NCBI RefSeq assembly: GCF_900095305.1
Contig: NZ_FMDO01000014.1
Coordinates: 62,001 to 126,000, forward strand
Reading direction: 5' to 3'
Origin: Proteiniborus sp. DW1
Lineage (GTDB): Bacteria; Bacillota; Clostridia; Tissierellales; Proteiniboraceae
DNA length: 64,000 nucleotides
Positions 1 through 64,000 of the stretch are shown one piece after another (position 1 is the first letter of the stretch; each line of letters begins with the position of its first letter). The position numbers were made by a program, and so were the translations under genes. The notes under the pieces were generated by a model. The model was not told where the DNA came from. It was given only the letters and a program-made list of their open reading frames with translations, and did no database searches.

Positions 1-73
1 TAGAAACTTAGATCCAGTTGCACAAATACCTGAATTTAAGGTTTGTTCAGTTAGAATAGAGGTGGCAAAATAG
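1..73 (+). CDS. C-terminal end of an upstream gene (partial)
   Basis: An open frame enters from the left edge (codons from base 2) and ends at TAG 71-73, giving a 23-residue tail that reads RNLDPVAQIPEFKVCSVRIE followed by three residues. It ends directly before the start of the next gene, whose Shine-Dalgarno site (GAGGTGG, about 58-64) lies inside it, so the two are translationally linked members of one operon. The fragment is too short to identify. From the neighbour, a flavin or iron-sulfur subunit of the same redox complex is an inference, not something the residues show. Confidence 0.6.
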   Translation, partial: RNLDPVAQIPEFKVCSVRIEVAK

Positions 74-74
74 A

Positions 75-2003
75 ATGTATCTATTAAAAAAAGAAAATTT
101 AGTAGAAGCTTTAAATTGCTGGAAGGAAACTTTTGATGTATATGCTCCTATGAAGCATAGTGGAGTAGTAGACCTTCTTCCATTTATAGATAGTGAAGAC
201 TTCACAGAAGAATATGTTAACTTTGCACTTCCTATAAAAAAATATCTTTTTGGGCAAAAAGAAGAACTTTTTAAATGGGAAAAGAAAAATGACAGAATAG
301 AATTATCTCATATAGATGGTGAAAGCTTTAAAGAAAGAGTATATTTTGGAGTAAGACCATGCGACACTTATAGCATAACCTATTTGGATCAGTTCTTTTA
401 TGAAAGATATAAAGATAATATCTATGCTGTAAAAAGAGAAAAAGCATATTTTGTAGCTATTAATTGTACAAGCCCTGGTAGCAACTGTTTCTGTAATTCA
501 ACTGGTACAGGACCATTTGCTACAAAAGGATATGATATACTTTTCACTCCTATAGACGATGGATATTTAGTTGAAATAGGTACAAGTAGGGGAGAAGAGT
601 TAATAGCCATAGCTGCTCATCTATTTATGCCTATAAGTGAAGATATGTCTAATAAAAAGAAAGCAGTATATGAGTTGGCACTAAGTAGATTTACAAAGAA
701 ACTAAGAGTTTCTGATGTAAAACAAATGTTAGAAGAGAGCTTTGACGATGAAATATGGATAGAGTTATCTAAGACTTGTATGGGATGTACTGGCTGTACT
801 AATGTTTGTCCAACTTGTACATGCTTCAATGTAGTTGATGAGGATAATGGAGACGGAACAGGCTCTAGAGTTAGGTACTGGGATTCTTGTCAGGCAGACT
901 CATTTACAAGAAATGCAGGAGGACATAATCCAAGGGATGAAGTCTCAAGAGTCAGATATAGAATTTATGATAAGATGAAATACATTGATGAAAGATATGG
1001 ATTTAAGGGCTGTGTAGGATGCGGAAGATGTATAGATGCATGTCCGGTATATATTGACATAGTTGAAATAGTTGAAAAATTAGGAAAGAAATATAGTGAT
1101 AAGGTCATTCAGGAACTTGAGAAAAAAGCAAAAGAAAATACTAAGGTAGTGCCAGAACAACATGAATGTAGTGATGATTGCTCATATGTATATACACCTA
1201 AGGTAGCTATTATTAAGGATATTATCCAAGAAACCAGCGATATCAAGAGATTTGTTGTTCAATATGAGGACAAGTCATTACATGAGAGCTTAAAATATAC
1301 AGGCCAGTTTTTTAAGATAACTGTATTTGGAGTAGGAGAAATAGCTATATCTATTCCTTCAGGTGACTTCAAAAAGGATTATCTAGAGTTTTATATTAAG
1401 AAAGCAGGTAAGGTAACAACTGTTCTTCATAATATGAAGATTGGAGATAAAATAGGACTAAGAGGACCATTTGGGAAAGGCTTCCCTGTAGATGAGCTTA
1501 AAGGAAGAGATATTCTAATTATAGGTAGTGGAGTTGGACTGGCACCTGTACGTACTGCTATTGAGAGAGTAACTGAAAATAGGCGAGACTATGGAAAAGT
1601 AGTTATCATAGCTAGTTCAAGATCCTACGAAAACCTAATATATAGGAATGACTTGATAGAGTGGAGCAAGTTAGATGGAATTAAGGTGCTTTATGCCTTA
1701 GCTAAACCAACTAATGAAGTTGATGCTTATGTCGGATATATGAATGATTTAATTAAAGATTTAGATTTCGATTGGGACAATTCAACTGCAATAATATGTG
1801 CTTCACCTAATAGGATTAAATCTGTATCTAGTGACCTATTAGAACTAGGTTTAGATGGTAAGAACATCTTAACATCACTAGAGACTCACATGAGATGTGG
1901 GATAGGTAAATGTGGACACTGTAAGGTAGGAAGTAAATATATGTGTGTAGATGGACCAGTATTTAACTACGAAGAAATGCTAACACTACCACCGGAATTT
2001 TAG
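75..2003 (+). CDS. fused 4Fe-4S / FAD-NAD(P) electron-transfer subunit (AsrA-AsrB or FlxA-FlxB type)
   Basis: This 642-residue protein joins two subunits that are usually separate. Residues about 1-340 match the AsrA/hydrogenase-beta family: a domain with a conserved GVRPCDTYSI segment, then two ferredoxin-type clusters (CMGCTGCTNVCP near 235, CVGCGRCIDACP near 313). Residues about 370-640 match the AsrB/hydrogenase-gamma (PyrK-like) family: flavin-binding barrel, NAD(P)-binding GSGVGLAPVR, and a C-terminal 2Fe-2S motif CGIGKCGHC near 607 with a further Cys near 624. Known relatives pass electrons from NAD(P)H through FAD and Fe-S clusters to a partner such as sulfite reductase, sulfhydrogenase or a heterodisulfide-reductase-like complex. 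No AsrC is present downstream, so the partner must lie upstream. ATG 75 has a good ribosome site. A terminator follows, so this is the last gene of its operon. Confidence 0.85.
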   Translation: MYLLKKENLVEALNCWKETFDVYAPMKHSGVVDLLPFIDSEDFTEEYVNFALPIKKYLFGQKEELFKWEKKNDRIELSHIDGESFKERVYFGVRPCDTYSITYLDQFFYERYKDNIYAVKREKAYFVAINCTSPGSNCFCNSTGTGPFATKGYDILFTPIDDGYLVEIGTSRGEELIAIAAHLFMPISEDMSNKKKAVYELALSRFTKKLRVSDVKQMLEESFDDEIWIELSKTCMGCTGCTNVCPTCTCFNVVDEDNGDGTGSRVRYWDSCQADSFTRNAGGHNPRDEVSRVRYRIYDKMKYIDERYGFKGCVGCGRCIDACPVYIDIVEIVEKLGKKYSDKVIQELEKKAKENTKVVPEQHECSDDCSYVYTPKVAIIKDIIQETSDIKRFVVQYEDKSLHESLKYTGQFFKITVFGVGEIAISIPSGDFKKDYLEFYIKKAGKVTTVLHNMKIGDKIGLRGPFGKGFPVDELKGRDILIIGSGVGLAPVRTAIERVTENRRDYGKVVIIASSRSYENLIYRNDLIEWSKLDGIKVLYALAKPTNEVDAYVGYMNDLIKDLDFDWDNSTAIICASPNRIKSVSSDLLELGLDGKNILTSLETHMRCGIGKCGHCKVGSKYMCVDGPVFNYEEMLTLPPEF

Positions 2004-2014
2004 AAAAATTTATG

Positions 2015-2058
2015 AACTCCATTTAAAAGGTGAAGATCTTTTAAATGGAGTTTTTTTT
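2015..2058 (+). terminator. Rho-independent terminator
   Basis: A perfect 15-base stem (2015-2029 with 2038-2052) and an 8-base loop are followed by a T-run to 2058. It lies 12 bases after the redox fusion gene and closes that operon. Confidence 0.9.
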
Positions 2059-2170
2059 GCTAATCTATTTATAAAATTCCTTACTTTAGAATTATATTTA
2101 TAGACAACTTACTGGATTAAGTTTACAATAAAGATATCTGAATTTTATTTCAATTTAAGGGGGAGAAGAG

Positions 2171-2365
2171 ATGGAAAGATGGGAACATAAAACAATTAAG
2201 ATTAGACTTCAGGGCTTTACTGGAGGTATATTAGATACAGAAGAGTTTGACTATGAATTGAATAAGCTTGGAGAGCAAGGATGGGAGCTAGTTTCCTGTT
2301 TTTCAACAAATGGGGCTCAAGGGTATGGTAGAGAAGCAATAGCAGTATTCAAAAGAAGAAAATAA
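2171..2365 (+). CDS. DUF4177 family small protein
   Basis: A 64-residue soluble protein. The family signature is visible: an N-terminal MERWEHKTIKIR strand, a middle region ending GEQGWELVS, and a C-terminal strand ending AVFKRRK. DUF4177 proteins are small, widespread in Firmicutes and have no assigned biochemical role. The start has a strong GGGGGAGAAG site. The GNAT gene starts 18 bases downstream, so the two are probably cotranscribed. Confidence 0.8.
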   Translation: MERWEHKTIKIRLQGFTGGILDTEEFDYELNKLGEQGWELVSCFSTNGAQGYGREAIAVFKRRK

Positions 2366-2383
2366 TTATATGAGGTGAATGAT

Positions 2384-2836
2384 ATGGAAGTTATATCTAT
2401 AAAAAAATCTCCTGAATATAAAGATAGAGCAATTAAATATTTTCAAAGTAAATGGGCATCGCCAAGTAGTATGAAAGTCTATGATGACTGTATTACAAAT
2501 TGTATCACTACTACTAATCCATTACCTCAATGGTATCTGTTATTAAATAATGATAAAATAATCGGCTGTGCAGGTCTTATAACAAATGATTTTATTAGCC
2601 GTATGGATTTATATCCCTGGGTATGTGCACTATATATTGAGGAAGATTACAGGGGAAATAATTATGGTTCTCTTCTATTAGAACGGGCAAAACTAGATGC
2701 AAAAACAGGGGGATTTTCTCACCTATACCTCTGTACAGATCATATTGGTTACTATGAGAGGTATGGGTTTAAGTATGTTGGTGTAGGTTATCATCCATGG
2801 GGAGAGAGTTCTCGTATATATTCTACAGAATTATAG
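2384..2836 (+). CDS. GNAT family N-acetyltransferase
   Basis: A 150-residue single-domain acetyltransferase. Motif A, the acetyl-CoA pyrophosphate loop, is seen as EEDYRGNNYGSLLL near residue 86 (R-G-N-N-Y-G matches Q/RxxGxG/A). The C-terminal ERYGFKYVG segment is the usual beta-6/7 YxxxGF motif. I chose ATG 2384 because GAGGTGA at 2372-2378 is spaced six bases from it; a GTG nine bases earlier lies inside that site. The substrate cannot be inferred. It lies just behind the DUF4177 gene. Confidence 0.85.
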   Translation: MEVISIKKSPEYKDRAIKYFQSKWASPSSMKVYDDCITNCITTTNPLPQWYLLLNNDKIIGCAGLITNDFISRMDLYPWVCALYIEEDYRGNNYGSLLLERAKLDAKTGGFSHLYLCTDHIGYYERYGFKYVGVGYHPWGESSRIYSTEL

Positions 2837-2981
2837 GCTAGATTTTTAAATGAGAGAAATATATGAGGTAAAAAATGATTATGGAATTCATTTTGCATAG
2901 TTTCAACTTTTTATGCAACAAGTTCAATTAAAGTGTAAAAAGTAAATGAAAGCGTAAGAATTTTTAATGGGGGAGATATAT

Positions 2982-3221
2982 TTGGACAATATAGATAAAC
3001 GTAATAGGCTAGAAGAAGAACCTTTTTCCTATAAAGTATCAAAAGATAATAAGGTATTTATATTTTGGGAAAAGAAGCAAGTAAAGATACTAAGAGGAAA
3101 AGAAAGTGAAAAATTTTTAGCTAAAATTGCAAATGCTGATACATTTGAATCACAATTGATTATGGCTAAAATAACAGGTAACTTTAAGCGTGGAAATGAA
3201 AAAGTTAATAAAGCAAAATAA
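2982..3221 (+). CDS. conserved small hypothetical protein
   Basis: A 79-residue charged protein without membrane segments or cysteines, ending in a basic tail (GNFKRGNEKVNKAK). I place the start at TTG 2982 (MDNIDKRN) because the GGGGGAG site at 2969-2975 is well spaced for it; the in-frame ATG 2967 lies before that site. The pattern of KVFIFWEKKQVKIL strands followed by KESEKFLAKI and LIMAKITGNFKRGNE looks like a family of tiny Firmicute proteins without known function. I cannot name the family. Confidence 0.65.
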   Translation: MDNIDKRNRLEEEPFSYKVSKDNKVFIFWEKKQVKILRGKESEKFLAKIANADTFESQLIMAKITGNFKRGNEKVNKAK

Positions 3222-3404
3222 AATAGAATATGAATCTATGAAAATGTTGCTTTTAGAAGATTTAGGTAATGCAGATTCATAAAAATAGCATAAGAAGGAC
3301 GAAAGTTTATGTAAGTATATGAATTATACTTAGACGAGTGAAGGGGACTTAAAGCAACAGTTATTAAAAAGTAACTGTAGTCAATATAATGGGAGGGATA
3401 AGAT

Positions 3405-3887
3405 ATGGCATGGCCAACACATATTGTAGCAGCTGGGGGATATGTTTTTGATAAAAAAGGGAACATACTTATCGTAAAAACCCATAATAGAGGGTGGGAT
3501 TGTACTGGAGGACAAATTGAAGTTGGAGAAAATATTGAGGAAGGTGTCCTAAGAGAGATTTTAGAAGAAAGTGGAGTGAGAGCCTCTGTTAGATGCTTAG
3601 TAGGTATATATTCCAATGTTGGACAACACATGCATTATGATGAGGTTACACATGTACCTACAAAGGTTATGTTTGATTTTATTTGTGACTATGTAGATGG
3701 GGAATTAAAGACTTCTAATGAAACGAGTGAAGTGATCTGGGTTCCTAAAAATGATGTGTTAAATTATATTACAGCTCCTGCTAGTGCACTTAGATTTAAA
3801 AATGTAATTGAGTTTGATGGTCGTATTCACTATTGTTCTTATATTTCAAAGCCTAAGTTTAAAGTGTTATCATCAAGATTTGTTTAG
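3405..3887 (+). CDS. Nudix hydrolase
   Basis: A 160-residue Nudix domain protein. The catalytic box is complete: GGQIEVGENIEEGVLREILE then ESGV, matching G-x5-E-x7-REUxEExGU at about residues 43-65. Its glutamates bind Mg2+ and cleave X-linked nucleoside diphosphates; the X group cannot be predicted. GGGAGG lies before the ATG. The gene stands alone with about 180 bases of noncoding DNA before it and 360 after it. The region before it contains a small inverted repeat (ACAGTTA...TAACTGT, 3357-3378) of unknown role. Confidence 0.88.
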   Translation: MAWPTHIVAAGGYVFDKKGNILIVKTHNRGWDCTGGQIEVGENIEEGVLREILEESGVRASVRCLVGIYSNVGQHMHYDEVTHVPTKVMFDFICDYVDGELKTSNETSEVIWVPKNDVLNYITAPASALRFKNVIEFDGRIHYCSYISKPKFKVLSSRFV

Positions 3888-4251
3888 TTGTAAAAACAAA
3901 TCGAAAATGTCCATGAAAAAGGGAAAGTGCTCTTAGATTATTGTGTATATCTAGAGAGTTAATACGGATAGGCTAAGCCTGATTAGATAAGGCAATGCAA
4001 TTTAGCTAGAATGATAAGTGATGAAATTTGATTGTATCACTTACATATGGAGTAAAGCAACCATTTAATAATTAGCTGATAGAGGATATATTCAGCTTAT
4101 GTATTTTTCAACAATAAGATATATTTCTTTATAGAGTTGGTTCAAGGGTAGTGGAACCATTATGGTGTAGTATTGGAGGAGATTTTGAAGAAGATGAACT
4201 AAATAATACAAAAACATGTATTCTAAGAAACTGAGATGTTAAGGAGGCTTT
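3888..4251. other. 364-base stretch without a convincing gene
   Basis: An AT-rich gap between the Nudix and DUF4275 genes. It holds an inverted repeat TAAGTGAT (4015-4022) / ATCACTTA (4036-4043), and near 4123-4239 a 38-codon open run without a start codon that reads RVGSRVVEPLWCSIGGDFEE. The run looks protein-like and may be a gene remnant, but I cannot match it. The last bases carry the AAGGAGG ribosome site of the next gene. Confidence 0.4.
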
Positions 4252-4686
4252 ATGAATATATATCAAATACTTCAGAAGAAAAAAATAAAAGTAACTGAAG
4301 CTCCAAAGTGGGGAGTTTTTCTAAGGAAGCAATGGGAAGATAGTTTTGTTGACCATTTAACCACTAAAGAGAAGAAGGATATATTTTTATTAGATGATGA
4401 TGGTTTTTGTGGATACTTATGGCATGTGTTTAGCTATGAAAAAAGAAGTTGTCTACAAGGTCCAGAGGCTGAAAAGGCATTTAATAACGAACAAAAAAAC
4501 TATTGCTATGTTTTTTGGCAGCATTCAGATTATGCTTTAATAATTGAGAATGCAAAAATGCTTAATTCAAATGATCTAAAAGAGGAACAGGATATCTATG
4601 TTGTGGACAAAGATTTTAAATGGACTTATGTAAAAACACATGAAACCTTATGGTGTGGACCTTATTTTAGTAGAAGAGATATATAA
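4252..4686 (+). CDS. DUF4275 family protein
   Basis: A 144-residue soluble protein with the DUF4275 signature: WGVFLRKQWEDSF near the N terminus, LWHVFSYEKRSCLQGPEAEKAF in the centre (given here as a landmark near residues 51-72), then VFWQHSDYALIIENA, DIYVVDKDFKWTYVKTHE and a final CGPYF. The family occurs mainly in Bacilli and Clostridia and has no assigned function. ATG 4252 has AAGGAGG at a good spacing. It stands alone between noncoding gaps. Confidence 0.8.
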   Translation: MNIYQILQKKKIKVTEAPKWGVFLRKQWEDSFVDHLTTKEKKDIFLLDDDGFCGYLWHVFSYEKRSCLQGPEAEKAFNNEQKNYCYVFWQHSDYALIIENAKMLNSNDLKEEQDIYVVDKDFKWTYVKTHETLWCGPYFSRRDI

Positions 4687-4793
4687 GGTATATTTTATTT
4701 GATTTTAATAATTAGATGGATTAGAGGTTCACAGACGTTAGTCTCATGACAACAAGAAAAATAAAATAAGAGGATCTAATGGAGGGGATTAAA

Positions 4794-5599
4794 TTGAAAT
4801 TTGCAGCTTTTACAGATCTTCATTATGATATTATTCATGACTCAGATAGACGATTACAATAATTTATAGATTCAGCAATGAAAGCAAAAGTGGATTTTAT
4901 TGTAGAGCTGGGAGATTTGTGCCATCCTTCTAAGGAAAACAAGCATATAGTTTCTAAATTAAAGGAACTAGGTGTTCCGTGCTTCTTTCATGTAGGTAAC
5001 CATATGCAAACTATATAAATACTCCAGATGGCAGCAAGACATACTACAAACGCAACTACAATAATAATACAGATGACTATCCATATTTTCCACCAGAAGA
5101 AATCCAATTGCTAAAAAATGAGTTAGCAGACGAAGACTTGTACTATGTCTTATTTTCGCATCAGAGCCTATCAAATGATTTTATGAAGAGAGGAATTTCT
5201 AATCGTGAGGAAATCAGAGAAATCCTGGAACGTAGAAATGAAGACGTAAAGCGGGTATTGCTGTGTATGAATGGCCATGACCATAGAGATGGTGTGAAAG
5301 TCATTAATGGAATTCATTATTACACATTAAATTCCATGTCATGTTTTTGGCATGGAATAAAGGAAACTTTTAACTACAGCAAAGAAATACATGACAGATA
5401 CCCTTATCTGAAGGATATGATTCTTTATGAAGAAGCATTACATGCAATAGTTACTATTGATGAGAATATGAGCGTCTAGATAGATGGTATAGAGGGGAGA
5501 TATCAGAATATAACTCCCAAGGATATAGGGCTGGGAAATACTTGGAATGGTGTTTCCATTGAACCTAGAACTTCATCTCTGTATATAGAATATAAATAA
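4794..5599 (+). pseudogene. broken metallophosphoesterase with three lesions
   Basis: The reading starts at TTG 4794 behind GGAGGGG (4781-4787) with KFAAFTDLHYD, the first metal motif (DxH). It hits TAA at 4860-4862, then continues in the same frame through GDLCHP and FFHVGNH to TAA 5016. At that point the downstream part lies in another frame (from about 5012: NTPDGSKTYYKRNYNNN, then ELADEDLYYVLFSHQSL and MNGHDHRDG). A stretch of roughly 25-40 codons expected between the GNHD motif and this part is missing. A TAG at 5477 interrupts the last portion, which ends at TAA 5597-5599. The remaining motifs are those of calcineurin-like phosphoesterases. Two nonsense codons plus an internal frame-changing deletion make a functional product very unlikely. 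Confidence 0.85.
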
Positions 5600-5660
5600 A
5601 GTACATTTTTCACTATATGTGGAGAAAAACTCCCCATTTCAAATTTTGGAGGATATGTAT

Positions 5661-6416
5661 ATGAGATTAAGTGAAATAGAAGAATTTATAGTAAATTTAT
5701 TTGATACTAAGAATAATGACTGTTTCCATGAAGAAAGTGGAATTACAGTAAGAGGGACAGAAGGAATAAAGAGAATTGGATACTGTACAAATTTAACACT
5801 AGATACCATTGAAGAAGCAAGAAAAAATAAGGTTGATTTGATTTTAACACATCATGATGCTTGGGACTTTATGTTTGGACTTAAGGATGCTTGTCGAGAA
5901 AAACTGCTAGAATACAATATCTCGCATTATTTTAACCATCTTCCGTTAGATGACTGTGATTTCGGAACAAATAATTCTTTAATTGATAAGTTAGGTTTGC
6001 AAATAATTGAAAGGACTCATTTAGAAGATGGGTTCTATTGCGGACGCATTGCAGAGGCTGATGAAGGTATGACATTTGAGGATTTAGTACAGAAACTAGG
6101 AGCATTGTTAGAGGAACCAGTAAAAGCATGGAAGTTTAAAGATGAAGCTATAAAAAGGATTGGATTAGTGTGCGGTGGCGGAGGTTTCACCACAGACCTT
6201 AAAGTGGCAGTTGAGAAAAATTGCGATGTCTACATAACGGGAGAAAAAGTTCTATACACCATTGAATATGCTAAATTTATGGGAATGAACTTGATAATAG
6301 GAAGCCATACCTTTACTGAAATATTTGGAATAGAAAGTCTTGCAAAAAAAGTTAAGGAAAGATATGAAGATATAGAAATTATTAGACTAATGGAAGAACA
6401 TCTTGAAGCATTATAA
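5661..6416 (+). CDS. Nif3-like dinuclear metal centre protein
   Basis: A 251-residue member of the Nif3/DUF34 family, which forms toroidal hexamers with a two-metal site. Metal-site motifs are visible: THHDAWD near residue 64, HLPLDDCDFGTNN near 94 (the usual form is HTPLD), and GSHTFTE near 216. YITGE precedes the last motif. The family has been called 'GTP cyclohydrolase I type 2', but its physiological reaction is unsettled. I start at ATG 5661 because GGAGG (5648-5652) is placed for it; the open frame extends 14 codons upstream to a GTG without a good site. It lies 60 bases after the broken metallophosphoesterase and appears to be a single gene. Confidence 0.85.
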   Translation: MRLSEIEEFIVNLFDTKNNDCFHEESGITVRGTEGIKRIGYCTNLTLDTIEEARKNKVDLILTHHDAWDFMFGLKDACREKLLEYNISHYFNHLPLDDCDFGTNNSLIDKLGLQIIERTHLEDGFYCGRIAEADEGMTFEDLVQKLGALLEEPVKAWKFKDEAIKRIGLVCGGGGFTTDLKVAVEKNCDVYITGEKVLYTIEYAKFMGMNLIIGSHTFTEIFGIESLAKKVKERYEDIEIIRLMEEHLEAL

Positions 6417-6529
6417 AGAAAGTAAAATTTAAGACATAAGTAATTATAAAAGTTTTAAGTTAAGAAATAAGATTATTTCTTAAAAAATAGGTGAGTGGAT
6501 GGAAAAATAAAATTTGTGGGGGAAATTAA

Positions 6530-6940
6530 ATGTATTATATTGTAATAATAATGTCAATTATGACACTATTGTTATTTTGGGGCTGCATTAAAACATATAA
6601 TATAAATGGAAAAGTTCTTGTTGATGGAGCAGGATTTTATAGCATTGAGTTTTACTGGTGGATAATATTAGCATCTTTTCTAGTCCTTTTTATAACCTTT
6701 AATAGTATAGGCAAATGGTTGCTGCTTATTTTTTATTTATTATGGCTCATAGCCTTATTTATGAATCACTGGAGATATTACTTTTTTGGTGCGACAGAGA
6801 AAAAGCTTAAAGGATATAATGACTGTTTTAAGAATACGATTAAAGTACTAAAAGCTTCAGAAAGGAAAATTATTCCAGGTTTATATCATATTATATTAAG
6901 CATAGTAGTGGCAGTAGACTTTTTAGTTGTATTGATGTAA
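6530..6940 (+). CDS. small integral membrane protein, unknown
   Basis: A 136-residue protein with about four predicted membrane helices (near residues 2-20, 42-60, 62-82 and 115-135) and a basic loop between helices 3 and 4 (ATEKKLKGYNDCFKN). I do not recognise a family. The ATG has TGGGGGAAA before it. The CPBP-type membrane protein follows 86 bases later, so they may share a transcript. Nothing else indicates a role. Confidence 0.6.
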   Translation: MYYIVIIMSIMTLLLFWGCIKTYNINGKVLVDGAGFYSIEFYWWIILASFLVLFITFNSIGKWLLLIFYLLWLIALFMNHWRYYFFGATEKKLKGYNDCFKNTIKVLKASERKIIPGLYHIILSIVVAVDFLVVLM

Positions 6941-7026
6941 CTTGATTTGAAGGAAATAGCTGATTTTCTATATCATGGGATAAAAATCATAAGTATAACT
7001 TTTTATAATCGAAATGAGGTTTTCTA

Positions 7027-7872
7027 ATGAAAGTAGTAAGAAAGATTTTTAGCAAAATAGATAACATAAGAAAGAGAGTTGAAAAAATAGATAAAAAGAT
7101 ATCAGATAATAGTTTAGTTAACGTAAATTATTTTTGGGGATATTTTCTAATATTATGGTTATTTATTGGTACAAAAATTTATAATTATTTTAATTTTAGA
7201 GGTATTATACCACAGTTAGGATACTATTTAATAACCTTGTTAATATGCTCTAAGAATATGAAAGTCATTAGTATTTTTTTGGACAACCCTTTTAAATCAA
7301 ATATAAATATAACTAAGATATTGAATACTATTTATTTTTATCCTTACTATGTAATAATGAGCGGAGTATTAATTGTTATAGTTCCAGAAATAATGGGATG
7401 GCTACAATCTGATCCACAAGGACTATCTAATGCTAATATTACAATTGACTTGTATATAAAAAAACTAGTTATGCTACCGATTGTTGTATTTGTTGAAGAG
7501 ATATGTAACTTGATTATTTATATTTTAATCTCCAATTGGCTTTCTAAGGCTATCAAGAAATATTGGGCAGCAGGGGCTATTATATTATCATCTTTTATTT
7601 TTGGACTACTTCATGTAACTGTCTGGAATTTTCAAACTGCAATTAATCTAGGTTTAATGCATATACCATATTTTTTTAGCATAGCATTTCTTGGCAATAT
7701 TTGGGTAAGTATAATAGCTCATGGTTTTCAGAATGCTATAGGATATTCAGTAGCTTATCATAGTAATATATCAAGAGACATTGTTATATATTCTACTCTA
7801 TTTTTTATTATATTGAAAGTAATCAGTTATTTCCTTGATAATTTGTGTCGCAAAAGAAGCCTTAATAAGTAA
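7027..7872 (+). CDS. CPBP (CAAX-like) intramembrane protease family protein
   Basis: A 281-residue polytopic membrane protein with a basic, coiled N-terminal 25 residues and about seven hydrophobic segments. The three CPBP motifs are recognisable: a Glu pair (VVFVEEICNL near residue 155), FxxxH (FIFGLLH near 196) and HxxxN (IIAHGFQN near 238). The Arg of the usual EExxxR is replaced, here reading E-E-I-C-N-L, so proteolytic activity is uncertain. Family members process prenylated proteins or bacteriocin-like peptides, or act in self-immunity; no peptide gene is visible here. It may be cotranscribed with the preceding small membrane protein. Confidence 0.75.
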   Translation: MKVVRKIFSKIDNIRKRVEKIDKKISDNSLVNVNYFWGYFLILWLFIGTKIYNYFNFRGIIPQLGYYLITLLICSKNMKVISIFLDNPFKSNINITKILNTIYFYPYYVIMSGVLIVIVPEIMGWLQSDPQGLSNANITIDLYIKKLVMLPIVVFVEEICNLIIYILISNWLSKAIKKYWAAGAIILSSFIFGLLHVTVWNFQTAINLGLMHIPYFFSIAFLGNIWVSIIAHGFQNAIGYSVAYHSNISRDIVIYSTLFFIILKVISYFLDNLCRKRSLNK

Positions 7873-8162
7873 GATTATATTTCATAATACATGGTGAAGT
7901 AGTGCTATTAATAATATAGAGAAAGATAGCTGAAAATTCTGGTTTATGGTATGTTTGCTTAAGAATTGTTATTAATATAATAAACGATACACAAATAATG
8001 ACAGAGATGAAATGGATAGCCTTAGCAATAGGTGGTGAGAATGAAATGAAATAAGAAGCTTTTGTCAGAACCAGCATTATAAAATAATATGATATATTGT
8101 TTGGAGCGTGAGTTATTATATCAGTAAAGGTTTAATAGTGAGTAAATTAAAGGGGTGATATT

Positions 8163-8264
8163 ATGATTACATATAAAGTTTATTCTGATGATTCAAAACA
8201 CTTTGAAATAGGAGATGGCTTTTTTGAAGGCTGGCCAAATCTACTGCAAGATGTTATAGGGTAG
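8163..8264 (+). pseudogene. 5' fragment of a GNAT acetyltransferase gene
   Basis: A 33-codon reading frame with an intact ribosome site (AAAGGGGTG) starts MITYKVYSDDSKHFEIGDGF and runs to FFEGWPN, then diverges into LLQDVIG and stops. The opening resembles the N terminus of a GNAT subfamily in which FFEGWPNPP is followed by the acetyl-CoA domain. Everything after the Trp-Pro-Asn is gone, consistent with a large deletion fused to unrelated bases. The similarity is from memory of the family, so moderate confidence only. Confidence 0.55.
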
Positions 8265-8298
8265 TGAATATAGTATTTAAGGCTAGGGAGTGGAAATA

Positions 8299-8623
8299 GT
8301 GTTTATTGAGATAATATTAAAATACATTGTAGTGTCAATTCTTATAAGTTTAATATTTGGTGTTACAATATTCTGAAAAACTATTACTTCATGCAATAGA
8401 AACAAAACTAGGAAGAAGGTTTAAGCCATTTATTGATAAGATTTTAGACTTGGTAATAGGTCGTGGACAAGTACCAGAAAATACGTGGGAAAGGTTAGAT
8501 AAGGCTATTGAACTTATACTTTATGGAGATGTAAGTCCTGAGTCAGTAGAATTTTTTGATGCTTGCGATAATGCAATTATAGAAGCTGGAATAGAAGAGA
8601 AATGGCAGGCTATGCCAATATAG
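8299..8623 (+). pseudogene. frameshifted small membrane-anchored hypothetical
   Basis: From GTG 8299, preceded by AGGGAG, a 25-codon frame encodes a hydrophobic helix (MFIEIILKYIVVSILISLIF) and stops at TGA 8374-8376. A second frame, open from 8354 to 8623 without its own ribosome site, continues with YSEKLLLHAIETKLGRRF and ends in EEKWQAMPI. Reading them as one gene with a single frameshift between 8354 and 8376 gives a sensible product: one N-terminal membrane helix plus a soluble domain of about 85 residues. I do not recognise the domain. If the second frame is used alone (TTG 8357 or GTG 8360), it would be an 88-residue soluble protein. Confidence 0.45.
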
Positions 8624-8840
8624 ATGAGTTGTTATATGGAAAATTAGGACCAGTGCCATAGATATGAATAGAATCACAGTAAAATATTTATGACTTAATA
8701 GGGTTAACCCTAATGATTAAGTAACCTATTTTGATAATATCTGCAAAGTGAGAGATTGTTACTATCTTATTAGAGACAGTGTCAAACTAATTAAATATGT
8801 AAAATAGTAATAGACAATATGTTTATGGGAGAGGTGACAT

Positions 8841-9425
8841 ATGAATCAAGATGAAAGAATGTTCTCAATTGACGTCCAAAGCGTAAATTTAGCAGAATAC
8901 AGTTCAAAGGGGATAGTTCTAGATATTGGTGGAGGAGGAGAAGGCATTATTGGACAACTTCTAGGTGACAAGGTAGTTGCAATTGATCCTAGAAGTGATG
9001 AACTTGAAGAAGCAGCTGAAGGGCCATTGAAAATCGTCATGGATGCAAGAGAATTGAAATTTTTAAATAAAACTTTTGATGAAGCAACTTCATTTTTTAC
9101 ATTGATGTACATAGAAAAGCAGTATCACCAAAAAGTTTTTGAAGAAGTATATAGAGTTTTAAAAGATGATGGAGAATTTACTGTATGGGATGTTACTATT
9201 CCGCCTTATCCTGGTGGAACAAAAGATATATTTTTGGTACCTCTCGAGATTGAACTAAGAGGTAAAAAGATCACAACAACTTATGGGGTGTTATGGACTA
9301 AATCTGGACAAGACATGAATTACTATATTCAATTAGGAGAAAGAGTGGGATTTGAAGTTGTAAAGAAAGAAAAGAATAAGCAAATATATTGTATTGGGTT
9401 TAAGAAGAAAACTAATGCCAACTAA
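8841..9425 (+). CDS. class I SAM-dependent methyltransferase
   Basis: A 194-residue methyltransferase of the Methyltransf_11 type. Motif I is VLDIGGGGEG near residue 27, binding S-adenosylmethionine, followed by the acidic VVAIDPRSDE (motif post-I) near 45 and MDAREL near 67. The motif IV region reads FDEATSFFTLMYI, followed by the helix EEVYRVLKDDGEF typical of class I enzymes. The substrate cannot be inferred. The start has a GAGAGGTGA site. Downstream spacing to the VOC gene is 99 bases, so cotranscription is possible. Confidence 0.85.
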   Translation: MNQDERMFSIDVQSVNLAEYSSKGIVLDIGGGGEGIIGQLLGDKVVAIDPRSDELEEAAEGPLKIVMDARELKFLNKTFDEATSFFTLMYIEKQYHQKVFEEVYRVLKDDGEFTVWDVTIPPYPGGTKDIFLVPLEIELRGKKITTTYGVLWTKSGQDMNYYIQLGERVGFEVVKKEKNKQIYCIGFKKKTNAN

Positions 9426-9524
9426 TATAACCGGATAGTGCTTATACTTATCTTAACATGTCTATTCGCACAAAGTAAAAAAATACAAAAATATATTAGG
9501 GTTATTGCAAAAGGAGGATTATCA

Positions 9525-9983
9525 ATGGGTAAAGAGTTTGCATTTTCCCGTATTGGATATGTTTATGTTCCAACTACAAATATTGATGAATCTATAAAAT
9601 GGTACACAGAGAATTTGGAATTTAAATTGATGGATAAGTTTCAAGATCGAGGTTCTTTCTTGGCAGTTTTACATCATCCTCATAAAAATTCTATTGCATT
9701 ACTTCTTATCGAAACAGTAAACAAGCAATCATTAGAAATAATAAGGAATGGGGAGCCTTTTCCAATAATGGAGCTTGATTGTCCAAACATTGATTATACA
9801 TATAACTTATTGAAGACTAAGGGAATAGAAGTCGGAGATTTATATACTCTTGGAGATGGAGAAGCTAAGTATTTTTATTTCAGAGATAATGAAGGAAATT
9901 TATTAGAAGCAGCATGGTCTAAATGGGATGTAGTAGATGAATATAAAGAGGATTTTCTTAAGGAAAAGAATAAAGAAAATTAA
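9525..9983 (+). CDS. VOC superfamily (glyoxalase/bleomycin resistance-like) protein
   Basis: A 152-residue vicinal-oxygen-chelate fold protein. The N-terminal half begins RIGYVYVPTTNIDESIKWY, the typical opening helix and strand; the second half has PNIDYTYNLLKTKGIEV and YFYFRDNEGNLLEAAW, where DxxGN and the Glu before AAW fit the metal-side beta strand. I use ATG 9525 because AAGGAGG at 9511-9516 precedes it; the open frame extends 29 codons further upstream without a ribosome site. Members include glyoxalases, dioxygenases and antibiotic-binding proteins, so the role is open. Confidence 0.82.
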   Translation: MGKEFAFSRIGYVYVPTTNIDESIKWYTENLEFKLMDKFQDRGSFLAVLHHPHKNSIALLLIETVNKQSLEIIRNGEPFPIMELDCPNIDYTYNLLKTKGIEVGDLYTLGDGEAKYFYFRDNEGNLLEAAWSKWDVVDEYKEDFLKEKNKEN

Positions 9984-10203
9984 GATTAAAAGGATCCTAC
10001 ACAAAAATAAATTAAATAATGGGTCAATAACTTATTTTCAGTGTACTAACTTCTTTGAGTTATTAGCTTTTTCTAAAAATGAAAAAGAATATAGTTTTTA
10101 ACAGATTTCCATGCAATTAGTTTCAGTCTGGATATTAAATATAAGAAGTTATATAATACATTAAAAAATCCTTATTGCAAAATATAAGGCTAGGGGGCAT
10201 AAT

Positions 10204-10629
10204 ATGCTGAAGGTTAACTTTTATGAGCTAAACACTATTGAAGATAGCAAACTTCAATTTGCAGTCATTATGGCAAGGTATGAAGGTAAATGGATTTTTG
10301 TAAGACATAAAGAGAGGCTAACTTGGGAGATTCCAGGTGGACATAGAGAAAAAAATGAAAGCATTGACATGACAGCTTCTAGAGAACTGATTGAAGAAAC
10401 TGGAGCGAGAAAGTTTAATATTTTTCCAGTATGTGTGTATTCAGTATTTAAATCTGAAATCGAGTCTTATGGGCAATTATTTTATTCTGAAGTGGAGTAC
10501 CTAGGTGAATTGCCAAGTTCTGAAATAGGTGAAATAAAGTTGTCTTACACTATGCCTGAGAACTTAACTTATCCTTTAATTCAGCCATGCTTATTTAAGA
10601 AGGTCGAAGAATTATATATGATAGAGTGA
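10204..10629 (+). CDS. Nudix hydrolase
   Basis: A 141-residue Nudix protein, shorter than and distinct from the one near 3.4 kb. The box is complete: GGHREKNESIDMTASRELIE then ETGA at about residues 50-72. The N-terminal VRHKERLTWEIPGG strand resembles the YtkD/MutT-like group that acts on nucleotides in Bacillus, but I cannot assign a substrate. CTAGGGGG lies before the ATG. Noncoding gaps of about 220 and 410 bases flank it. Confidence 0.85.
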   Translation: MLKVNFYELNTIEDSKLQFAVIMARYEGKWIFVRHKERLTWEIPGGHREKNESIDMTASRELIEETGARKFNIFPVCVYSVFKSEIESYGQLFYSEVEYLGELPSSEIGEIKLSYTMPENLTYPLIQPCLFKKVEELYMIE

Positions 10630-11040
10630 TACAATGATTTAGGAAAAAGAATTTAAAGAGCTAGGCTATTTCTGATATTATACTTCCAAGTAGACAGTCT
10701 AATTAAGACTACCTACCAATAACGTATTTTTACTAGAGATGTATTTACTGAGTATTCAATTGCCATTTTATTATGACTACTTTTTTATATTTTGGCAATT
10801 GTTGGTTTGAAAAGAAGGATTTTGACAAAAAATATAGAATTGCATGTGTAATAAGATGGAAAACAAATGAAGATTTTTAAAATTTTCTCTATAAACTTGA
10901 ATTAGTTAACCTAGCTATTTAAAGGGTTATAAAACTGATTAGATTTAAGAAAATTGATAGTTATCGGGGTTATAGTCAGGAATAATACTATTGTTTTGTG
11001 GCTATGAGAATGTGCATTTATCTTTAAGGGGGTATGGTAA
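10630..11040. other. 411-base noncoding gap with inverted repeats
   Basis: No open frame with a plausible start was found. It holds a short hairpin AGTCT-AATTA-AGACT (10696-10710) and a wider inverted repeat, CAATTGCCA (10757-10765) with TGGCAATTG (10793-10801), with 27 AT-rich bases between. Either could be a decayed terminator or a small mobile-repeat relic. The last bases carry the AAGGGGG ribosome site of the next gene. Confidence 0.4.
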
Positions 11041-11886
11041 ATGACAAAAGAAATATTGACACGATGTGGCTATAGGTGTGATTTATGTTTGGCATACAAG
11101 GAGAACATTGACAAGGAAGACAGAAGACAAGTGCTAAGTGATGGGTGGTTTAGGTTTTTTGGATTTAGAATAAAGGCAGAGAATATTTACTGCGAAGGAT
11201 GTATTAGTTCAGATTGCTTGACTGCATGTTTAATTGATAAAGGGTGTCCTGTTAGACCTTGTGTAATCGAAAAAGGATACGAAAATTGCTCACAGTGCGA
11301 TAAGTATATATGTGAAAAGTTTGAGGAAAGGGCTGTTAGACTAGAGGATATTCAAGATAAAATTCAAGAAAAAATCAAAAGAAATGATTATAGGGATATT
11401 ATTAAACCATATGAGAATATTAAAAGGTTAAACGAACTAAGAGAGAGACAAGGTCAATTTTCTAGAATGTTTAATGAAAATATCAAGCCCAACGAAGAGA
11501 GTATGAAAAAATTTATTGAAGAGAAAAACGTTGTAGAGCTTTGGGATAAGCTTATTAACTTTATCGAACATAATTATAAACTTGATAAATATATCAACTA
11601 TGGTGGAAAAAAATATGGCTGGGAAATACACTATAAATACGGTAAAAAAACAATCATTTCAATTCATCCTGAAAGAAGAGCTTTTACTGTCTTATTTACA
11701 TTTGGTAAGAAGGAGTTGGAAAGTTTCAATAGTATAAAGGACCAAGTAGGTAAGGCAACACTAGATTTGGTAGATGGCACTAAGCATTATCATGATGGAA
11801 AATGGATTTGGTTAAGAGTTACTGATAACGAACAATTGAATGATGTGCTGATATTGTTGAAGATAAAGAAAAAACCAAATCATTGA
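11041..11886 (+). CDS. DUF3795-DUF3788 two-domain protein
   Basis: A 281-residue protein that seems to fuse two small families. Residues about 5-95 are a cysteine-rich DUF3795-like domain (CGYRCDLCLAY, then CEGCISSDCLTACLIDKGC, CVIEKGYENCSQCDKYIC), a likely metal or Fe-S site. Residues about 150-280 resemble DUF3788: INYGGKKYGWEIHYKYGKK, RAFTVLFTFGKKE, DGTKHYHDGKWIWLRV. Neither family has a firm biochemical role. AAGGGGG precedes ATG 11041. A short open frame overlapping its stop looks like a GNAT remnant, not an operon partner. Confidence 0.75.
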   Translation: MTKEILTRCGYRCDLCLAYKENIDKEDRRQVLSDGWFRFFGFRIKAENIYCEGCISSDCLTACLIDKGCPVRPCVIEKGYENCSQCDKYICEKFEERAVRLEDIQDKIQEKIKRNDYRDIIKPYENIKRLNELRERQGQFSRMFNENIKPNEESMKKFIEEKNVVELWDKLINFIEHNYKLDKYINYGGKKYGWEIHYKYGKKTIISIHPERRAFTVLFTFGKKELESFNSIKDQVGKATLDLVDGTKHYHDGKWIWLRVTDNEQLNDVLILLKIKKKPNH

Positions 11887-12122
11887 ATAGGATGGTTGAT
11901 GACGGGCTGGCAGATATTTGCTGTACTACTATACATAGTGAATACAAAAACTGTGGACTTGAACTAGATTTGCTTTCTAAGTCACTCTATGATATCTTTC
12001 AGGAAGGAAAAGAGAGAGTTTTAAACTTTATAGATGAAGATGCAGATGATGAATTACAGGCAGCTTTAAAGGTAGGATTTAAGCAGATTGATAGTTATAG
12101 AGGTTATAGGTTGAAACTATAA
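11883..12122 (+). pseudogene. C-terminal fragment of a GNAT acetyltransferase
   Basis: An 79-codon frame overlaps the stop of the DUF3788 gene and has no ribosome site. Its translation contains HSEYKNCGLELDLL followed by a helix, then FIDEDADDELQAALKVGFK and YRGYRLKL, which resembles the second half of a GNAT domain (motif A helix, motif B and the final strand). The N-terminal half and start are absent, so I read it as a decayed remnant. It could be a real 79-residue protein started at TTG 11883, but nothing supports that. Confidence 0.5.
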
Positions 12123-12201
12123 ATATAGTATTCTTACTAAAGAGCCTTTTTTGAAATACAAAATGAAGATATAGCACAAATAAATTTAAGAGGTGACATA
12201 T

Positions 12202-12564
12202 ATGTTCTATCAAAAAGACTGGATCATGAAACAGATACAAAGTATGATTCAATTGATTGCTAGATTTTTCTTTAAGAAAGATATTATTAAGTATAAAATA
12301 GTTGATGAAACAAACATTACTCAAACTGACTTATTACATAAAGAACTTGTAGGACTTATAAATTCACTAAGAATAAACGAAGCAGAAAACTTATTATTTG
12401 AACGTATCAGAACAAACGATTTAAACTACCTTGCAGTAGCACTTGATTTTTATAGAAGGTTAAATGAGTTAAGTGATGAACAGCTAGAAGAAGCCGACTT
12501 TTCCAGAGATGAAATAAAGAATGGACTCGAGGAGATTTCAAGAATGTACGGGTTAAAATTATAG
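12202..12564 (+). CDS. DUF6483 family protein
   Basis: A 120-residue helical protein: DWIMKQIQSMIQLIARFFF, then DETNITQTDLLHKELVGLI, EAENLLFERI, and LALDFYRRLNELSDEQLEE-type helices, ending SRMYGLKL. This layout matches the DUF6483 family of Firmicutes, whose function is unknown. I use ATG 12202, spaced from the GAGGTGA site at 12191-12197; the GTG inside that site is unlikely. The next gene starts nine bases downstream with its own AGGAGG, so the two form an operon. Confidence 0.75.
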   Translation: MFYQKDWIMKQIQSMIQLIARFFFKKDIIKYKIVDETNITQTDLLHKELVGLINSLRINEAENLLFERIRTNDLNYLAVALDFYRRLNELSDEQLEEADFSRDEIKNGLEEISRMYGLKL

Positions 12565-12573
12565 GAGGAAAAA

Positions 12574-13599
12574 ATGACAATAAAATTTCTAAAACAGTTG
12601 ATGTTACTTCCAAAAGAAGAATACATAATAAACAAACGTGTAAATATAAAAGGCTTAGATATTCATTTGTTGAGTTTTACAATAGAAGAAGATAAAAATC
12701 ATCTTTGGTTTATGTATCAAGATAAAGACTTATTTGATATAGATTTAGAAGAGCCACATTGTGAAGCTGTGACAGAGCTTAAGACAAATCGAAAAGAGTT
12801 ACTGCGTGGGATTGAAGCAGATAAAATAAATAAGTATTTTCACATAAGACAAATGGAAATACAAGGACAAATTGTTAGTTTCGACTCAGCAAGCTATAGC
12901 TACCTTTATGATATGAGCAATAAGGAGGCTATGCAGCTTCAGCACTTTGCAGAAAAAGCTTTAATTCCTACTGAGTGGAATGAAGTACCCTTGAGAACTA
13001 TAGTTATTGGGTCATACGAGCAAGTTAAAGATGAGATTGCTCCTATTATTGATGATACTAAGGAACTATCAATAAAGCTACATATAGATAGGAGTTTTAA
13101 AGAAGTACTTATTCAATGTCCTTTTAAAGTAAAGTTTGGCAAACAAGAAAAAGGAACTAAAGTTAAATACTATGATCCAATACTTGAACAAGATCTATAC
13201 TTTTATATAGATGAAATATATTCCTTTGATCCATATGAAGATATAATTCAAAAAACTGAGAGAATAGAAGATTCACATATGCGAGAAGAAGTACTTGAGC
13301 GCCATATAGAAGCATTGGAAGATATGTGTCCAAGAAATAAGAATCTAGCCGTTATTAAATATGAATCTACAGACAATGTACAACTTAATTTTATGATGAA
13401 AGACTATCTAGATTCAGAGCCAATACGTCGCAATTCAGCTACTTCAATGGGATTTATTAGTACATCCAAAGAAATTGGTATCAATGGAAATAAAGTGAGA
13501 GAATGTGTACTCCAGCCTGTAGACAAAGACTTTAACGGAGAACTAGAAATCGAGCTGTTTTCACGATATGTTGAAATACCAGAGGAAACTATACAATGA
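12574..13599 (+). CDS. conserved hypothetical protein, unknown family
   Basis: A 341-residue soluble protein with no signal peptide, membrane segment or recognisable catalytic motif. It is acidic and rich in Glu, Asp and Lys. The order of segments suggests an N-terminal alpha/beta domain (to about residue 160) and a C-terminal domain with a DSHMREEVLERHIEALEDMC helix near 230 and a beta-rich end. The tight spacing to the DUF6483 gene (nine bases) suggests joint function. I cannot name the family. Confidence 0.6.
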   Translation: MTIKFLKQLMLLPKEEYIINKRVNIKGLDIHLLSFTIEEDKNHLWFMYQDKDLFDIDLEEPHCEAVTELKTNRKELLRGIEADKINKYFHIRQMEIQGQIVSFDSASYSYLYDMSNKEAMQLQHFAEKALIPTEWNEVPLRTIVIGSYEQVKDEIAPIIDDTKELSIKLHIDRSFKEVLIQCPFKVKFGKQEKGTKVKYYDPILEQDLYFYIDEIYSFDPYEDIIQKTERIEDSHMREEVLERHIEALEDMCPRNKNLAVIKYESTDNVQLNFMMKDYLDSEPIRRNSATSMGFISTSKEIGINGNKVRECVLQPVDKDFNGELEIELFSRYVEIPEETIQ

Positions 13600-13675
13600 T
13601 TTTCGTAAAACTTAACCATTGCCTAAAATAGAAATATGTATTAAAATAGACAAAAAACATAAGGAGATGAACAAA

Positions 13676-13939
13676 ATGATTTTATATGCTGCCATATTAA
13701 AAACCATAGATCCTAAAAAGGATGCTGAAATACTAGATGTACATAAGGCTTATCTACAAAAATACATAGATGAAGGTAAAATATTTGCGAAGGGGCCATT
13801 TACAGACCACAGTGGTGGATTAGTGATCTACAAGGTTGACAGCTACGAAGAAGCTAAAAAACTAGCAGAAAATGACCCAGCAGTACTAGAGAAGTCTAGA
13901 ACTCTTACATTGAAAGAGTGGAGAAGTAATATAGAATAA
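13676..13939 (+). CDS. YciI family protein
   Basis: An 87-residue protein with the YCII-related (dimeric ferredoxin-like) fold. It shows LDVHKAYLQKYIDEGKIFAKG, where the His is the conserved position of the family, then GPFTDHSGGLVIYKVDSYEE and a C-terminal NDPAVLEK. Its small size and DPAV/GPF pattern fit YciI proteins, some of which act on chlorinated or glutathione-like compounds; this one is unassigned. I use ATG 13676 with AAGGAGA at 13661-13667, rather than the open frame that reaches 19 codons upstream. It ends 14 bases before the next promoter region. Confidence 0.8.
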   Translation: MILYAAILKTIDPKKDAEILDVHKAYLQKYIDEGKIFAKGPFTDHSGGLVIYKVDSYEEAKKLAENDPAVLEKSRTLTLKEWRSNIE

Positions 13940-13952
13940 ATTTTTTTCCTTC

Positions 13953-13982
13953 TTGATTAAATATACCCCTATGGGGTATAAT
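13953..13982 (+). promoter_or_regulatory. promoter with embedded CsoR/CstR-type operator
   Basis: The -35 TTGATT (13953-13958) and -10 TATAAT (13977-13982) are separated by 18 bases. Between and overlapping them lies a perfect inverted repeat, TATACCCC TAT GGGGTATA (13962-13980), eight-base arms with a three-base spacer. Operators of the form ATACCC(C)...(G)GGGTAT are known for the CsoR/CstR family of copper and persulfide sensors. Binding here would block RNA polymerase. The regulator is not in this window. Which ligand (copper or persulfide) applies is inference; the glutaredoxin downstream favours thiol or persulfide stress. Confidence 0.8.
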
Positions 13983-14014
13983 AATAATACAATGAAATCA
14001 AGGAGGAGTTTTTT

Positions 14015-14239
14015 ATGTCAAATGTAATTATTTATTCAAGTAATTCATGTGGATACTGTGTATTAGCAAAGGAATATCTACAAGAAAAAGGTGTGAACTA
14101 CGAAGAAAAAAATATCAGTACTGACCCATCAGCTAGGAAAGAATTGATGCAAAAAGGATATATGGGAGTACCAGTAATCATTGTTAATGGAGAAGAAATA
14201 GTAGGCTTTGATAAAGCAAGATTAGAAGAACTTTTATAA
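14015..14239 (+). CDS. glutaredoxin-like (NrdH/thioredoxin fold) protein
   Basis: A 74-residue single-domain redox protein. The active site is CGYC at residues 12-15 in the context NSCGYCVLAKEYL, followed by a cis-Pro segment MGVPVIIVNGEEIVGFD near residue 52. The size suits NrdH-like or 'glutaredoxin-like' electrothiol carriers in anaerobes, which exchange dithiols with thioredoxin reductase or ribonucleotide reductase. The site AAGGAGGAG precedes ATG 14015. Transcription appears controlled by the CsoR/CstR-type operator at 13962-13980, and a terminator at 14288 makes the gene monocistronic. Confidence 0.88.
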   Translation: MSNVIIYSSNSCGYCVLAKEYLQEKGVNYEEKNISTDPSARKELMQKGYMGVPVIIVNGEEIVGFDKARLEELL

Positions 14240-14287
14240 TCTAATAAAATAGCTTAATATAGTTAGAATACTTAAAATCAATTTTTT

Positions 14288-14323
14288 AGTCCTATATGTG
14301 AATAATTCACTATAGGGCTTTTT
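14288..14323 (+). terminator. Rho-independent terminator
   Basis: A stem with one bulge (GTCCTATA-x-GTGAA against TTCACTATAGGGC) is followed by TTTTT. It closes the glutaredoxin transcript. Confidence 0.75.
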
Positions 14324-14384
14324 GTTATTTATTACATTTTTCTTACAAATTTCCTACTTTTAATACTTACAACATGAAATGTAG

Positions 14385-14390
14385 TATAAT
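14385..14390 (+). promoter_or_regulatory. putative -10 element for the ABC/MoxR operon
   Basis: TATAAT stands about 105 bases before the first gene of the long operon, in the only gap after the preceding terminator. No convincing -35 hexamer lies at the usual spacing. The long 5' leader (14400-14494) shows no riboswitch I recognise. Confidence 0.4.
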
Positions 14391-14494
14391 AAATTCAGTC
14401 TCATTTAGAGGAAATATATAAGAACTACACAGGGAACAAATGGCCAGTATTTTCGTTAAACAACTATAATCATCGTCATAAGGAGTGAATTAGA

Positions 14495-16906
14495 ATGGAC
14501 AAAAAATTTAAGGTAACATTATTATTAGCCATTATATTAGCCTTTTCATTAGGGCTTTCAGGGGTAGTCTTCGCAGAAGTACCTTTTGAAGTCAAGACTA
14601 GTATAGGTTTTAACGGATTTTATAAATATGAATATGTCACACCAATAAATATCGAGGTAAAAAACAATGTAAAAGATTTAAATGGAAAAATTCAGGTTCT
14701 TTTTGAGAATACAGCCAGTTCAGATAAAAAACTATATACTGCTTATACAAAGGATATTGATATAGCTGAAGGGACTACAAAGACTATAAACATGGAGTTT
14801 AAACTAGATAGGCATATAGGAGAATATAAAGTAAGAATTTTAGATGAAAATGATAAAGTAATATGGGAAAATAAACCTATAGCATTTCCTTCTGCTAAAG
14901 CTTCTAATACAGTAGGAGTTGGGATACTAAGTGATGAATATGAATCTTTAGGGTACTTACCACTTATGGTATTTTCAAACCCAGAAGATAGTAGTGGAAA
15001 AAGAGCCACAGTTATGTGCGATTTAAGCGAACAGTTACCTACTGATACAAGATTCTTAGAAATGCTAAATGTAATTATAATCAATAATTATAACACTGAA
15101 AAGCTAACTACAGAAGAGAAAAATGCCTTAAACCAATGGATAAATAATGGAGGGGTACTGTTAATAGGCACAGGTCCAAGCTATAATAAGACATTAAAGG
15201 GCCTAGAAGATTTTAATTATATAAATGTAACTGGAACCTCAACAATTACTGAATTTAAGAACATGAAGGATTCTAGTGGAGATCCTTTTACTCCGAACTC
15301 TCCACTTCAAATAATAAATGCAACCTCAGATACAGGTAATGTTATCCTTGAGGAGGAAAAACGTCCCATTATATTTGCTAAGAGTAGTGGAAAAGGAAAG
15401 ATTATAATATCTGTTTTTGACTTAGGGCTAAGTCCTTTTCTAGATTGGAGTGGAAAAGACAAGTTCATACAAAGTATATTAGCAGGAGATATTTCAGGAG
15501 TATATACAGGAAATAATATAAGAAGCCACAATTATCCTTATAAATTTCACTCTATAAACCAATATATTCCAACAGACAAAGCGCCTTCTGTAAAAGTAAT
15601 CATTACTATACTTATGATATTTACTATAATAGCAGGACCAATTAATTATTTAGTTTTAAGAATATTAGATAAAAGAGAAATGGCGTGGATTACTATACCT
15701 GCCTTATCAATTATATTCTCCTTAGTAATGCTTATCTGGGGTTCTGGGACTAGCTTTAAGAATCCTCTAATGAATAATGTTTCTGTTATTAGCATAAACA
15801 ATGAGTTAAATAGCTATGATATAAGCACTCATTCAGGAGTCATAAGCTTTAAAAATGGTGATGTAAATATTAGTTCAAGTGAAAACACAGCCATATTTCC
15901 AAATATCAGCTATGGTTACAATGATTATATGAATTTCAATAATGAAGATATTGTCTTAGAATATATTTTGCAAAAGAATAATACTATTTCCTTTAAAGAT
16001 AGAGGGGTTTGGGATATACAGCAAATTACATTAAAAGAAACCAAGAAACTAGAGCAAAACATAATTCAAGACTTAAAGCTAAAGGAGGATATCATATCAG
16101 GGGAAATAAAAAATAACACAAATATGGATTTAGAAGATGCTTTCTTATTCTATAGCTATGGTTTTCATAAGCTTGGAGATATTAAAAGTGGAGAATCAAA
16201 ATCTATAAGTTTTAGTTTTAATACTTTAAATTCTTCTAACAAATCCGGAGCCATGCAAAAAGATTTGTATCCTTTGTTAGATTCCATATATCCTTGGAAT
16301 AGTAATCCAACAGTAGTAAATAATCAGAAAACCACACTTACAGAAGATATAAAAAGGAGGATACTGGAGGATTATTTGGTATATAATGATGATTTTATTA
16401 ATAATGGATTATATTTAATAGCTTGGAATACAGACAATCTATCTAGTGATATAACTGTAAATGGAAAAGTAGTGGAGAGAATTGATAGAAATATTATTAC
16501 TATGAAGATTGATTTGAAATATGAAAAAGGTGATTTAGTAGAAATACCATATGGTATCTTATCACCACTAGTATTAGAAATGACAGGTTTAGATTATCAG
16601 CCTTATGAAAGAAGCTTCTTTGGACAAGGTGATGTAGTGATGTCTGTAAAATCAGACGAAAAAATAGATTTTAAAGAGATAAATATTAATCTAACATATG
16701 CTAGACTATCCTCGGGAAATAAAGTTTGGTTATATAATTACGATAATAATCAATGGGATGAAGTAACAGGCTTCAACATAGTAATAGACCGTAACAACAA
16801 AGATAACTATTATGATGAGGTTCAGGGTGCTAAACTAAAGATTAGTTTAGATGGAAATGACCATATGTGGATGCCTAAATTTTCTGTAAAGGGGGTAGCT
16901 AAATAA
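14495..16906 (+). CDS. exported membrane protein of ABC/MoxR operon
   Basis: An 803-residue protein that starts the operon. Residues 1-27 are a signal peptide with a VVFA|E cleavage site. An Ig-like beta region follows, then about 195-235 NNYNTEKLTTEEKNALNQW and NNGGVLLIGTGPS, a glutamine-amidotransferase-like fold seen in transporter accessory proteins. Two membrane helices lie near 365-418 (VKVIITILMIFTIIAGPINY and ALSIIFSLVMLIWG), with a second large extracytoplasmic beta domain behind. The protein is thus anchored in mid-length with both large domains outside. It overlaps the ATPase gene by one base. The GldG-like arrangement (auxiliary exported GATase-like domain beside an ABC-2 pair) is my comparison, not a proven homology. 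Confidence 0.7.
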   Translation: MDKKFKVTLLLAIILAFSLGLSGVVFAEVPFEVKTSIGFNGFYKYEYVTPINIEVKNNVKDLNGKIQVLFENTASSDKKLYTAYTKDIDIAEGTTKTINMEFKLDRHIGEYKVRILDENDKVIWENKPIAFPSAKASNTVGVGILSDEYESLGYLPLMVFSNPEDSSGKRATVMCDLSEQLPTDTRFLEMLNVIIINNYNTEKLTTEEKNALNQWINNGGVLLIGTGPSYNKTLKGLEDFNYINVTGTSTITEFKNMKDSSGDPFTPNSPLQIINATSDTGNVILEEEKRPIIFAKSSGKGKIIISVFDLGLSPFLDWSGKDKFIQSILAGDISGVYTGNNIRSHNYPYKFHSINQYIPTDKAPSVKVIITILMIFTIIAGPINYLVLRILDKREMAWITIPALSIIFSLVMLIWGSGTSFKNPLMNNVSVISINNELNSYDISTHSGVISFKNGDVNISSSENTAIFPNISYGYNDYMNFNNEDIVLEYILQKNNTISFKDRGVWDIQQITLKETKKLEQNIIQDLKLKEDIISGEIKNNTNMDLEDAFLFYSYGFHKLGDIKSGESKSISFSFNTLNSSNKSGAMQKDLYPLLDSIYPWNSNPTVVNNQKTTLTEDIKRRILEDYLVYNDDFINNGLYLIAWNTDNLSSDITVNGKVVERIDRNIITMKIDLKYEKGDLVEIPYGILSPLVLEMTGLDYQPYERSFFGQGDVVMSVKSDEKIDFKEININLTYARLSSGNKVWLYNYDNNQWDEVTGFNIVIDRNNKDNYYDEVQGAKLKISLDGNDHMWMPKFSVKGVAK

Positions 16907-17832
16907 TGATCAGAATAGAGAATTTAACTAAACAATATGGAAAATTCACAGCAGTAGACAATCTTTCCCTTGAAATTAAAGAAGGTGAAATATTTGGATT
17001 TGTAGGACCTAATGGAGCAGGTAAAACTACAACACTTAAGATGATATCTACTCTGTTAAAACCTACTTCTGGCAATATCTTTATTGATGATTTAGATGTA
17101 TCTAAGAACATTAAAGAAGCTAGAAACAGTATAGGCTATATGCCTGATTTCTTTGGAGTCTATGATAATCTAAAGGTAGATGAATATTTGGAGTTTTATG
17201 CTGATATAGCAGACTTAAATAAAATAGAGAGAAAAAAAATCCTAGGAGAGTTACTAGAACTAGTAGATTTATCTCATAAGGTAGATGCATATGTAGACTC
17301 ATTATCTAGAGGTATGAAGCAAAGACTCTGTCTTGCAAGAAGCCTTATACACAATCCTAGATTTCTAATACTAGATGAGCCAGCATCAGGTATGGACCCT
17401 AGGGCTAGAGTTCAAATGAAGGATATACTGAGAGAGCTTAAGAGAATGGGTAAAACAATCTTAATAAGCTCCCATATTTTGCCAGAGTTGGCAGAGCTGT
17501 GTACTAGCATTGGTATAATCGAAAGAGGAAAAGTGGTTATAAGCGGTACTGTTGATGAAATAATGAAAAAAGTTAGCGGCACAAATGGGGTGCGTATAAA
17601 AGTATTAGGTAATGTTGAAAAGGCTATTAATCTTTTAATGGAAGATCCTTTAGTTTCAGATATTTACGATAATGATAACATTATCGAGTTTGGATTTAGC
17701 GGTAATGAAGAAGATATGTCTAGTATCATCAAGAAGTTTGTATTAGAGGAAATACCCTTAGCATCATTCAATCCACTTCAAAGCAACCTTGAAGAAATAT
17801 TTATGCAGGTTACGAAAGGAGATGTGGAATAA
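16906..17832 (+). CDS. ABC transporter ATP-binding protein
   Basis: A 308-residue ABC-2 type ATPase. Walker A is GPNGAGKTT at residues 34-42, the signature is LSRGMKQR near 134, Walker B FLILDEPASGMDP near 152 and the H-loop SSHIL near 190. The DEPASGMDPRAR form and a C-terminal regulatory extension (to 308) are typical of exporters such as GldA/DrrA. Its start overlaps the stop of the exported protein and its stop overlaps the permease start, so translation is coupled. The substrate is unknown; operon context suggests a cell envelope role. Confidence 0.92.
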   Translation: MIRIENLTKQYGKFTAVDNLSLEIKEGEIFGFVGPNGAGKTTTLKMISTLLKPTSGNIFIDDLDVSKNIKEARNSIGYMPDFFGVYDNLKVDEYLEFYADIADLNKIERKKILGELLELVDLSHKVDAYVDSLSRGMKQRLCLARSLIHNPRFLILDEPASGMDPRARVQMKDILRELKRMGKTILISSHILPELAELCTSIGIIERGKVVISGTVDEIMKKVSGTNGVRIKVLGNVEKAINLLMEDPLVSDIYDNDNIIEFGFSGNEEDMSSIIKKFVLEEIPLASFNPLQSNLEEIFMQVTKGDVE

Positions 17833-18713
17833 TGAATCCAGTTTTAAAGAAGGAATTAAAGACAAGAATGAGGACCTGGAGAACACCACTAATGATTTCT
17901 CTCTATGTACTTGTGCTATCACTACTTGTATTGCTTGTGTTTGTAGACGTGATTTTTTCATACAATAGCTCTAGAGGTATGAGATTAGATAATGTTAGAG
18001 ATATGTTCTTTGTATTTACAATATTTCAGCTACTACTCCTTATATTTATAGTACCTGCAACTACGGCAGGAAGTATTTCTGGAGAAAGGGAGCGTAGTAC
18101 TCTTGAGTTATTAATCTGTACTAAAATGTCAAGTTTTTCAATAATATTAGGTAAATTATTTTCTTCCCTTGCTGAAGTAATTGTGCTACTGGTTGCTTCT
18201 ATACCTGTAATGAGCACATTCTTCATATTTGGAGGTGTTTCCCCAGGAAATATAATTCTTATATTTGGGTTTTATTTTGTAACAGCAATACTCTTTGGAA
18301 GTATAGGTATATTTATGTCCGCATTTTTTAAGAAGACTTCTTCTTCAACAGTAGCAAGCTATGTAGTGGCTTTATTTTTGCTAGGAGGAACTTTCTTTAT
18401 AGTTTTACTGACTAGAGCATTGTTTTATTTACCACGAGGACTATCTATTACACAGACTTTTCCTATAATTTTATATGCCAATCCGCTTAGTGGTCTTGGT
18501 TCTATACTATTTAAGATGATGGGGGAAGATATATTAAGTGGGTTTATAGGAAGAGGCTCTAGCAATAGCCCTTTGTTGCCACTTTATATTAATCTAGGTT
18601 TTGATTTGGTTTTATCAGCTATACTATTGTATTTATCAGCATTAAAGATAAATCCTATGACAAAGCTTGGAGGAAAAATAAAAAGAAAGAGAACTACTAA
18701 AAAATCTAAATAA
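17832..18713 (+). CDS. ABC-2 type transporter permease
   Basis: A 293-residue permease with six predicted membrane helices and an N-terminal cytoplasmic segment (NPVLKKELKTRMRTWRTP) characteristic of ABC-2 permeases. The conserved GSISGERERSTLELL segment, the ATPase-coupling helix of this family, is seen near residue 77. The C terminus is very basic (KRKRTTKKSK). It pairs with the preceding ATPase as a likely homodimeric export channel. Confidence 0.88.
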   Translation: MNPVLKKELKTRMRTWRTPLMISLYVLVLSLLVLLVFVDVIFSYNSSRGMRLDNVRDMFFVFTIFQLLLLIFIVPATTAGSISGERERSTLELLICTKMSSFSIILGKLFSSLAEVIVLLVASIPVMSTFFIFGGVSPGNIILIFGFYFVTAILFGSIGIFMSAFFKKTSSSTVASYVVALFLLGGTFFIVLLTRALFYLPRGLSITQTFPIILYANPLSGLGSILFKMMGEDILSGFIGRGSSNSPLLPLYINLGFDLVLSAILLYLSALKINPMTKLGGKIKRKRTTKKSK

Positions 18714-18725
18714 GGATTGATTACT

Positions 18726-20354
18726 ATGCTTGATAAGAGGTTAATAGAGCTTTTAAGGCCTTTAAGGATTAGATTTTACTTTAGCAAACTAATAATATAT
18801 TTACTATACTCACTGTTGGGATTTTCTACAGCCTTATTAATATTAATGATATTATCTAAAATAATTCCAGTTACATTTATATGGATAAAGATAATCATTG
18901 CTTTAGTTGTATCCTTATTCCTAGGGCTTATCTGGTCAATATATAAGTTTCCTTCTTACTATGATACTGCAAGGCTAGTAGATGAATTTGGATTGAAAGA
19001 GAGGATTATCACAGCATTAGAGCTTAGGGGCAATGATTCAAAGTTAGCAGAATTACAAAAAAAAGATGCTGTTGATAATCTAGCTAGTGAGGAAATAAAG
19101 AAAAAGATTCTTATTAAACCTTCAATGAAAATAGCCATATTGACAATGGTTTTGGTTTTTTCCTCAATTATTGTTGGATTTATAAATACCCCTTCCAATG
19201 AAAAGGCACTTATTAAAGAAAAAAACAAGCAGATTATAAAGAGCGAAATAGACAAGATTAAAAAGGTAGAAAAAGATCTGAAAGAGGAAAAGCATCTTAC
19301 AGCAGAAGAGAAAAAACAGATAGAAAATGTACTAAAGGAATTAAAGAAGAAATTGGATAGCTCTGATAATATGAAAGATATTCAAAAGGAAGCATTAAAG
19401 GCAAAAAAAGAGCTTAAGGAAATAGAAGAAAAAATACGCCAAGAAAAATTAGAGGAAATAGCGAAAAAGCTTTCTAATAAGGAACTTACTAAGGAACTTG
19501 CAGAGAATTTAAAGAACAAAGATGCAGAGAAAATAGCAGATAGTATTAATAAAATGGCAGATCAGCTAAAAAACATGAATAAAGAAGAACTAGAAAATCT
19601 AGCAAAGGACATGGAAGATTTAGCTGAACAGCTAAAGAATAATCCTGAGCTTAGTGATGCATTTAATCAAATAGCAGAAGCTTTATCTCAAAATATAGAG
19701 GGCAATTTAGAGAATGCTAATCTAGCAAATAGCCTAAATAATTTGTCAGAGACTCTATCTAGACTAATGAGTGATTCTCGAGTTTCAGGAGCCATATCAC
19801 AGCTAAATGAATCCCTAGACAAATTAAGTTCCACTGTTCAAAATTTCCAAGGAAATAATGGTTCAAATGGGCAGTCAAACTCTCCTGGCAATCAAGGTGC
19901 CAACCAGGGAAATGGCGGGCAAGGTCAAGGCAATGGTCAGGGTTCAGGAAATGGTCAAGGCTCTGGAAGTGGTCAGGGTCAAGGACAAGGGACAGGTGGA
20001 GGAGCAGGAGAAGGCTCATCACAAGGAAATGAAAATTCATCTGGTAGTAGCAGTTCAGGGCAAGGCGGTAAAAAAGAAGGCTCTGAAAAAGAAGTCAAAG
20101 AATATGAGAGCATATTCACTCCTAAAAACCTAGGAGGAGAAGGTGAACAAACCCAAGTTCATAGTAGTATAAACGATTCAGGAGATAAAGATGTCATCCA
20201 AGTAAAGAAATTTGGAGACATGAAAGGCCAGTCTATGCCTTATAATGAAGTATTAAACGCTTATAAGCAAAATGCATACAAAAGACTAGACAATGAAGAA
20301 ATCCCTCCTAATATGAAGGAGATAATACGTAAATATTTCAGTGATTTAGAATAG
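18726..20354 (+). CDS. membrane-anchored coiled-coil protein with Gln/Gly/Ser-rich linker
   Basis: A 542-residue protein. Two membrane helices lie near residues 15-75 and a third near 135-155. Residues about 165-370 are strongly charged heptad-like helices (KEEKHLTAEEKKQIENVLKE pattern). Residues about 378-455 are a GQGNGQGSG-type low-complexity linker. A conserved-looking tail follows (KKFGDMKGQSMPYNEVL...YKRLDNEEIPP). The layout resembles the DUF4175-type proteins found in MoxR/BatA operons of other bacteria. I choose ATG 18726 (AAGGA at 18712-18716) over TTG 18717. It likely scaffolds the vWA proteins; that is inference. Confidence 0.7.
   Translation: MLDKRLIELLRPLRIRFYFSKLIIYLLYSLLGFSTALLILMILSKIIPVTFIWIKIIIALVVSLFLGLIWSIYKFPSYYDTARLVDEFGLKERIITALELRGNDSKLAELQKKDAVDNLASEEIKKKILIKPSMKIAILTMVLVFSSIIVGFINTPSNEKALIKEKNKQIIKSEIDKIKKVEKDLKEEKHLTAEEKKQIENVLKELKKKLDSSDNMKDIQKEALKAKKELKEIEEKIRQEKLEEIAKKLSNKELTKELAENLKNKDAEKIADSINKMADQLKNMNKEELENLAKDMEDLAEQLKNNPELSDAFNQIAEALSQNIEGNLENANLANSLNNLSETLSRLMSDSRVSGAISQLNESLDKLSSTVQNFQGNNGSNGQSNSPGNQGANQGNGGQGQGNGQGSGNGQGSGSGQGQGQGTGGGAGEGSSQGNENSSGSSSSGQGGKKEGSEKEVKEYESIFTPKNLGGEGEQTQVHSSINDSGDKDVIQVKKFGDMKGQSMPYNEVLNAYKQNAYKRLDNEEIPPNMKEIIRKYFSDLE
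19855..20080 (+). repeat. Gln/Gly/Ser-rich low-complexity repeat inside a gene
   Basis: Degenerate short repeats such as GGTCAAGGC and GGNCAGGG encode NGQGSG-type units. The base composition is richer in G than the surroundings, and an antisense frame remains open across it by chance. Length variation by slippage is likely. Confidence 0.75.
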
Positions 20355-20365
20355 AGGTGTAATAT

Positions 20366-21349
20366 ATGGAAATAACAGAAAAAGATTTATTAAGCTTTAG
20401 AGAACAAACAGATAAAATCAAAAACGAAATAGGAAAAGCCATAATAGGTCAAAAAGATATTATAGAACAAGTTTTAATTGCAATTCTATGCGAAGGAAAT
20501 GTACTCCTAGAAGGAGTACCAGGACTAGGTAAAACTCAGCTAGTAAAAACCATAGGTAAAGTTTTAGACTTAGAATTTTCTAGAATTCAATTTACACCAG
20601 ATTTGATGCCAGCAGATGTAGTAGGTACAAACATAATTACACAAGACGAAAAAGGTGCAAGCAAATTTATATTTCAAAAAGGACCTATTTTTAGTAATAT
20701 AGTCCTTGCAGACGAAATAAATAGGGCAACACCAAAAACTCAAAGTGCCATGTTAGAGGCAATGCAGGAAAAGACAGTTACAGTAGGTAACACCACTTAT
20801 ACAATGAGCAAGCCTTTTTTCGTATTAGCTACACAAAATCCTATTGAAATGGAAGGAACATATCCATTACCAGAGGCACAAATGGATAGATTTATATTCA
20901 AGCTATATGTAGAATTTCCAAAACTAGAGGAGCTTAGCCAAATAGTAAGTATCACTACATCTGTAGGTGAAGGTGAGCTTAATAAAGTAAGTAGTGGCGA
21001 AGAACTAATAAAAATGACAAACATAGCCAAAGAAGTACCTATAGCTAAGCCAGTTATGGAATACGCCATGAAGCTGATACTTGCTACACATCCAGAGGAT
21101 GTATCAAGCCCAGACATAACAAGGAAATATGTCAGATATGGATCAAGTCCAAGAGGAGCTCAGGCTATTATTAAAGCTGCAAGAGTAAAGGCTCTGATGG
21201 AAGGCAGATATAATGTATCCTTTGATGACATTAACTATGCTGCTTATCCAGTATTAAGACACAGAGTATTACTTAACTTTGAAGCAGTATCAGATAATAT
21301 AAGTAGTGAAGATATTATAAAACAAATAATCGAAGGACTGAGAAAATAA
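20366..21349 (+). CDS. MoxR family AAA+ ATPase
   Basis: A 327-residue MoxR-type AAA+ protein. Walker A is GVPGLGKT at residues 50-57; Walker B is NIVLADEINRA near 112; sensor 1 is FFVLATQNPIEMEGTYPLPE near 152; sensor 2 is YGSSPRGAQA near 256. MoxR proteins act as chaperones that load metals or assemble complexes with vWA-domain partners. Here DUF58 and two vWA proteins follow directly, the classical arrangement. It starts 11 bases after the coiled-coil gene. Confidence 0.93.
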   Translation: MEITEKDLLSFREQTDKIKNEIGKAIIGQKDIIEQVLIAILCEGNVLLEGVPGLGKTQLVKTIGKVLDLEFSRIQFTPDLMPADVVGTNIITQDEKGASKFIFQKGPIFSNIVLADEINRATPKTQSAMLEAMQEKTVTVGNTTYTMSKPFFVLATQNPIEMEGTYPLPEAQMDRFIFKLYVEFPKLEELSQIVSITTSVGEGELNKVSSGEELIKMTNIAKEVPIAKPVMEYAMKLILATHPEDVSSPDITRKYVRYGSSPRGAQAIIKAARVKALMEGRYNVSFDDINYAAYPVLRHRVLLNFEAVSDNISSEDIIKQIIEGLRK

Positions 21350-21361
21350 AGGATTGATATT

Positions 21362-22231
21362 ATGGAGCAAAAACTGATAGATAGCAACTTGTTGAAGAAG
21401 CTAGAATCTTTAAAATTAAATACTACGATTACACTAAACCAAGGTTATGGTGGAGGGAGAAAATCTAAAAGCAAAGGCTCATCAGTGGAGTTTTCTGATT
21501 TTAGAGAATATGTTTCAGGTGATGATTTTAGAAAAATCGACTGGAATGCATATGGCAGATTCAAAAAGCTTTTTATCAAGCTGTTTATGGAGGAAAGAGA
21601 GGCAAATATAAATATTTTCATAGATACATCTAAGTCTATGGACTTTGGAAATCCTAAAAAGGCTACATTGGCAAAGCAATTAGCCTTAGTTTTTGGGTAC
21701 CTAAGCTTAGCAAATATGGACAGAGTTAATATCTATACTTATGGAAATAAAAAGCTAGAAGCCTTGGAGCAATTAAATGGAAAAAACAATATCCATAGAC
21801 TAGCTTCTTACTTAGACAATATAGTCTTTGATAAATCAGAGGACTTTTTTCAATATATAAAAACAAGAACATATAAGAGAGGTATTTCAATAATAATATC
21901 GGATATATTTTCTGACAACTTTCAAGACGCAGTTAAATACCTTGCATTTATGAATCAGAGTATAGTAGTGCTGAACCTATTATCTATGGAAGAAATCAAT
22001 CCTGTCTACTCAGGAGATATTAGACTAATAGATAGTGAAACAGAGGAAGGAAAGGATATATCTATGACCCAATCTGTTCTAAAATCATATAAGAAAACAT
22101 TCAAGAATTTTATAAATAGAAATAAAGAAATATGCAGAAAGTTTAGCTGCCAATATACCCTTGTTTCCAACGAGCTTCCAATAGAATCTATAGTTTTTGA
22201 TAACCTAACTAATGTAGGGATTTTGAGGTGA
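21362..22231 (+). CDS. DUF58 domain protein
   Basis: A 289-residue protein with the DUF58 hallmark: FSDFREYVSGDDFRKIDW followed by NAYGRFKKLFIKLFMEERE, then a vWA-like strand NINIFIDTSKSMDFG (the DxSxS metal site DTSKS). DUF58 proteins always accompany MoxR in such operons and have a degenerate vWA fold. No membrane helices are seen, unlike many longer DUF58 proteins. It is translationally close to the MoxR gene (12 bases) and to the next (4 bases). Confidence 0.88.
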   Translation: MEQKLIDSNLLKKLESLKLNTTITLNQGYGGGRKSKSKGSSVEFSDFREYVSGDDFRKIDWNAYGRFKKLFIKLFMEEREANINIFIDTSKSMDFGNPKKATLAKQLALVFGYLSLANMDRVNIYTYGNKKLEALEQLNGKNNIHRLASYLDNIVFDKSEDFFQYIKTRTYKRGISIIISDIFSDNFQDAVKYLAFMNQSIVVLNLLSMEEINPVYSGDIRLIDSETEEGKDISMTQSVLKSYKKTFKNFINRNKEICRKFSCQYTLVSNELPIESIVFDNLTNVGILR

Positions 22232-22235
22232 TAAA

Positions 22236-24029
22236 ATGAGCTTTTACTCTCCACTTTTCTTTTTATTTTTTATTGGACTTATTCCAATTATAATAATGTA
22301 TTTACTGAAAAAACAACATACAGATATAATTATTTCTAGCAATTATCTATGGGAGAAGGCTCTAAAGGATGTGGAAGCCAATAGACCATGGCAGAGGTTA
22401 AGAAAAAACCTTCTGCTTATTTTACAGTTACTCATATTTTCTCTAATAGTATTATCATTGGCAAAGCCATATATTTTTTCATCAAACACAAGCAGTGGAA
22501 ATACTATTATAGTTCTTGATACATCCATGAGTATGCAAGGAAGCTCAGGTGAAACCACTAGATTTGATATTGCAAAAAAAGAAATAGAAAAGATAGTAGA
22601 TAATCTCAAGCCAGATACATCCATTACTATTATTGCTATGGATATGTCGCCAAATATACTAATAAATAATACGGACAACAAAGAACTTGCTAAAAGTCAA
22701 CTAGCTTCTATTAAGCCAACTAACTCAAAAGACAATATACAGGAAACCCTATCATTGTTAAATGCAATGACAAAAGATATGGATAACTATTCAATTCTTT
22801 TTTACACAGATAAGTGGATTGAAACAGATATAGACAAACTAATTATAAACTATATTGATGGAGAGCATAGAAATGTAGCCATAGAGAACATTTCCCATTC
22901 ATTAGATTCTAGTGGAATAACTGCTCTTACAACAGTTACTAATTATTCTAATGAGGATATGAGCTTTGATGTATCCTTATATGTGGATGATAGCTTATAT
23001 GATGTAAAAGAAACTAGCCTTTTGCCTGGGGAAAGCTCAAGTATTTATTGGCAGAATATCAATCCAAGTGCAAGAATACTGAGAGCAGAAATAGATATAG
23101 AAGATAGTTTGATGGTTGACAATGTAAGGCACCATATCATAAATACAGACTCTGTAAAAAAGATTCTTTTGGCTACAAAGGGAAATGTATTCTTGGAGAA
23201 GGCAATTAGTCTAAATAACAATATTGAACTGTATAAGACAAATGAAATCAGTGAGAGTATCAGTGGTTATGAACTATATGTATTTGATGGAATAGTACCA
23301 GATAAACTTCCTAAGGATGGAAGTGTTATAATGATAGCTCAAACTAATAGTGAATTTTTTAAGGATGCAAGTGTAGATTCAGGAGAGATGAAGGCCTTAA
23401 ATGATGAGCTTTTTAGATACGTAAGCCTAGACTTTTCAATAGGTAAAACAAAATTTATTGCGGATTCTGGATGGATAGAACCAGTGCTACTTATAAATGA
23501 TAATCCTGTAATTGCAAAGGGCAAAAGAGATAATCAGAAGTTTATTCTAATAGGTTTTGACTTTCATGATAGTGATTTTCCTCTACAAGTAGATTTTCCT
23601 ATTTTTATACAAAACATGCTTGAACATTCCTTAAATATGAGTAATCAGGAACAGATAGCTGTTTTATCAGGAGAAAGCCTAAACCTAGATACTTTACCTA
23701 ATAGTAAGGAAATAAGCGTCATCAAACCAGATGGTCAAAAAGAAAAGCTTGGTCCACCATTTCCGCTAGCACCATTTACTGACACAAAAGAAATAGGAGT
23801 ATATACAATTGAGCAAAAATTAGACAATAGCACAGTTAACAGCTATTTCGTGTCTAATGTGGATACACACAATGAATCAAAATATGAAGTAGTATCTAAT
23901 GATCTACGAGAACAGATTATTGAAAGACAAAGCAAAGTAAAAGGCGAGAAAAACATAGGGAATATCTTGCTCTTAATAGCTATTTTACTATTTGCAGTTG
24001 AATGGGTGGTGTATAATCGTGGCAATTAA
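22236..24029 (+). CDS. BatA/BatB-like vWA membrane protein
   Basis: A 597-residue protein with the BatA N-terminal domain: two membrane helices near residues 5-25 and 58-78, joined by a segment NYLWEKALKDVEANRPWQR that is typical of pfam BatA. A vWA domain follows with MIDAS motif VLDTSMSM near 91-98. A long extracytoplasmic beta region comes next, and a final helix near 575-592 returns to the membrane. The vWA fold binds protein partners via a divalent metal. The protein overlaps the next gene by 11 bases. Confidence 0.85.
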   Translation: MSFYSPLFFLFFIGLIPIIIMYLLKKQHTDIIISSNYLWEKALKDVEANRPWQRLRKNLLLILQLLIFSLIVLSLAKPYIFSSNTSSGNTIIVLDTSMSMQGSSGETTRFDIAKKEIEKIVDNLKPDTSITIIAMDMSPNILINNTDNKELAKSQLASIKPTNSKDNIQETLSLLNAMTKDMDNYSILFYTDKWIETDIDKLIINYIDGEHRNVAIENISHSLDSSGITALTTVTNYSNEDMSFDVSLYVDDSLYDVKETSLLPGESSSIYWQNINPSARILRAEIDIEDSLMVDNVRHHIINTDSVKKILLATKGNVFLEKAISLNNNIELYKTNEISESISGYELYVFDGIVPDKLPKDGSVIMIAQTNSEFFKDASVDSGEMKALNDELFRYVSLDFSIGKTKFIADSGWIEPVLLINDNPVIAKGKRDNQKFILIGFDFHDSDFPLQVDFPIFIQNMLEHSLNMSNQEQIAVLSGESLNLDTLPNSKEISVIKPDGQKEKLGPPFPLAPFTDTKEIGVYTIEQKLDNSTVNSYFVSNVDTHNESKYEVVSNDLREQIIERQSKVKGEKNIGNILLLIAILLFAVEWVVYNRGN

Positions 24030-26835
24030 TTTCAGCACTCCATTAGCTTTATTATTGCTACCACTAATGCTGGTTTTATTTTTCTATTTTAGAAATGCAT
24101 TAAAATCAATGAATCGAGAAAGAGCTAGGACAATATTGATAGTGCGAAGCATTATAGCGATTTTGCTTATTTTAGCTTTAGCTGGTATGAATATTAGGAC
24201 TTTTGTGGATACTACTGCCACTATATTTGCAGTAGACTTATCTGATAGCACTAGAAATTCACAAGGACATTTTAAAGAATTCATTGAAGAAGCCTTGAAG
24301 AATACAACAAAAAAAGACAAAGTAGGAATTATTACCTTTGGACAAAATGGGGAGGTAGAACTGCCTCTTAGAGATGATATTAAAACTATAGAGTTTCAGA
24401 CTAGACCAGGAGCAGGGCTTTCTAATATAGAAAAGGGGCTAAAGATAGCCCAGACACTCTTACCATCAGATAGTATGAAGAGAATAGTCTTGCTTACTGA
24501 TGGAGAGGAGAATATAGGAGACAGCTCAAAAGAAGCGTCTTTGATTAATCAGAAGGATATTGATTTAAAAATATATAGTATTGAGAAAAATGTAGGTGAA
24601 GATGTTCAGCTAAATGGAATAGATATCCCTAGCAGACTATATGAAAATCAAGAGTTTGACATAGTCATAGACATTTATAGTAATGTAAAGACTAAAGGAA
24701 AGCTTACACTTTATTCAGATGATGTATTATCAGGTGAAAAAGAAATAAACATTGAAAAAGGAAACAATAAGTTTGTATTTTCAGATGTAGCACAAGGCTC
24801 TGGATTCAAGACATATAAGGCTGTCATATCATCTAAAGATGATACTGTCATTCATAACAATGAGTACTCTACCTATACTGATATAAAGGGGATACCAAGA
24901 GTATTATTAATTGATGGAGAAAGTCAGCAAGGAAGAGAGCTTAACAAAATTCTTACTGCTTCAGGCATAGATGTAAGATATATAAAAGATAGAGAAGCCC
25001 CTAGAACCTTGTCTGAACTTGCTTCACATAGCTCTATAATCATGAGTGATGTGTCTCTTGAAAATGTAGAAATAGAATTTTTAAACTCACTAAAAAGCTA
25101 TGTAAGAGATTTTGGTGGAGGGTTAGTAGTAGCAGGAGGAGAAAATAGCTTTGCTTTAGGAGGATACTACAAGACCCCCTTAGAAGAAATACTTCCTGTA
25201 GATATGGAAATGAAGGTAAAAGGGGAAGTACCTAGTTTGGGTCTTATGCTAGTAATAGATAAGTCTGGAAGTATGGATAGTGGACAATATGGCATAAACA
25301 AAATGGAAATAGCAAAGGAAGCAGCTATAAAGGCAGTAAATTCACTTAAACCAAAGGATAAGATTGGGGTTATTGCTTTTGATGGAGCTGTTCAATGGGT
25401 AGTTAAATTATCGCCAACTGATGACGAAGAAAAGATAAAATCAGCCATAGGAACTATTAGGGCAGGGGGAGGAACTAGTATACTTCCTGCACTAGATGAA
25501 GCATATAAGGCATTAAAGGATGCAGACACTAAACTAAAGCATATCATCCTACTTACTGATGGTCAGGCGGAGGCAACAGGATACGAAAGCGTCATGGAAG
25601 GTATTAAAGAAGCAGGAATTACAGTATCAACAGTTGCAGTTGGAGCAGATTCAGATACTAGTCTACTTGAGTGGATTGCTAACAGTGGTAAGGGTAGGTA
25701 TTATTTTGCAGATGAGTTTTCATCAATACCTCAGATATTTACTAAAGAGACGTTCCTAGCTTCAAAGTCCTATATTAATAATGAAACATTTACTCCGACT
25801 ATTACTTACTTACATGATATTATTAGTCCTTTTGCTGAAGGAATACCAAGTCTTGATGGATATATTGGAGCATCTAGCAAAGACAGAGCTACTACAATTC
25901 TTACCAGTGACAAAGGAGATCCTATACTTGTAGAATGGCAATATGGTCTAGGAAGAAGTGTGGCTTGGACTTCAGATTTAAATGGAGGTTGGAGCTCAAA
26001 GTATCTAAATACTGAGGTAGGAGTCGATTTTATAAAGAACATGATAGAATGGACTTTTCCTAGGGCATCTAGTAAGAACATTGCCTTTGAGTCTATTAAC
26101 AATGGTGACGAAGAAGAGATTATAGTAACTAATATTGATGGCTTTGAAGAAGGATTATCGACAAAGGCAACAATAATAAAACCAAATCTAGAAAGCTATG
26201 ATATAGAATTGTCTCCTTCTAGACCAGGAGAGTTTAGAGGAGTTTTTCCAGTGACTGACAAGGGAGTGTATATAGTTAAGATTAATCAATATAAGGATGG
26301 AGAAGTAGTCAATACATCTAATTATGCGGTTACCTCAAACTATTCAAAGGAGTATGACATAACTGCTACCAATAATAGGTTAGAGTTAGTAAAAAATAAA
26401 TCAGCTGGTAAATTCATTACAAAACCAGATGAAGTATTTACAGATGATTTAAATCGAGTATTCGGTATTAGGGAGTTGTACCCTATACTTCTTTCAATAG
26501 CATTACTACTATTTATTTTTGATATTGCTATAAGAAGATTGAGTCTAGTAAGTTTTGCTTTTAGACATAAAAAGATTAGTGTCCTAGATACTACTAATAA
26601 AAAGCCTAGTGGCGATAAAGTTAATCAAATAAAAGAAAAGAATAGAGGCCAAATGAATAGGTCATCTACAGAATCCCACTTAGGTAATATTAATGAAGAA
26701 GTTAATGAAGAGAAGCAAAACCCTATTGCAGGCAAAGAAACAGGAGAAACTAAGGAAAAGCCAACTGATAATTCAACAAATCAAGGTCTTGATATGTCAA
26801 GATTACTTAAAGCTAAGGATAAGAAAAGGAGATAA
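24019..26835 (+). CDS. large double-vWA / GATase-like membrane protein
   Basis: A 938-residue protein with start GTG 24019 (AINFSTPLALLLLPLML), overlapping the preceding stop. N-terminal helices lie near 8-25 and 40-58. Two vWA domains are seen: one near 70-240 (AVDLSDSTRN) and one near 410-590 (VIDKSGSMDSG, a good MIDAS). Between them, GGGLVVAGGENSFALGGYYKTP near 365-385 is a GATase_7-like element. A C-terminal helix near 818-838 is followed by a charged 95-residue cytoplasmic tail. It closes the MoxR operon with a terminator at 26843. Large vWA proteins of this type presumably form the extracytoplasmic end of the complex. Confidence 0.85.
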   Translation: MAINFSTPLALLLLPLMLVLFFYFRNALKSMNRERARTILIVRSIIAILLILALAGMNIRTFVDTTATIFAVDLSDSTRNSQGHFKEFIEEALKNTTKKDKVGIITFGQNGEVELPLRDDIKTIEFQTRPGAGLSNIEKGLKIAQTLLPSDSMKRIVLLTDGEENIGDSSKEASLINQKDIDLKIYSIEKNVGEDVQLNGIDIPSRLYENQEFDIVIDIYSNVKTKGKLTLYSDDVLSGEKEINIEKGNNKFVFSDVAQGSGFKTYKAVISSKDDTVIHNNEYSTYTDIKGIPRVLLIDGESQQGRELNKILTASGIDVRYIKDREAPRTLSELASHSSIIMSDVSLENVEIEFLNSLKSYVRDFGGGLVVAGGENSFALGGYYKTPLEEILPVDMEMKVKGEVPSLGLMLVIDKSGSMDSGQYGINKMEIAKEAAIKAVNSLKPKDKIGVIAFDGAVQWVVKLSPTDDEEKIKSAIGTIRAGGGTSILPALDEAYKALKDADTKLKHIILLTDGQAEATGYESVMEGIKEAGITVSTVAVGADSDTSLLEWIANSGKGRYYFADEFSSIPQIFTKETFLASKSYINNETFTPTITYLHDIISPFAEGIPSLDGYIGASSKDRATTILTSDKGDPILVEWQYGLGRSVAWTSDLNGGWSSKYLNTEVGVDFIKNMIEWTFPRASSKNIAFESINNGDEEEIIVTNIDGFEEGLSTKATIIKPNLESYDIELSPSRPGEFRGVFPVTDKGVYIVKINQYKDGEVVNTSNYAVTSNYSKEYDITATNNRLELVKNKSAGKFITKPDEVFTDDLNRVFGIRELYPILLSIALLLFIFDIAIRRLSLVSFAFRHKKISVLDTTNKKPSGDKVNQIKEKNRGQMNRSSTESHLGNINEEVNEEKQNPIAGKETGETKEKPTDNSTNQGLDMSRLLKAKDKKRR

Positions 26836-26842
26836 AAATATG

Positions 26843-26885
26843 ACAGGTAATTAATTCTTATGAAATTAATTACCTGTTTATTTTG
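26843..26885 (+). terminator. Rho-independent terminator of the MoxR operon
   Basis: A perfect 14-base stem (26843-26856 with 26864-26877), a 7-base loop and a T-rich tail follow the last vWA gene. Confidence 0.88.
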
Positions 26886-27025
26886 ACTTTAGTACTTCAA
26901 ATCAGATAATTGCTATTAGAAAATTCGATTTAAGTTGAAGAAACAATAAAATAATGTAACAAATTATATGAATATTAATATTATGATAGCATAATGGATT
27001 TCATTAAAATAAATGGAGGGGCATT

Positions 27026-27952
27026 ATGCTGTCAAATATTGAATTTATCAGACAATCTCTAGAAATACACCTTTTCTTTGCTAGAATTATGAAAGAACAT
27101 TCATTTTTCCTACAAGTAGGCTTTACTCCAAGAGATGTGAGCTTTTCTCAACAGGCAGATTTATTTAGAGTAGAGTTTGACAGACTTTTAAAAGATGTCA
27201 TTTTGCTTTCAAACGGAGTTGTTAGTCATAGTGTAATTGAATCAGGTCAGATAGTAACTTCATATACACTTAATGCTGAAATGGCATCATCATATCTAAC
27301 TGGTGTACAGATACAAACGGGTCTCACTCAGGCTGAACTTGGATTAGTAGGCGGAGAAAATATTGTGTACAATCCAGTGCTAGAGCAAAGAGTATATATG
27401 GTTAACCAAAACGCTTTAGCTTTAACAGCAGGTTTAATAAACTTTAAAGATACTGTACTTAGAAATGTTTTGTCTTGTAATATGTTCACGGTCAATTATC
27501 CGCTTTTAATCGACCATATCATGAGAGAAGCAAAACTGTATTTTCGAATGATTGATAGACTTCAGAGAAGAGAGCAAATTAATATAGCACAAGAGATTTA
27601 TGAGCAAGAGCTATTCTGGAATAAGATTATGGCTGAGCATTCAAAATTCATTAGAGGACTTCTTGATCCAACAGAAGAAGATTTATTTAATATGGCTAAT
27701 AATTTTGGTAAGGAATTTGATAAGTTGACAGAAGATGTGAAGAAGACTATGGGTAAAACTTTACCAATTTCAAAAGTGACAGATGAAAGCCTTGAAGCTA
27801 CAAAAAGGATTAGTGATTTTAATGCTCAAGGTACTCGCGGACTAATTGAATGTAAGATAAAGTCTATAATAATACCTTTGTTGGGCGATCATGTTCTTCG
27901 TGAATCTAACCATTTTATACATTTACTTAAAAAATTCCAGAAAGCAGTTTAA
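27026..27952 (+). CDS. DUF2935 family protein (possible metal-binding helical protein)
   Basis: A 308-residue all-helical protein with two homologous halves. Half one has LEIHLFFARIMKEHSFFLQ near residue 12; half two has YEQELFWNKIMAEHSKFIRG near 195. Each carries the E-x-x-H-x-F element of DUF2935, and each half ends in an H-M/V-L-R-E-type helix (DHIMREAKLYF, DHVLRESNHF). The arrangement of Glu and His recalls a four-helix metal site, and family members occur in spore-formers, but the function is not established. The ATG has GGAGGGG. It is a single gene with a terminator behind. Confidence 0.82.
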   Translation: MLSNIEFIRQSLEIHLFFARIMKEHSFFLQVGFTPRDVSFSQQADLFRVEFDRLLKDVILLSNGVVSHSVIESGQIVTSYTLNAEMASSYLTGVQIQTGLTQAELGLVGGENIVYNPVLEQRVYMVNQNALALTAGLINFKDTVLRNVLSCNMFTVNYPLLIDHIMREAKLYFRMIDRLQRREQINIAQEIYEQELFWNKIMAEHSKFIRGLLDPTEEDLFNMANNFGKEFDKLTEDVKKTMGKTLPISKVTDESLEATKRISDFNAQGTRGLIECKIKSIIIPLLGDHVLRESNHFIHLLKKFQKAV

Positions 27953-28253
27953 CTAAACTTAAGTGGAAAGATTAGAATACATAAAAGGAACCAAGAATTA
28001 GATAAGTTAAGATCATTAAAAGACAAGAAAAAGAATAATAGATAAGTAAAGCCCCAGTTATCTCACAACTAATAGTTCATATGAGGTAACTGGGGCAAAT
28101 TTTTTCTTGATATTTTAATTTAAATAAAATAAAATGTAAAATTATAAATATGGATAGTTTAATTATGCAAGTAAAAGATATTCAGTAGTAGAAGAGTATT
28201 TGAAATACTAGGCGAGAAGATAAATATTAAACACTGAAAGGTTGTGTTAATTG
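27953..28253. other. 301-base gap holding a terminator and the glutamine synthetase leader
   Basis: Apart from the hairpin at 28051-28105 it is AT-rich and has no open frame with a start. The leader before 28254 has no glutamine-riboswitch or T-box core that I can recognise. A GAAAGG ribosome site ends it. Confidence 0.5.
28051..28105 (+). terminator. Rho-independent terminator
   Basis: A 15-base stem with one G-T pair (28051-28065 with 28082-28096) is followed by AAATTTTTT. It ends the DUF2935 transcript and insulates the glutamine synthetase gene. Confidence 0.88.
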
Positions 28254-30164
28254 ATGAAAAAAGCTGAATTAGTGTATACAATCTATAAAGAAAAGGATAG
28301 AATTCATAATCTCAAAGGATTATTAAAAGAACACCCGGAAATACAATTTGTTTCATTTATGGGTGTTGATCTTGGTGGAAATGCTACTGATGAAAAGATA
28401 CCAATAAAATTATTTATTAATGACATAGATAATTTTCTTAATAGTGGAATACAAACTGATGGGTCTAGTGTTGCTTTAAACAAAATAGCAACTTTAAATA
28501 ATGCAAGAGTAGACATAGTCCCCGATTTAGATGTTAATTGGTTTGTAGACTATAACTATGAGCACATTTATGAAGAAAGCAATTTACCAGTAGGAACTTT
28601 AAAAATACCTTCTTTTTTAATCCACAATGGAAAAAAGGTAGATTCAAGATCCATTTTGCACAAGGCTGTAGAGAATTTTAAAAAGAGCCTAATTGAAATA
28701 TTTGAACAATATCCACATTTGATTAAAAATATAGGAATAGATAGTGTGGACTATATTGATGAAGTGATACTGACATCTGCAACAGAATTAGAAATGTGGG
28801 TGCAAACCCCTGAATTTAGACCTAATATTCAAAAGCTTACTACTTCTCAATCTTTGAAAGAGCAGTATTGGAAAAGGACTAGGGGAACTGTAAGAACTGC
28901 ATTAGAGAAAAGTTTGATGGCTCTTGAGAAGTATGGTTTTGAGCCTGAAATGGGCCACAAAGAAGTTGGGGGAATATCAAGCAAAGTTGGAACTGATGGA
29001 CACCTACATTATGTAATGGAACAGCTAGAAATAGACTGGAAGTATAGTACCGGAGTTCAAACTGCAGATAACGAAATATTTATTAGAGATTTAGTGGAAG
29101 AAATATTTACAGAGCATGGATTAAAAGTAAGCTTTGTAGCAAAACCAATTGAAGAAGTGGCAGGTAACGGAGAACATACTCATGTAGGTGTTTCAGTAAG
29201 ACTTAAAGATGGTAGTATAAAAAATCTATTTACTCCTGTAGACAGAACTAAGGACTACCTAAGTGAAATAGGGTATGGTGCTTTAATGGGTATATTGAAG
29301 AACTATGAAGTTATAAATCCATTTATAACTTCGTCAACAGATGGATTTAATAGATTAAAACCAGGTTTTGAAGCTCCTGTATGTATAGTTAGTTCATTAG
29401 GTCGCAGTATTGATAAGCCTTCTAGAAATAGGACTGTTTTAGTTGGTGTAGTTGGTGATCAGCAAAATCCTTTAACTACAAGATTTGAAGTAAGGTCTCC
29501 GAATCCACTTTCTAATACTTATTTAGTTATATCTAGTATATATCAAGGGATGCTAGATGGAATAATAGCTGTAGCAGAAAGTGGGAAAAGCTCAAAGGAA
29601 TTAGAATTTGAGATTTCGAAAGAACCTGAGGTCCAAGGCTTTTACTTAGAAAAGGGAAGAGCTTATAGAAGCGAAGAAGATGTATTTGAATATTATTCTG
29701 AAGAAGAGAGAAATAGAATATTTGGTAATCCTCCTAGAACTGTATGGGAGAATATTAAAAACTTAGATATATACAAGGATAAGAAACAAATTCTATTAAG
29801 AGGTGAAGTATTTTCAGATGAGATTATAGAATCTTATAAAGATAGTATTTTAAGAAGATGGTTAACTGAATTGACAGATAGGATTATTAGACATGATATT
29901 AAAATAATGAGAAACATAACCAAGATACATCAGGATGATACCGCTACAGATTTAGACAAAATTACATGGAAGGAGATAGAGGATATTAAAAATTCCTTAT
30001 CTAAGAACACACTAGATAAAAAATGTTTATTTAGCAAATTACATGATGCAATAGAGCTTGAGGACTATGATAGTGTTTCTAAGCTTCAATTAGAAATTGA
30101 AAAAAACATGAATAAACTAAAAAAGATTTATAATAGATATAAGAAGAATCTGTTAGAGCTATAG
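28254..30164 (+). CDS. glutamine synthetase, long clostridial type
   Basis: A 636-residue member of the glutamine synthetase superfamily, about 190 residues longer than bacterial GlnA (type I), a form seen in clostridia. Catalytic landmarks are present: QTDGSS near residue 65, the Mn-site GHKEVGG near 232 (HHEV in the classical enzyme), AGNGEHTHVGV near 302 (normally GSGMHxH), SSTDGFNRLKPGFEAP near 360 and the conserved RFEVRSPNPLSNTYL near 412. A C-terminal helical extension from about 470 ends in a coiled coil. The known reaction is ATP-dependent formation of glutamine from glutamate and ammonia. ATG 28254 is used. No glnR-like gene is adjacent. Confidence 0.85.
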   Translation: MKKAELVYTIYKEKDRIHNLKGLLKEHPEIQFVSFMGVDLGGNATDEKIPIKLFINDIDNFLNSGIQTDGSSVALNKIATLNNARVDIVPDLDVNWFVDYNYEHIYEESNLPVGTLKIPSFLIHNGKKVDSRSILHKAVENFKKSLIEIFEQYPHLIKNIGIDSVDYIDEVILTSATELEMWVQTPEFRPNIQKLTTSQSLKEQYWKRTRGTVRTALEKSLMALEKYGFEPEMGHKEVGGISSKVGTDGHLHYVMEQLEIDWKYSTGVQTADNEIFIRDLVEEIFTEHGLKVSFVAKPIEEVAGNGEHTHVGVSVRLKDGSIKNLFTPVDRTKDYLSEIGYGALMGILKNYEVINPFITSSTDGFNRLKPGFEAPVCIVSSLGRSIDKPSRNRTVLVGVVGDQQNPLTTRFEVRSPNPLSNTYLVISSIYQGMLDGIIAVAESGKSSKELEFEISKEPEVQGFYLEKGRAYRSEEDVFEYYSEEERNRIFGNPPRTVWENIKNLDIYKDKKQILLRGEVFSDEIIESYKDSILRRWLTELTDRIIRHDIKIMRNITKIHQDDTATDLDKITWKEIEDIKNSLSKNTLDKKCLFSKLHDAIELEDYDSVSKLQLEIEKNMNKLKKIYNRYKKNLLEL

Positions 30165-30315
30165 TAAAGTGAAAATTTATTTACTACAAGAATATTCTTT
30201 GAGGTTATTAGATGTTGAAGACTTATACATTAGGACTTTAGTAGATTAGTATAAATTTCTTTTGGGTATATTAGGCATGTAAGGAAAATTGATAAATGTT
30301 AAAGGAGAGAGAATT

Positions 30316-31485
30316 ATGCTAAACTTTAATTATTCTATACCTACTAAGATTTTCTTTGGAAAAGATCAAATCAAAGTACTAGGAAAAGAAATTAAAAAAT
30401 ATGGATCAAAGGTTTTACTTGCTTATGGTGGAGGAAGTATCAAGAAAATCGGTTTATATGGTGAGGTTATAAAAATACTAAATGAAGAAAACATTCCATT
30501 TTGGGAGTTAAGCGGGATAGAGCCAAACCCAAGGATAGAAAGTGTAAGAGAGGGCATTAGAATTTGCAGAGAAAATGATATCGACTTTATACTTCCAGTA
30601 GGTGGAGGAAGTACTATAGACTGTGCAAAGGTAATAGCTGCAGGATTTTTCTATGAAGGTGATCCATGGGACTTAGTTATTAGAAAAGCTAAAATTGAAA
30701 AAGTGCTTCCAATTGCTTCAGTACTTACACTAGCAGCCACAGGTTCAGAAATGGATGCAGGAGCAGTTATCACTAATCCTGAGACTAAGCAAAAGCTAGG
30801 TGTAGGTCATCCAGATATGGCGCCTAAGTTCTCCATATTAGATCCAACATATACCTTCTCAGTACCTGCAAGCCAGACAGCAGCAGGAACAGCAGACATA
30901 ATGAGCCATATTCTTGAATCCTATTTTAGTAACAACAAGGATGCTTTTGTTCAAGATAAAATAGCAGAAGGCTTGCTTAAAACTTGTATTAAATATGGAC
31001 CAATAGCCATAAAAGAACCTGATAATTACGAAGCTAGAGCAAATTTAATGTGGGCTTCAAGCCTTGCAATAAATGGACTTATACGATATGGAAAAGAAGC
31101 AATTTGGAGTGTCCACCCATTACAGCATGAATTGGGAGCTTATTATGATATAACACATGGAGTAGGCTTAGCAATATTGACACCCCATTGGATGAGACAT
31201 GTTTTAAGTGATTCAACTGTAGAAAAGTTTGTCGAATATGGTAAAAATGTATGGGATATTAAGGATGACAAGTACGATTATGATATAGCCAATGAAGCTA
31301 TAGATAAGACTCAGGAGTTCTTCAAATCCTTAGGAATACCGACAACCCTAAGAGAACTGGGGATAGGAGAAGAAAACCTTGAAAAAATGGCAAGAGCAGT
31401 GACAAATTATAATGGTGGTACAGTAGGCTCATATAAGCCTCTTAGCTATGAAGATGTATTAGAGATTTATAAAAAAGCACTGTAG
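30316..31485 (+). CDS. iron-containing alcohol dehydrogenase (butanol dehydrogenase type)
   Basis: A 389-residue group III alcohol dehydrogenase. The nucleotide-binding GGGSTIDCAKVIAAG lies near residue 94, the metal ligands D and H in GTADIMSHILE near 190, and HELGAYYDITHGVGLAIL with the final His ligands near 265-280. The sequence SYKPLSYEDVLEIYKKAL at the end fits the BdhA/YugJ group that reduces aldehydes with NAD(P)H. I start at ATG 30316 because AAAGGAG (30301-30307) precedes it; the frame extends nine codons upstream. It appears monocistronic with a hairpin behind. Confidence 0.9.
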   Translation: MLNFNYSIPTKIFFGKDQIKVLGKEIKKYGSKVLLAYGGGSIKKIGLYGEVIKILNEENIPFWELSGIEPNPRIESVREGIRICRENDIDFILPVGGGSTIDCAKVIAAGFFYEGDPWDLVIRKAKIEKVLPIASVLTLAATGSEMDAGAVITNPETKQKLGVGHPDMAPKFSILDPTYTFSVPASQTAAGTADIMSHILESYFSNNKDAFVQDKIAEGLLKTCIKYGPIAIKEPDNYEARANLMWASSLAINGLIRYGKEAIWSVHPLQHELGAYYDITHGVGLAILTPHWMRHVLSDSTVEKFVEYGKNVWDIKDDKYDYDIANEAIDKTQEFFKSLGIPTTLRELGIGEENLEKMARAVTNYNGGTVGSYKPLSYEDVLEIYKKAL

Positions 31486-31490
31486 AATAA

Positions 31491-31529
31491 TAGGGGAGCA
31501 TATTAACATATGTTCCTCCTATATTTTTT
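31491..31529 (+). terminator. probable terminator
   Basis: An imperfect hairpin (TAGGGGAGCATAT with ATATGTTCCTCCTA) runs into ATATTTTTT. It lies six bases after the alcohol dehydrogenase stop. Confidence 0.7.
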
Positions 31530-31624
31530 GAAGGGAAATAAACATGTATGTTGAATAATAAAAAATAGTATTGGACTTTTTTTATTTGAAGCTGTAAAAA
31601 TTCTATTGAAAGGAGATTAAAAGC

Positions 31625-31855
31625 TTGAATAATAAGATAATACTGAGCAAAGAAATAAAAGAAAAGATGATCTTAGCAATCATGGATTACTTTGTAAAAG
31701 AAAGAGATGAAGAATTAGGATATTTAGCAGCTACACTAATATTAGATTTTATTACAGAAAAGTTGGGACCGGAGTATTACAATCAAGGTGTTTATGATTC
31801 ATATAAAAGAATGAATCAAATGGTAGAGGATTTGCTAGAGATTCAGAAATATTAA
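31625..31855 (+). CDS. DUF2164 family protein
   Basis: A 76-residue helical protein with TTG start behind AAAGGAG. The pattern EIKEKMILAIMDYFVKERDE, ELGYLAATLILDFITEKLGP and a final YNQGVYDSYKRMNQ is the DUF2164 layout, a small family in Firmicutes and Proteobacteria without known function. It stands between the alcohol dehydrogenase and the convergent nitroreductase, ending at a bidirectional terminator. Confidence 0.85.
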   Translation: MNNKIILSKEIKEKMILAIMDYFVKERDEELGYLAATLILDFITEKLGPEYYNQGVYDSYKRMNQMVEDLLEIQKY

Positions 31856-31910
31856 TGAGCAGATAGCTAGAATCTTTGATTTTATGTTAGTTACCTATAC
31901 AACATCTGAA

Positions 31911-31957
31911 AACATGGGTCAGGTTTTTTTAATCTATAAAACCTGACCCGTGTTTTT
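31911..31957. terminator. bidirectional terminator
   Basis: A 17-base stem with a G-T mismatch (31911-31927 with 31938-31954) has T-runs on both sides. It sits between the convergent DUF2164 (+) and nitroreductase (-) genes and serves both. Confidence 0.88.
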
Positions 31958-31965
31958 CAATTAAA

Positions 31966-32706
31966 TTAATATTTATTCTCATACCCCTGTTCTTTAATAG
32001 TAGGACTAACATTAGGAAAATATATTGTACTATATGTTTGAGCTATGCCTTGGGACCAATTTCTGTCGCTTTTATCATTAGTTCTTTTTCTCATATACTG
32101 AGACATTTCCTCATCATAGCTATCAATAATTTCCCTTAAATCACTATTATATTTTTCCTCATGATATACTGCTTCCTTTGGTAATCTTGGCTTTAGCTCT
32201 GATTTATCATTAGGATATCCTACACATAGCCCGCATATAGGATATACGTATTTTGGCAACTCAAGAAGCTCAATTATCTTCTTAGGGTTATTTCGGACTC
32301 CTCCAATTGGAACGATACCTAGGCCTAAGGATTCTGCTGCACCTATGGCATTTCCCATAGCTAGACCAACATCAACACAGCCAACCATGATAGATTCAAG
32401 ATCCTCAGTAATTACTAGCTCAACCCCATTTTTCTCTGCTGCCAGTTTTGCTCTATAAAAATCTGAAGCAAATATTAGAATAACAGGAGCTTCATCAATC
32501 CACTTTTGCCCACCAGCAAACTCTGCAATTTTTGCTTTTCTTTCTTTATCTTTTACTGCAATTATACTTACCTGTTGTCCATTAATTGAAGAGGGAGCAG
32601 CTTGAGCAGCCCTAATAATTGCATCTAGCTCCTCATCTCTTATCATTTCTTCTTTATAGCTTCTTATTGATCTATGATCCATGAAAGTTCTAATTACTTC
32701 ATTCAT
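31966..32706 (-). CDS. nitroreductase family FMN-dependent oxidoreductase (NfsA/NfrA-like)
   Basis: A 246-residue nitroreductase-fold flavoprotein. FMN-binding residues are seen in MDHRSIRSYKEE near residue 9 (HRSxRxF/Y) and AAPSSINGQQVSI near 36; the dimer region AMGNAIGAAESLGLGIVPIGG near 115-135 and CGLCVGYPNDK near 158 with a following KPRLP match the NfsA/Frp subgroup that uses NAD(P)H to reduce nitro groups, flavins or quinones. AGGAGGTACC precedes ATG on the minus strand. It is divergent from the ElaA-like gene; their shared promoter region has a palindrome. Confidence 0.88.
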   Translation of the reverse strand: MNEVIRTFMDHRSIRSYKEEMIRDEELDAIIRAAQAAPSSINGQQVSIIAVKDKERKAKIAEFAGGQKWIDEAPVILIFASDFYRAKLAAEKNGVELVITEDLESIMVGCVDVGLAMGNAIGAAESLGLGIVPIGGVRNNPKKIIELLELPKYVYPICGLCVGYPNDKSELKPRLPKEAVYHEEKYNSDLREIIDSYDEEMSQYMRKRTNDKSDRNWSQGIAQTYSTIYFPNVSPTIKEQGYENKY

Positions 32707-32810
32707 ACTAGGTACCTCCTAAAATATTTTCTAAAGCTTTAATTAAAATCATAAAATATTATACCCATGTAACTATTCATTACTCACATAAGCAGGAATT
32801 TGCATGATAA

Positions 32811-32830
32811 ATGTATAATAAATTATACAT
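32811..32830. promoter_or_regulatory. perfect palindrome in a divergent promoter region
   Basis: ATGTATAATAAATTATACAT is a perfect 20-base palindrome between the divergent nitroreductase and ElaA-like genes. It includes a TATAAT on each strand. It could be an operator shared by both genes (MarR-type sites look similar) or simply overlapping -10 boxes. Confidence 0.5.
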
Positions 32831-32895
32831 GAAATAGTTAACAGGCTTATGTAAGAAAATTTTCCCCTATGGGAAACTGGAAAGGAGAAATAGAC

Positions 32896-33363
32896 ATGGA
32901 ATGGAAAATAAAAAAATATAATGAGTTAACCATTGAAGAATTGTACAGTATTTTAAAAGCAAGAATAGAAGTATTTGTAGTAGAGCAGAATTGCTTTTAC
33001 CAAGACTGTGATGGAAAGGACAAAAAAGCATATCATTTATTCTTAGAGGATAATGGAGATGTTATTGCATATACAAGAATTTTAGAAAAAGGCATATCTT
33101 ATGATGAAGTTTCTATTGGTAGATTTTTAGTTAAGGATAAGTATCGTCGTAAAGGCTTAGCAAAGGAAATGTTAAAAAGAGCAATTAACTTTATTGAAGA
33201 AACCTTAAATGAAAAATCCATTAGGCTTTCTGGACAAGTATATATAAAGGGTTTATATAAAAGTTTTGGATTTGAAGAGGTTTCAGATATATATCTAGAA
33301 GATAATATACCTCATGTTGAAATGCTATACAAATTAGATAAAAATAAGAAACAGTTACCTTGA
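32896..33363 (+). CDS. ElaA-like GNAT acetyltransferase
   Basis: A 155-residue GNAT protein of the ElaA group. Features: LYSILKARIEVFVVEQNCFY near residue 17 (the ElaA 'R-xEVFVVEQ' signature), DCDGKDKKAYHL, IGRFLVKDKYRRKGLAKEML (motif A, RRKGLA), and LSGQVYIKGLYKSFGFEEV with the YxxxGF element. The enzyme acetylates an unknown amine. ATG 32896 is chosen by AAAGGAG (32881-32887). Its 3' end overlaps a hairpin, and copies of this 3' end occur as fossils inside the following cysteine-rich array. Confidence 0.85.
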   Translation: MEWKIKKYNELTIEELYSILKARIEVFVVEQNCFYQDCDGKDKKAYHLFLEDNGDVIAYTRILEKGISYDEVSIGRFLVKDKYRRKGLAKEMLKRAINFIEETLNEKSIRLSGQVYIKGLYKSFGFEEVSDIYLEDNIPHVEMLYKLDKNKKQLP

Positions 33364-33383
33364 TTATAGGTAAAGGTAACTGT
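33351..33383. terminator. bidirectional hairpin at the ElaA stop codon
   Basis: ACAGTTACCTT (33351-33361) pairs with AAGGTAACTGT (33373-33383) around the stop of the ElaA-like gene. On the minus strand a run of T follows it, so it likely terminates the cysteine-rich gene. It resembles the GGTACCTTGA hairpins found further in the array. Confidence 0.7.
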
Positions 33384-33397
33384 ATCCTTAATTATAC

Positions 33398-33877
33398 TTA
33401 CCACCCTCTACATTCCCACTTATATTCCTGCCTTACTACAGATTCTACATAAGTACATCTAGTACATTTGTAGTCCACTATTACATGTCTTGCCATTTCA
33501 TAATCATGACCATTTGCTTTGTGTTGACATTTTCTAATTCTATCTGTGTAAAACCATGTTTTACCTGGAGTTTCAGTTATTATTATCACACCTCCACATT
33601 CACATGCAGGAGCATTGATGCCAATGTCATTAGTGCGTGAACGCTCAAGATGCTTACTATAGGGAATACCACAGCTACATATCAAAACTCCATTCTCAAC
33701 ATAAGGCTCTTGTTTAGATACTTGCTCTGTAGTGGCAGAAGATTCTGTGTCTATAGATGTATGATTGGAGGGAACATATGTAGAAGTATCCATTCTTTGG
33801 TCTGCTGATGCAAAAGTACTTATATAGCTTATTAATGCAAACATAAGTATTAGTTTAGCTAATAGTCCCTTTTTCAT
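33398..33877 (-). CDS. secreted eight-cysteine protein, copy 1
   Basis: A 159-residue exported protein. Signal peptide 1-25 ends FASA|D; a Ser/Thr/Glu-rich linker follows (about 26-62); then a domain with Cys 67, 69, 92, 94, 117, 138, 141 and 156, in the pattern CxC-G, CxC-GG, C-x-H, G-H-D-Y, CxxC and a terminal WECRGW. The paired Cys and His suggest a zinc-ribbon-like metal site; a secreted disulfide-rich domain is the alternative. I start at ATG 33877: the AAAGGAGGTG site overlaps an earlier in-frame GTG, and all four copies then begin MKK. I do not know the family. Terminated by the hairpin at 33351. Confidence 0.85.
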   Translation of the reverse strand: MKKGLLAKLILMFALISYISTFASADQRMDTSTYVPSNHTSIDTESSATTEQVSKQEPYVENGVLICSCGIPYSKHLERSRTNDIGINAPACECGGVIIITETPGKTWFYTDRIRKCQHKANGHDYEMARHVIVDYKCTRCTYVESVVRQEYKWECRGW

Positions 33878-33956
33878 AACAGACTGCACCTCCTTTCATA
33901 TAGATTTATCAAAGCTTTTGACCATATATTAACAATTAAACATTAAATTGCAAAGC

Positions 33957-33976
33957 TTGTTACAAATTCGTAACAA
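33957..33976. promoter_or_regulatory. inverted repeat upstream of Cys-rich gene 1
   Basis: TTGTTAC-AAATTC-GTAACAA, perfect seven-base arms, lies about 80 bases upstream of gene 1 (minus strand). An identical copy is at 35503-35522 upstream of gene 3. It could be a shared operator. Genes 2 and 4 lack it and have a different upstream region. Confidence 0.5.
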
Positions 33977-34060
33977 ATAGCTCTTTAAAAATTAAATGGA
34001 AGCTTGTAGTTTTTAATAGCTAAAAGCTTTTTTTAATTTTTTGTTAATTGTTTTAAAAAT

Positions 34061-34138
34061 ATGGACATAGAGGTATCAGATACATGTTTAGAAGACGATT
34101 TACCTAATGTTGAAATGCTATACAAATCAGCCGAATAA
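34061..34138 (+). pseudogene. fossil of the elaA-like gene 3' end, copy 1
   Basis: A 25-codon open run reads MDIEVSDTCLEDDLPN and VEMLYKSAE, then stops. It corresponds to the C terminus of the ElaA-like protein (EEVSDIYLEDNIPHVEMLYK), whose real copy ends at 33363. A hairpin follows, as in the original. The piece was evidently copied together with the cysteine-rich gene during tandem duplication. Confidence 0.88.
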
Positions 34139-34144
34139 AAGGAC

Positions 34145-34172
34145 AGGTACCTTGATATAGTTCAAGGTACCT
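34145..34172. terminator. GGTACCTTGA hairpin, terminator of Cys-rich gene 2
   Basis: AGGTACCTTGA (34145-34155) pairs with TCAAGGTACCT (34162-34172). It lies seven bases past the stop of gene 2, followed on the minus strand by TCCTTTTATT. It is the same palindrome family as at 34894 and 35691 and is related to 46173. Confidence 0.7.
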
Positions 34173-34178
34173 ATTCTC

Positions 34179-34661
34179 TTAATAATCCCATCCTCTACAT
34201 TCCCATTTGGAATCTTGTGTTGTTATAGAATCTACATAAGCACATTGAATACATTCATACACTACTATTACATCCCTTACCATTTTATAATCATGACCAT
34301 ATTTTTTATGTTGACATTCTTTTGATTCATGTGTGTATTTCCATGGTCCTGGAATTCTTGATTCTCTTATATTACCTCCGCAGTCACATTTATAAGCATT
34401 GATGCCAATGTCGTCAGTGTGTGAACGCTCAAGATGCTTACTATAGGGAATACCACAGCTACACATCAAAACTCCATTCTCAACATAAGGCTCTTGTTTA
34501 GATACTTGCTCTGTAGTGGCAGAAGATTCTGTGTCTATAGATGTATGATTAGAGGGAACATATGTAGAGGTATCCATTCTTTGGTCTGCTGATGCAAAAG
34601 TACTTATATAGCTTATTAATACAAGCATAAGTATTAGTTTAGCTAATAGTCTTTTTTTCAT
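34179..34661 (-). CDS. secreted eight-cysteine protein, copy 2
   Basis: A 160-residue paralogue of copy 1 with the same signal peptide and linker. The eight cysteines occur in the same order and near-identical spacing (CSCG, CDCGG, CQH, CIQC, WECRGWDY); the C terminus has two extra residues. Between the Cys pairs the residues differ from copy 1, for example ESRIPGPWKYTHES. ATG 34661 has AAGGAGGTG. The upstream region differs from that of copies 1 and 3 but is nearly identical to that of copy 4, so promoters may come in two types. Confidence 0.85.
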   Translation of the reverse strand: MKKRLLAKLILMLVLISYISTFASADQRMDTSTYVPSNHTSIDTESSATTEQVSKQEPYVENGVLMCSCGIPYSKHLERSHTDDIGINAYKCDCGGNIRESRIPGPWKYTHESKECQHKKYGHDYKMVRDVIVVYECIQCAYVDSITTQDSKWECRGWDY

Positions 34662-34893
34662 AACAGATTACACCTCCTTATATTAGATTTACCACAATTT
34701 GTTGACTAAATATTAACATTAAACCATTAAACTGTAAATAATATTACAAAATATTAACAATTATTTTCTCTTAATACTTCTTTTGATAATGTATTACACC
34801 TCTGGTCTTTTTGGCTTAAATATCATTTAGATTTTTGCTAGAAAATTTTTCACTAAAACACAAAATTAATTTATATTAGGGCCAAATAAAAGG

Positions 34894-34926
34894 ACAAGTA
34901 CCTTGATTATGAGTCAAGGTACCTGT
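34894..34926. terminator. GGTACCTTGA hairpin, terminator of Cys-rich gene 3
   Basis: A 13-base stem with one mismatch (34894-34906 with 34914-34926) stands just past the stop of gene 3. TTTTT flanks it on the plus side and TCCTTTTATT on the minus side. Unlike the other two intergenic sites, only a few bases of the elaA fossil (AATAAAAGGAC) remain in front of it. Confidence 0.7.
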
Positions 34927-34943
34927 TTTTCCTTTAATTATAC

Positions 34944-35423
34944 TTACCATCCTTTACATTCCCACTTGTATTCACTATATGAGTCATATTCTAAGTAACT
35001 ACAATTATTACAGCTATACTTAGTTACTACCTTTCTTTCCATTTCATAATCATGTCCATAATGATGGTGGATACATTTTCTTTCCTCTTTCGTATAGAAC
35101 CAATCAAACTTAGTTACAGTTGTAAGTATTTTACCACCACATCCACATATAGGAGTTAATAAATGAAATTCATCTTTGTTCTTGTTTTGATCAAGATGCT
35201 CAAAGTAAGGAATACCACAGCTACACATCAAAACTCCATCCTCAACATAAGGCTCTTGCTTATTTTCCTGTTCTGTAGTGACGGGAGATTCTGTGTCTAT
35301 AGATGTATGATTAGAGGTAACATATGTAGAGGTATCCATTCTTTGGTCTGCTGATGCAAAAGTACTTATATAGCTTATTAATACAAGCATAAGTATTAGT
35401 TTAGCTAATAGTCTTTTTTTCAT
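34944..35423 (-). CDS. secreted eight-cysteine protein, copy 3 (most diverged)
   Basis: A 159-residue paralogue. Residues 1-75 are nearly identical to copy 1 (MKKRLLAKLILMLVLISYIS and the DQRMDTSTYV linker), but the rest differs strongly: HLDQNKNKDEFHLLTPICGC, KCIHHHYGHDYEME, YSCNNCSYLEYDSYSEYKWE. All eight cysteines, GHDY and WECKGW are retained at the same positions. The sharp change between a conserved 5' half and a diverged 3' half within one recently duplicated block suggests gene conversion or selection for diversity in the secreted domain. ATG 35423 is used, as in the other copies. Confidence 0.85.
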   Translation of the reverse strand: MKKRLLAKLILMLVLISYISTFASADQRMDTSTYVTSNHTSIDTESPVTTEQENKQEPYVEDGVLMCSCGIPYFEHLDQNKNKDEFHLLTPICGCGGKILTTVTKFDWFYTKEERKCIHHHYGHDYEMERKVVTKYSCNNCSYLEYDSYSEYKWECKGW

Positions 35424-35502
35424 AACAGATTGCACCTCCTTTCATATAGATTTATCAAAGTCTTTGGCCATATATTAACAATTAAACATTAAATTGTAAA
35501 GC

Positions 35503-35522
35503 TTGTTACAAATTCGTAACAA
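35503..35522. promoter_or_regulatory. inverted repeat upstream of Cys-rich gene 3
   Basis: Second copy of TTGTTAC-AAATTC-GTAACAA, exactly 1,546 bases from the first, about 80 bases upstream of gene 3. Confidence 0.5.
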
Positions 35523-35606
35523 ATAGCTCTTTAAAAATTAAATGGAAGCTTGTAGTTTTTAATAGCTAAAAGCTTTTTTTAATTTTTTGTTAATTGTTTT
35601 AAAAAT

Positions 35607-35684
35607 ATGGACATAGAGGTATCAGATACATGTTTAGAAGACGATTTACCTCATGTTGAAATGCTATACAAATCAGCCGAATAA
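35607..35684 (+). pseudogene. fossil of the elaA-like gene 3' end, copy 2
   Basis: Same 25-codon run as at 34061, offset by 1,546 bases. It retains DLPHVEMLYK, with the His also present in the functional gene, where copy 1 has Asn. The matching His suggests this copy is closer to the original state at that codon. Confidence 0.88.
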
Positions 35685-35690
35685 AAGGAC

Positions 35691-35718
35691 AGGTACCTTG
35701 ATATAGTTCAAGGTACCT
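35691..35718. terminator. GGTACCTTGA hairpin, terminator of Cys-rich gene 4
   Basis: AGGTACCTTGA (35691-35701) pairs with TCAAGGTACCT (35708-35718), identical to the hairpin behind gene 2 and seven bases past the stop of gene 4. Confidence 0.7.
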
Positions 35719-35724
35719 ATTCTC

Positions 35725-36207
35725 TTAATAACCCCATCCTTTACATTCCCACTTGTATTCATACGTTCCTATAGAATATACATAAGCACATTGAGTACAT
35801 TTGTAGTCTACTCTTACATGTCTTGCCATTTCATAATCATGACCATATTTTTTATGTTGACATTCTTTTGATTCATCTGTGTAAAACCATGGTCCTGGAG
35901 TTCTTGATTCTCTTATATTACCTCCGCAGTCACATTTATAAGCATTGATGCCAATATCATTAGTGTGTGAACGCTCAAGATGCTTACTATAGGGAATACC
36001 ACAGCTACACATCAAAACTCCATTCTCAACATAAGGCTCTTGTTTAGATACTTGCTCTGTAGTGGCAGAAGATTCTGTGTCTATAGATGTATGATTAGAG
36101 GTAACATATGTAGAGGTATCCATTCTTTGGTCTGCTGATGCAAAAGTACTTATATAGCTTATTAATACAAGCATAAGTATTAGTTTAGTTAATAGTCTTT
36201 TTTTCAT
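35725..36207 (-). CDS. secreted eight-cysteine protein, copy 4
   Basis: A 160-residue paralogue, closest to copy 2: identical CSCGIPYSKHLERSHT and YKCDCGGNIRESR segments, then FYTDESKECQHKKYGHDYEM, CTQCAYVYS and WECKGWGY. It keeps the signal peptide (LISYISTFASA|D) and all eight cysteines. AAGGAGGTG precedes ATG 36207. Upstream (36208-36303) the DNA equals that of copy 2. It is the first gene of the array in transcription direction, and its upstream region faces the divergent GntR operon. Confidence 0.85.
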   Translation of the reverse strand: MKKRLLTKLILMLVLISYISTFASADQRMDTSTYVTSNHTSIDTESSATTEQVSKQEPYVENGVLMCSCGIPYSKHLERSHTNDIGINAYKCDCGGNIRESRTPGPWFYTDESKECQHKKYGHDYEMARHVRVDYKCTQCAYVYSIGTYEYKWECKGWGY

Positions 36208-36385
36208 AACAGATTACACCTCCTTATATTAGATTTACCACAATTTGTTGACTAAATATTAACATTAAACCATTAAACTGTAAATAATATTACAAAATAT
36301 TAATAACTACACTTTGAATAATTAGATAAAAGAAAATCTGTAACTTTTAGTATCTGTAAACTTTTTTGCGAACTATTTTTTGCTA

Positions 36386-36418
36386 TTGACAATACAGTAT
36401 ATAAACAATATACTGTAT
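36386..36418 (+). promoter_or_regulatory. promoter and operator of the GntR-ABC operon
   Basis: TTGACA (36386-36391), 17 bases, TATACT (36409-36414): a near-consensus promoter. A perfect inverted repeat, ATACAGTATA (36392-36401) and TATACTGTAT (36409-36418) with seven bases between, fills the spacer and the -10. YtrA-type GntR regulators bind such palindromes; autorepression by the product of the next gene is the simplest reading. Confidence 0.82.
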
Positions 36419-36448
36419 ATATACTATATACACAGTTAGGGTGATGAA

Positions 36449-36823
36449 ATGTTTGTAACCTTATCCAATACAAATCCTGATCCTTTATATAAGCAGGTTA
36501 AAGATCAGATAGTACAAGCAATAGTTACTGGAGAATTAAAAGAAGATGAGCTTTTACCATCTATAAGAACTATGGCAAATGAGCTAAAAATTAGCGTAAT
36601 TACAGTTAAAAGGGCTTATGCAGACTTAGAAAGCGAAGGATACATAGTGACACGACCTGGATTAGGTTCCTTTGTAACTTCAATAAACAAGGATAATCTA
36701 AGGGATGAAAAGCTAAAGGAGATAAGAGAAAGGCTTAAAGAGATAGCAGATGAAGCTAGGAGATATTATATAGAAATTGACGACGTTATTAAAATGTTAA
36801 AAGAGATAAAGGAGGAATTTTAA
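36449..36823 (+). CDS. GntR family regulator (YtrA subfamily)
   Basis: A 124-residue regulator. Residues about 12-75 are the GntR winged helix: PLYKQVKDQIVQAIVTGELK, LPSIRTMANELKISVITVKR, AYADLESEGYIVTRPGLGSF. The short helical C terminus (about 48 residues) is typical of the YtrA subfamily, which controls adjoining ABC transporter genes and responds to cell-wall or other envelope stress. It overlaps the ATPase start by one base. Its own promoter carries a perfect inverted repeat. Confidence 0.9.
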   Translation: MFVTLSNTNPDPLYKQVKDQIVQAIVTGELKEDELLPSIRTMANELKISVITVKRAYADLESEGYIVTRPGLGSFVTSINKDNLRDEKLKEIRERLKEIADEARRYYIEIDDVIKMLKEIKEEF

Positions 36824-37704
36824 TGAGGAATATTTTAGAGATATCAAACTTAAGAAAAGAATACAAGGAGTTTACACTGAAGGATATTTCTTTGACTCTA
36901 CCAAGAGGATATATAATGGGGTTGATTGGACCCAATGGCGCAGGTAAATCTACTACAATAAAAGCAATAATGAACTTAATAAACTGTGATAGTGGTAAGA
37001 TAAAATTATTTGGTCTAGACTATGAAAACTCTGAAGAGGAAATAAAAAATAAGATAGGATATGTAGGAGAGGAACAGTATTTCTATGAAGACATGAGTGT
37101 GAAATGGATGGAGCAGTTCATCTCTCAGCACTATAGACAATGGAATAAGGATGAATTCTATGCCCTTTTAGAAAGATTCAATGTAAGTCCTACAAAAAAA
37201 GTTCAGGAGCTTTCTAAGGGAATGAGGGTAAAGCTTTCCTTAGCCTTAGCTTTAGCTCACAATCCAGAACTAATAATACTTGACGAGCCTACATCGGGTC
37301 TTGACCCAGTTATAAGAAGTGAAATACTCAAAATACTTCTAGAAATAATACAAGATGAAAACAAGTCAGTTCTATTCTCTACTCATATTACTGAGGATAT
37401 TGAAAAAATAGCTGACTATGTAACATATCTAATTGATGGAAGGATTGTACTGTCAGCTCCAAAGGACGAACTACTAGAGAAATGGAAAACTATACACATA
37501 AAAAATGGATATGAAATAAGAGAAATAAACAGCAAGCTTATAGGGATTGAGCAAAACTACTTTGGAATAACTGGATTAACTGATAGATACGAAGAGCTAA
37601 AAAATACAATAAAACCATATATTGAAAAAGATGTTATAAGAGTTGAGAACACCAGCATAGATCAAATATTAATATCATTAGTAAAGGAGAGAGGCTTATG
37701 CTAA
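36823..37704 (+). CDS. ABC transporter ATP-binding protein
   Basis: A 293-residue ATPase: Walker A GPNGAGKST at 36-44, signature LSKGMRVKLS near 129, Walker B LIILDEPTSGLDP near 147, and H-loop STHITEDIE near 185. It resembles YtrB/BcrA-type ATPases. Start and stop overlap the neighbouring genes, so regulator, ATPase and permease are translated together. Substrate unknown. Confidence 0.92.
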   Translation: MRNILEISNLRKEYKEFTLKDISLTLPRGYIMGLIGPNGAGKSTTIKAIMNLINCDSGKIKLFGLDYENSEEEIKNKIGYVGEEQYFYEDMSVKWMEQFISQHYRQWNKDEFYALLERFNVSPTKKVQELSKGMRVKLSLALALAHNPELIILDEPTSGLDPVIRSEILKILLEIIQDENKSVLFSTHITEDIEKIADYVTYLIDGRIVLSAPKDELLEKWKTIHIKNGYEIREINSKLIGIEQNYFGITGLTDRYEELKNTIKPYIEKDVIRVENTSIDQILISLVKERGLC

Positions 37705-38369
37705 ATATAATATACAAAGACCTTTATCAAGCTAGGAAGACCATACTTCTATATTCTTTAATCGGATTGTTTTTTGTTTTTTCAACTATTCAAGCTGATA
37801 CAAGTATATTTATGTCAGCAGGATTTATTTTTCTAATGGTTTATGGAGTAGTAGCAAGAAATGAATACGTTGAAGATAAGAATAGGGGATATTCATTACT
37901 TAGAACTCTTCCATTGAAGCCTTATAAGATTGTAATGAGTAAGTATATGACTGCTTTAATTTTAGCAGCAGTCAGTGTATTGTATTATTACTTGATGTCA
38001 GTTATTTTCAACAATAAGACCTTAATGAATAGTTATTTGATTACAATACCATTAATCGGTGCAGGCCTTGCCCTCATATTTACAGGTGTATTATATATAT
38101 TTATCTATAAATACGGAGCTGCTAGGGCTATAAATCTATCTCGAATATTCTTCCTTGGATTTTTCTTTATACCAGTTATTTTTTCTTCATTATTAAAAAG
38201 CGTTCCAACGCCAAGCTTCATCGAATCAGGAGAGCTAGAGATAATTTTGGAAAGCGTTGCAACTGACTTTACAATATGGAGTCTACTATTCTTGGGAGTA
38301 TCACTAGTTATATACTTTTTAACAATGCTAGTAAGTATCAGTCAATTTAAGAAGAATAAGATTATGTAA
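37698..38369 (+). CDS. ABC-2 type permease
   Basis: A 223-residue permease with six predicted helices, beginning MLNIIYKDLYQARKTILLYS and carrying YVEDKNRGYSLLRTLPLKPY near residue 55, the cytoplasmic coupling element of ABC-2 permeases. It overlaps the ATPase gene by seven bases. Together they form a small exporter of the type controlled by YtrA regulators. Confidence 0.85.
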   Translation: MLNIIYKDLYQARKTILLYSLIGLFFVFSTIQADTSIFMSAGFIFLMVYGVVARNEYVEDKNRGYSLLRTLPLKPYKIVMSKYMTALILAAVSVLYYYLMSVIFNNKTLMNSYLITIPLIGAGLALIFTGVLYIFIYKYGAARAINLSRIFFLGFFFIPVIFSSLLKSVPTPSFIESGELEIILESVATDFTIWSLLFLGVSLVIYFLTMLVSISQFKKNKIM

Positions 38370-38468
38370 TTTATAGTACAGTACCAAATATCTGCTTTCT
38401 AATTTTGCTGATATATACTATATAGTTCCACCAGCAAAAAATATTAGAACTGCTGCACAGTTAAAATT

Positions 38469-38532
38469 AAAAGAGATTCTTCACTTATGTAAATATGTCA
38501 TTCTGAGGACGTAAGTGCGAAGAATCTCTTTT
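38469..38532. repeat. palindromic intergenic repeat, likely bidirectional terminator
   Basis: A long hairpin with arms AAGAGATTCTTC-ACTTA and TAAGTGCGAAGAATCTCTT, and a loop holding GTCATTCTGAGGAC. The GTCATTCTGAG...GAAGAATCTC core is a sequence I recall from repeats scattered through many bacterial genomes. It lies between the convergent permease (+) and RimO (-) genes. Confidence 0.7.
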
Positions 38533-38627
38533 TAATTGTGACTCAAATTCAACATATGCAGTAGCACATTTGAAAGAGTAGCTTATACTCTTCTTAGTTT
38601 AGAGCAAAACCTTGAAAATGTTTTGCA

Positions 38628-39938
38628 TTATTGCTTTGCTATTTCACCAATTAAATCATATTCTACTGCTTCTAAAATTTTACATTTAACGAATTTATTT
38701 AATAGGTTTTCCTTACCATTATTCTTAACAAAAACTACTCCATCCATATCTGGAACATCCATATAAGTCCTACCTATATAGTATTGATTATCTGGAGTTG
38801 TTGATTCTATTAATACCTTATAAACGTTTCCGATTTTTTTACTTAGGCTGTCTTTTGAGATTTGTTCTTGAAGCTTCATTATTTTATCAAATCTATCTTC
38901 TTTAATAGCCTCTTCAATTTGCTCTTTTAGTCTTGCTGCTGGAGTATTGTCTTCCATTGAATAAGTAAATACTCCCAGCTTATCAAATCTTGTTTCTTTA
39001 ACGAAATCATATAATTCATTAAAATCCTCTTCTGTTTCACCAGGGAAGCCTACTATTAATGTAGTTCTTAGAATCACATCTGGTATTTCCTTTCTAATTT
39101 TTTCTATTAGCTTTCTAATGCTTGCCCCATCACTTTTCCTGTTCATTCTTTTTAATACTGAATCAGATATGTGTTGTATTGGTATATCAAAATAGTTACA
39201 TATTTTATGATTATTCTTTACAACAGCGATTAATTCATCGCTTATGCTTTCTGGATAAGCATATAGAAATCTAATCCACTGAAATCCTTCTATTTTACAA
39301 AGCTCTTCTAAAAGCTCTGCAAGCTTTGATTCTCCATATAAATCGATTCCGTATTTTGTAGTATCCTGAGCTATAACTATAAGCTCTTTTATTCCTTGCT
39401 TTGCAAGATTCTTAGCTTCTCCTAAAACATCTTCCATAGTTCTAGAAATATATGGACCTTGTATATAGGGTATAGCACAATAGGTACAATTGTTGTTACA
39501 GCCTTCTGCAATTTTAAGGTAAGCCATATTTTCACCAGTAGTTAGTACCCTGTTATTAAAGTCTAATTTAGCTTCTTTTCCCTCTTCTAGACCCAATAAC
39601 TTCTCAATTTCCTTCCATATGTGTTCATAATCGCTTATACTTAAAAATAAATCCACCTCAGGAATTTCTTTCACTAATTCTTCCTTATACCTTTGAACAA
39701 GGCAGCCTGTCACGATTAAATACTTACATCTATTTTTCTTAAGCTCTGCCATTTCAAATATGGTGTTTATAGCTTCTTGTTTTGCAGATTCTATAAAACC
39801 ACAAGTATTTATAACTATTATATCTGCCTGTTTTTCGTCATTTACTATATTGAAATTATGTTTATTGAATAATCCGATTATTCCTTCTGTCACTACTAAG
39901 TTTTTACTACAGCCTAATGAAACAAAACCTACATCCAT
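38628..39938 (-). CDS. rimO: ribosomal protein S12 methylthiotransferase RimO
   Basis: A 436-residue radical-SAM methylthiotransferase that adds a methylthio group to an Asp of ribosomal protein S12. The N-terminal MTTase domain has the three cluster cysteines C10, C46 and C79 (SLGCSKN, INTCGFI, TGCLVQR). The radical SAM site CNNNCTYC is at 147-154. A TRAM domain ends the protein (about 375-436). SLGCSKNLVVTE and the absence of MiaB-specific features favour RimO over MiaB. GAAAGGGATAAAGAG lies before the start. It is a single gene on the minus strand. Confidence 0.92.
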   Translation of the reverse strand: MDVGFVSLGCSKNLVVTEGIIGLFNKHNFNIVNDEKQADIIVINTCGFIESAKQEAINTIFEMAELKKNRCKYLIVTGCLVQRYKEELVKEIPEVDLFLSISDYEHIWKEIEKLLGLEEGKEAKLDFNNRVLTTGENMAYLKIAEGCNNNCTYCAIPYIQGPYISRTMEDVLGEAKNLAKQGIKELIVIAQDTTKYGIDLYGESKLAELLEELCKIEGFQWIRFLYAYPESISDELIAVVKNNHKICNYFDIPIQHISDSVLKRMNRKSDGASIRKLIEKIRKEIPDVILRTTLIVGFPGETEEDFNELYDFVKETRFDKLGVFTYSMEDNTPAARLKEQIEEAIKEDRFDKIMKLQEQISKDSLSKKIGNVYKVLIESTTPDNQYYIGRTYMDVPDMDGVVFVKNNGKENLLNKFVKCKILEAVEYDLIGEIAKQ

Positions 39939-40430
39939 CTCTTTATCCCTTTCTAATCTGATATATTATATTCAAAACTTAAATTTCAACTTTTATATTT
40001 TATCATAATAAAAAGTAAAATACTACATAAATATGACCTATTGGTTACCCTCCTTTGATAGTTACTTGTAAATAAGATGACAATTTTCTAACAAAAAAGA
40101 GGAAATTTAGGGTTTCCATAGAAAGGATTATAGAGAATGGTTATATATGGTTATTACAGCTGAAGTTTTTGATAAGAACAAAAGAGTATTGGAGTCAGTC
40201 AATACTAAAATAAAAATAAACCTACTTTAAAAAAGCATATTATGCTGAGGAGTTTTTATAGAGCTACAAAAGATACTCTAATAAAAAACTTTAAGATATG
40301 GGTAGTTTTTGCTTTTATCTATGGCAGGAGTGAAAAGAGAAGAACAAGGAAATATTAGAGCTAAAAGTAGTAAAACTGTTCACGAAAAGCTAAAAAAAGC
40401 CTAACCAATAATAAAAGGAGGGTAAGTATA
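39939..40430. other. 492-base noncoding gap
   Basis: Divergent promoter region between rimO and the deacetylase gene. It has AT-rich DNA with TATAAT-like boxes near 39963 for rimO, a small hairpin AGTATTG...CAATACT (40185-40206), and an AAAGGAGGG ribosome site at the right end. I looked for cyclic-di-GMP and other riboswitch cores and saw none. Confidence 0.5.
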
Positions 40431-41738
40431 ATGGGAACGAAATCAAAGAAAGCCAGTATTATAGTTATTGTGCTGCTGGTTATGTTTGTGGCAATACCAG
40501 CATTAGCCTTTACTATAGTAGATTATAACTCGATTGAGTTCTTATCAGGTCAAGAATATATCGTCACTGTAAATGGAAATCAAGTAGAGTTCAATGAACA
40601 TATAGGCAAACCTGTATTGTTGAAGACAGGAAGAATATTTGTCCCCGTTAGAGTTATTTCCGAAAATATGAGCTATAATGTAGATTGGTCTAGAGATACT
40701 TGGGGTGAAGGTATAAGAAAAGTATGGGTTAAAGACAATGAAAAAGAAGTTGAGCTTACTATAGGCTCTGATAAAGCTATAATAGATGGACAGGAAAGAT
40801 ATCTAGACTATGATGCTGATGGGAAGCCTGTAACTGGAGCAAGAGTTTTTGTACATAAAGATAGAATATATGTACCACTTAGATTCATAGCAGAAGTTTT
40901 TGAAGCTAAGTTGGAGTATGAAAAATGTGATGATGTGCATTATATAAGTATAAATACTGAGGAAAGCACAGGGGAGAAGGAAGTAAATAAAGCTATTGAG
41001 TCTCTTTTAAAGATGGGGCAGGCTAAAAAAGTTCCTGTTCTGCTTTATCATCATATACTTACAGAAGAAGAGATAAAAAACTATGACTGGGAAAATAATT
41101 CAAGTGTAATCTCTTTAGAGAATTTTAGGGAGCAGATGGATTATCTTAATGATAATGGATACTATACAGCTATACTTGATGAATTATATGGTTTTTTAAA
41201 TGGTACTAAGGAACTACCTAAAAGAACAGTAGTCATAACTTTTGATGATGGTTATCTTAGCAATCATATATATGCATACCCTATAATGAAAGAATATGGG
41301 CTTAAGGGAACTATATTTATGATAGGAGAAGCATCTATTAATCCTCAAATTCCTTTTAACCCCAAATATCTTCAGTTCATATCAAATAGTGAAATTAAAA
41401 ATTATGAGGATGTATTTAAATATGGATGCCATACTTACAGCCTTCATAAGGCAAATGAAAATGGTAGGCCATTGTTGATGTCTGCTGAAAAAGATGAGAT
41501 ATTGAGTGATCTAAAAAAGAATAAGGAACTTTGGGAGACAAGCTATATAGCGTATCCACATGGGAAATATAATAAAGATATCATAGCATGTATAAAAGAG
41601 CTAGGTTATACAATGGCCTTTACAATAAAACCTGGGTATATTAGTAAGGATTCTGACCGGCTACAACTGCCACGTTTCATTGTATATCCTAGTACTGACT
41701 TAAATGAGTTTGCAAAAATTGTAAAAGGTGACTTTTAA
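40431..41738 (+). CDS. exported polysaccharide deacetylase with stalk-like N-terminal domain
   Basis: A 435-residue secreted protein. A signal peptide ends near residue 26 (PALAF). Residues about 40-175 are a copper-amine-oxidase N-terminal-like domain (Cu_amine_oxidN1), with paired LKTGRIFVPVRVISE and KDRIYVPLRFIAE segments common on clostridial surface proteins. Residues about 200-430 are a NodB-type deacetylase: VLLYHHIL near 203, TFDDGY near 270 (metal Asp), YGCHTYSLHK near 328 and YPHGKYN near 370. It likely removes acetyl groups from cell-wall glycans. ATG 40431 has AAAGGAGGG. Confidence 0.85.
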   Translation: MGTKSKKASIIVIVLLVMFVAIPALAFTIVDYNSIEFLSGQEYIVTVNGNQVEFNEHIGKPVLLKTGRIFVPVRVISENMSYNVDWSRDTWGEGIRKVWVKDNEKEVELTIGSDKAIIDGQERYLDYDADGKPVTGARVFVHKDRIYVPLRFIAEVFEAKLEYEKCDDVHYISINTEESTGEKEVNKAIESLLKMGQAKKVPVLLYHHILTEEEIKNYDWENNSSVISLENFREQMDYLNDNGYYTAILDELYGFLNGTKELPKRTVVITFDDGYLSNHIYAYPIMKEYGLKGTIFMIGEASINPQIPFNPKYLQFISNSEIKNYEDVFKYGCHTYSLHKANENGRPLLMSAEKDEILSDLKKNKELWETSYIAYPHGKYNKDIIACIKELGYTMAFTIKPGYISKDSDRLQLPRFIVYPSTDLNEFAKIVKGDF

Positions 41739-41843
41739 GGACATCAGATTACTTAAAAACTAGTATTTTTTCCTAAATTTTAAACCTTTATGATACTCTA
41801 ATCCAATATTCTATTAGTTTACATAAAAACTTAGAGTTTCCAC

Positions 41844-41908
41844 TTAGAAAATGTGTTAGGACAGATTATTGGCCTATATTCAAGAATCTGTCCTAACACA
41901 TTTTCTAA
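41844..41908. terminator. 24-base perfect inverted repeat
   Basis: Arms 41844-41867 and 41885-41908 are perfectly complementary over 24 bases around a 17-base loop (core TGTGTTAGGACAG). It lies between the deacetylase (+) and the HAD remnant (-), so it may act as a bidirectional terminator. The stem is longer than a normal terminator and lacks a T-run, so a small repeat element is the alternative. Confidence 0.65.
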
Positions 41909-41950
41909 CAGTATGCTAATGATAATTATATAAGAATGTGGTTAAGTATT

Positions 41951-42137
41951 TTACTGCAATAGACTTTCTATAGCCTTTGCAACTCCATCACAGTCACTAG
42001 TATCAGTGACGAAATCAGCTATTTTTTTAACCTCTTTCAGCAGCTGTTTTTATGGCTACTTTATTTCTTTCAGATATTTCATGCTGACTATTAAGTAATG
42101 TCCCATCCATATCAATGGCAATGAGCTTGTATTTCAT
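41951..42137 (-). pseudogene. gutted Cof-type HAD hydrolase gene
   Basis: From ATG 42137 the frame reads MKYKLIAIDMDGTLLNSQHE, the HAD motif I of Cof-type phosphatases, and continues to KVAIKTAAERG and a stop. In the next frame, VKKIADFVTDTSDCDGVAKA and IESLLQ follow, the typical C terminus of the same family (motif IV side, D-x-x-D-G-V-A-x-A). The roughly 200 residues between are missing, and the junction shifts the frame. So a full HAD gene was reduced to its two ends by a single internal deletion. Confidence 0.88.
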
Positions 42138-42410
42138 AAGCACACCTTCCCAACGCTAATAATTAGCCATGTAAAATAACTAGAATTCTATTACTTATTA
42201 TAACACATGAAGTAAATAATAAAATATGAATTAACTGATATCAATTGTACGAAAGTACTGTGCATCTAACATCTTATAATACAAACTATGGCTTGGATTA
42301 TAGTTAGTATCATAATCAAATTTATATTATTAATTATTGGCAAATTTAATTAAAATGTGATATTAATATACTTAGTCAGTTTGACAGGATGGGTTGAGAA
42401 GAGGATGAAG

Positions 42411-43799
42411 ATGATGGATAGATATAAAAAACTTGCTTCAAATACATTTATTTTTGCAATAGGTACCTTTAGTTCTAAACTACTTGTTTTCTTAATGCTA
42501 CCACTTTACACAAGAGTATTATCAAGCTCAGAATATGGGAAATTAGACTTAATAGTACAAACTTGTAATATACTAATTCCTATTGTATCGGCAGGTATTT
42601 TGAATGCAGTAATCAGGTTTGGTCTTGATAATTCTACTAACAAAAAAAGTGTTTTTTCTATAGGATTAATGATAAACCTTTTAGGAGTTATAGGGCTAAT
42701 TGTCTTTATGCCTCTATTAAAAAGAATTGATTTTATATCAGAATATATTATGTATGTTTATCTTTTCATATTAATGTCAAGCCTACATTCATTGTGTTCA
42801 AATTTTACACGGTCTCAGGAATATATTAGGCTCTATGCACTTGATGGTGTGCTTAGAACTGCATTAACTATTGCTTTAAACATTATTTTTTTAGTAGTAT
42901 TTAAGTATGGAATTGCTGGATACTTGTTAGCGACTATTATATCAGATTTAATATCAGCAATTATGTTGTTTACTGTGGCAAAGCTTTATAATTATGTTAG
43001 CTTAAATTACATTGATAAAACCACCTTTAAAAATATGCTTAAATATTCTATACCCCTTATTCCAACAACCATATCTATATGGATTATCAGCATGTCCGAT
43101 AGATATATTCTTTCATATATATTAGGAAGTGGAGCAAATGGTTTATATGCAATTGCATATAAGGTGCCTACTATTATAACAATAGTTGCGGGAATTTTTA
43201 TGGATGCATGGCAAATATCAGCCATAGACGAGTATCAAAAAGGTGATAAAGGCTGGTTCTTTTCTAGGGTATTAAATGTCTATAGCTCCCTTCTATTTTG
43301 TGGGGCATCTGTAATTGTGGCTTTTACTAAGTTGATTACTAGATTACTTGCTTCACCAGAATTTTATATAACATGGAGCTATATACCTGTTTTAGTGATG
43401 GCAACCCTATTTGCATCCCTAGCTACGTTTTTGGCAAGTATATATATGATGCATAAAAAAAGTGAATATGTTTTTACTACTACTACTATAAGTGCAATTA
43501 TAAATATAATACTCAATTTACATTTAATACCCAAATATGGAATTCAGGGGGCAACTATAGCAACACTAATAAGCTATATATGTATGTTCATGATAAGAGC
43601 AATCAATACTAGGAAATTCATGACCGTATCTTGGAATATACCTAAAATTATCTTAAATATATTTATAATTATGATACAAACCATAATTATACTATTAGAG
43701 ATAGATAACTGGTTTGTATATGAGATAATATTAGTATCTGTTATAGCTTTGATAAATGCAAAGGATTTATTAATGGGAGCTAGAAGAATCATAAAATAG
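42411..43799 (+). CDS. polysaccharide flippase (Wzx/MATE-like, MurJ superfamily)
   Basis: A 462-residue membrane protein with about 12-14 helices. The opening (MMDRYKKLASNTFIFAIGTF then KLLVFLMLPLYTRVLSSSEYG) is typical of oligosaccharide flippases, followed by conserved PLIPTTISIWIISMSDRY near 224 and a second similar half. It translocates lipid-linked sugars across the membrane. The start is taken at ATG 42411 or 42414 by AAGAGG (42398-42403); the frame extends 18 codons upstream. No glycosyltransferase genes are adjacent, so it is an orphan flippase. Confidence 0.82.
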   Translation: MMDRYKKLASNTFIFAIGTFSSKLLVFLMLPLYTRVLSSSEYGKLDLIVQTCNILIPIVSAGILNAVIRFGLDNSTNKKSVFSIGLMINLLGVIGLIVFMPLLKRIDFISEYIMYVYLFILMSSLHSLCSNFTRSQEYIRLYALDGVLRTALTIALNIIFLVVFKYGIAGYLLATIISDLISAIMLFTVAKLYNYVSLNYIDKTTFKNMLKYSIPLIPTTISIWIISMSDRYILSYILGSGANGLYAIAYKVPTIITIVAGIFMDAWQISAIDEYQKGDKGWFFSRVLNVYSSLLFCGASVIVAFTKLITRLLASPEFYITWSYIPVLVMATLFASLATFLASIYMMHKKSEYVFTTTTISAIINIILNLHLIPKYGIQGATIATLISYICMFMIRAINTRKFMTVSWNIPKIILNIFIIMIQTIIILLEIDNWFVYEIILVSVIALINAKDLLMGARRIIK

Positions 43800-43882
43800 A
43801 GTATTGTTTGACAAGGGAACAAATAATGCTTGTTAACGTCTAAGAATATATAAATTCAAAAATGCATTAAGGATGTGATTTT

Positions 43883-44653
43883 GTGAAAAAACATAAAACA
43901 AGAAATACAATTATTATAGGTCTTATATGTGCAGCAGTGATAATTCCAACAGCTATAAAACTCATAAGTCAACAACCTATATCAGAAAATGGAACAATTG
44001 AGAATGAGTTAGATAATAAAAATCCAATTTCTAGTGATGATGTAAAAGGTGACCAAGATACAGAAAAAGAAAATAATCAAGATGAAATCATAGACTATGG
44101 AGATGACACATATGAACTAACAGAGGAAGGTATTATTAAACCTGAAGTTGCAGAAAAATTGATTAAAGAAACATCAGAAAGGCTAATTAATGCAATAAAA
44201 GATAAAGATGTAGAAACTATATCAGACCTTATTCATCCAGTTAAGGGTGTTAGATTTACTCCTTATACCTGTGTTTCATTGGAGAATGACGTAGTATACA
44301 ATAAGGACGAGATAAAGAATTTCTTTGAGGATAAAGAAGTTTATGTGTGGGGACATTATGATGGCACAGGAGATGAAATTAAGCTAACACCAAGTGAGTA
44401 CTATGATAAGTTCATATACTCAGAAGACTTTGTAAATGCCGAAAAGGTTGGATATAATGAAGTACTGAGCAGTGGAAATATGCTAGAGAATCAATTTGAA
44501 GTATATGATAATCCTATTATCGTAGAATACTATTTTTCAGGTTTTAATCCAGAGTATGGAGGCATAGATTGGAGAAGTCTTCGCTTAGTATTCGAGCAAT
44601 ATGAAGGTAGCTGGAAGTTAGTGGGTGTTATAAATAATCAGTGGACAATATAA
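43883..44653 (+). CDS. membrane-anchored exported protein, unknown
   Basis: A 256-residue protein with GTG start. N-terminal helix 8-26 (NTIIIGLICAAVIIPTAIKL) acts as anchor or signal. An acidic, low-complexity linker follows (about 35-80), then an extracytoplasmic domain with a conserved-looking end FNPEYGGIDWRSLRLVF and GSWKLVGVINNQWTI. The helix with KDKDVETISDLIHPVKGVRF near 112 resembles the openings of SnoaL/NTF2-like domains, but I cannot confirm that. It follows the flippase by 83 bases. Confidence 0.65.
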   Translation: MKKHKTRNTIIIGLICAAVIIPTAIKLISQQPISENGTIENELDNKNPISSDDVKGDQDTEKENNQDEIIDYGDDTYELTEEGIIKPEVAEKLIKETSERLINAIKDKDVETISDLIHPVKGVRFTPYTCVSLENDVVYNKDEIKNFFEDKEVYVWGHYDGTGDEIKLTPSEYYDKFIYSEDFVNAEKVGYNEVLSSGNMLENQFEVYDNPIIVEYYFSGFNPEYGGIDWRSLRLVFEQYEGSWKLVGVINNQWTI

Positions 44654-44770
44654 TATAACAGTTACTATATTCTATTTTTAGACGTTAAATAAAAAATGGT
44701 TTGGAAAGGAATTTGTTGTTATAACAGGATTTTGCTTTTACTTTATACTAAGGATTGGAGGAAAATACTG

Positions 44771-46132
44771 ATGAAAAATTCACTATTAATTAAAAATATC
44801 AGTTATTTAGTGACATGTGATGAGCAAGACAGAGTATTTGAAAATGTTAATCTATATATTGAAGATGGAGCCATTAAGTATATAGGAAATGATGCATATA
44901 ATGCAGATGAAGTAATAGATGGCAAGGATATGATAGTGTATCCGGGACTTATAAATACTCACCATCATTTATACCAAACTTTTACTAGAAATCTTCCACA
45001 GGTTCAAAATATGGAGCTATTCGATTGGCTAACGACTCTTTATGAAATATGGAAAGGGTTGAATTCTGATATTATTAGATATAGTACCTACGTAGGGGTT
45101 GGAGAGCTAATGAAAAATGGGTGTACAACATGCTTTGACCATCACTATGTATTCCCTCAGGAGGAAAGTGATGAGTTTATAGACATACAATTTCGTACAG
45201 CAGAAGAGCTAGGAGTGAGGTTTCATGCATCAAGAGGTAGCATGTCTTTAAGTAAGAAGGATGGAGGACTACCACCTGATTCTGTAGTGCAGACCATAGA
45301 TAAAATACTATACGATTCAGAAAGACTCATTAAAACCTACCATGATGGTAGCCAGTTTTCTACTAGACAGGTAGTATTAGCACCTTGCTCACCTTTTAGT
45401 GTAACAGGAGAACTAATGAAGGAGTCTGCAATACTAGCTAGAAAATATGGAGTAAGACTACACACCCATCTTGCAGAAACTATTGATGAGGAGAAATTTA
45501 CTACCGAAAAATTTGGAATGAGACCACTAGAATACATGGAGAGCCTAGGCTGGGTTGGAGAAGATGTCTGGTATGCCCATGGTATTCATTTTAATGATGA
45601 AGAGCTAAAGGTTCTAGCAAAAACTAAAACAGGAGTCGCTCATTGCCCTGTTTCAAATATGAAGCTGTCATCTGGAGTTGCGAGAATACCTGAAATGCTA
45701 GAGATGGATATTCCAGTAGGTCTAGCAGTAGATGGGAGTGCAAGCAATGACGGTTCTAATCTGCTAGAAGAAATGAGAATAGGATACCTACTCCACAGGC
45801 TTCATTCTAGTAGAAAAGCACCTACTGGATATGATATGCTGAAGCTAGCTACTAAGGGTGGAGCTAAACTCTTAGGTAGAAATGATATCGGTGAATTATC
45901 TATAGGAAAAGCTGGAGATCTATTCATGATAAATAAGAATAGAATTGAGTTTGTAGGAACTCAATACGATCCTAAGTCTTTATTAGGAACGGTTGGTTTT
46001 AAAGGAAAAGTAGATTATACAATAGTTGGTGGTAAAATAGTAGTTAAGGACGGAAAGCTTATAAATGTTGATGAAGAAAAAGTAATATACGAAGGCAATA
46101 AATTGGTAGAGAAACTTATATCTAACAACTAA
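44771..46132 (+). CDS. amidohydrolase, 8-oxoguanine deaminase / guanine deaminase-like
   Basis: A 453-residue metallo-dependent hydrolase. Metal ligands: NTHHHLYQT near 63-69 (HxH), HTHLAET near 230 and CPVSNMKLSSG with VDGSASNDGSN near 300-320 (Asp ligand). The central FDWLTTLYEIWKGL and GCTTCFDHHYVFP segments fit the 8-oxoguanine deaminase/hydroxyatrazine hydrolase branch. The reaction would be hydrolytic removal of an amine from a purine or triazine-like ring; substrate is inferred from the branch only. I start at ATG 44771 behind GGAGG; the frame extends 25 codons upstream without a site. Confidence 0.82.
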   Translation: MKNSLLIKNISYLVTCDEQDRVFENVNLYIEDGAIKYIGNDAYNADEVIDGKDMIVYPGLINTHHHLYQTFTRNLPQVQNMELFDWLTTLYEIWKGLNSDIIRYSTYVGVGELMKNGCTTCFDHHYVFPQEESDEFIDIQFRTAEELGVRFHASRGSMSLSKKDGGLPPDSVVQTIDKILYDSERLIKTYHDGSQFSTRQVVLAPCSPFSVTGELMKESAILARKYGVRLHTHLAETIDEEKFTTEKFGMRPLEYMESLGWVGEDVWYAHGIHFNDEELKVLAKTKTGVAHCPVSNMKLSSGVARIPEMLEMDIPVGLAVDGSASNDGSNLLEEMRIGYLLHRLHSSRKAPTGYDMLKLATKGGAKLLGRNDIGELSIGKAGDLFMINKNRIEFVGTQYDPKSLLGTVGFKGKVDYTIVGGKIVVKDGKLINVDEEKVIYEGNKLVEKLISNN

Positions 46133-46172
46133 ATGCATATAGTTACTATAGGTTTTGTGATTTTTTAAGAGT

Positions 46173-46224
46173 AATCATGGAGATAGGAACCTTGGTTTAA
46201 ATCAAGGAACCTGTCCCCATGATT
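46173..46224. repeat. palindromic repeat of the GGACAGGT-CCTTG family
   Basis: Arms AATCATGG-AGATAGGAACCTTG and CAAGGAACCTGTCCCCATGATT, with small mismatches, form a hairpin. It shares GATAGG(A/T)ACCTTG / CAAGG(T/A)ACCTGTCC with the hairpins in the cysteine-rich array, so at least four copies lie in this window. It also follows the deaminase gene as a possible terminator. Confidence 0.7.
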
Positions 46225-46312
46225 ATTTAATTTTAGAGATTTATTAAAAAAATATAAAGGAATTTTTATATCTAGTATCGAATATATGTTCTATTAAGCG
46301 GAGGTGTAGCAA

Positions 46313-47416
46313 ATGGAAATAAGATGTATTCATACAGGCGATATTCATCTTGGAATGGAATTTAAAAGCGCAAGCTTTGATAATAAACAAGCTAATACAA
46401 GAAGATTGGAGCTTTGGGAAACTTTTAATAGGATAATAGATAGATGTAAACAGATAAAAGCACATATTTTACTTATAGCTGGAGACTTATTTGAGGATGA
46501 ATATTGCTCAGTTGCTGATGTTAAGAGAATAGACTCTAAATTTAGAGAAATAAGTAGTACAAAGGTAGTTATATCTGCAGGAAATCATGATACTCTTGGG
46601 AGGAGATCTTTATATAGATTGATTAACTGGGGAGACAATGTTCACATCTTCGAACCAAATAGGATTACTAAACTTGAATTTAATGATTTAAATGCAACAA
46701 TATGGGGACTTAGCTGGGATAAGAAGTTAGAAAGAGCAAATCTAGTAGATAATATAAAAGCAGAAGATACTAATAAAATTAATATATTACTTGTACATGG
46801 AGATGTATTTAACAAGGAGTCAGAGTACCTTCCCATAAATAGAAGCGCCTTATTAAACAGTGGCTTTGATTATGTAGCACTTGGTCATATCCACAAACCA
46901 CAGTTTATTAGTAGCAGTATTTGTTATTGTGGAAGCCCTGAACCCCTTGATTTTGGAGAAACAGGCAGCCACGGTATTATGGAAGGTACTATTTCAAAAG
47001 GTAAAACTAAAATGGCTTTTGTACCTTTTGCTAAAAGAGAATTCATTATTAAAGAAATTTCTATAAATGAGAATATGACCTATAATGAAATAGTAGACAA
47101 GATAAAATCTATTGATGATAAGGAGGACATAGCTCTAAACCTTTATAGAGCTATTGTAACAGGTACAAGGGATAATCAAATAAGTTTAAATATTAAGGAT
47201 ATAAAAGAATACTTATTGAGGGAATTTTATTATATAGATATAATTGATAATACTGTTCCTGATTATGACTTAAAGAAACTCTATAAAGAAAACCCAAATA
47301 ATATAATAGGTTTTTTCATAAAAGAAATGGAAAGACAAGGGTTAGACAATGAAATAGTTAAGAATGCACTATACTATGGACTAGAAGTACTACTAAGCGA
47401 GAAGGTGAAAAAATGA
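46313..47416 (+). CDS. DNA repair exonuclease subunit (YhaO/SbcD-like)
   Basis: A 367-residue calcineurin-like nuclease. Metal motifs: HTGDIHLG near 7 (DxH), AGDLFED near 61, SAGNHD near 91 (GNHD), LVHGDVF near 162 and LGHIHKP near 199. The order and length match SbcD/Mre11 and the B. subtilis YhaO protein. It overlaps the ATPase gene downstream by four bases, so it works with that partner as an SbcCD-like nuclease on DNA ends. Confidence 0.88.
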   Translation: MEIRCIHTGDIHLGMEFKSASFDNKQANTRRLELWETFNRIIDRCKQIKAHILLIAGDLFEDEYCSVADVKRIDSKFREISSTKVVISAGNHDTLGRRSLYRLINWGDNVHIFEPNRITKLEFNDLNATIWGLSWDKKLERANLVDNIKAEDTNKINILLVHGDVFNKESEYLPINRSALLNSGFDYVALGHIHKPQFISSSICYCGSPEPLDFGETGSHGIMEGTISKGKTKMAFVPFAKREFIIKEISINENMTYNEIVDKIKSIDDKEDIALNLYRAIVTGTRDNQISLNIKDIKEYLLREFYYIDIIDNTVPDYDLKKLYKENPNNIIGFFIKEMERQGLDNEIVKNALYYGLEVLLSEKVKK

Positions 47417-50130
47417 CTATAAAAGAGCTTTTGCTTACTTCCTTTGGGAAGTTTAAAGGAAAATCTATTACCCTTGAAAATGGATTTAATATTGTATATG
47501 GAGAAAATGAAGCTGGTAAAACCACAGTGCATAAATTCATAGAGGGAATGCTTTTTGGTTTTTTTAAGCCATATATAAAGAGAAAAATATATACTGATGA
47601 CTATGATAGATATCTACCCTGGGATTTTACGGACTATAGTGGAGTCCTTAAATATGAAGTAGGAGACAACATATACAGAATAGAAAGAAATTTTTTAAAG
47701 GGAAATGATGAAGTTAAGATAATAGACGATAAAACAGGTGAAGATATTAGCCATCTTTTTGAGTATGATAATGTAACTAGGCTTCATCAGCCTATGTCAA
47801 TTCATATGGGCTTAAATAGTACAGTATACAACAATACCATATCCATTGGTCAGTTAAAGAGTAAGTCTGATGACACATTAGCAAAGGAAGTCAAGGATAG
47901 CCTAATCAATTTAGGAGGAAGTCTTGACGAGGATATTTCTATAAAAAAAGTATTAGAGAAGCTTAATGAGAAGATTAATGATATAGGTACTGAAAAAAGG
48001 ATTAAGACATCTCCTTATGGTAAAGTTGTTGAAGAAATAGAACAATTGAACAATGAAAGGCAAAGAGCTTATGATATCTCAATAGAAGTAAAGGAGTATC
48101 AGGAAAAGGCTAATCTTTTATCAGATGAAATAAGAGCATTAAATGAAAAAAAGACAGAGATAGAAGGAAAGATTAATCTAATTGAAGTTTTCCAAGCCAG
48201 AGAAAAATACTTAGAATGTCTAAAGCTTTCAGAAGAGATTAACATTCTAAAAAAACAAATAGAGGAGTTAGAGGAATTTGCTAATTTAAATGATGAGGAC
48301 TATACCGAGGCTGTTAAATTCCAGCAAGAGATTAAATCATTAAATGATAACAAGGAAGAGTTAAAGGAGAAGCAAGATAAAGTCCTAAATAGGCAAAAAA
48401 AGATAAGAACAATAATAGAGCAATTGATTTTTTTTGAAGGAATTGAAGAGGAAGAAATCGAACAATTAATAGCATATTATAACATTATGGAGCAAAAGAA
48501 GCAGGATTTAGAGATTACATATGATAGAATAGCCAGTAAGTCCACTGGTGAAATTGATTTTAACTTAAATGATATAAATGAAAAGCTATATAATTATGAA
48601 GAGTTAGAAGAAAAGAAAAATAGCCTGTCGTATAATAATGAGTACAATAATATAATGTTTCTAAAAACTAGACTGGATGAAAAATCAAAAAGTCTTAATA
48701 GATTAAATCTTTTAAAAATCTTTTCAGCCTTTGGAGCTTTAACAAGTATAATTCTTGGAATCATGTTGTTTAGAGCTATGTATTTTGTAGCTGCAATTCC
48801 ATTAGCCTTATTAATATATGCCTTTTATTCTTCAAAGGAGCTAAATAACTATATTAATACTTTAAATAATCAGATAGTAGATATTGAAAAAAAGGAAGTA
48901 CAAAGAGAGAGCAAAATTGAAGAACTAGATAAGGAAATGCAGGATATACTTGATTCATGTGGCTGTAAATCAAAGGCTGAGATAAGAAAGTTAGTAAATG
49001 ACTTAGGCCAGAGAAATTTTGCAGCAAATGAAGTATTGGAACTTAAGAATAAGAAAAATAGTCTAATAGAAGAAATACAAAAGTTGGAAGACAATATTAA
49101 AAAATATCTGAATTTAATAAAAGAGGACTTAGTTTCTTTAGACAATATAAGAAAGTTAAAACACGAATATTCTAAGTTTTTAGAGCACAAGAGACTAGAA
49201 GAAAGTACTCAAAATGAGATCGATGACTTGATAAATGAAATAAAAGATATTGAGCTTAAGCAAAAAAACATAGGAAATAGCCTGTTGATGTTGTATAAGA
49301 AGAATAATGTAAGCAATATGGATACATTTAAAGAAGGATTAGAAAAAAAGAGAAACTATGAAAAATCTATTCAGCTACTAGAAAGTCAGAAGAGCTTGCT
49401 TAGTAACATTCTTGGGGATAAAAACATAGAGTTTTTAAAGAAAAGGTCTGATGATTTTACTGAAACAATAGGACTAGATATAAGAGGGCTTGATAAAGAT
49501 GACTTATTAGCTAATCTAAAGGACATAAATGATACAATACTAGAAACTAAGAACGAACTTACAAGATTTGAAGAAAAAATCAGAATTCTAAGCTCAACAA
49601 CTGCTGAACTTGTGCAAATAGAAGAAGAAATAATTAGAAAGAATAGGATTAAGGGGGAATATGAGAAAAACTTATCTTCCCTAGAACTAGCTAGAGATAC
49701 TATTGATAAAATATCTAGAAATATTCAAAGAGATTTTGCTCCAAGACTAAGTAGTGGAGTAGGAGAAATCATTGAAAAAGTTACAAAAGGAAAGTATACT
49801 GATATTAAAATAACTGAGAACCTAGATATAAAAGTTGTAGACCCTATAAGCAATAAAATAGTTGATGTAGACAAACTAAGTGGAGGTACCATAGATCAGC
49901 TATACTTTGCACTGAGATTTGGGATTATTGATATTATAAAAGAAGATAATAATCTACCGCTAATCCTAGACGATTGTTTTGTGCAGTATGATATGGATAG
50001 AATAGAAAATATACTAGAATTTTTATCTATTGAAAGCCTAAAAAGACAGATAATATTATTTACATGTCATAATAGAGAAAAAGAGATACTTAATAATATG
50101 GGTTTTAAATATAATCTAGTTAATCTATAG
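47413..50130 (+). CDS. SMC-like ATPase of YhaN/SbcC type
   Basis: A 905-residue ABC-type repair ATPase. Walker A GENEAGKTT is at 30-38; long coiled coils (about 190-780) include a pair of hydrophobic helices near 441-475 (ILGIMLFRAMYFVAAIPLAL); the C-terminal signature KLSGGTIDQLYFALRFG lies near 822 and Walker B LPLILDDCFVQYD near 847. B. subtilis YhaN has the same arrangement, including an apparent membrane segment between the coils. With YhaO it forms a Rad50-Mre11-like pair, possibly membrane-associated. Confidence 0.88.
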   Translation: MTIKELLLTSFGKFKGKSITLENGFNIVYGENEAGKTTVHKFIEGMLFGFFKPYIKRKIYTDDYDRYLPWDFTDYSGVLKYEVGDNIYRIERNFLKGNDEVKIIDDKTGEDISHLFEYDNVTRLHQPMSIHMGLNSTVYNNTISIGQLKSKSDDTLAKEVKDSLINLGGSLDEDISIKKVLEKLNEKINDIGTEKRIKTSPYGKVVEEIEQLNNERQRAYDISIEVKEYQEKANLLSDEIRALNEKKTEIEGKINLIEVFQAREKYLECLKLSEEINILKKQIEELEEFANLNDEDYTEAVKFQQEIKSLNDNKEELKEKQDKVLNRQKKIRTIIEQLIFFEGIEEEEIEQLIAYYNIMEQKKQDLEITYDRIASKSTGEIDFNLNDINEKLYNYEELEEKKNSLSYNNEYNNIMFLKTRLDEKSKSLNRLNLLKIFSAFGALTSIILGIMLFRAMYFVAAIPLALLIYAFYSSKELNNYINTLNNQIVDIEKKEVQRESKIEELDKEMQDILDSCGCKSKAEIRKLVNDLGQRNFAANEVLELKNKKNSLIEEIQKLEDNIKKYLNLIKEDLVSLDNIRKLKHEYSKFLEHKRLEESTQNEIDDLINEIKDIELKQKNIGNSLLMLYKKNNVSNMDTFKEGLEKKRNYEKSIQLLESQKSLLSNILGDKNIEFLKKRSDDFTETIGLDIRGLDKDDLLANLKDINDTILETKNELTRFEEKIRILSSTTAELVQIEEEIIRKNRIKGEYEKNLSSLELARDTIDKISRNIQRDFAPRLSSGVGEIIEKVTKGKYTDIKITENLDIKVVDPISNKIVDVDKLSGGTIDQLYFALRFGIIDIIKEDNNLPLILDDCFVQYDMDRIENILEFLSIESLKRQIILFTCHNREKEILNNMGFKYNLVNL

Positions 50131-50200
50131 AATTAGTTGATGTGCTACATTAGCTATAATAAATCTGTAAAACTAGAGCTTTAAAGGTTAATGTTTAACG

Positions 50201-50236
50201 TTAACCTTAATCTTAATCTTAATCTTAACCTTAACT
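50201..50236 (+). repeat. hexanucleotide TTAAYC repeat
   Basis: Six tandem copies of TTAACC/TTAATC/TTAACT precede the phosphoesterase gene, and the first copy pairs with an upstream AAGGTTAA to make a hairpin. An open frame happens to run through it (NLNLNLNL), but the gene start lies behind it. Confidence 0.8.
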
Positions 50237-50256
50237 TAGGCATTGGGGGTGAAATT

Positions 50257-50949
50257 ATGGCTGTGTACGGCATAGCTGATCTTCATTTAGATTCAACAGG
50301 AGATAAACCAATGGATATTTTTGGTAACAACTGGGTATCGCATCAAGATAAAATATTTAACAATTGGAGGAATATTGTATCGGAGGATGACATAGTCCTA
50401 ATTGCTGGGGATATCTCATGGGCACTAAGACTTTCAGAAGCATATGCAGATTTAATGAAAATAGAAAAACTCCCAGGTAATAAGGTTATAACTAGAGGAA
50501 ACCACGATTATTGGTGGTCTACAAAATCTAAGCTAGAAGGACTTGGGTTTAAGACTATACATTTTTTACACAATGATAGCTTTTTATATAATTCTATTGT
50601 TATCTGTGGTGCAAGAGGATGGGCATCAAAGGATAGCGATGAGTTTGATTCACAGGATGAGAAAATATTTTCACGAGAAATAAATAGGTTAGATTTATCT
50701 CTTTCTTCTATAAAAGATGATTCTTTTGAGAAAATAGTTATGCTTCATTATCCACCCTTTAACACAGAAAATAAGTCTCCAAATGAATTTGTAGATATTA
50801 TGAAAAAGTATAATGTAACTAAATGTGTATATGGGCATCTTCATGGGGAGGGGCATAAGCTTGTAGTGGAAGGCAATATAGAGGGAATTGATTTTCATTG
50901 TATAGCTTGTGACTATATTAATTTTACACCAAAGGAGATAATTAGGTAG
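50257..50949 (+). CDS. calcineurin-like metallophosphoesterase
   Basis: A 230-residue phosphoesterase: GIADLHLD near 5 (DxH), AGDISWA near 49, TRGNHDYWW near 78 (GNHD), LHYPPF near 160 and YGHLHG near 188 with the final GHxH. The DISWALRLSEA and NHDYWW elements resemble a group of about 230-residue phosphohydrolases found in Firmicutes. ATG 50257 behind GGGGGTGA; an upstream frame through the hexanucleotide repeat is not coding. Confidence 0.85.
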   Translation: MAVYGIADLHLDSTGDKPMDIFGNNWVSHQDKIFNNWRNIVSEDDIVLIAGDISWALRLSEAYADLMKIEKLPGNKVITRGNHDYWWSTKSKLEGLGFKTIHFLHNDSFLYNSIVICGARGWASKDSDEFDSQDEKIFSREINRLDLSLSSIKDDSFEKIVMLHYPPFNTENKSPNEFVDIMKKYNVTKCVYGHLHGEGHKLVVEGNIEGIDFHCIACDYINFTPKEIIR

Positions 50950-51054
50950 TGACTTTTGATTTTTAGTCTATATATAGAGGTGTAGCTAAAGAGTCCTATC
51001 TTACAATAGTAAGGTTAAAGATAAAATAGTTCTAACATATGTGGGGAAATGTGG

Positions 51055-51078
51055 TATTATAATATTAATATTATAATA
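51055..51078. promoter_or_regulatory. 24-base AT-only perfect palindrome before ptsH
   Basis: TATTATAATATT (51055-51066) is followed at once by its exact complement. It contains TATAAT-like boxes on both strands and lies about 60 bases before ptsH, so it probably overlaps the pts promoter. Operator function is possible but the composition makes chance more likely than for a mixed sequence. Confidence 0.45.
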
Positions 51079-51140
51079 AACTGTCAGTCAATTTTTAGGA
51101 TAGCATTCATGAGCATAAAACAATAAAGGGGGAAACCAGT

Positions 51141-51404
51141 GTGTTTAGTGCAGAAATAGCATTAAAAAATGAAACAGGTCTTCATGCAAGACCAGCAAGT
51201 CAATTTGTTTTTACAGCATCAAAATTTAAGTCTCAAATCAAGGTTATTAAGGATGGAAAAGAATACAATGGCAAAAGTATAATGGGTGTACTTAGTATGG
51301 GAGCAAGTAAGGGAACTAATTTGACAATTCAAGCTGAAGGAGAAGATGAAAAAGAAGCTGTTGAAGCGTTAATAGCGCTGATAGACAATGGCTTTGGAGA
51401 ATAG
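51141..51404 (+). CDS. ptsH: phosphocarrier protein HPr
   Basis: An 87-residue HPr. His15 in GLHARPAS is the PEP-dependent phosphorylation site; Ser46 in NGKSIMGVLSMGASKG is the regulatory site of HPr kinase in Gram-positives. Both are present, so it can serve sugar uptake and catabolite control. GTG start with AAAGGGGG. ptsI follows after 12 bases. Confidence 0.95.
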   Translation: MFSAEIALKNETGLHARPASQFVFTASKFKSQIKVIKDGKEYNGKSIMGVLSMGASKGTNLTIQAEGEDEKEAVEALIALIDNGFGE

Positions 51405-51416
51405 GGGGGCTTAGTT

Positions 51417-53126
51417 GTGATTGGCATAGGTGTATCATCTGGAATAGGAATGGGTAAGACCATTATTAAAAAAGAACCGACAATCAAACTAAAGAAGAAC
51501 CACATTGATAATCCAGAAAGAGAAATTAGTATTCTAAATGATGCAAGAGAAAAAGGAAAAGAACAAATAGAAGCCTTGTATCAGCATGCTTTCAATACTA
51601 TAGGAAAGAAAGAGGCAGGTATATTTAGAGCTCATAAGATGATACTTGAAGATCCAGACTTCTTTGGACAGATAGAAAGTAAGATAAAAGAAGAAATGGT
51701 GAACGCAGAATGGGCTATTTCAGAGGTTGCTAACTTTTTTATTGAAATGTTTGAGGCTATGGAAGATGAGTATATGCGAGAAAGAGTAGCTGACATAAGG
51801 GACGTAACAGGAAGGCTAATTAAAATAGTACTTGGAATAGAGGATACAGATTTAAGCAACTTAACAGAACCAGTCATAATAGTGGCTGAGGATTTAACAC
51901 CATCGGATACTGCTCAAATGGATAGAAAAAAAGTCATTGGATTTATAACTGAAGTAGGTGGAAAAACCTCACATTCGGCTATAATGGCTAGAACACTAGA
52001 AATACCTGCTGTAGTTGGTTTGGAAAATGCCACTGAACTAATATCAAATGGAGACTATGTAATATTAGATGGAGATACAGGTAATGTTATTATAAATCCT
52101 GAGAGAGAAGTTATTGAAGAATACTCAAGAAAACGAGAAGAATATATTGAATTTAAGAAAAAGCTAGAGGAAATGAGAGGACAAAAAAGTATCACTAAAG
52201 ATTGCTTTGAAGTTGAGATAGCAGCAAATATCGGGACTCCAAAGGACGTAGAAGGAGTACTGTTAAACGATGGTGAAGGAGTAGGACTATATAGAACTGA
52301 ATTTTTGTATATGGATAGAGACAGACTACCTACTGAAGAGGAACAGTTTGAAGCATATAAGGAAGTAGCAGTAAAGCTTGAAGGTAGACCTGTAGTTATC
52401 AGAACTCTTGATATAGGTGGAGACAAGGAGCTTTCTTATCTTCCATTTCCAAAGGAGATAAATCCATTCTTAGGCTATAGAGCCATAAGACTTTGTCTTG
52501 ATCAGACAGACATTTTTAGGACACAGTTAAGAGCTTTGCTACGTGCAAGTGCTTACGGAAATATAAAAATCATGTTTCCTATGATTTCTGCAATAGAAGA
52601 ATTGAGACAAGCTAAGGGCATATTAGAAGATGTAAAAAATGAATTAAGGTCAGAAGGCATAATGTTTAATGAAAACACAGAAGTAGGTATTATGATTGAG
52701 GTACCTGCAGCAGCAGTGATGTCTGACTTATTTGCAAAGGAAGTAGATTTCTTTAGTATAGGAACAAACGATTTAATTCAATATACAACTGCAGTTGATA
52801 GATGCAATGGAAATATAGCTTATCTATATAACGAGTTTCATCCTGCAGTCTTAAGGCTCATTAAAAAAGTAATAGATAATGGTCATAAAGAAGGAATATG
52901 GGTAGGAATGTGTGGAGAAGTAGCGGGAAATCCACAGCTAATTCCAGTTCTCATTGGAATGGGATTAGACGAGTTTAGTATGAGTGCATCCTCTATGCTA
53001 AGAGCTAGGTGGATTGTGAATAATCTTAGTAAAAGAGAGATGGAAGGCTTAGTTGATGAAATATTAAAACTTCCAACAGCTGAAGAAGTAAAAGACTTTA
53101 TTGCTCAAAATGTGAATATAAACTAA
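51417..53126 (+). CDS. ptsI: PTS Enzyme I (phosphoenolpyruvate-protein phosphotransferase)
   Basis: A 569-residue Enzyme I that moves phosphate from PEP to HPr. The active His lies in GGKTSHSAIMARTLEIPA near 186; the PEP-binding barrel has EGVGLYRTEFLYMDRDRLP near 290, VIRTLDIGGDKELSYL near 328, EVGIMIEVPAAAVM near 423, and the catalytic Cys in WVGMCGEVAG near 500. GTG 51417 has AGGGGGG. It forms a classical ptsHI operon with the preceding gene and ends at a terminator. Confidence 0.95.
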   Translation: MIGIGVSSGIGMGKTIIKKEPTIKLKKNHIDNPEREISILNDAREKGKEQIEALYQHAFNTIGKKEAGIFRAHKMILEDPDFFGQIESKIKEEMVNAEWAISEVANFFIEMFEAMEDEYMRERVADIRDVTGRLIKIVLGIEDTDLSNLTEPVIIVAEDLTPSDTAQMDRKKVIGFITEVGGKTSHSAIMARTLEIPAVVGLENATELISNGDYVILDGDTGNVIINPEREVIEEYSRKREEYIEFKKKLEEMRGQKSITKDCFEVEIAANIGTPKDVEGVLLNDGEGVGLYRTEFLYMDRDRLPTEEEQFEAYKEVAVKLEGRPVVIRTLDIGGDKELSYLPFPKEINPFLGYRAIRLCLDQTDIFRTQLRALLRASAYGNIKIMFPMISAIEELRQAKGILEDVKNELRSEGIMFNENTEVGIMIEVPAAAVMSDLFAKEVDFFSIGTNDLIQYTTAVDRCNGNIAYLYNEFHPAVLRLIKKVIDNGHKEGIWVGMCGEVAGNPQLIPVLIGMGLDEFSMSASSMLRARWIVNNLSKREMEGLVDEILKLPTAEEVKDFIAQNVNIN

Positions 53127-53135
53127 CACTGAGTT

Positions 53136-53176
53136 TAGACAGGAAAAGAATGTTAGTATCTTTGCCTGTCTTTTTC
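53136..53176 (+). terminator. Rho-independent terminator of ptsHI
   Basis: AGACAGGAAAAGA pairs with TCTTTGCCTGTCT (one mismatch) and is followed by TTTTT. It overlaps the 3' end of a small minus-strand gene. Confidence 0.75.
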
Positions 53177-53323
53177 ATTACTCTTAATTAGTTTGGATTT
53201 TAATTCAGAATAGTTTACGTTATTTAGAAATCTAGTTAGTTCATCTATTTTCTTTTTACGTATTTTAATAACTACAAAAAACATATAAAATATAACTAGT
53301 ATAGCCAATATTAGATGCAACAT
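53153..53323 (-). CDS. small single-helix membrane protein (56 aa)
   Basis: An open frame of 56 codons on the minus strand begins at ATG 53321-53323 behind a perfect TAAGGAGGT site. It encodes MLHLILAILVIFYMFFVVIK, one membrane helix, followed by a basic stretch IRKKKIDELTRF and a charged tail ending RQRY. The strong ribosome site and helix-plus-basic layout support a real gene. Its 3' end runs into the ptsI terminator. I do not recognise a family. Confidence 0.65.
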   Translation of the reverse strand: MLHLILAILVIFYMFFVVIKIRKKKIDELTRFLNNVNYSELKSKLIKSNEKDRQRY

Positions 53324-53392
53324 TTATATACCTCCTTAGATTCTATAGTTGACAATCTTTAAAATAATAATACATATGGAAAGGGGAACAAA

Positions 53393-53944
53393 ATGGTAAA
53401 AGAACTAGAAGTAAAGGTGCTAGGTATTGATAAAAAGGATATTGAAGGGAAACTAGAGAAGCTAGGCGCAAAGCTATTGAGTAAGGAATATCAAGTCAAT
53501 ACATTATACGATTCAGGGGATAAGATTATCGAAAAGCTAGGAGATGGATATTTAAGAATAAGAGAAACTAAAGATTTAATAACAGGCAATGTGGAGATTT
53601 TTTTTACACTAAAAAAGAATGTATCAAGTGATATGGCAAGAGAAAATTTAGAAATCGAAACAATGGTTACAGATAAAAAAGCACTTAATAGCATACTTGA
53701 ACATCTAAATATTAAAGTAATACATGAAGGTACTAAGGAAAGAATCTCATATTTGTATGATGATATAAGATTTGATATAGACACCTGGGACAAAGCTACT
53801 TATCCATATCCATATTTAGAAATAGAAGTAACCAAAAAAGAAGATATAAAAAGAGCTGCTGAGCTTTTAGAATTAGAGGAAGAGAGTATAACCACAAAAT
53901 CACTTCGAGAGCTTAGAGAAGAGATAGGATTAGAGAAGATATAA
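53393..53944 (+). CDS. CYTH domain protein (class IV adenylate cyclase / triphosphatase family)
   Basis: A 183-residue CYTH protein. The signature ExExK is seen at the start (KELEVKVLG), then YDSGDKIIEKLGDGYLRIRE (R-x-R strand), FTLKKNV, LEIETMV, ERISYLYDDIRFDIDTWD and YLEIEV. These basic and acidic strands form the tunnel that binds a triphosphate with metal. Members are adenylate cyclases or thiamine/inorganic triphosphatases; the sequence does not decide. It is 35 bases upstream of a ThiF-like gene. Confidence 0.87.
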   Translation: MVKELEVKVLGIDKKDIEGKLEKLGAKLLSKEYQVNTLYDSGDKIIEKLGDGYLRIRETKDLITGNVEIFFTLKKNVSSDMARENLEIETMVTDKKALNSILEHLNIKVIHEGTKERISYLYDDIRFDIDTWDKATYPYPYLEIEVTKKEDIKRAAELLELEEESITTKSLRELREEIGLEKI

Positions 53945-53979
53945 AGTTTACTTCAAAAGAGTTGGGGGGAGGAGCAAAG

Positions 53980-54657
53980 GTGAAAAGATACTCTAGAAAC
54001 ATGAATATGCTATCACCTGAAGAAAACGCTAGTCTTAGCAAATTCAAGGTTTGTATAATTGGCTGTGGTGGCTTAGGTGGATATATTATTGAGATGCTTG
54101 CAAGGTTAGGGATTGGACACCTAACTGTAGTTGATGGAGATGTATTCGAAGAGTCAAACTTAAATAGACAACTTCTATCAGATATGGACTCATTAGGAAA
54201 ATCAAAGGCTCTAATAGCTAAGGACAGAATAAATAAAGTAAATCCATTAATTAACGTAAAGGCTGTAAGTGAAAGATTAACAGAAGATAATGGTTTAGAA
54301 ATATTAGCAGGTCATGATGTAATAGTAGATGCATTAGATAATATAGATACTAGATTGCTTATTCAAAAACAAGCTGAAGAACTTAGGATTCCACTTGTAC
54401 ATGGGGCTATAGCTGGTTGGTATGGACAGGTATCAACTATATTCCCAGGAGATAGGACACTGGATTTGTTGTATTCAAACAGCGGAAGTAAGGGATTAGA
54501 AGAAGAACTTGGGAATCCCTCATTTACCCCTGCATTAGTAGCATCTATAGAGGTAAGTGAAGTGCTGAAAATTCTCATAAATAGAGGAGATTTACTGAGA
54601 AGAAAGTTACTTATAATCAATACCTTAAATCAGGATTATGAGGTAATTAATCTCTAA
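53980..54657 (+). CDS. ThiF/MoeB/HesA family adenylyltransferase-like protein
   Basis: A 225-residue E1-like protein. The nucleotide-binding GCGGLGGYIIEMLARLGIGH near 24-43, VDGDVFEESNLNRQLL near 49 (D and R of the ATP site) and DALDNIDTRLLIQ near 111 are the family core. The Cys-x-x-Cys zinc motifs of MoeB/ThiF are missing, and VHGAIAGWYGQVSTIFPG takes the position of the crossover loop. The family adenylates a sulfur-carrier C terminus; no carrier gene is visible here. GTG 53980 behind GGGGGGAGG. Confidence 0.85.
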   Translation: MKRYSRNMNMLSPEENASLSKFKVCIIGCGGLGGYIIEMLARLGIGHLTVVDGDVFEESNLNRQLLSDMDSLGKSKALIAKDRINKVNPLINVKAVSERLTEDNGLEILAGHDVIVDALDNIDTRLLIQKQAEELRIPLVHGAIAGWYGQVSTIFPGDRTLDLLYSNSGSKGLEEELGNPSFTPALVASIEVSEVLKILINRGDLLRRKLLIINTLNQDYEVINL

Positions 54658-54740
54658 TACTAAATCAATCACCTTTATATTTTAAAGGCATAAAATAAAT
54701 TAATGAATATTGCAACTTAAAGTATAAGGTGGTTATAAGT

Positions 54741-55328
54741 ATGGAAGACAATAGAAGTGAAGTCTTACAGGATTTAGCTATATTAGCCTTACCTATTTTG
54801 GTTTTTATCTTGATTGAAAAAAGTGGAGTTTTTGGAACAGAAGTAAATTATACAAGAAATTACCATAACAAAATCAGGATGCTTAAAGAAATAAGCCCAT
54901 ATTTTTTAGAGGAAGACCAAGTTGTTTTAGGTAAGGTACAGGACATCTTTGAAATACTTAATAGGTTTAACAGAATAATCAATAATGACTATCAGGAAAA
55001 TGTTAGAGCTTTAAATCAAGACTTGTCAATGATGGACAGAAAAGAAATGATAATATCTAAATTAGCAAATTACTTAGATGACAATAGAAGGAAGCTAGCA
55101 GAAAATGTTGTGGGAACTAAACAGAACATATTCAAGACAAAAGAAAATCTAGAGAGATATTCTCAAATAGTATCTACACAAAACACAGATAAGCTGACAT
55201 CTATGCTAAAATTAGCAAAATCCATAGAACCCATAATGCCAGATAAAGGGAAAGCCCAGCTAAGGAAAATTGAAAAGATAATAGATATTATAAAAGCCTC
55301 TGACAATGAATTTAAGCCTTATTATTAG
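54741..55328 (+). CDS. hypothetical protein with N-terminal helix and coiled coil
   Basis: A 195-residue protein. Residues about 8-26 are hydrophobic (LQDLAILALPILVFILIEKS), followed by alpha-helical segments with coiled-coil character (QDIFEILNRFNRIINNDYQE, MDRKEMIISKLANYLDDNRR). No signal cleavage site. I do not recognise a family. I use ATG 54741 with AAGGTGG at 54727-54733. The end of the gene overlaps a small hairpin (AAGCCT...AGGCTT then TTCTT, 55315-55340) that may terminate it. Confidence 0.6.
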   Translation: MEDNRSEVLQDLAILALPILVFILIEKSGVFGTEVNYTRNYHNKIRMLKEISPYFLEEDQVVLGKVQDIFEILNRFNRIINNDYQENVRALNQDLSMMDRKEMIISKLANYLDDNRRKLAENVVGTKQNIFKTKENLERYSQIVSTQNTDKLTSMLKLAKSIEPIMPDKGKAQLRKIEKIIDIIKASDNEFKPYY

Positions 55329-55495
55329 AGAGGCTTTTCTTACTGTTATTAATTTTTATCCTTGAAGGATTTTAAATAGGTATGTTGAATAAATAATAGA
55401 TAAGGACTAAAGCTAATTAAGAGGAATCGAACTATTGAGCTATTACCCAATAAGATAGGATGATTTATTTGATGACCACAATAGGAGGGGGAACC

Positions 55496-56233
55496 TTGGA
55501 CAGGATAGCGATTATATCAGACATTCATGGAAACACACCTGCATTAAAAGCAGTTTTAGATGATATAAGAAAAAAGGAAGTTAGTAAAATTATTTGTCTA
55601 GGAGATTTGGCTGGGAAAGGTCCTAATCCTGCTGAAGTAGTAGATATCATTAGAAGAGAGTGTAATGAAGTGCTTATGGGTAACTGGGATAAGATGATAT
55701 CGGAAGAAAGTGATTATGCAATGGTTAAATGGGCTAGAGAAAAACTAGGGCAGGAAAGACTAGATTATATCAAGAAGTTACCCTTCTCGCTAGACTTTTA
55801 TATAAGCGGTAGACTCATAAGATTGTTTCATGCTTCACCTCAGGGGATTTTTCATAGAGTACATAGACATAGCCCTTTAGAAAAGATACTTGGAATGTTT
55901 GATAATACAGAAAATACAGGAAAACTCTTTGGAGATCAGAGCCCAGATATAATTGGATATGGAGATATACATGGCGCATATATCAGTTATTTTGATGATA
56001 AGGTTATATTTAATGTTGGCAGTGTAGGTAATCCGCTAGATATGACATTAGCTTCCTATGTAATATTAGAAGGCGAATATAATGGCAGGGATAATAAAGG
56101 ATTTCAGGTTAACTTTATAAGGGTACCCTATGATGTAGAGTTAGCTATAAGATTAGCAAAAGATTCTAATATGCCAGAAACAGATGCATATATTAATGAA
56201 CTGAGAACAGGAAGGTATAGGGGTAGAAAATAA
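55496..56233 (+). CDS. YfcE/MJ0936-like metallophosphoesterase
   Basis: A 245-residue calcineurin-like phosphodiesterase with the order ISDIHGN near 6, LGDLAGKGP near 38, MGNWD near 66 (in place of GNCD), LFHASP near 111 and YGDIHGAY near 155, ending VNVGSVGNPLD near 175. This matches the MJ0936/diadenosine-polyphosphate-like group acting on phosphodiesters. TTG 55496 is chosen because AGGAGGGGG precedes it; the frame extends 12 codons upstream. Confidence 0.85.
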   Translation: MDRIAIISDIHGNTPALKAVLDDIRKKEVSKIICLGDLAGKGPNPAEVVDIIRRECNEVLMGNWDKMISEESDYAMVKWAREKLGQERLDYIKKLPFSLDFYISGRLIRLFHASPQGIFHRVHRHSPLEKILGMFDNTENTGKLFGDQSPDIIGYGDIHGAYISYFDDKVIFNVGSVGNPLDMTLASYVILEGEYNGRDNKGFQVNFIRVPYDVELAIRLAKDSNMPETDAYINELRTGRYRGRK

Positions 56234-56273
56234 TAGGTTTAGAATTAAAAATTAAATCCGGTAGGTGGTACTA

Positions 56274-56681
56274 ATGAGCAATTCAATTATTAATTTCACA
56301 CTTTTTAGCCCAATTAATAATTTTATGTTTTCATTTGCTCCAGTATTTATTATGATTATTTTTATTGTAGTTATCTTAATGTTTATAATAAATGCTGTTA
56401 AGGGAGTCAAGCAATGGAGCTATAATAATGCTCAGCCACTTCTTATTGTAGATGTAGAGATAGTTTCTAAAAGAATAAATGTATCACATCATCATCATAA
56501 CAATAACAATCATACGCATCATCATAGCTCTACTTCATATTATGTTACCTTTCAAGTTGAGAGCGGAGACAGAATGGAATTCCAGATTCCAGGTAATGAA
56601 TATGGGTTAATGACAGAAGGAGATAGGGGGAAGTTAAAATTTCAAGGTACTAGATATTTAGGATTTGAAAGGTTTAAATAG
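56274..56681 (+). CDS. DUF2500 family membrane protein with His-rich insertion
   Basis: A 135-residue protein: one membrane helix near 16-42 (FSFAPVFIMIIFIVVILMFI), then a beta-sandwich-like domain ending GDRGKLKFQGTRYLGFERF, as in DUF2500. Between helix and domain stands a His/Asn stretch (HHHHNNNNHTHHH near 75) that could bind metal ions. DUF2500 proteins have no known function. ATG 56274 with AGGTGG. Confidence 0.85.
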   Translation: MSNSIINFTLFSPINNFMFSFAPVFIMIIFIVVILMFIINAVKGVKQWSYNNAQPLLIVDVEIVSKRINVSHHHHNNNNHTHHHSSTSYYVTFQVESGDRMEFQIPGNEYGLMTEGDRGKLKFQGTRYLGFERFK

Positions 56682-57078
56682 GTGACATAATACAATTTTT
56701 ATGAGAAACTTGGGAAAAGTTTATGTAGATGAGGAACTATTCTATAAAGATGGTAAGCTTTTTATTTTATATTGTAGAAAAGAGAATCCAGATTTGAGAA
56801 TGAAAAGTTACAATTAATTTTGTTACAAAAAATTAACAAAAATTAGATAGCCTTTACTATGGTTTATGATAACAGGAAGATTAGGGTAGAGCCAGTATTT
56901 CCACAATTCTAAGCCTTGTAAAGGTCTATTTTTTGTTAGAAAATTTATTCTTTTAAAGAAGGAAAAATTATTCGAGTATCGAAATAAACATATTATGTAC
57001 AATACTAAGTAATTTCGATATTATTCAGAAATTACAGAATTAACAAAAAACGTACAATAGATTTAAGGGGGTTAATAA
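56682..57078. other. 397-base gap before tldD with regulatory-looking repeats
   Basis: A 38-codon frame at 56701-56817 (MRNLGKVYVDEELFYKDGKL start, poor ribosome site) may be a gene fragment or chance. Closer to tldD two inverted repeats occur: TATCGAAAT (56977-56985) with ATTTCGATA (57012-57020), and GTAATTTC (57009-57016) with GAAATTAC (57028-57035). They share the 57012-57016 part and might form alternative structures or an operator. Confidence 0.45.
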
Positions 57079-58470
57079 ATGTTAAGCAGAGCAATTATAG
57101 AAGATGTTTTAACTGCTGCACTTTCAACAGGTGGAGACTTTGCAGAAATCTTTGTAGAAGACAGATTTAACACAGGCCTTCTATTTGTAGGGGGTAAGGT
57201 CGAAGGAGGCATATCAGGAAGAGATTTTGGTGTAGGTATAAGAATATTCTATGGGTTGAATAGTATTTATGCTTATACTAATGACTCATCTAAAGAGAAT
57301 TTAGTTAAGGTTGCCAAGGAGGCAGCTACAGCTATAAAAGGCAACAGTATTCATCAGGTCTTAGATTTTACTAAGGCTGAGATAAATAATATTCATCCTA
57401 TTAAACTACTTCCAAGTAGTATTAATAAGTCACAAAAGGTTGAATTGATGAAGAGGGCTTACAATGCGGCTAAAAATTATGACGAGGTTATAAGCCAAGT
57501 CACAGTCAGATATCTAGACAATGAGCAAAATGTGCTTATTGCTAACTCTGAAGGGCTATATGCAGAGGATAAGAGAACACGTACTAGAACAGCTATTTTA
57601 GCAGTTGCATCTGCAAATGGAGAGATGCAGTCAGGCTTCTATGGTCCTGGAGCACATATGGGCTTTGAATTCTATGACAAGATTAACATAGAGGATTACG
57701 CTAAGGAAGCAGCTAGAATAGCAAAGACAATGGTATTTGCGGATTTATGTCCAAGTGGAAAAATGCCTGTTGTCATAGATAATGAGTTTGGTGGAGTTAT
57801 TTTCCATGAAGCATGTGGACATGGATTGGAAGCTACTTCTGTAGCCAAGGGTACATCAGTATTTGCTGGAAAACTTGGTGAAAAGGTAGCATCAGAAGTA
57901 GTGACTGCTATAGATGATGGAACTATACCAAATGCTTGGGGCTCACAAAACATAGACGATGAAGGAACAAAGACTAAGAAAAATGTTCTAATAGAAAATG
58001 GAATATTAAAAGGTTATATGATTGATAAGCTTAATGGAAGAAAGATGGGAATGGAGTCTACAGGTTCTGGTAGAAGAGAATCCTACAAATATGCTCCAAC
58101 ATCAAGAATGACAAATACCTACATAGCAAATGGAAGTTCAACTAAAGAAGAAATAATTGCTAACACAGAGTATGGTTTATATGCAAGATATATGGGTGGT
58201 GGTTCTGTAAACCCTGCAACTGGTGATTTTAACTTTGCAGTAAGCGAAGGATATATTATCAGAAATGGAAAGATAGCAGAACCAGTTAGAGGGGCAACAC
58301 TTATAGGAACTGGGCTAGAAGTTCTTAAGCAAATAGATATGGTAGGCAACAATCTTGACTTTGGTCAAGGCATGTGTGGTTCAGCTAGTGGCTCTATACC
58401 TACAGATGTAGGGCAACCTACTATAAGGGTTAAATCAATAACAGTAGGTGGAAGAAAGGGTGGTCAATAA
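57079..58470 (+). CDS. tldD: metalloprotease TldD
   Basis: A 463-residue TldD. The zinc motif HEACGHGLEAT near 242-252 (HExxxH) is the catalytic site. The N-terminal domain begins ALSTGGDFAEIFVEDRFNTG. TldD/TldE dimers digest unfolded peptides and mature peptide modifications such as microcin B17 and PQQ precursors. Its stop overlaps the next start by one base, so the subunits are coupled. AAGGGGG precedes ATG. No peptide precursor gene is visible nearby. Confidence 0.93.
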   Translation: MLSRAIIEDVLTAALSTGGDFAEIFVEDRFNTGLLFVGGKVEGGISGRDFGVGIRIFYGLNSIYAYTNDSSKENLVKVAKEAATAIKGNSIHQVLDFTKAEINNIHPIKLLPSSINKSQKVELMKRAYNAAKNYDEVISQVTVRYLDNEQNVLIANSEGLYAEDKRTRTRTAILAVASANGEMQSGFYGPGAHMGFEFYDKINIEDYAKEAARIAKTMVFADLCPSGKMPVVIDNEFGGVIFHEACGHGLEATSVAKGTSVFAGKLGEKVASEVVTAIDDGTIPNAWGSQNIDDEGTKTKKNVLIENGILKGYMIDKLNGRKMGMESTGSGRRESYKYAPTSRMTNTYIANGSSTKEEIIANTEYGLYARYMGGGSVNPATGDFNFAVSEGYIIRNGKIAEPVRGATLIGTGLEVLKQIDMVGNNLDFGQGMCGSASGSIPTDVGQPTIRVKSITVGGRKGGQ

Positions 58471-59822
58471 TGTCAAATAGAGAATTAATAGAAAAAATAT
58501 TTAGTAGAGGAAAAGAATTAGGCTTAGGAGATATGGAAATATATATCCAAGGAAATAAGCAGTTTGATACAAGAATTTTTGAAGGAGAAATAGATAAATA
58601 TAGTATATCCGATGAAACAGGTCTGTCTTTTAGAGGTATGTATAACGGGAAAATGGGATATTCATATACAGAAAAGGTAGATGAATCTTCAATAGATATG
58701 CTTATAAAAGAAGCTATAGAAAATGCAGTTACCATAGATAGTGAAGATAAAGAAGAAATATTTGCAGGCTCAAAAGAGTATAAGGAAGTAAGCACATATA
58801 ATAGTGAACTTGAAAATGTAACTACAGAACAGAAAATAGAGTTTGCAAAAACTATGGAGAAGGCTGCTTTTGAGGCAGATAAGCGTGTAACATCTGTTAG
58901 CTACTGTCTATATGATGAAATAACGGGATATAGCTTGCTTGCAAATACTAAAGGATTAAACCTTGAAAATAAATATAATTTAGCTCAAGCTTATATTGCT
59001 GTTGTAGTAAAAGAGGGAGACGATGTAAAAACAGGTGCAAATTTTGTTATAAGCAATGATTTCTCAAAATTTAACCCAGAGGAGTTAGCATCAGTTGCAG
59101 TAAAAGAAGCATTATCCATGTTAGGAGCTGAAAGCATAGATTCAGGGAACTATCCTGTAATACTTAGAAACGATGTGGCTGCTAGTATATTACAGGCATT
59201 TTCATCAGTTTTTATAGCTGAAAATGTGCAAAAGAATTTATCCTTGCTAAAAGGAAAGCTTAATGAGCAAATAGCAAATGAACTTATAAGTATAGTAGAC
59301 GATCCATTCTTAAAGGATGGAGTAGCATCAACCCCATTTGATGGTGAGGGGGTAGCTACCAAGTATAAAAAAGTTATAGATAAGGGAGTATTAAAAACTT
59401 ATCTTCACAACTCTAAAACTGCTAGAAAAGACGGTGTTGAGTCTACAGGAAATGCTAGTAAAAGCTCATATAAGTCATCAGGTTCTATTTCACCTACAAA
59501 TATGTATATTGAAAATGGTAACACTAGCATTGAAGAAATGATTTATAATACAGAACATGGTATTATGATAATTGATGTTCAAGGACTTCATTCTGGTTTA
59601 AATACAGTATCTGGAGACTTTTCGCTTTCAGCATATGGCTATTTAATAGAAAAAGGCAAAATTGCTAGACCGGTAAATCAAATTACAATAGCAGGTAATT
59701 TATATGAAGTACTAAAGAGTATTGAAGCAGTTGGGAATGATCTGAAATTTGGCTTCCCAAGCTCTGGATATATAGGTTCACCATCACTTAAGGTTAGCAG
59801 TTTAGCAATTGCAGGTAAATAG
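58470..59822 (+). CDS. pmbA: TldE/PmbA, partner subunit of TldD
   Basis: A 450-residue paralogue of TldD without the HExxxH site, as expected for the non-catalytic partner TldE. The KELGLGDMEIYIQGNKQFDT opening and SAYGYLIEKGKIARPVNQIT near 380 match. It forms the barrel-shaped heterodimer that encloses the protease site. Terminated by the hairpin at 59839. Confidence 0.92.
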   Translation: MSNRELIEKIFSRGKELGLGDMEIYIQGNKQFDTRIFEGEIDKYSISDETGLSFRGMYNGKMGYSYTEKVDESSIDMLIKEAIENAVTIDSEDKEEIFAGSKEYKEVSTYNSELENVTTEQKIEFAKTMEKAAFEADKRVTSVSYCLYDEITGYSLLANTKGLNLENKYNLAQAYIAVVVKEGDDVKTGANFVISNDFSKFNPEELASVAVKEALSMLGAESIDSGNYPVILRNDVAASILQAFSSVFIAENVQKNLSLLKGKLNEQIANELISIVDDPFLKDGVASTPFDGEGVATKYKKVIDKGVLKTYLHNSKTARKDGVESTGNASKSSYKSSGSISPTNMYIENGNTSIEEMIYNTEHGIMIIDVQGLHSGLNTVSGDFSLSAYGYLIEKGKIARPVNQITIAGNLYEVLKSIEAVGNDLKFGFPSSGYIGSPSLKVSSLAIAGK

Positions 59823-59838
59823 GTAATTGAGTAAAATA

Positions 59839-59885
59839 ACCAAAACAAAAGGGTAGTCTATTGATTACCCTTTTGTTTTGGTCAT
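59839..59885. terminator. bidirectional terminator
   Basis: A perfect 17-base stem (59839-59855 with 59866-59882, ACCAAAACAAAAGGGTA) between the convergent TldE (+) and DUF378 (-) genes. Confidence 0.88.
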
Positions 59886-59888
59886 TAA

Positions 59889-60089
59889 TTAACTATCAAC
59901 TCTATGTCTATCTCTAAACAATAAACTAATGCAGTAAATTCCCGCTAATCCTACTAGTCCATATACTATTCTGCTTAAAAGAGCATCTTGCCCCCCAAAA
60001 ATGTTTGCCACAAGGTCAAATTGAAATAAAGAGATTAGACCCCAGTTTAATGCTCCTATAATAACTAAAACTAATGCCAATGTATCCAT
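59889..60089 (-). CDS. DUF378 family membrane protein
   Basis: A 66-residue protein with two membrane helices (MDTLALVLVIIGALNWGLIS and IVYGLVGLAGIYCISLLF). The GALNWGL motif and short loop with FDLVANIFGG are typical of DUF378, a small bacterial family of unknown function. The ATG has TAAGGAGTG on the minus strand. Confidence 0.88.
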   Translation of the reverse strand: MDTLALVLVIIGALNWGLISLFQFDLVANIFGGQDALLSRIVYGLVGLAGIYCISLLFRDRHRVDS

Positions 60090-60323
60090 AATATCACTCC
60101 TTATAATATATCTAAGTACATAAGTTATTATTTCTATTTAATTGGTTTATTATACCTATGACTTTGTCGTTTTTTAAGGATATTCATACGTTTTTTTGTT
60201 TACACTCAAACCTTGCTAATAAAAAGTAACAATTTTTAGAACAAAGAATAATATGTAGTATGAACAGTGGGTTACATAGTCTTGACCCAAAAGTTAATAT
60301 TTATATATAAAGGGGAGGATATC

Positions 60324-60524
60324 ATGTCATTAGAAATTAGCAGCAATATGCCATCAGAAGTTGAAGCGGTTAAATTTGACGATAGCAATGAAACTCTGCT
60401 ATTTTTCTTCCTATTGCTAGTACTCATTTTTTGCAACTGTCCTTTGTTTGACGATATGGAAGAAAGCTTACTTTTCTTTTTCTTGATACTAGTATTTATA
60501 TTCAACAGATGCTTCTCTTGGTAA
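60324..60524 (+). CDS. small protein with duplicated hydrophobic segment
   Basis: A 66-residue protein with two nearly identical hydrophobic segments: ETLLFFFLLLVLIFCNC near 23 and ESLLFFFLILVFIFNRC near 48, separated by an acidic PLFDDMEE. The leader SLEISSNMPSEVEAVKFDD is acidic. Small duplicated F/L-rich proteins of this kind occur in clostridial genomes, some near sporulation genes; I cannot name the family. ATG 60324 with GGGGAGG; a terminator follows at 60546. Confidence 0.7.
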   Translation: MSLEISSNMPSEVEAVKFDDSNETLLFFFLLLVLIFCNCPLFDDMEESLLFFFLILVFIFNRCFSW

Positions 60525-60545
60525 GTACAATTATCAATTAATTTT

Positions 60546-60586
60546 AAAAAACAGGCTTCAATTATTTTTATTGAAACCTGTTTTTT
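60546..60586 (+). terminator. Rho-independent terminator
   Basis: A 17-base stem with one mismatch (60546-60562 with 60570-60586), A-rich on the left and T-run on the right, ends the small hydrophobic protein gene. Confidence 0.85.
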
Positions 60587-60666
60587 AATTTTACATAAAA
60601 ATCATTTTAATACTTTTTTTATTGTTTTTTTGGTTAAACTAAATACACTGGGAGGTGTATTTTAAT

Positions 60667-62073
60667 ATGAAGAAATATTTTTTAATATTGCTAGTTCTAG
60701 TATTGTTTCTCACATCATGTGCTCCAAGAGGACAAAATAAACCTCAACTGCCTAACAATCAAGTTCAAAATAATCCAGAAATCAATACTGAAGAGGGAGG
60801 TGTTGGAGGAGAAGAAATTGTTCAAGATGATGATATAGAATCTGATATAAATTATATTGACATTGATGAAGATAGGGAAATCACAAATACCTATATAAAT
60901 ATGGCTGGAGAGAAAAAAGATATTACATTTCAGCAAAATAGTATGGCAAATAGCACAAATAGATTTAACTCAGAGAACCTTGCTAATAATTTAAGTTCTA
61001 TTGGGGCTCAGATGTATGCTACTCAAATACCAGATGAAATAGATGTAGATATAAGATACCATAACTACGATATACCTTATGACTATTTGCTAATTACATC
61101 TGATAATGTCAATATCTATGAAAATCCAACATTTGATTCTGCGGTTCTAGGAAAAGCAACACAGTATTCTAAGATAAAGCTTGAAGCAAGAGCTAACATA
61201 AATAACGCAAATATTACACAAGTATGGTATTTAATATCTTGGCTAGAAAACGGAGAGACGGTCTATGGGTATATAACAGGTGAATCAGGCACACCTAGAA
61301 GGTTTAGATTTGATGATATGATTGATGAAATTGGAAGATTAGAGGAGGCTTTAGCTCAGTTTCCATACGGATATATATCTAACTACAAAAATAAAAATGG
61401 CTCACCACCACTTAAGGATGGAAAGGCTATTGATGAATTTGGAATTCAAGCTTATCAAAGCGCACCAGCCTATTATGACCCCGAAAACCTAAATGAATTT
61501 AGATATTTTCCTGATGGGATGATAGTATCTATTCTTGATGAGGCAGAAGGACATTTTAAGGTCAGAAATTTAGTTTATGATGGGGAGTTTTGGATACCTA
61601 AGAACTTCATTTCATTTGATGACAATCTAGATAGATTAGAGAAGGCTGTAGTAGTAGATAAAATAAATCAAAATCAAGCTTTATTTGAAAATAGAAATGG
61701 TAGATGGACTATGATTTCATATACACTTGCAACAACAGGTGTACCAGATAATAACAAATATGAGACTCCCACTGGCAGTTTTAAGGTGCTACAAAAAAGG
61801 GACAGATTTTATTTTCTAGACTATAGCACTGGAGAGTTAGGTGGATATGCACCTTATGGTACAAGATTTTCAGCTGGAGCATATATACATGGAATACCAG
61901 TTAACTTTGTGAAAGAAAATGGAGAAAATGTTGACCCAGGAATGAAAGAGTACCTATTAACAATAGGAACTACTCCTAGGTCAGCAAAATGTGTGAGAAA
62001 CTATACTAGTCATGCAAAGTTTCTATATGATTGGGCTGACTTAAATGATACTGCAGTAATTGTGATTGATTAG
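60667..62073 (+). CDS. lipoprotein L,D-transpeptidase with SH3 domains
   Basis: A 468-residue exported protein. Lipobox LTSC near residue 19 (FLTS|C) marks a lipoprotein. Residues about 137-200 contain an SH3-like repeat (LITSDNVNIYENPTFDSAVL). A YkuD L,D-transpeptidase domain lies near 335-468: DKINQNQALFENRNGRW, ATTGVPDNNKYETPTGSF, AYIHGIPVNF with the catalytic His, and SAKCVRN with the active Cys near 442. It likely forms or edits 3-3 cross-links in peptidoglycan, or trims it, at the outer face of the membrane. ATG 60667 with GGGAGGTG. Confidence 0.88.
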   Translation: MKKYFLILLVLVLFLTSCAPRGQNKPQLPNNQVQNNPEINTEEGGVGGEEIVQDDDIESDINYIDIDEDREITNTYINMAGEKKDITFQQNSMANSTNRFNSENLANNLSSIGAQMYATQIPDEIDVDIRYHNYDIPYDYLLITSDNVNIYENPTFDSAVLGKATQYSKIKLEARANINNANITQVWYLISWLENGETVYGYITGESGTPRRFRFDDMIDEIGRLEEALAQFPYGYISNYKNKNGSPPLKDGKAIDEFGIQAYQSAPAYYDPENLNEFRYFPDGMIVSILDEAEGHFKVRNLVYDGEFWIPKNFISFDDNLDRLEKAVVVDKINQNQALFENRNGRWTMISYTLATTGVPDNNKYETPTGSFKVLQKRDRFYFLDYSTGELGGYAPYGTRFSAGAYIHGIPVNFVKENGENVDPGMKEYLLTIGTTPRSAKCVRNYTSHAKFLYDWADLNDTAVIVID

Positions 62074-62076
62074 TTT

Positions 62077-62107
62077 AAAAGTCTTCTTCAAGTAAGAAGG
62101 CTTTTTT
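62077..62107 (+). terminator. Rho-independent terminator
   Basis: AAAAGTCTTCTT pairs with AAGAAGGCTTTT (one G-T pair), loop CAAGT, then TTTT. It closes the transpeptidase gene. Confidence 0.8.
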
Positions 62108-62169
62108 CTAAGAAAAAGTATGTTTTTTAAAAATATTTTTTAAAAAAGTATAGCACATTTAAATATATA

Positions 62170-62178
62170 TGCTATAAT
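62170..62178 (+). promoter_or_regulatory. extended -10 promoter of ppsA
   Basis: TGCTATAAT, an extended -10 element (TGn-TATAAT), lies 33 bases before the ATG of the PEP synthase gene. The -35 region is weak. The surrounding DNA is almost pure A and T. Confidence 0.6.
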
Positions 62179-62210
62179 ATATATAGAAATATATGAAGGG
62201 AGTAATATAA

Positions 62211-64000
62211 ATGAGCGAATATAAATATATAATGTGGTTTAATGAGATAAACAAGGAAGATATACCACTGGTAGGTGGTAAGGGTGCAAACCTTGGAGAG
62301 TTAACTGTTAAAGGGGTTAACGTTCCGCCAGGATTTTGCGTAACTGCTTCAGCTTATACAGATTTCATAAGCAAATCAGGTCTTCAAAGTGACATACTAA
62401 ATATGCTGGAAGGACTAGATATGGAAGACTCATCAGAGCTTCAACTTAAAAGTGCTTCAATAAGAGGTTTAATAGTTAAGGCAGATATGCCAAAGGAAAT
62501 AGAAGAGGAAATTGTTAAAGCTTATACTGAATTTAGTGAAAAAGTAAAACTAACTGATCCGCTCGTAGCTATTAGAAGTTCTGCAACTGCAGAGGACTTA
62601 CCAGAAGCTTCATTTGCTGGACAACAGGATACATATCTTCATATAAGTGGAATTGAAGAAGTACTAAAACACATTAAAAGATGCTGGGCATCTCTATGGA
62701 CAGCAAGAGCAATATACTATAGAGCACATCAAGGATTTAAACATGAAGAGGTTGCACTTAGTGTAGTTGTTCAAAAGATGGTTAACAGTAGAATATCTGG
62801 AGTTATGTTTACAGCAAACCCAATTACTAGTGACTTAAATCAAATAATGATAAATGCTAGTTGGGGACTTGGTGAAGCAGTAGTTTCTGGTATAGTGACT
62901 CCTGATGAATTTATACTTGATAAGAAAACATTAGCTGTTGTTGAGAAAAACATAGCTGAGAAAAATACAATGGTTATAAAAAATATGGACGATGTTGGAA
63001 CACTAGAAGTAAAAGTAGAAGAATACCTTGGATATGATAAGGTTAATACTCAATGCTTAAATGATTTAGAAGTAGCTAATTTAGGAAAGAACGGAATGTT
63101 AATAGAAGATTTATATAAATCACCACAGGACATTGAATGGGCATTAGATGCTGATACTGAAGAATTATATATATTACAGGCAAGACCAATCACTACATTA
63201 AAGGGAGAGAGCAAGGAAATGACTACTTCACAACAACCTGCAGAACTAGTTACATTAGTAAGAGGTTTACCTGCATCACCAGGAATTAATAGTGGGAAAG
63301 TAAGAAATATTAAAGATATCACTGAAATAGATAGAGTACAGGATGGAGATATATTAGTTACAGTAATGACAAACCCTGATATGGTACCTGCCATGAGAAG
63401 AGCAGCAGCGGTAGTTACAGATGAAGGTGGAAGAACATGTCACGCTGCTATTGTATCTAGAGAATTAGGTATTCCATGTATAGTAGGTGGCAAGAAAGCA
63501 AGCGAAGTATTGACAGAAGGAATGGAAGTAACAGTAGATGCCACAAGAGGAGTTGTTTATAAAGGTATAGTTCTTCAAGAGAAGCAGGAAAAAGAAGAAA
63601 AAACAGCTACAGCTACAGCAGGAGTTGTTAGTGAAGAATTAATCCACCAGCTAGCCCCAGTTACTGCTACTAAGATATACATGAACCTAGGCGAGCCAGA
63701 AATGATTGGAAGATATAAGAACTTACCATTTGACGGTATAGGACTAATGAGAACTGAGTTTATATTTACTAATCTAGTTGGTGCTCATCCAATGTATCTA
63801 TTAAGAACAGGTCAAGGTCAGCTTTTAATAGACAAAATGGCAGAAGGTATAACAAAGGTAGCACAAGAAATATATCCGAAACCTATAGTAGTTAGATTAA
63901 GTGACTTTAGAACAAACGAGTTTAGAGGATTAAAAGGCGGAGACGAGGTAGAGCCAATAGAGGCTAACCCAATGATAGGATGGAGAGGAGTATCTAGATA
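62211..64000 (+). CDS. ppsA: phosphoenolpyruvate synthase (partial, runs off the right end)
   Basis: At least 596 codons from ATG 62211 (GAAGGGA site, eight-base spacing), open to the window end. Domains: nucleotide-binding N-terminal half with LVGGKGANLGEL near 20-31 and IRSSATAEDLPEASFAGQQD near 120-139; the phosphohistidine domain with GGRTCHAAIVSRELGIPC near 406-423 (His about 411); then an Ala/Thr-rich linker near 465 and the start of the PEP-binding barrel with GIGLMRTEFIF near 508. The enzyme makes PEP from pyruvate and ATP. About 250 residues of the barrel lie beyond the window. Confidence 0.92.
   Translation, partial: MSEYKYIMWFNEINKEDIPLVGGKGANLGELTVKGVNVPPGFCVTASAYTDFISKSGLQSDILNMLEGLDMEDSSELQLKSASIRGLIVKADMPKEIEEEIVKAYTEFSEKVKLTDPLVAIRSSATAEDLPEASFAGQQDTYLHISGIEEVLKHIKRCWASLWTARAIYYRAHQGFKHEEVALSVVVQKMVNSRISGVMFTANPITSDLNQIMINASWGLGEAVVSGIVTPDEFILDKKTLAVVEKNIAEKNTMVIKNMDDVGTLEVKVEEYLGYDKVNTQCLNDLEVANLGKNGMLIEDLYKSPQDIEWALDADTEELYILQARPITTLKGESKEMTTSQQPAELVTLVRGLPASPGINSGKVRNIKDITEIDRVQDGDILVTVMTNPDMVPAMRRAAAVVTDEGGRTCHAAIVSRELGIPCIVGGKKASEVLTEGMEVTVDATRGVVYKGIVLQEKQEKEEKTATATAGVVSEELIHQLAPVTATKIYMNLGEPEMIGRYKNLPFDGIGLMRTEFIFTNLVGAHPMYLLRTGQGQLLIDKMAEGITKVAQEIYPKPIVVRLSDFRTNEFRGLKGGDEVEPIEANPMIGWRGVSR

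Follow-up and report, generated by a model that had tools for sequence, protein, structure and literature searches.

A CsoR-type operator overlaps the promoter of a glutaredoxin gene

The window, that is, the whole stretch of 64,000 nucleotides from Proteiniborus sp. DW1 that was analyzed, carries on its forward strand a gene for a glutaredoxin-like protein of 74 amino acids with a CGYC active site (positions 14015–14239, with the ATG at 14015 and the stop codon ending at 14239), preceded on the same strand by the ribosome-binding site AGGAGG (14001–14006). The protein matches PF00462 with 68.1 bits against a cut-off of 22.9, CGYC being its CxxC motif, and scores 83.2 bits with the YruB-family model TIGR02196, under the curated cut-off of 88.55; it fits the thiol carrier that the first-pass annotation had named as the operator target. 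The promoter, recognized by direct reading of the sequence, consists of the −35 hexamer TTGATT (13953–13958, +) and the −10 hexamer TATAAT (13977–13982, +) with a spacer of 18 nucleotides, and a promoter scan of the window, in which this pair is listed, returned 2 promoter-like matches, not above the shuffle mean of 3.2. The next same-strand open reading frame of at least 40 amino acids begins 255 nucleotides beyond the glutaredoxin gene.

Embedded in this promoter is the operator TATACCCC-TAT-GGGGTATA (13962–13980, +), composed of a left arm (13962–13969), a central TAT (13970–13972), and a right arm (13973–13980). It has the features that define the type 2 dyad of the CsoR family, namely two short G/C tracts with 2 to 4 bases between them, flanking AT-rich repeats, and the pattern TAC-X9-GTA, and it is the sole match in the window at up to 3 mismatches (shuffle mean 0.20). 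The dyad had been placed exactly between the two hexamers, which holds on the left, where 3 nucleotides (AAA) separate it from TTGATT, but not on the right, where its final TATA supplies the first four bases of the −10 hexamer. The CsoR-family reading of the site agrees with its match to the published operator of S. lividans CsoR, a regulator that binds the 21-nucleotide consensus ATATACCCCTNAGGGGTATAT, likewise a type 2 site with TAC-X9-GTA (PMC3902906). We regard the operator as real and its assignment to the CsoR family as firm. Taken alone, its sequence would specify the regulator family and not the signal, because S. lividans CsoR and the sulfane-sulfur sensor ScCsoR both bind related sites.

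Upstream of the promoter, a gene for a YciI-like protein (13676–13939, +; PF03795, 41.8 bits) ends 13 nucleotides ahead of the glutaredoxin −35 hexamer; the dyad was considered as a terminator for this gene and dismissed, as the scan found no terminator. The operon at the left edge of the window encodes a 642-amino-acid fusion (75–2003, +) of an AsrA/HydB-like Fe-S part with an AsrB/HydG/cytochrome-c3-hydrogenase-gamma-like FAD part, which is AsrA/AsrB- or sulfhydrogenase-like with its best family scores under the cut-offs. No evidence emerged for the suggested connection between this operon and the glutaredoxin gene.

The genome encodes two CsoR-family regulators and further operator copies

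A CsoR-family regulator, on whose existence the first-pass annotation had staked its proposal, is present twice: a PF02583 profile search of the genome yielded two genes over the cut-off, with 102.1 and 88.9 bits. CsoR-1 is an orphan, encoded on a different contig from the glutaredoxin gene (C38:54333-54566) behind genes that, from reading of their translations, we call ThiF/TcdA-like and RseC/MucC-like, and CsoR-2 (C3:121614) follows copA and copZ in a copper operon. CsoR-1 shares the sequence RLRRIEGQ with S. lividans CsoR (4adz), whereas CsoR-2 has LLKTSRGQ. CsoR-1 of this genome retains Cys-His-Cys and, judged by these residues, could bind Cu(I). Its sequence as a whole is nearer to the copper sensor GtCsoR (4m1p, 73.6 bits) than to 7mq1 (45 bits), which we take to be a pneumococcal CstR. 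Upstream of csoR-1 itself there is no clear operator, the best site having 4 mismatches.

The operator recurs in the genome, as had been anticipated, before genes for a NapH/Fer4_5-type membrane Fe-S protein (C17:73485, 1 mismatch), for CcdA followed by a TlpA/ResA-like protein (C3:113856, 2 mismatches), and for a HesB-like selenoprotein with an in-frame TGA (C3:115347, 2 mismatches), so that the glutaredoxin gene, initially held to be the only gene served, is one of several. The HesB-like protein scored 66.9 and 64.2 bits with TIGR01911 in two scans (cut-off 66.35) and 75 bits with NF038090 (cut-off 85). On C3, the ccdA-tlpA and hesB cluster lies approximately 3–5 kb from copA-copZ-csoR-2. 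A second glutaredoxin gene (CPHC, C3:112604) is without the operator (best site 6 mismatches); it follows a gene for an ArsR/SmtB-family regulator (NF033788, 100.8 bits; locus L015, 4121–4829).

At up to 3 mismatches, the whole-genome scan returned 12 places and the reversed control also 12, that is, no excess, and the shorter core ATACCC-N5-GGGTAT with at most 1 mismatch gave 9 places versus 7 in the control. Loose matches (up to 3 mismatches) were not counted as evidence by themselves; the exact copy, the close promoter copies, and conservation were. Two sites were taken as chance, one because it falls inside an open reading frame (C36, 95023, read as RNase HII) and the other (C57:31000) because its downstream gene is not clear, and the operator-site loci on C6, C7, C11, C13, and C29 were left out of the analysis.

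The operator tracks CsoR-1 among relatives

The comparison covered 100 genomes, our own and 99 of its genus or order (Tissierellales-like). With at most 1 mismatch, the operator occurs at 57 sites in 39 of the 100 genomes, our own included, against a total of 7 in the reversed-control column. CsoR-1 orthologues, recognized as a clear upper score group of at least 87.8 bits (the next best score is 60.8), are present in 63 genomes, 38 of which have an operator at this stringency, versus 1 of the 37 genomes lacking CsoR-1; in that single genome (G031), the site lies beside a different CsoR. Counted by genus, the operator was found in 25 of 36 genera with CsoR-1 versus 1 of 19 without it. The Fisher values for this association ignore phylogeny and are a guide only.

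Glutaredoxin genes were scored by their best site within 250 nucleotides upstream (120 genes, 95 genomes; not included were G010, G086, and G089, with no glutaredoxin match, G030, with a weak match, and G052, with the gene at a contig end). An operator with at most 3 mismatches precedes the gene in 53 of the 60 genomes with CsoR-1 versus 1 of the 35 without (G049), and the reversed control never fell under 4 mismatches. Another CsoR-family gene is present in 26 of these 35 genomes, 1 of which has the site; in 5 further genomes, CsoR-1 is the sole detected CsoR-family gene, and 4 of these (G004, G007, G039, and G088, not G073) have the operator at the glutaredoxin gene. The distribution within families is consistent: in f19, only G090 has CsoR-1 and only G090 has the site, and in f5, the only genome without CsoR-1 (G072) is without the site at its glutaredoxin gene. 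Seven genomes with CsoR-1 have no scored glutaredoxin site (G034, G038, G045, G061, G065, G073, and G076), six once G038 is set aside, which carries the operator at its other glutaredoxin gene (L048). G049 has the operator at both its glutaredoxin and hesB genes with CsoR-1 not detected; G009 and G025, which have the same genus number, possess CsoR-1, and either a loss of the gene or an assembly gap is possible in G049. Among 40 loci of named genomes, 8 have a site with at most 2 mismatches, for instance, in Anaeromonas gelatinilytica, [Clostridium] ultunense, and Caloranaerobacter azorensis, and the remaining 32, including every locus named Peptoniphilus, have at least 5 mismatches.

The HesB-like genes, matched in 85 genomes and scored in 45 of the 47 selected from these (G053 and G038 had no scorable match), gave a similar picture, with a site within 200 nucleotides in 29 of 32 genomes with CsoR-1 versus 1 of 13 without. 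However, 11 of the 13 proteins from genomes lacking CsoR-1 are non-Sec forms with 29%–39% identity to the query and may not be orthologues; of the two Sec forms in this group, that of G018 is without the site and that of G049 has it. The co-occurrence depends partly on phylogeny and was tested with the CsoR family as the partner; judged from it, CsoR-1 very probably reads the operator in this Tissierellales-like order.

Promoter layout and operator-linked genes are conserved

The 53 distinct operator-bearing glutaredoxin promoters yield the consensus nATACCCnnnnRGGGTATA. A TTG-hexamer ends 2–4 nucleotides upstream of the operator in 51 of them, and the −10 hexamer on the right operator arm reads TATAAT in 38, a layout of which repression by occlusion would be the natural reading.

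First genes behind the operator were read at 31 and then 30 loci of relatives, with proteins that were not scanned named from their translations. Glutaredoxin is the first gene at 13 of the 31 loci of the first set; others encode NapH-like Fe-S proteins, small ferredoxins, HesB selenoproteins, CcdA, thioredoxin-like and thioredoxin-reductase-like proteins, OsmC, CoA-disulfide reductase, an ArsP-like permease, a ferritin-like protein, a CoA-binding protein, and a small Cys-rich protein, and some sites, such as those of L196 and L199, are without a clear gene. In one genome only (G032; L187, 3062–5554), the operator is followed by a cstA/cstB-like operon of TusA-rhodanese, DsrE, rhodanese-MBL, and TusA genes, with no CsoR-family gene found within 6 kb around it; cst-type sulfur genes were not seen at the operator sites read in our own genome. 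The recurrence of the operator before thiol-repair, iron-sulfur, and sulfur-handling genes, tracking CsoR-1, appears to be pointing to a shared stress circuit. Several loci (L157, L158, L164, L167, L153, L221, and L271) contain, beside the operator-driven Cys glutaredoxin, a paralogue whose first active-site position is encoded by an in-frame TGA (UPHC).

Copper promoters use a different site and the copper ligand of CsoR-1 drifts

Around genes of the CsoR-2 type or related ones, 22 loci were examined; copA is present at 17, and none of these 17 copA promoters has an operator match better than 5 mismatches. A C-tract/G-tract dyad within 3 mismatches of TACCCC-N2-6-GGGGTA, often ACACCCC...GGGGTGGGG, is present in 15 of the 17 and appears only at 4 mismatches in the other two (L284 and L202); the copA promoter of our own genome carries CCTACCCCATATGGGGTGGGGG. 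As the motifs of the copA and thiol-gene promoters differ, copper operon and thiol genes within the same genomes use different sites. With copA also absent from the operator-linked genes listed for the relatives' loci, copper efflux is found as a CsoR-1 target neither at the sites read in our genome nor at those loci of its relatives.

Copper-sensing CsoR proteins have conserved Cys-His-Cys ligands with a second shell of Tyr and Glu, and the persulfide sensor CstR is without the metal-ligand His. In 44 distinct CsoR-1 proteins, both Cys are invariant, and the copper-site column holds His in 23, Tyr in 19, and Gln in 2; the second-shell Tyr and Glu are not conserved, with the Tyr35 equivalent in 19 of 44. 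As a control, other CsoR-family proteins were taken from 20 loci of relatives, and 20 of 20 have the His. The CstR-type absence of His thus applies to 21 of the 44 orthologues but not to CsoR-1 of our genome. On the CsoR-1 tree, the state of this position changes approximately 10 times (bootstrap range 9–11), at least 4 of the changes being forced by well-supported branches; on a short tree, CsoR-1 versus the other family members forms an imperfect clade, with 2 changes. Among genomes with a scored glutaredoxin gene (the His state was typed in 43 of the 63 genomes with CsoR-1), the operator is retained in 20 of 21 with the His type, 16 of 19 with the Tyr type, and the 1 with the Gln type. A copper sensor should not tolerate drift of the His with its operator kept, whereas a dithiol sensor would; the Cys-His-Cys of CsoR-1 in our own genome speaks against this argument.

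The same operator precedes copper genes elsewhere in the class

In 148 class-level genomes, the operator was found in 35. At 29 loci, with genes called from their translations, csoR or copA comes next in 13, a glutaredoxin, thioredoxin, NapH-like, or CoA-disulfide-reductase gene in 9, and no clear gene in 7. In G143, of another family, csoR, the operator, and grx follow directly on one another along a single strand. The His is kept in 15 of the 15 CsoR sequences listed for copper-target genomes and missing in 3 of 13 from thiol-target genomes of other families, a count that leaves aside L395 and L403. Since csoR/copA and thiol genes both follow the operator, the same DNA word serves copper genes in certain clades and genes of thiol-redox function elsewhere, and any inference of the signal from the operator sequence alone is weakened, because the identical operator precedes csoR/copA elsewhere in Clostridia.

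A candidate dithiol repressor with a thiol-redox regulon

Building on what can be read from the genomes, that is, the operator, the genes behind it, its conservation, and its co-occurrence with CsoR-1 over other CsoR-family genes, we infer how binding and repression, the signal, and what the targets do biochemically may fit together. CsoR-1 is probably a dithiol repressor of the persulfide or reactive-sulfur type whose thiol-redox regulon includes the glutaredoxin gene. Reduced CsoR-1 would bind the dyad, cover the −10 hexamer and spacer, and block RNA polymerase; modification of its two cysteines would release it, the likeliest agents being persulfides, polysulfides, or some related thiol oxidant. 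Release would allow expression of glutaredoxin, CcdA with the TlpA/ResA-like thioredoxin, the HesB-like selenoprotein, and the NapH-like Fe-S protein, products that would reduce persulfides and disulfides and support Fe-S proteins. Reactive sulfur is likewise the probable signal and is the better half of the copper-or-reactive-sulfur alternative posed in the first-pass annotation. Copper is disfavored because all 17 copA promoters are at least 5 mismatches from the site, because only 1 of the 26 genomes with another CsoR-family gene but no CsoR-1 has the glutaredoxin site, and because the His that would be the copper ligand varies among CsoR-1 proteins.

In anaerobes, copper is highly damaging to Fe-S clusters and thiols, and CsoR-1 might instead be a second copper sensor, released by copper to let its regulon mend copper damage while CsoR-2 runs efflux. 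We consider this unlikely. The Cys-His-Cys set of our CsoR-1, GtCsoR as its closest solved relative, an operator that is that of the copper-responsive S. lividans CsoR and stands before csoR/copA in 13 of 29 class-level loci, and the position of the ccdA-tlpA and hesB cluster near copA-copZ-csoR-2 all speak for it; yet 21 of 44 CsoR-1 proteins lack the His with operator and target retained, copA is missing from the listed operator-linked genes and its promoters are without the site, and the targets in G032 are sulfur specific. The same vicinity of the C3 cluster could suggest that CsoR-2 rather than CsoR-1 reads the operator, a very improbable reading that we rejected, as it is largely refuted by the co-occurrence: the glutaredoxin site is nearly absent where other family members occur without CsoR-1, is present in 4 of 5 genomes where CsoR-1 is the sole detected member, and is not shared by copA promoters.

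The same dithiol mechanism would also serve for another thiol-reactive signal, such as an electrophile, HNO, disulfide stress, or reactive selenium. The Sec-containing HesB among the targets and the Sec glutaredoxin beside the operator-driven one in several genomes would suit such a signal, and S. aureus CstR responds to HNO as well (PMC5480029); sulfane sulfur is favored instead by CoA-disulfide reductase and by the cstA/cstB-like operon of a single genome, and we judge these other signals quite improbable. A MerR-type activator, suggested by a dyad lying between −35 and −10, is scarcely credible and was also rejected: MerR promoters have a spacer of 19–20 bp, whereas here it is 18 bp, the dyad overlaps the −10 hexamer, and its sequence matches CsoR operators. 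We give roughly even chances to an evolutionary scenario in which, in this order of anaerobes, a paralogue took over a copper-CsoR operator, its copper ligand drifting and its cysteines staying fixed, came to sense reactive sulfur (or selenium), and gathered a dispersed regulon of selenoproteins, glutaredoxins, CcdA-TlpA, and Fe-S electron carriers, with copper control moving to another CsoR and a new operator.

Relation to known systems

The proposed circuit would be of a known kind, with a regulon make-up that is apparently new; a search of open-licence papers found no description of such a regulon in Tissierellales. S. lividans CsoR shares with our system the TAC-X9-GTA site, with the same TA and C/G tracts, and the RLRRIEGQ stretch; however, it controls copZA operons and itself, whereas the operator targets here are thiol-redox and Fe-S genes (PMC3902906). 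S. aureus CstR, which controls cstA, cstB, and sqr (PMC5480029), and B. licheniformis YrkD (PMC9918477) resemble the putative CsoR-1 system in being CsoR-family dithiol repressors with two conserved cysteines and sulfur-handling targets, and the operator-linked operon of G032 is of the kind controlled by CstR (PMC5480029). They control a sulfide/sulfane-sulfur oxidation operon, whereas CsoR-1 is unlinked to its targets in our genome, is closer to CsoR in sequence, and often, also in our genome, has the His.

S. coelicolor ScCsoR binds ATACCn6GGTAT and is released upon persulfidation of Cys37 (PMC7533328); it provides a precedent for a CsoR-type protein that senses sulfane sulfur, needs both Cys, and binds a similar site, with a spacer one nucleotide shorter and with persulfide dioxygenase, rhodanese, and a sulfite transporter as targets (PMC7533328). 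E. coli OxyR responds to sulfane sulfur (PMC6831875). CsoR-1 would have a glutaredoxin target in common with OxyR. OxyR is of the LysR type, unrelated to CsoR, and its glutaredoxin target is induced to remove sulfane sulfur.

If correct, our reading would define for these anaerobes a regulon against reactive-sulfur/thiol stress and would name a regulator and a trigger for the HesB-like selenoprotein and the NapH-like Fe-S protein. It would also supply a natural set of sensors that carry His, Tyr, or Gln and share a conserved operator, in which a transition from copper to persulfide sensing becomes testable.

A CsoR motif in Clostridiales is also part of the CsoR meta-regulon of gut Firmicutes, Table 1 of which contains csoR, copA, HMA, and membrane proteins and no glutaredoxin, HesB, or ferredoxin (PMC4938975). 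In some Clostridia (L358, L360, L359, and G182:C36), the operator is paired, its two copies 28 or 36 bases apart and, in L358 and L360, followed by csoR; the arrangement resembles the dual sites described in PMC4938975.
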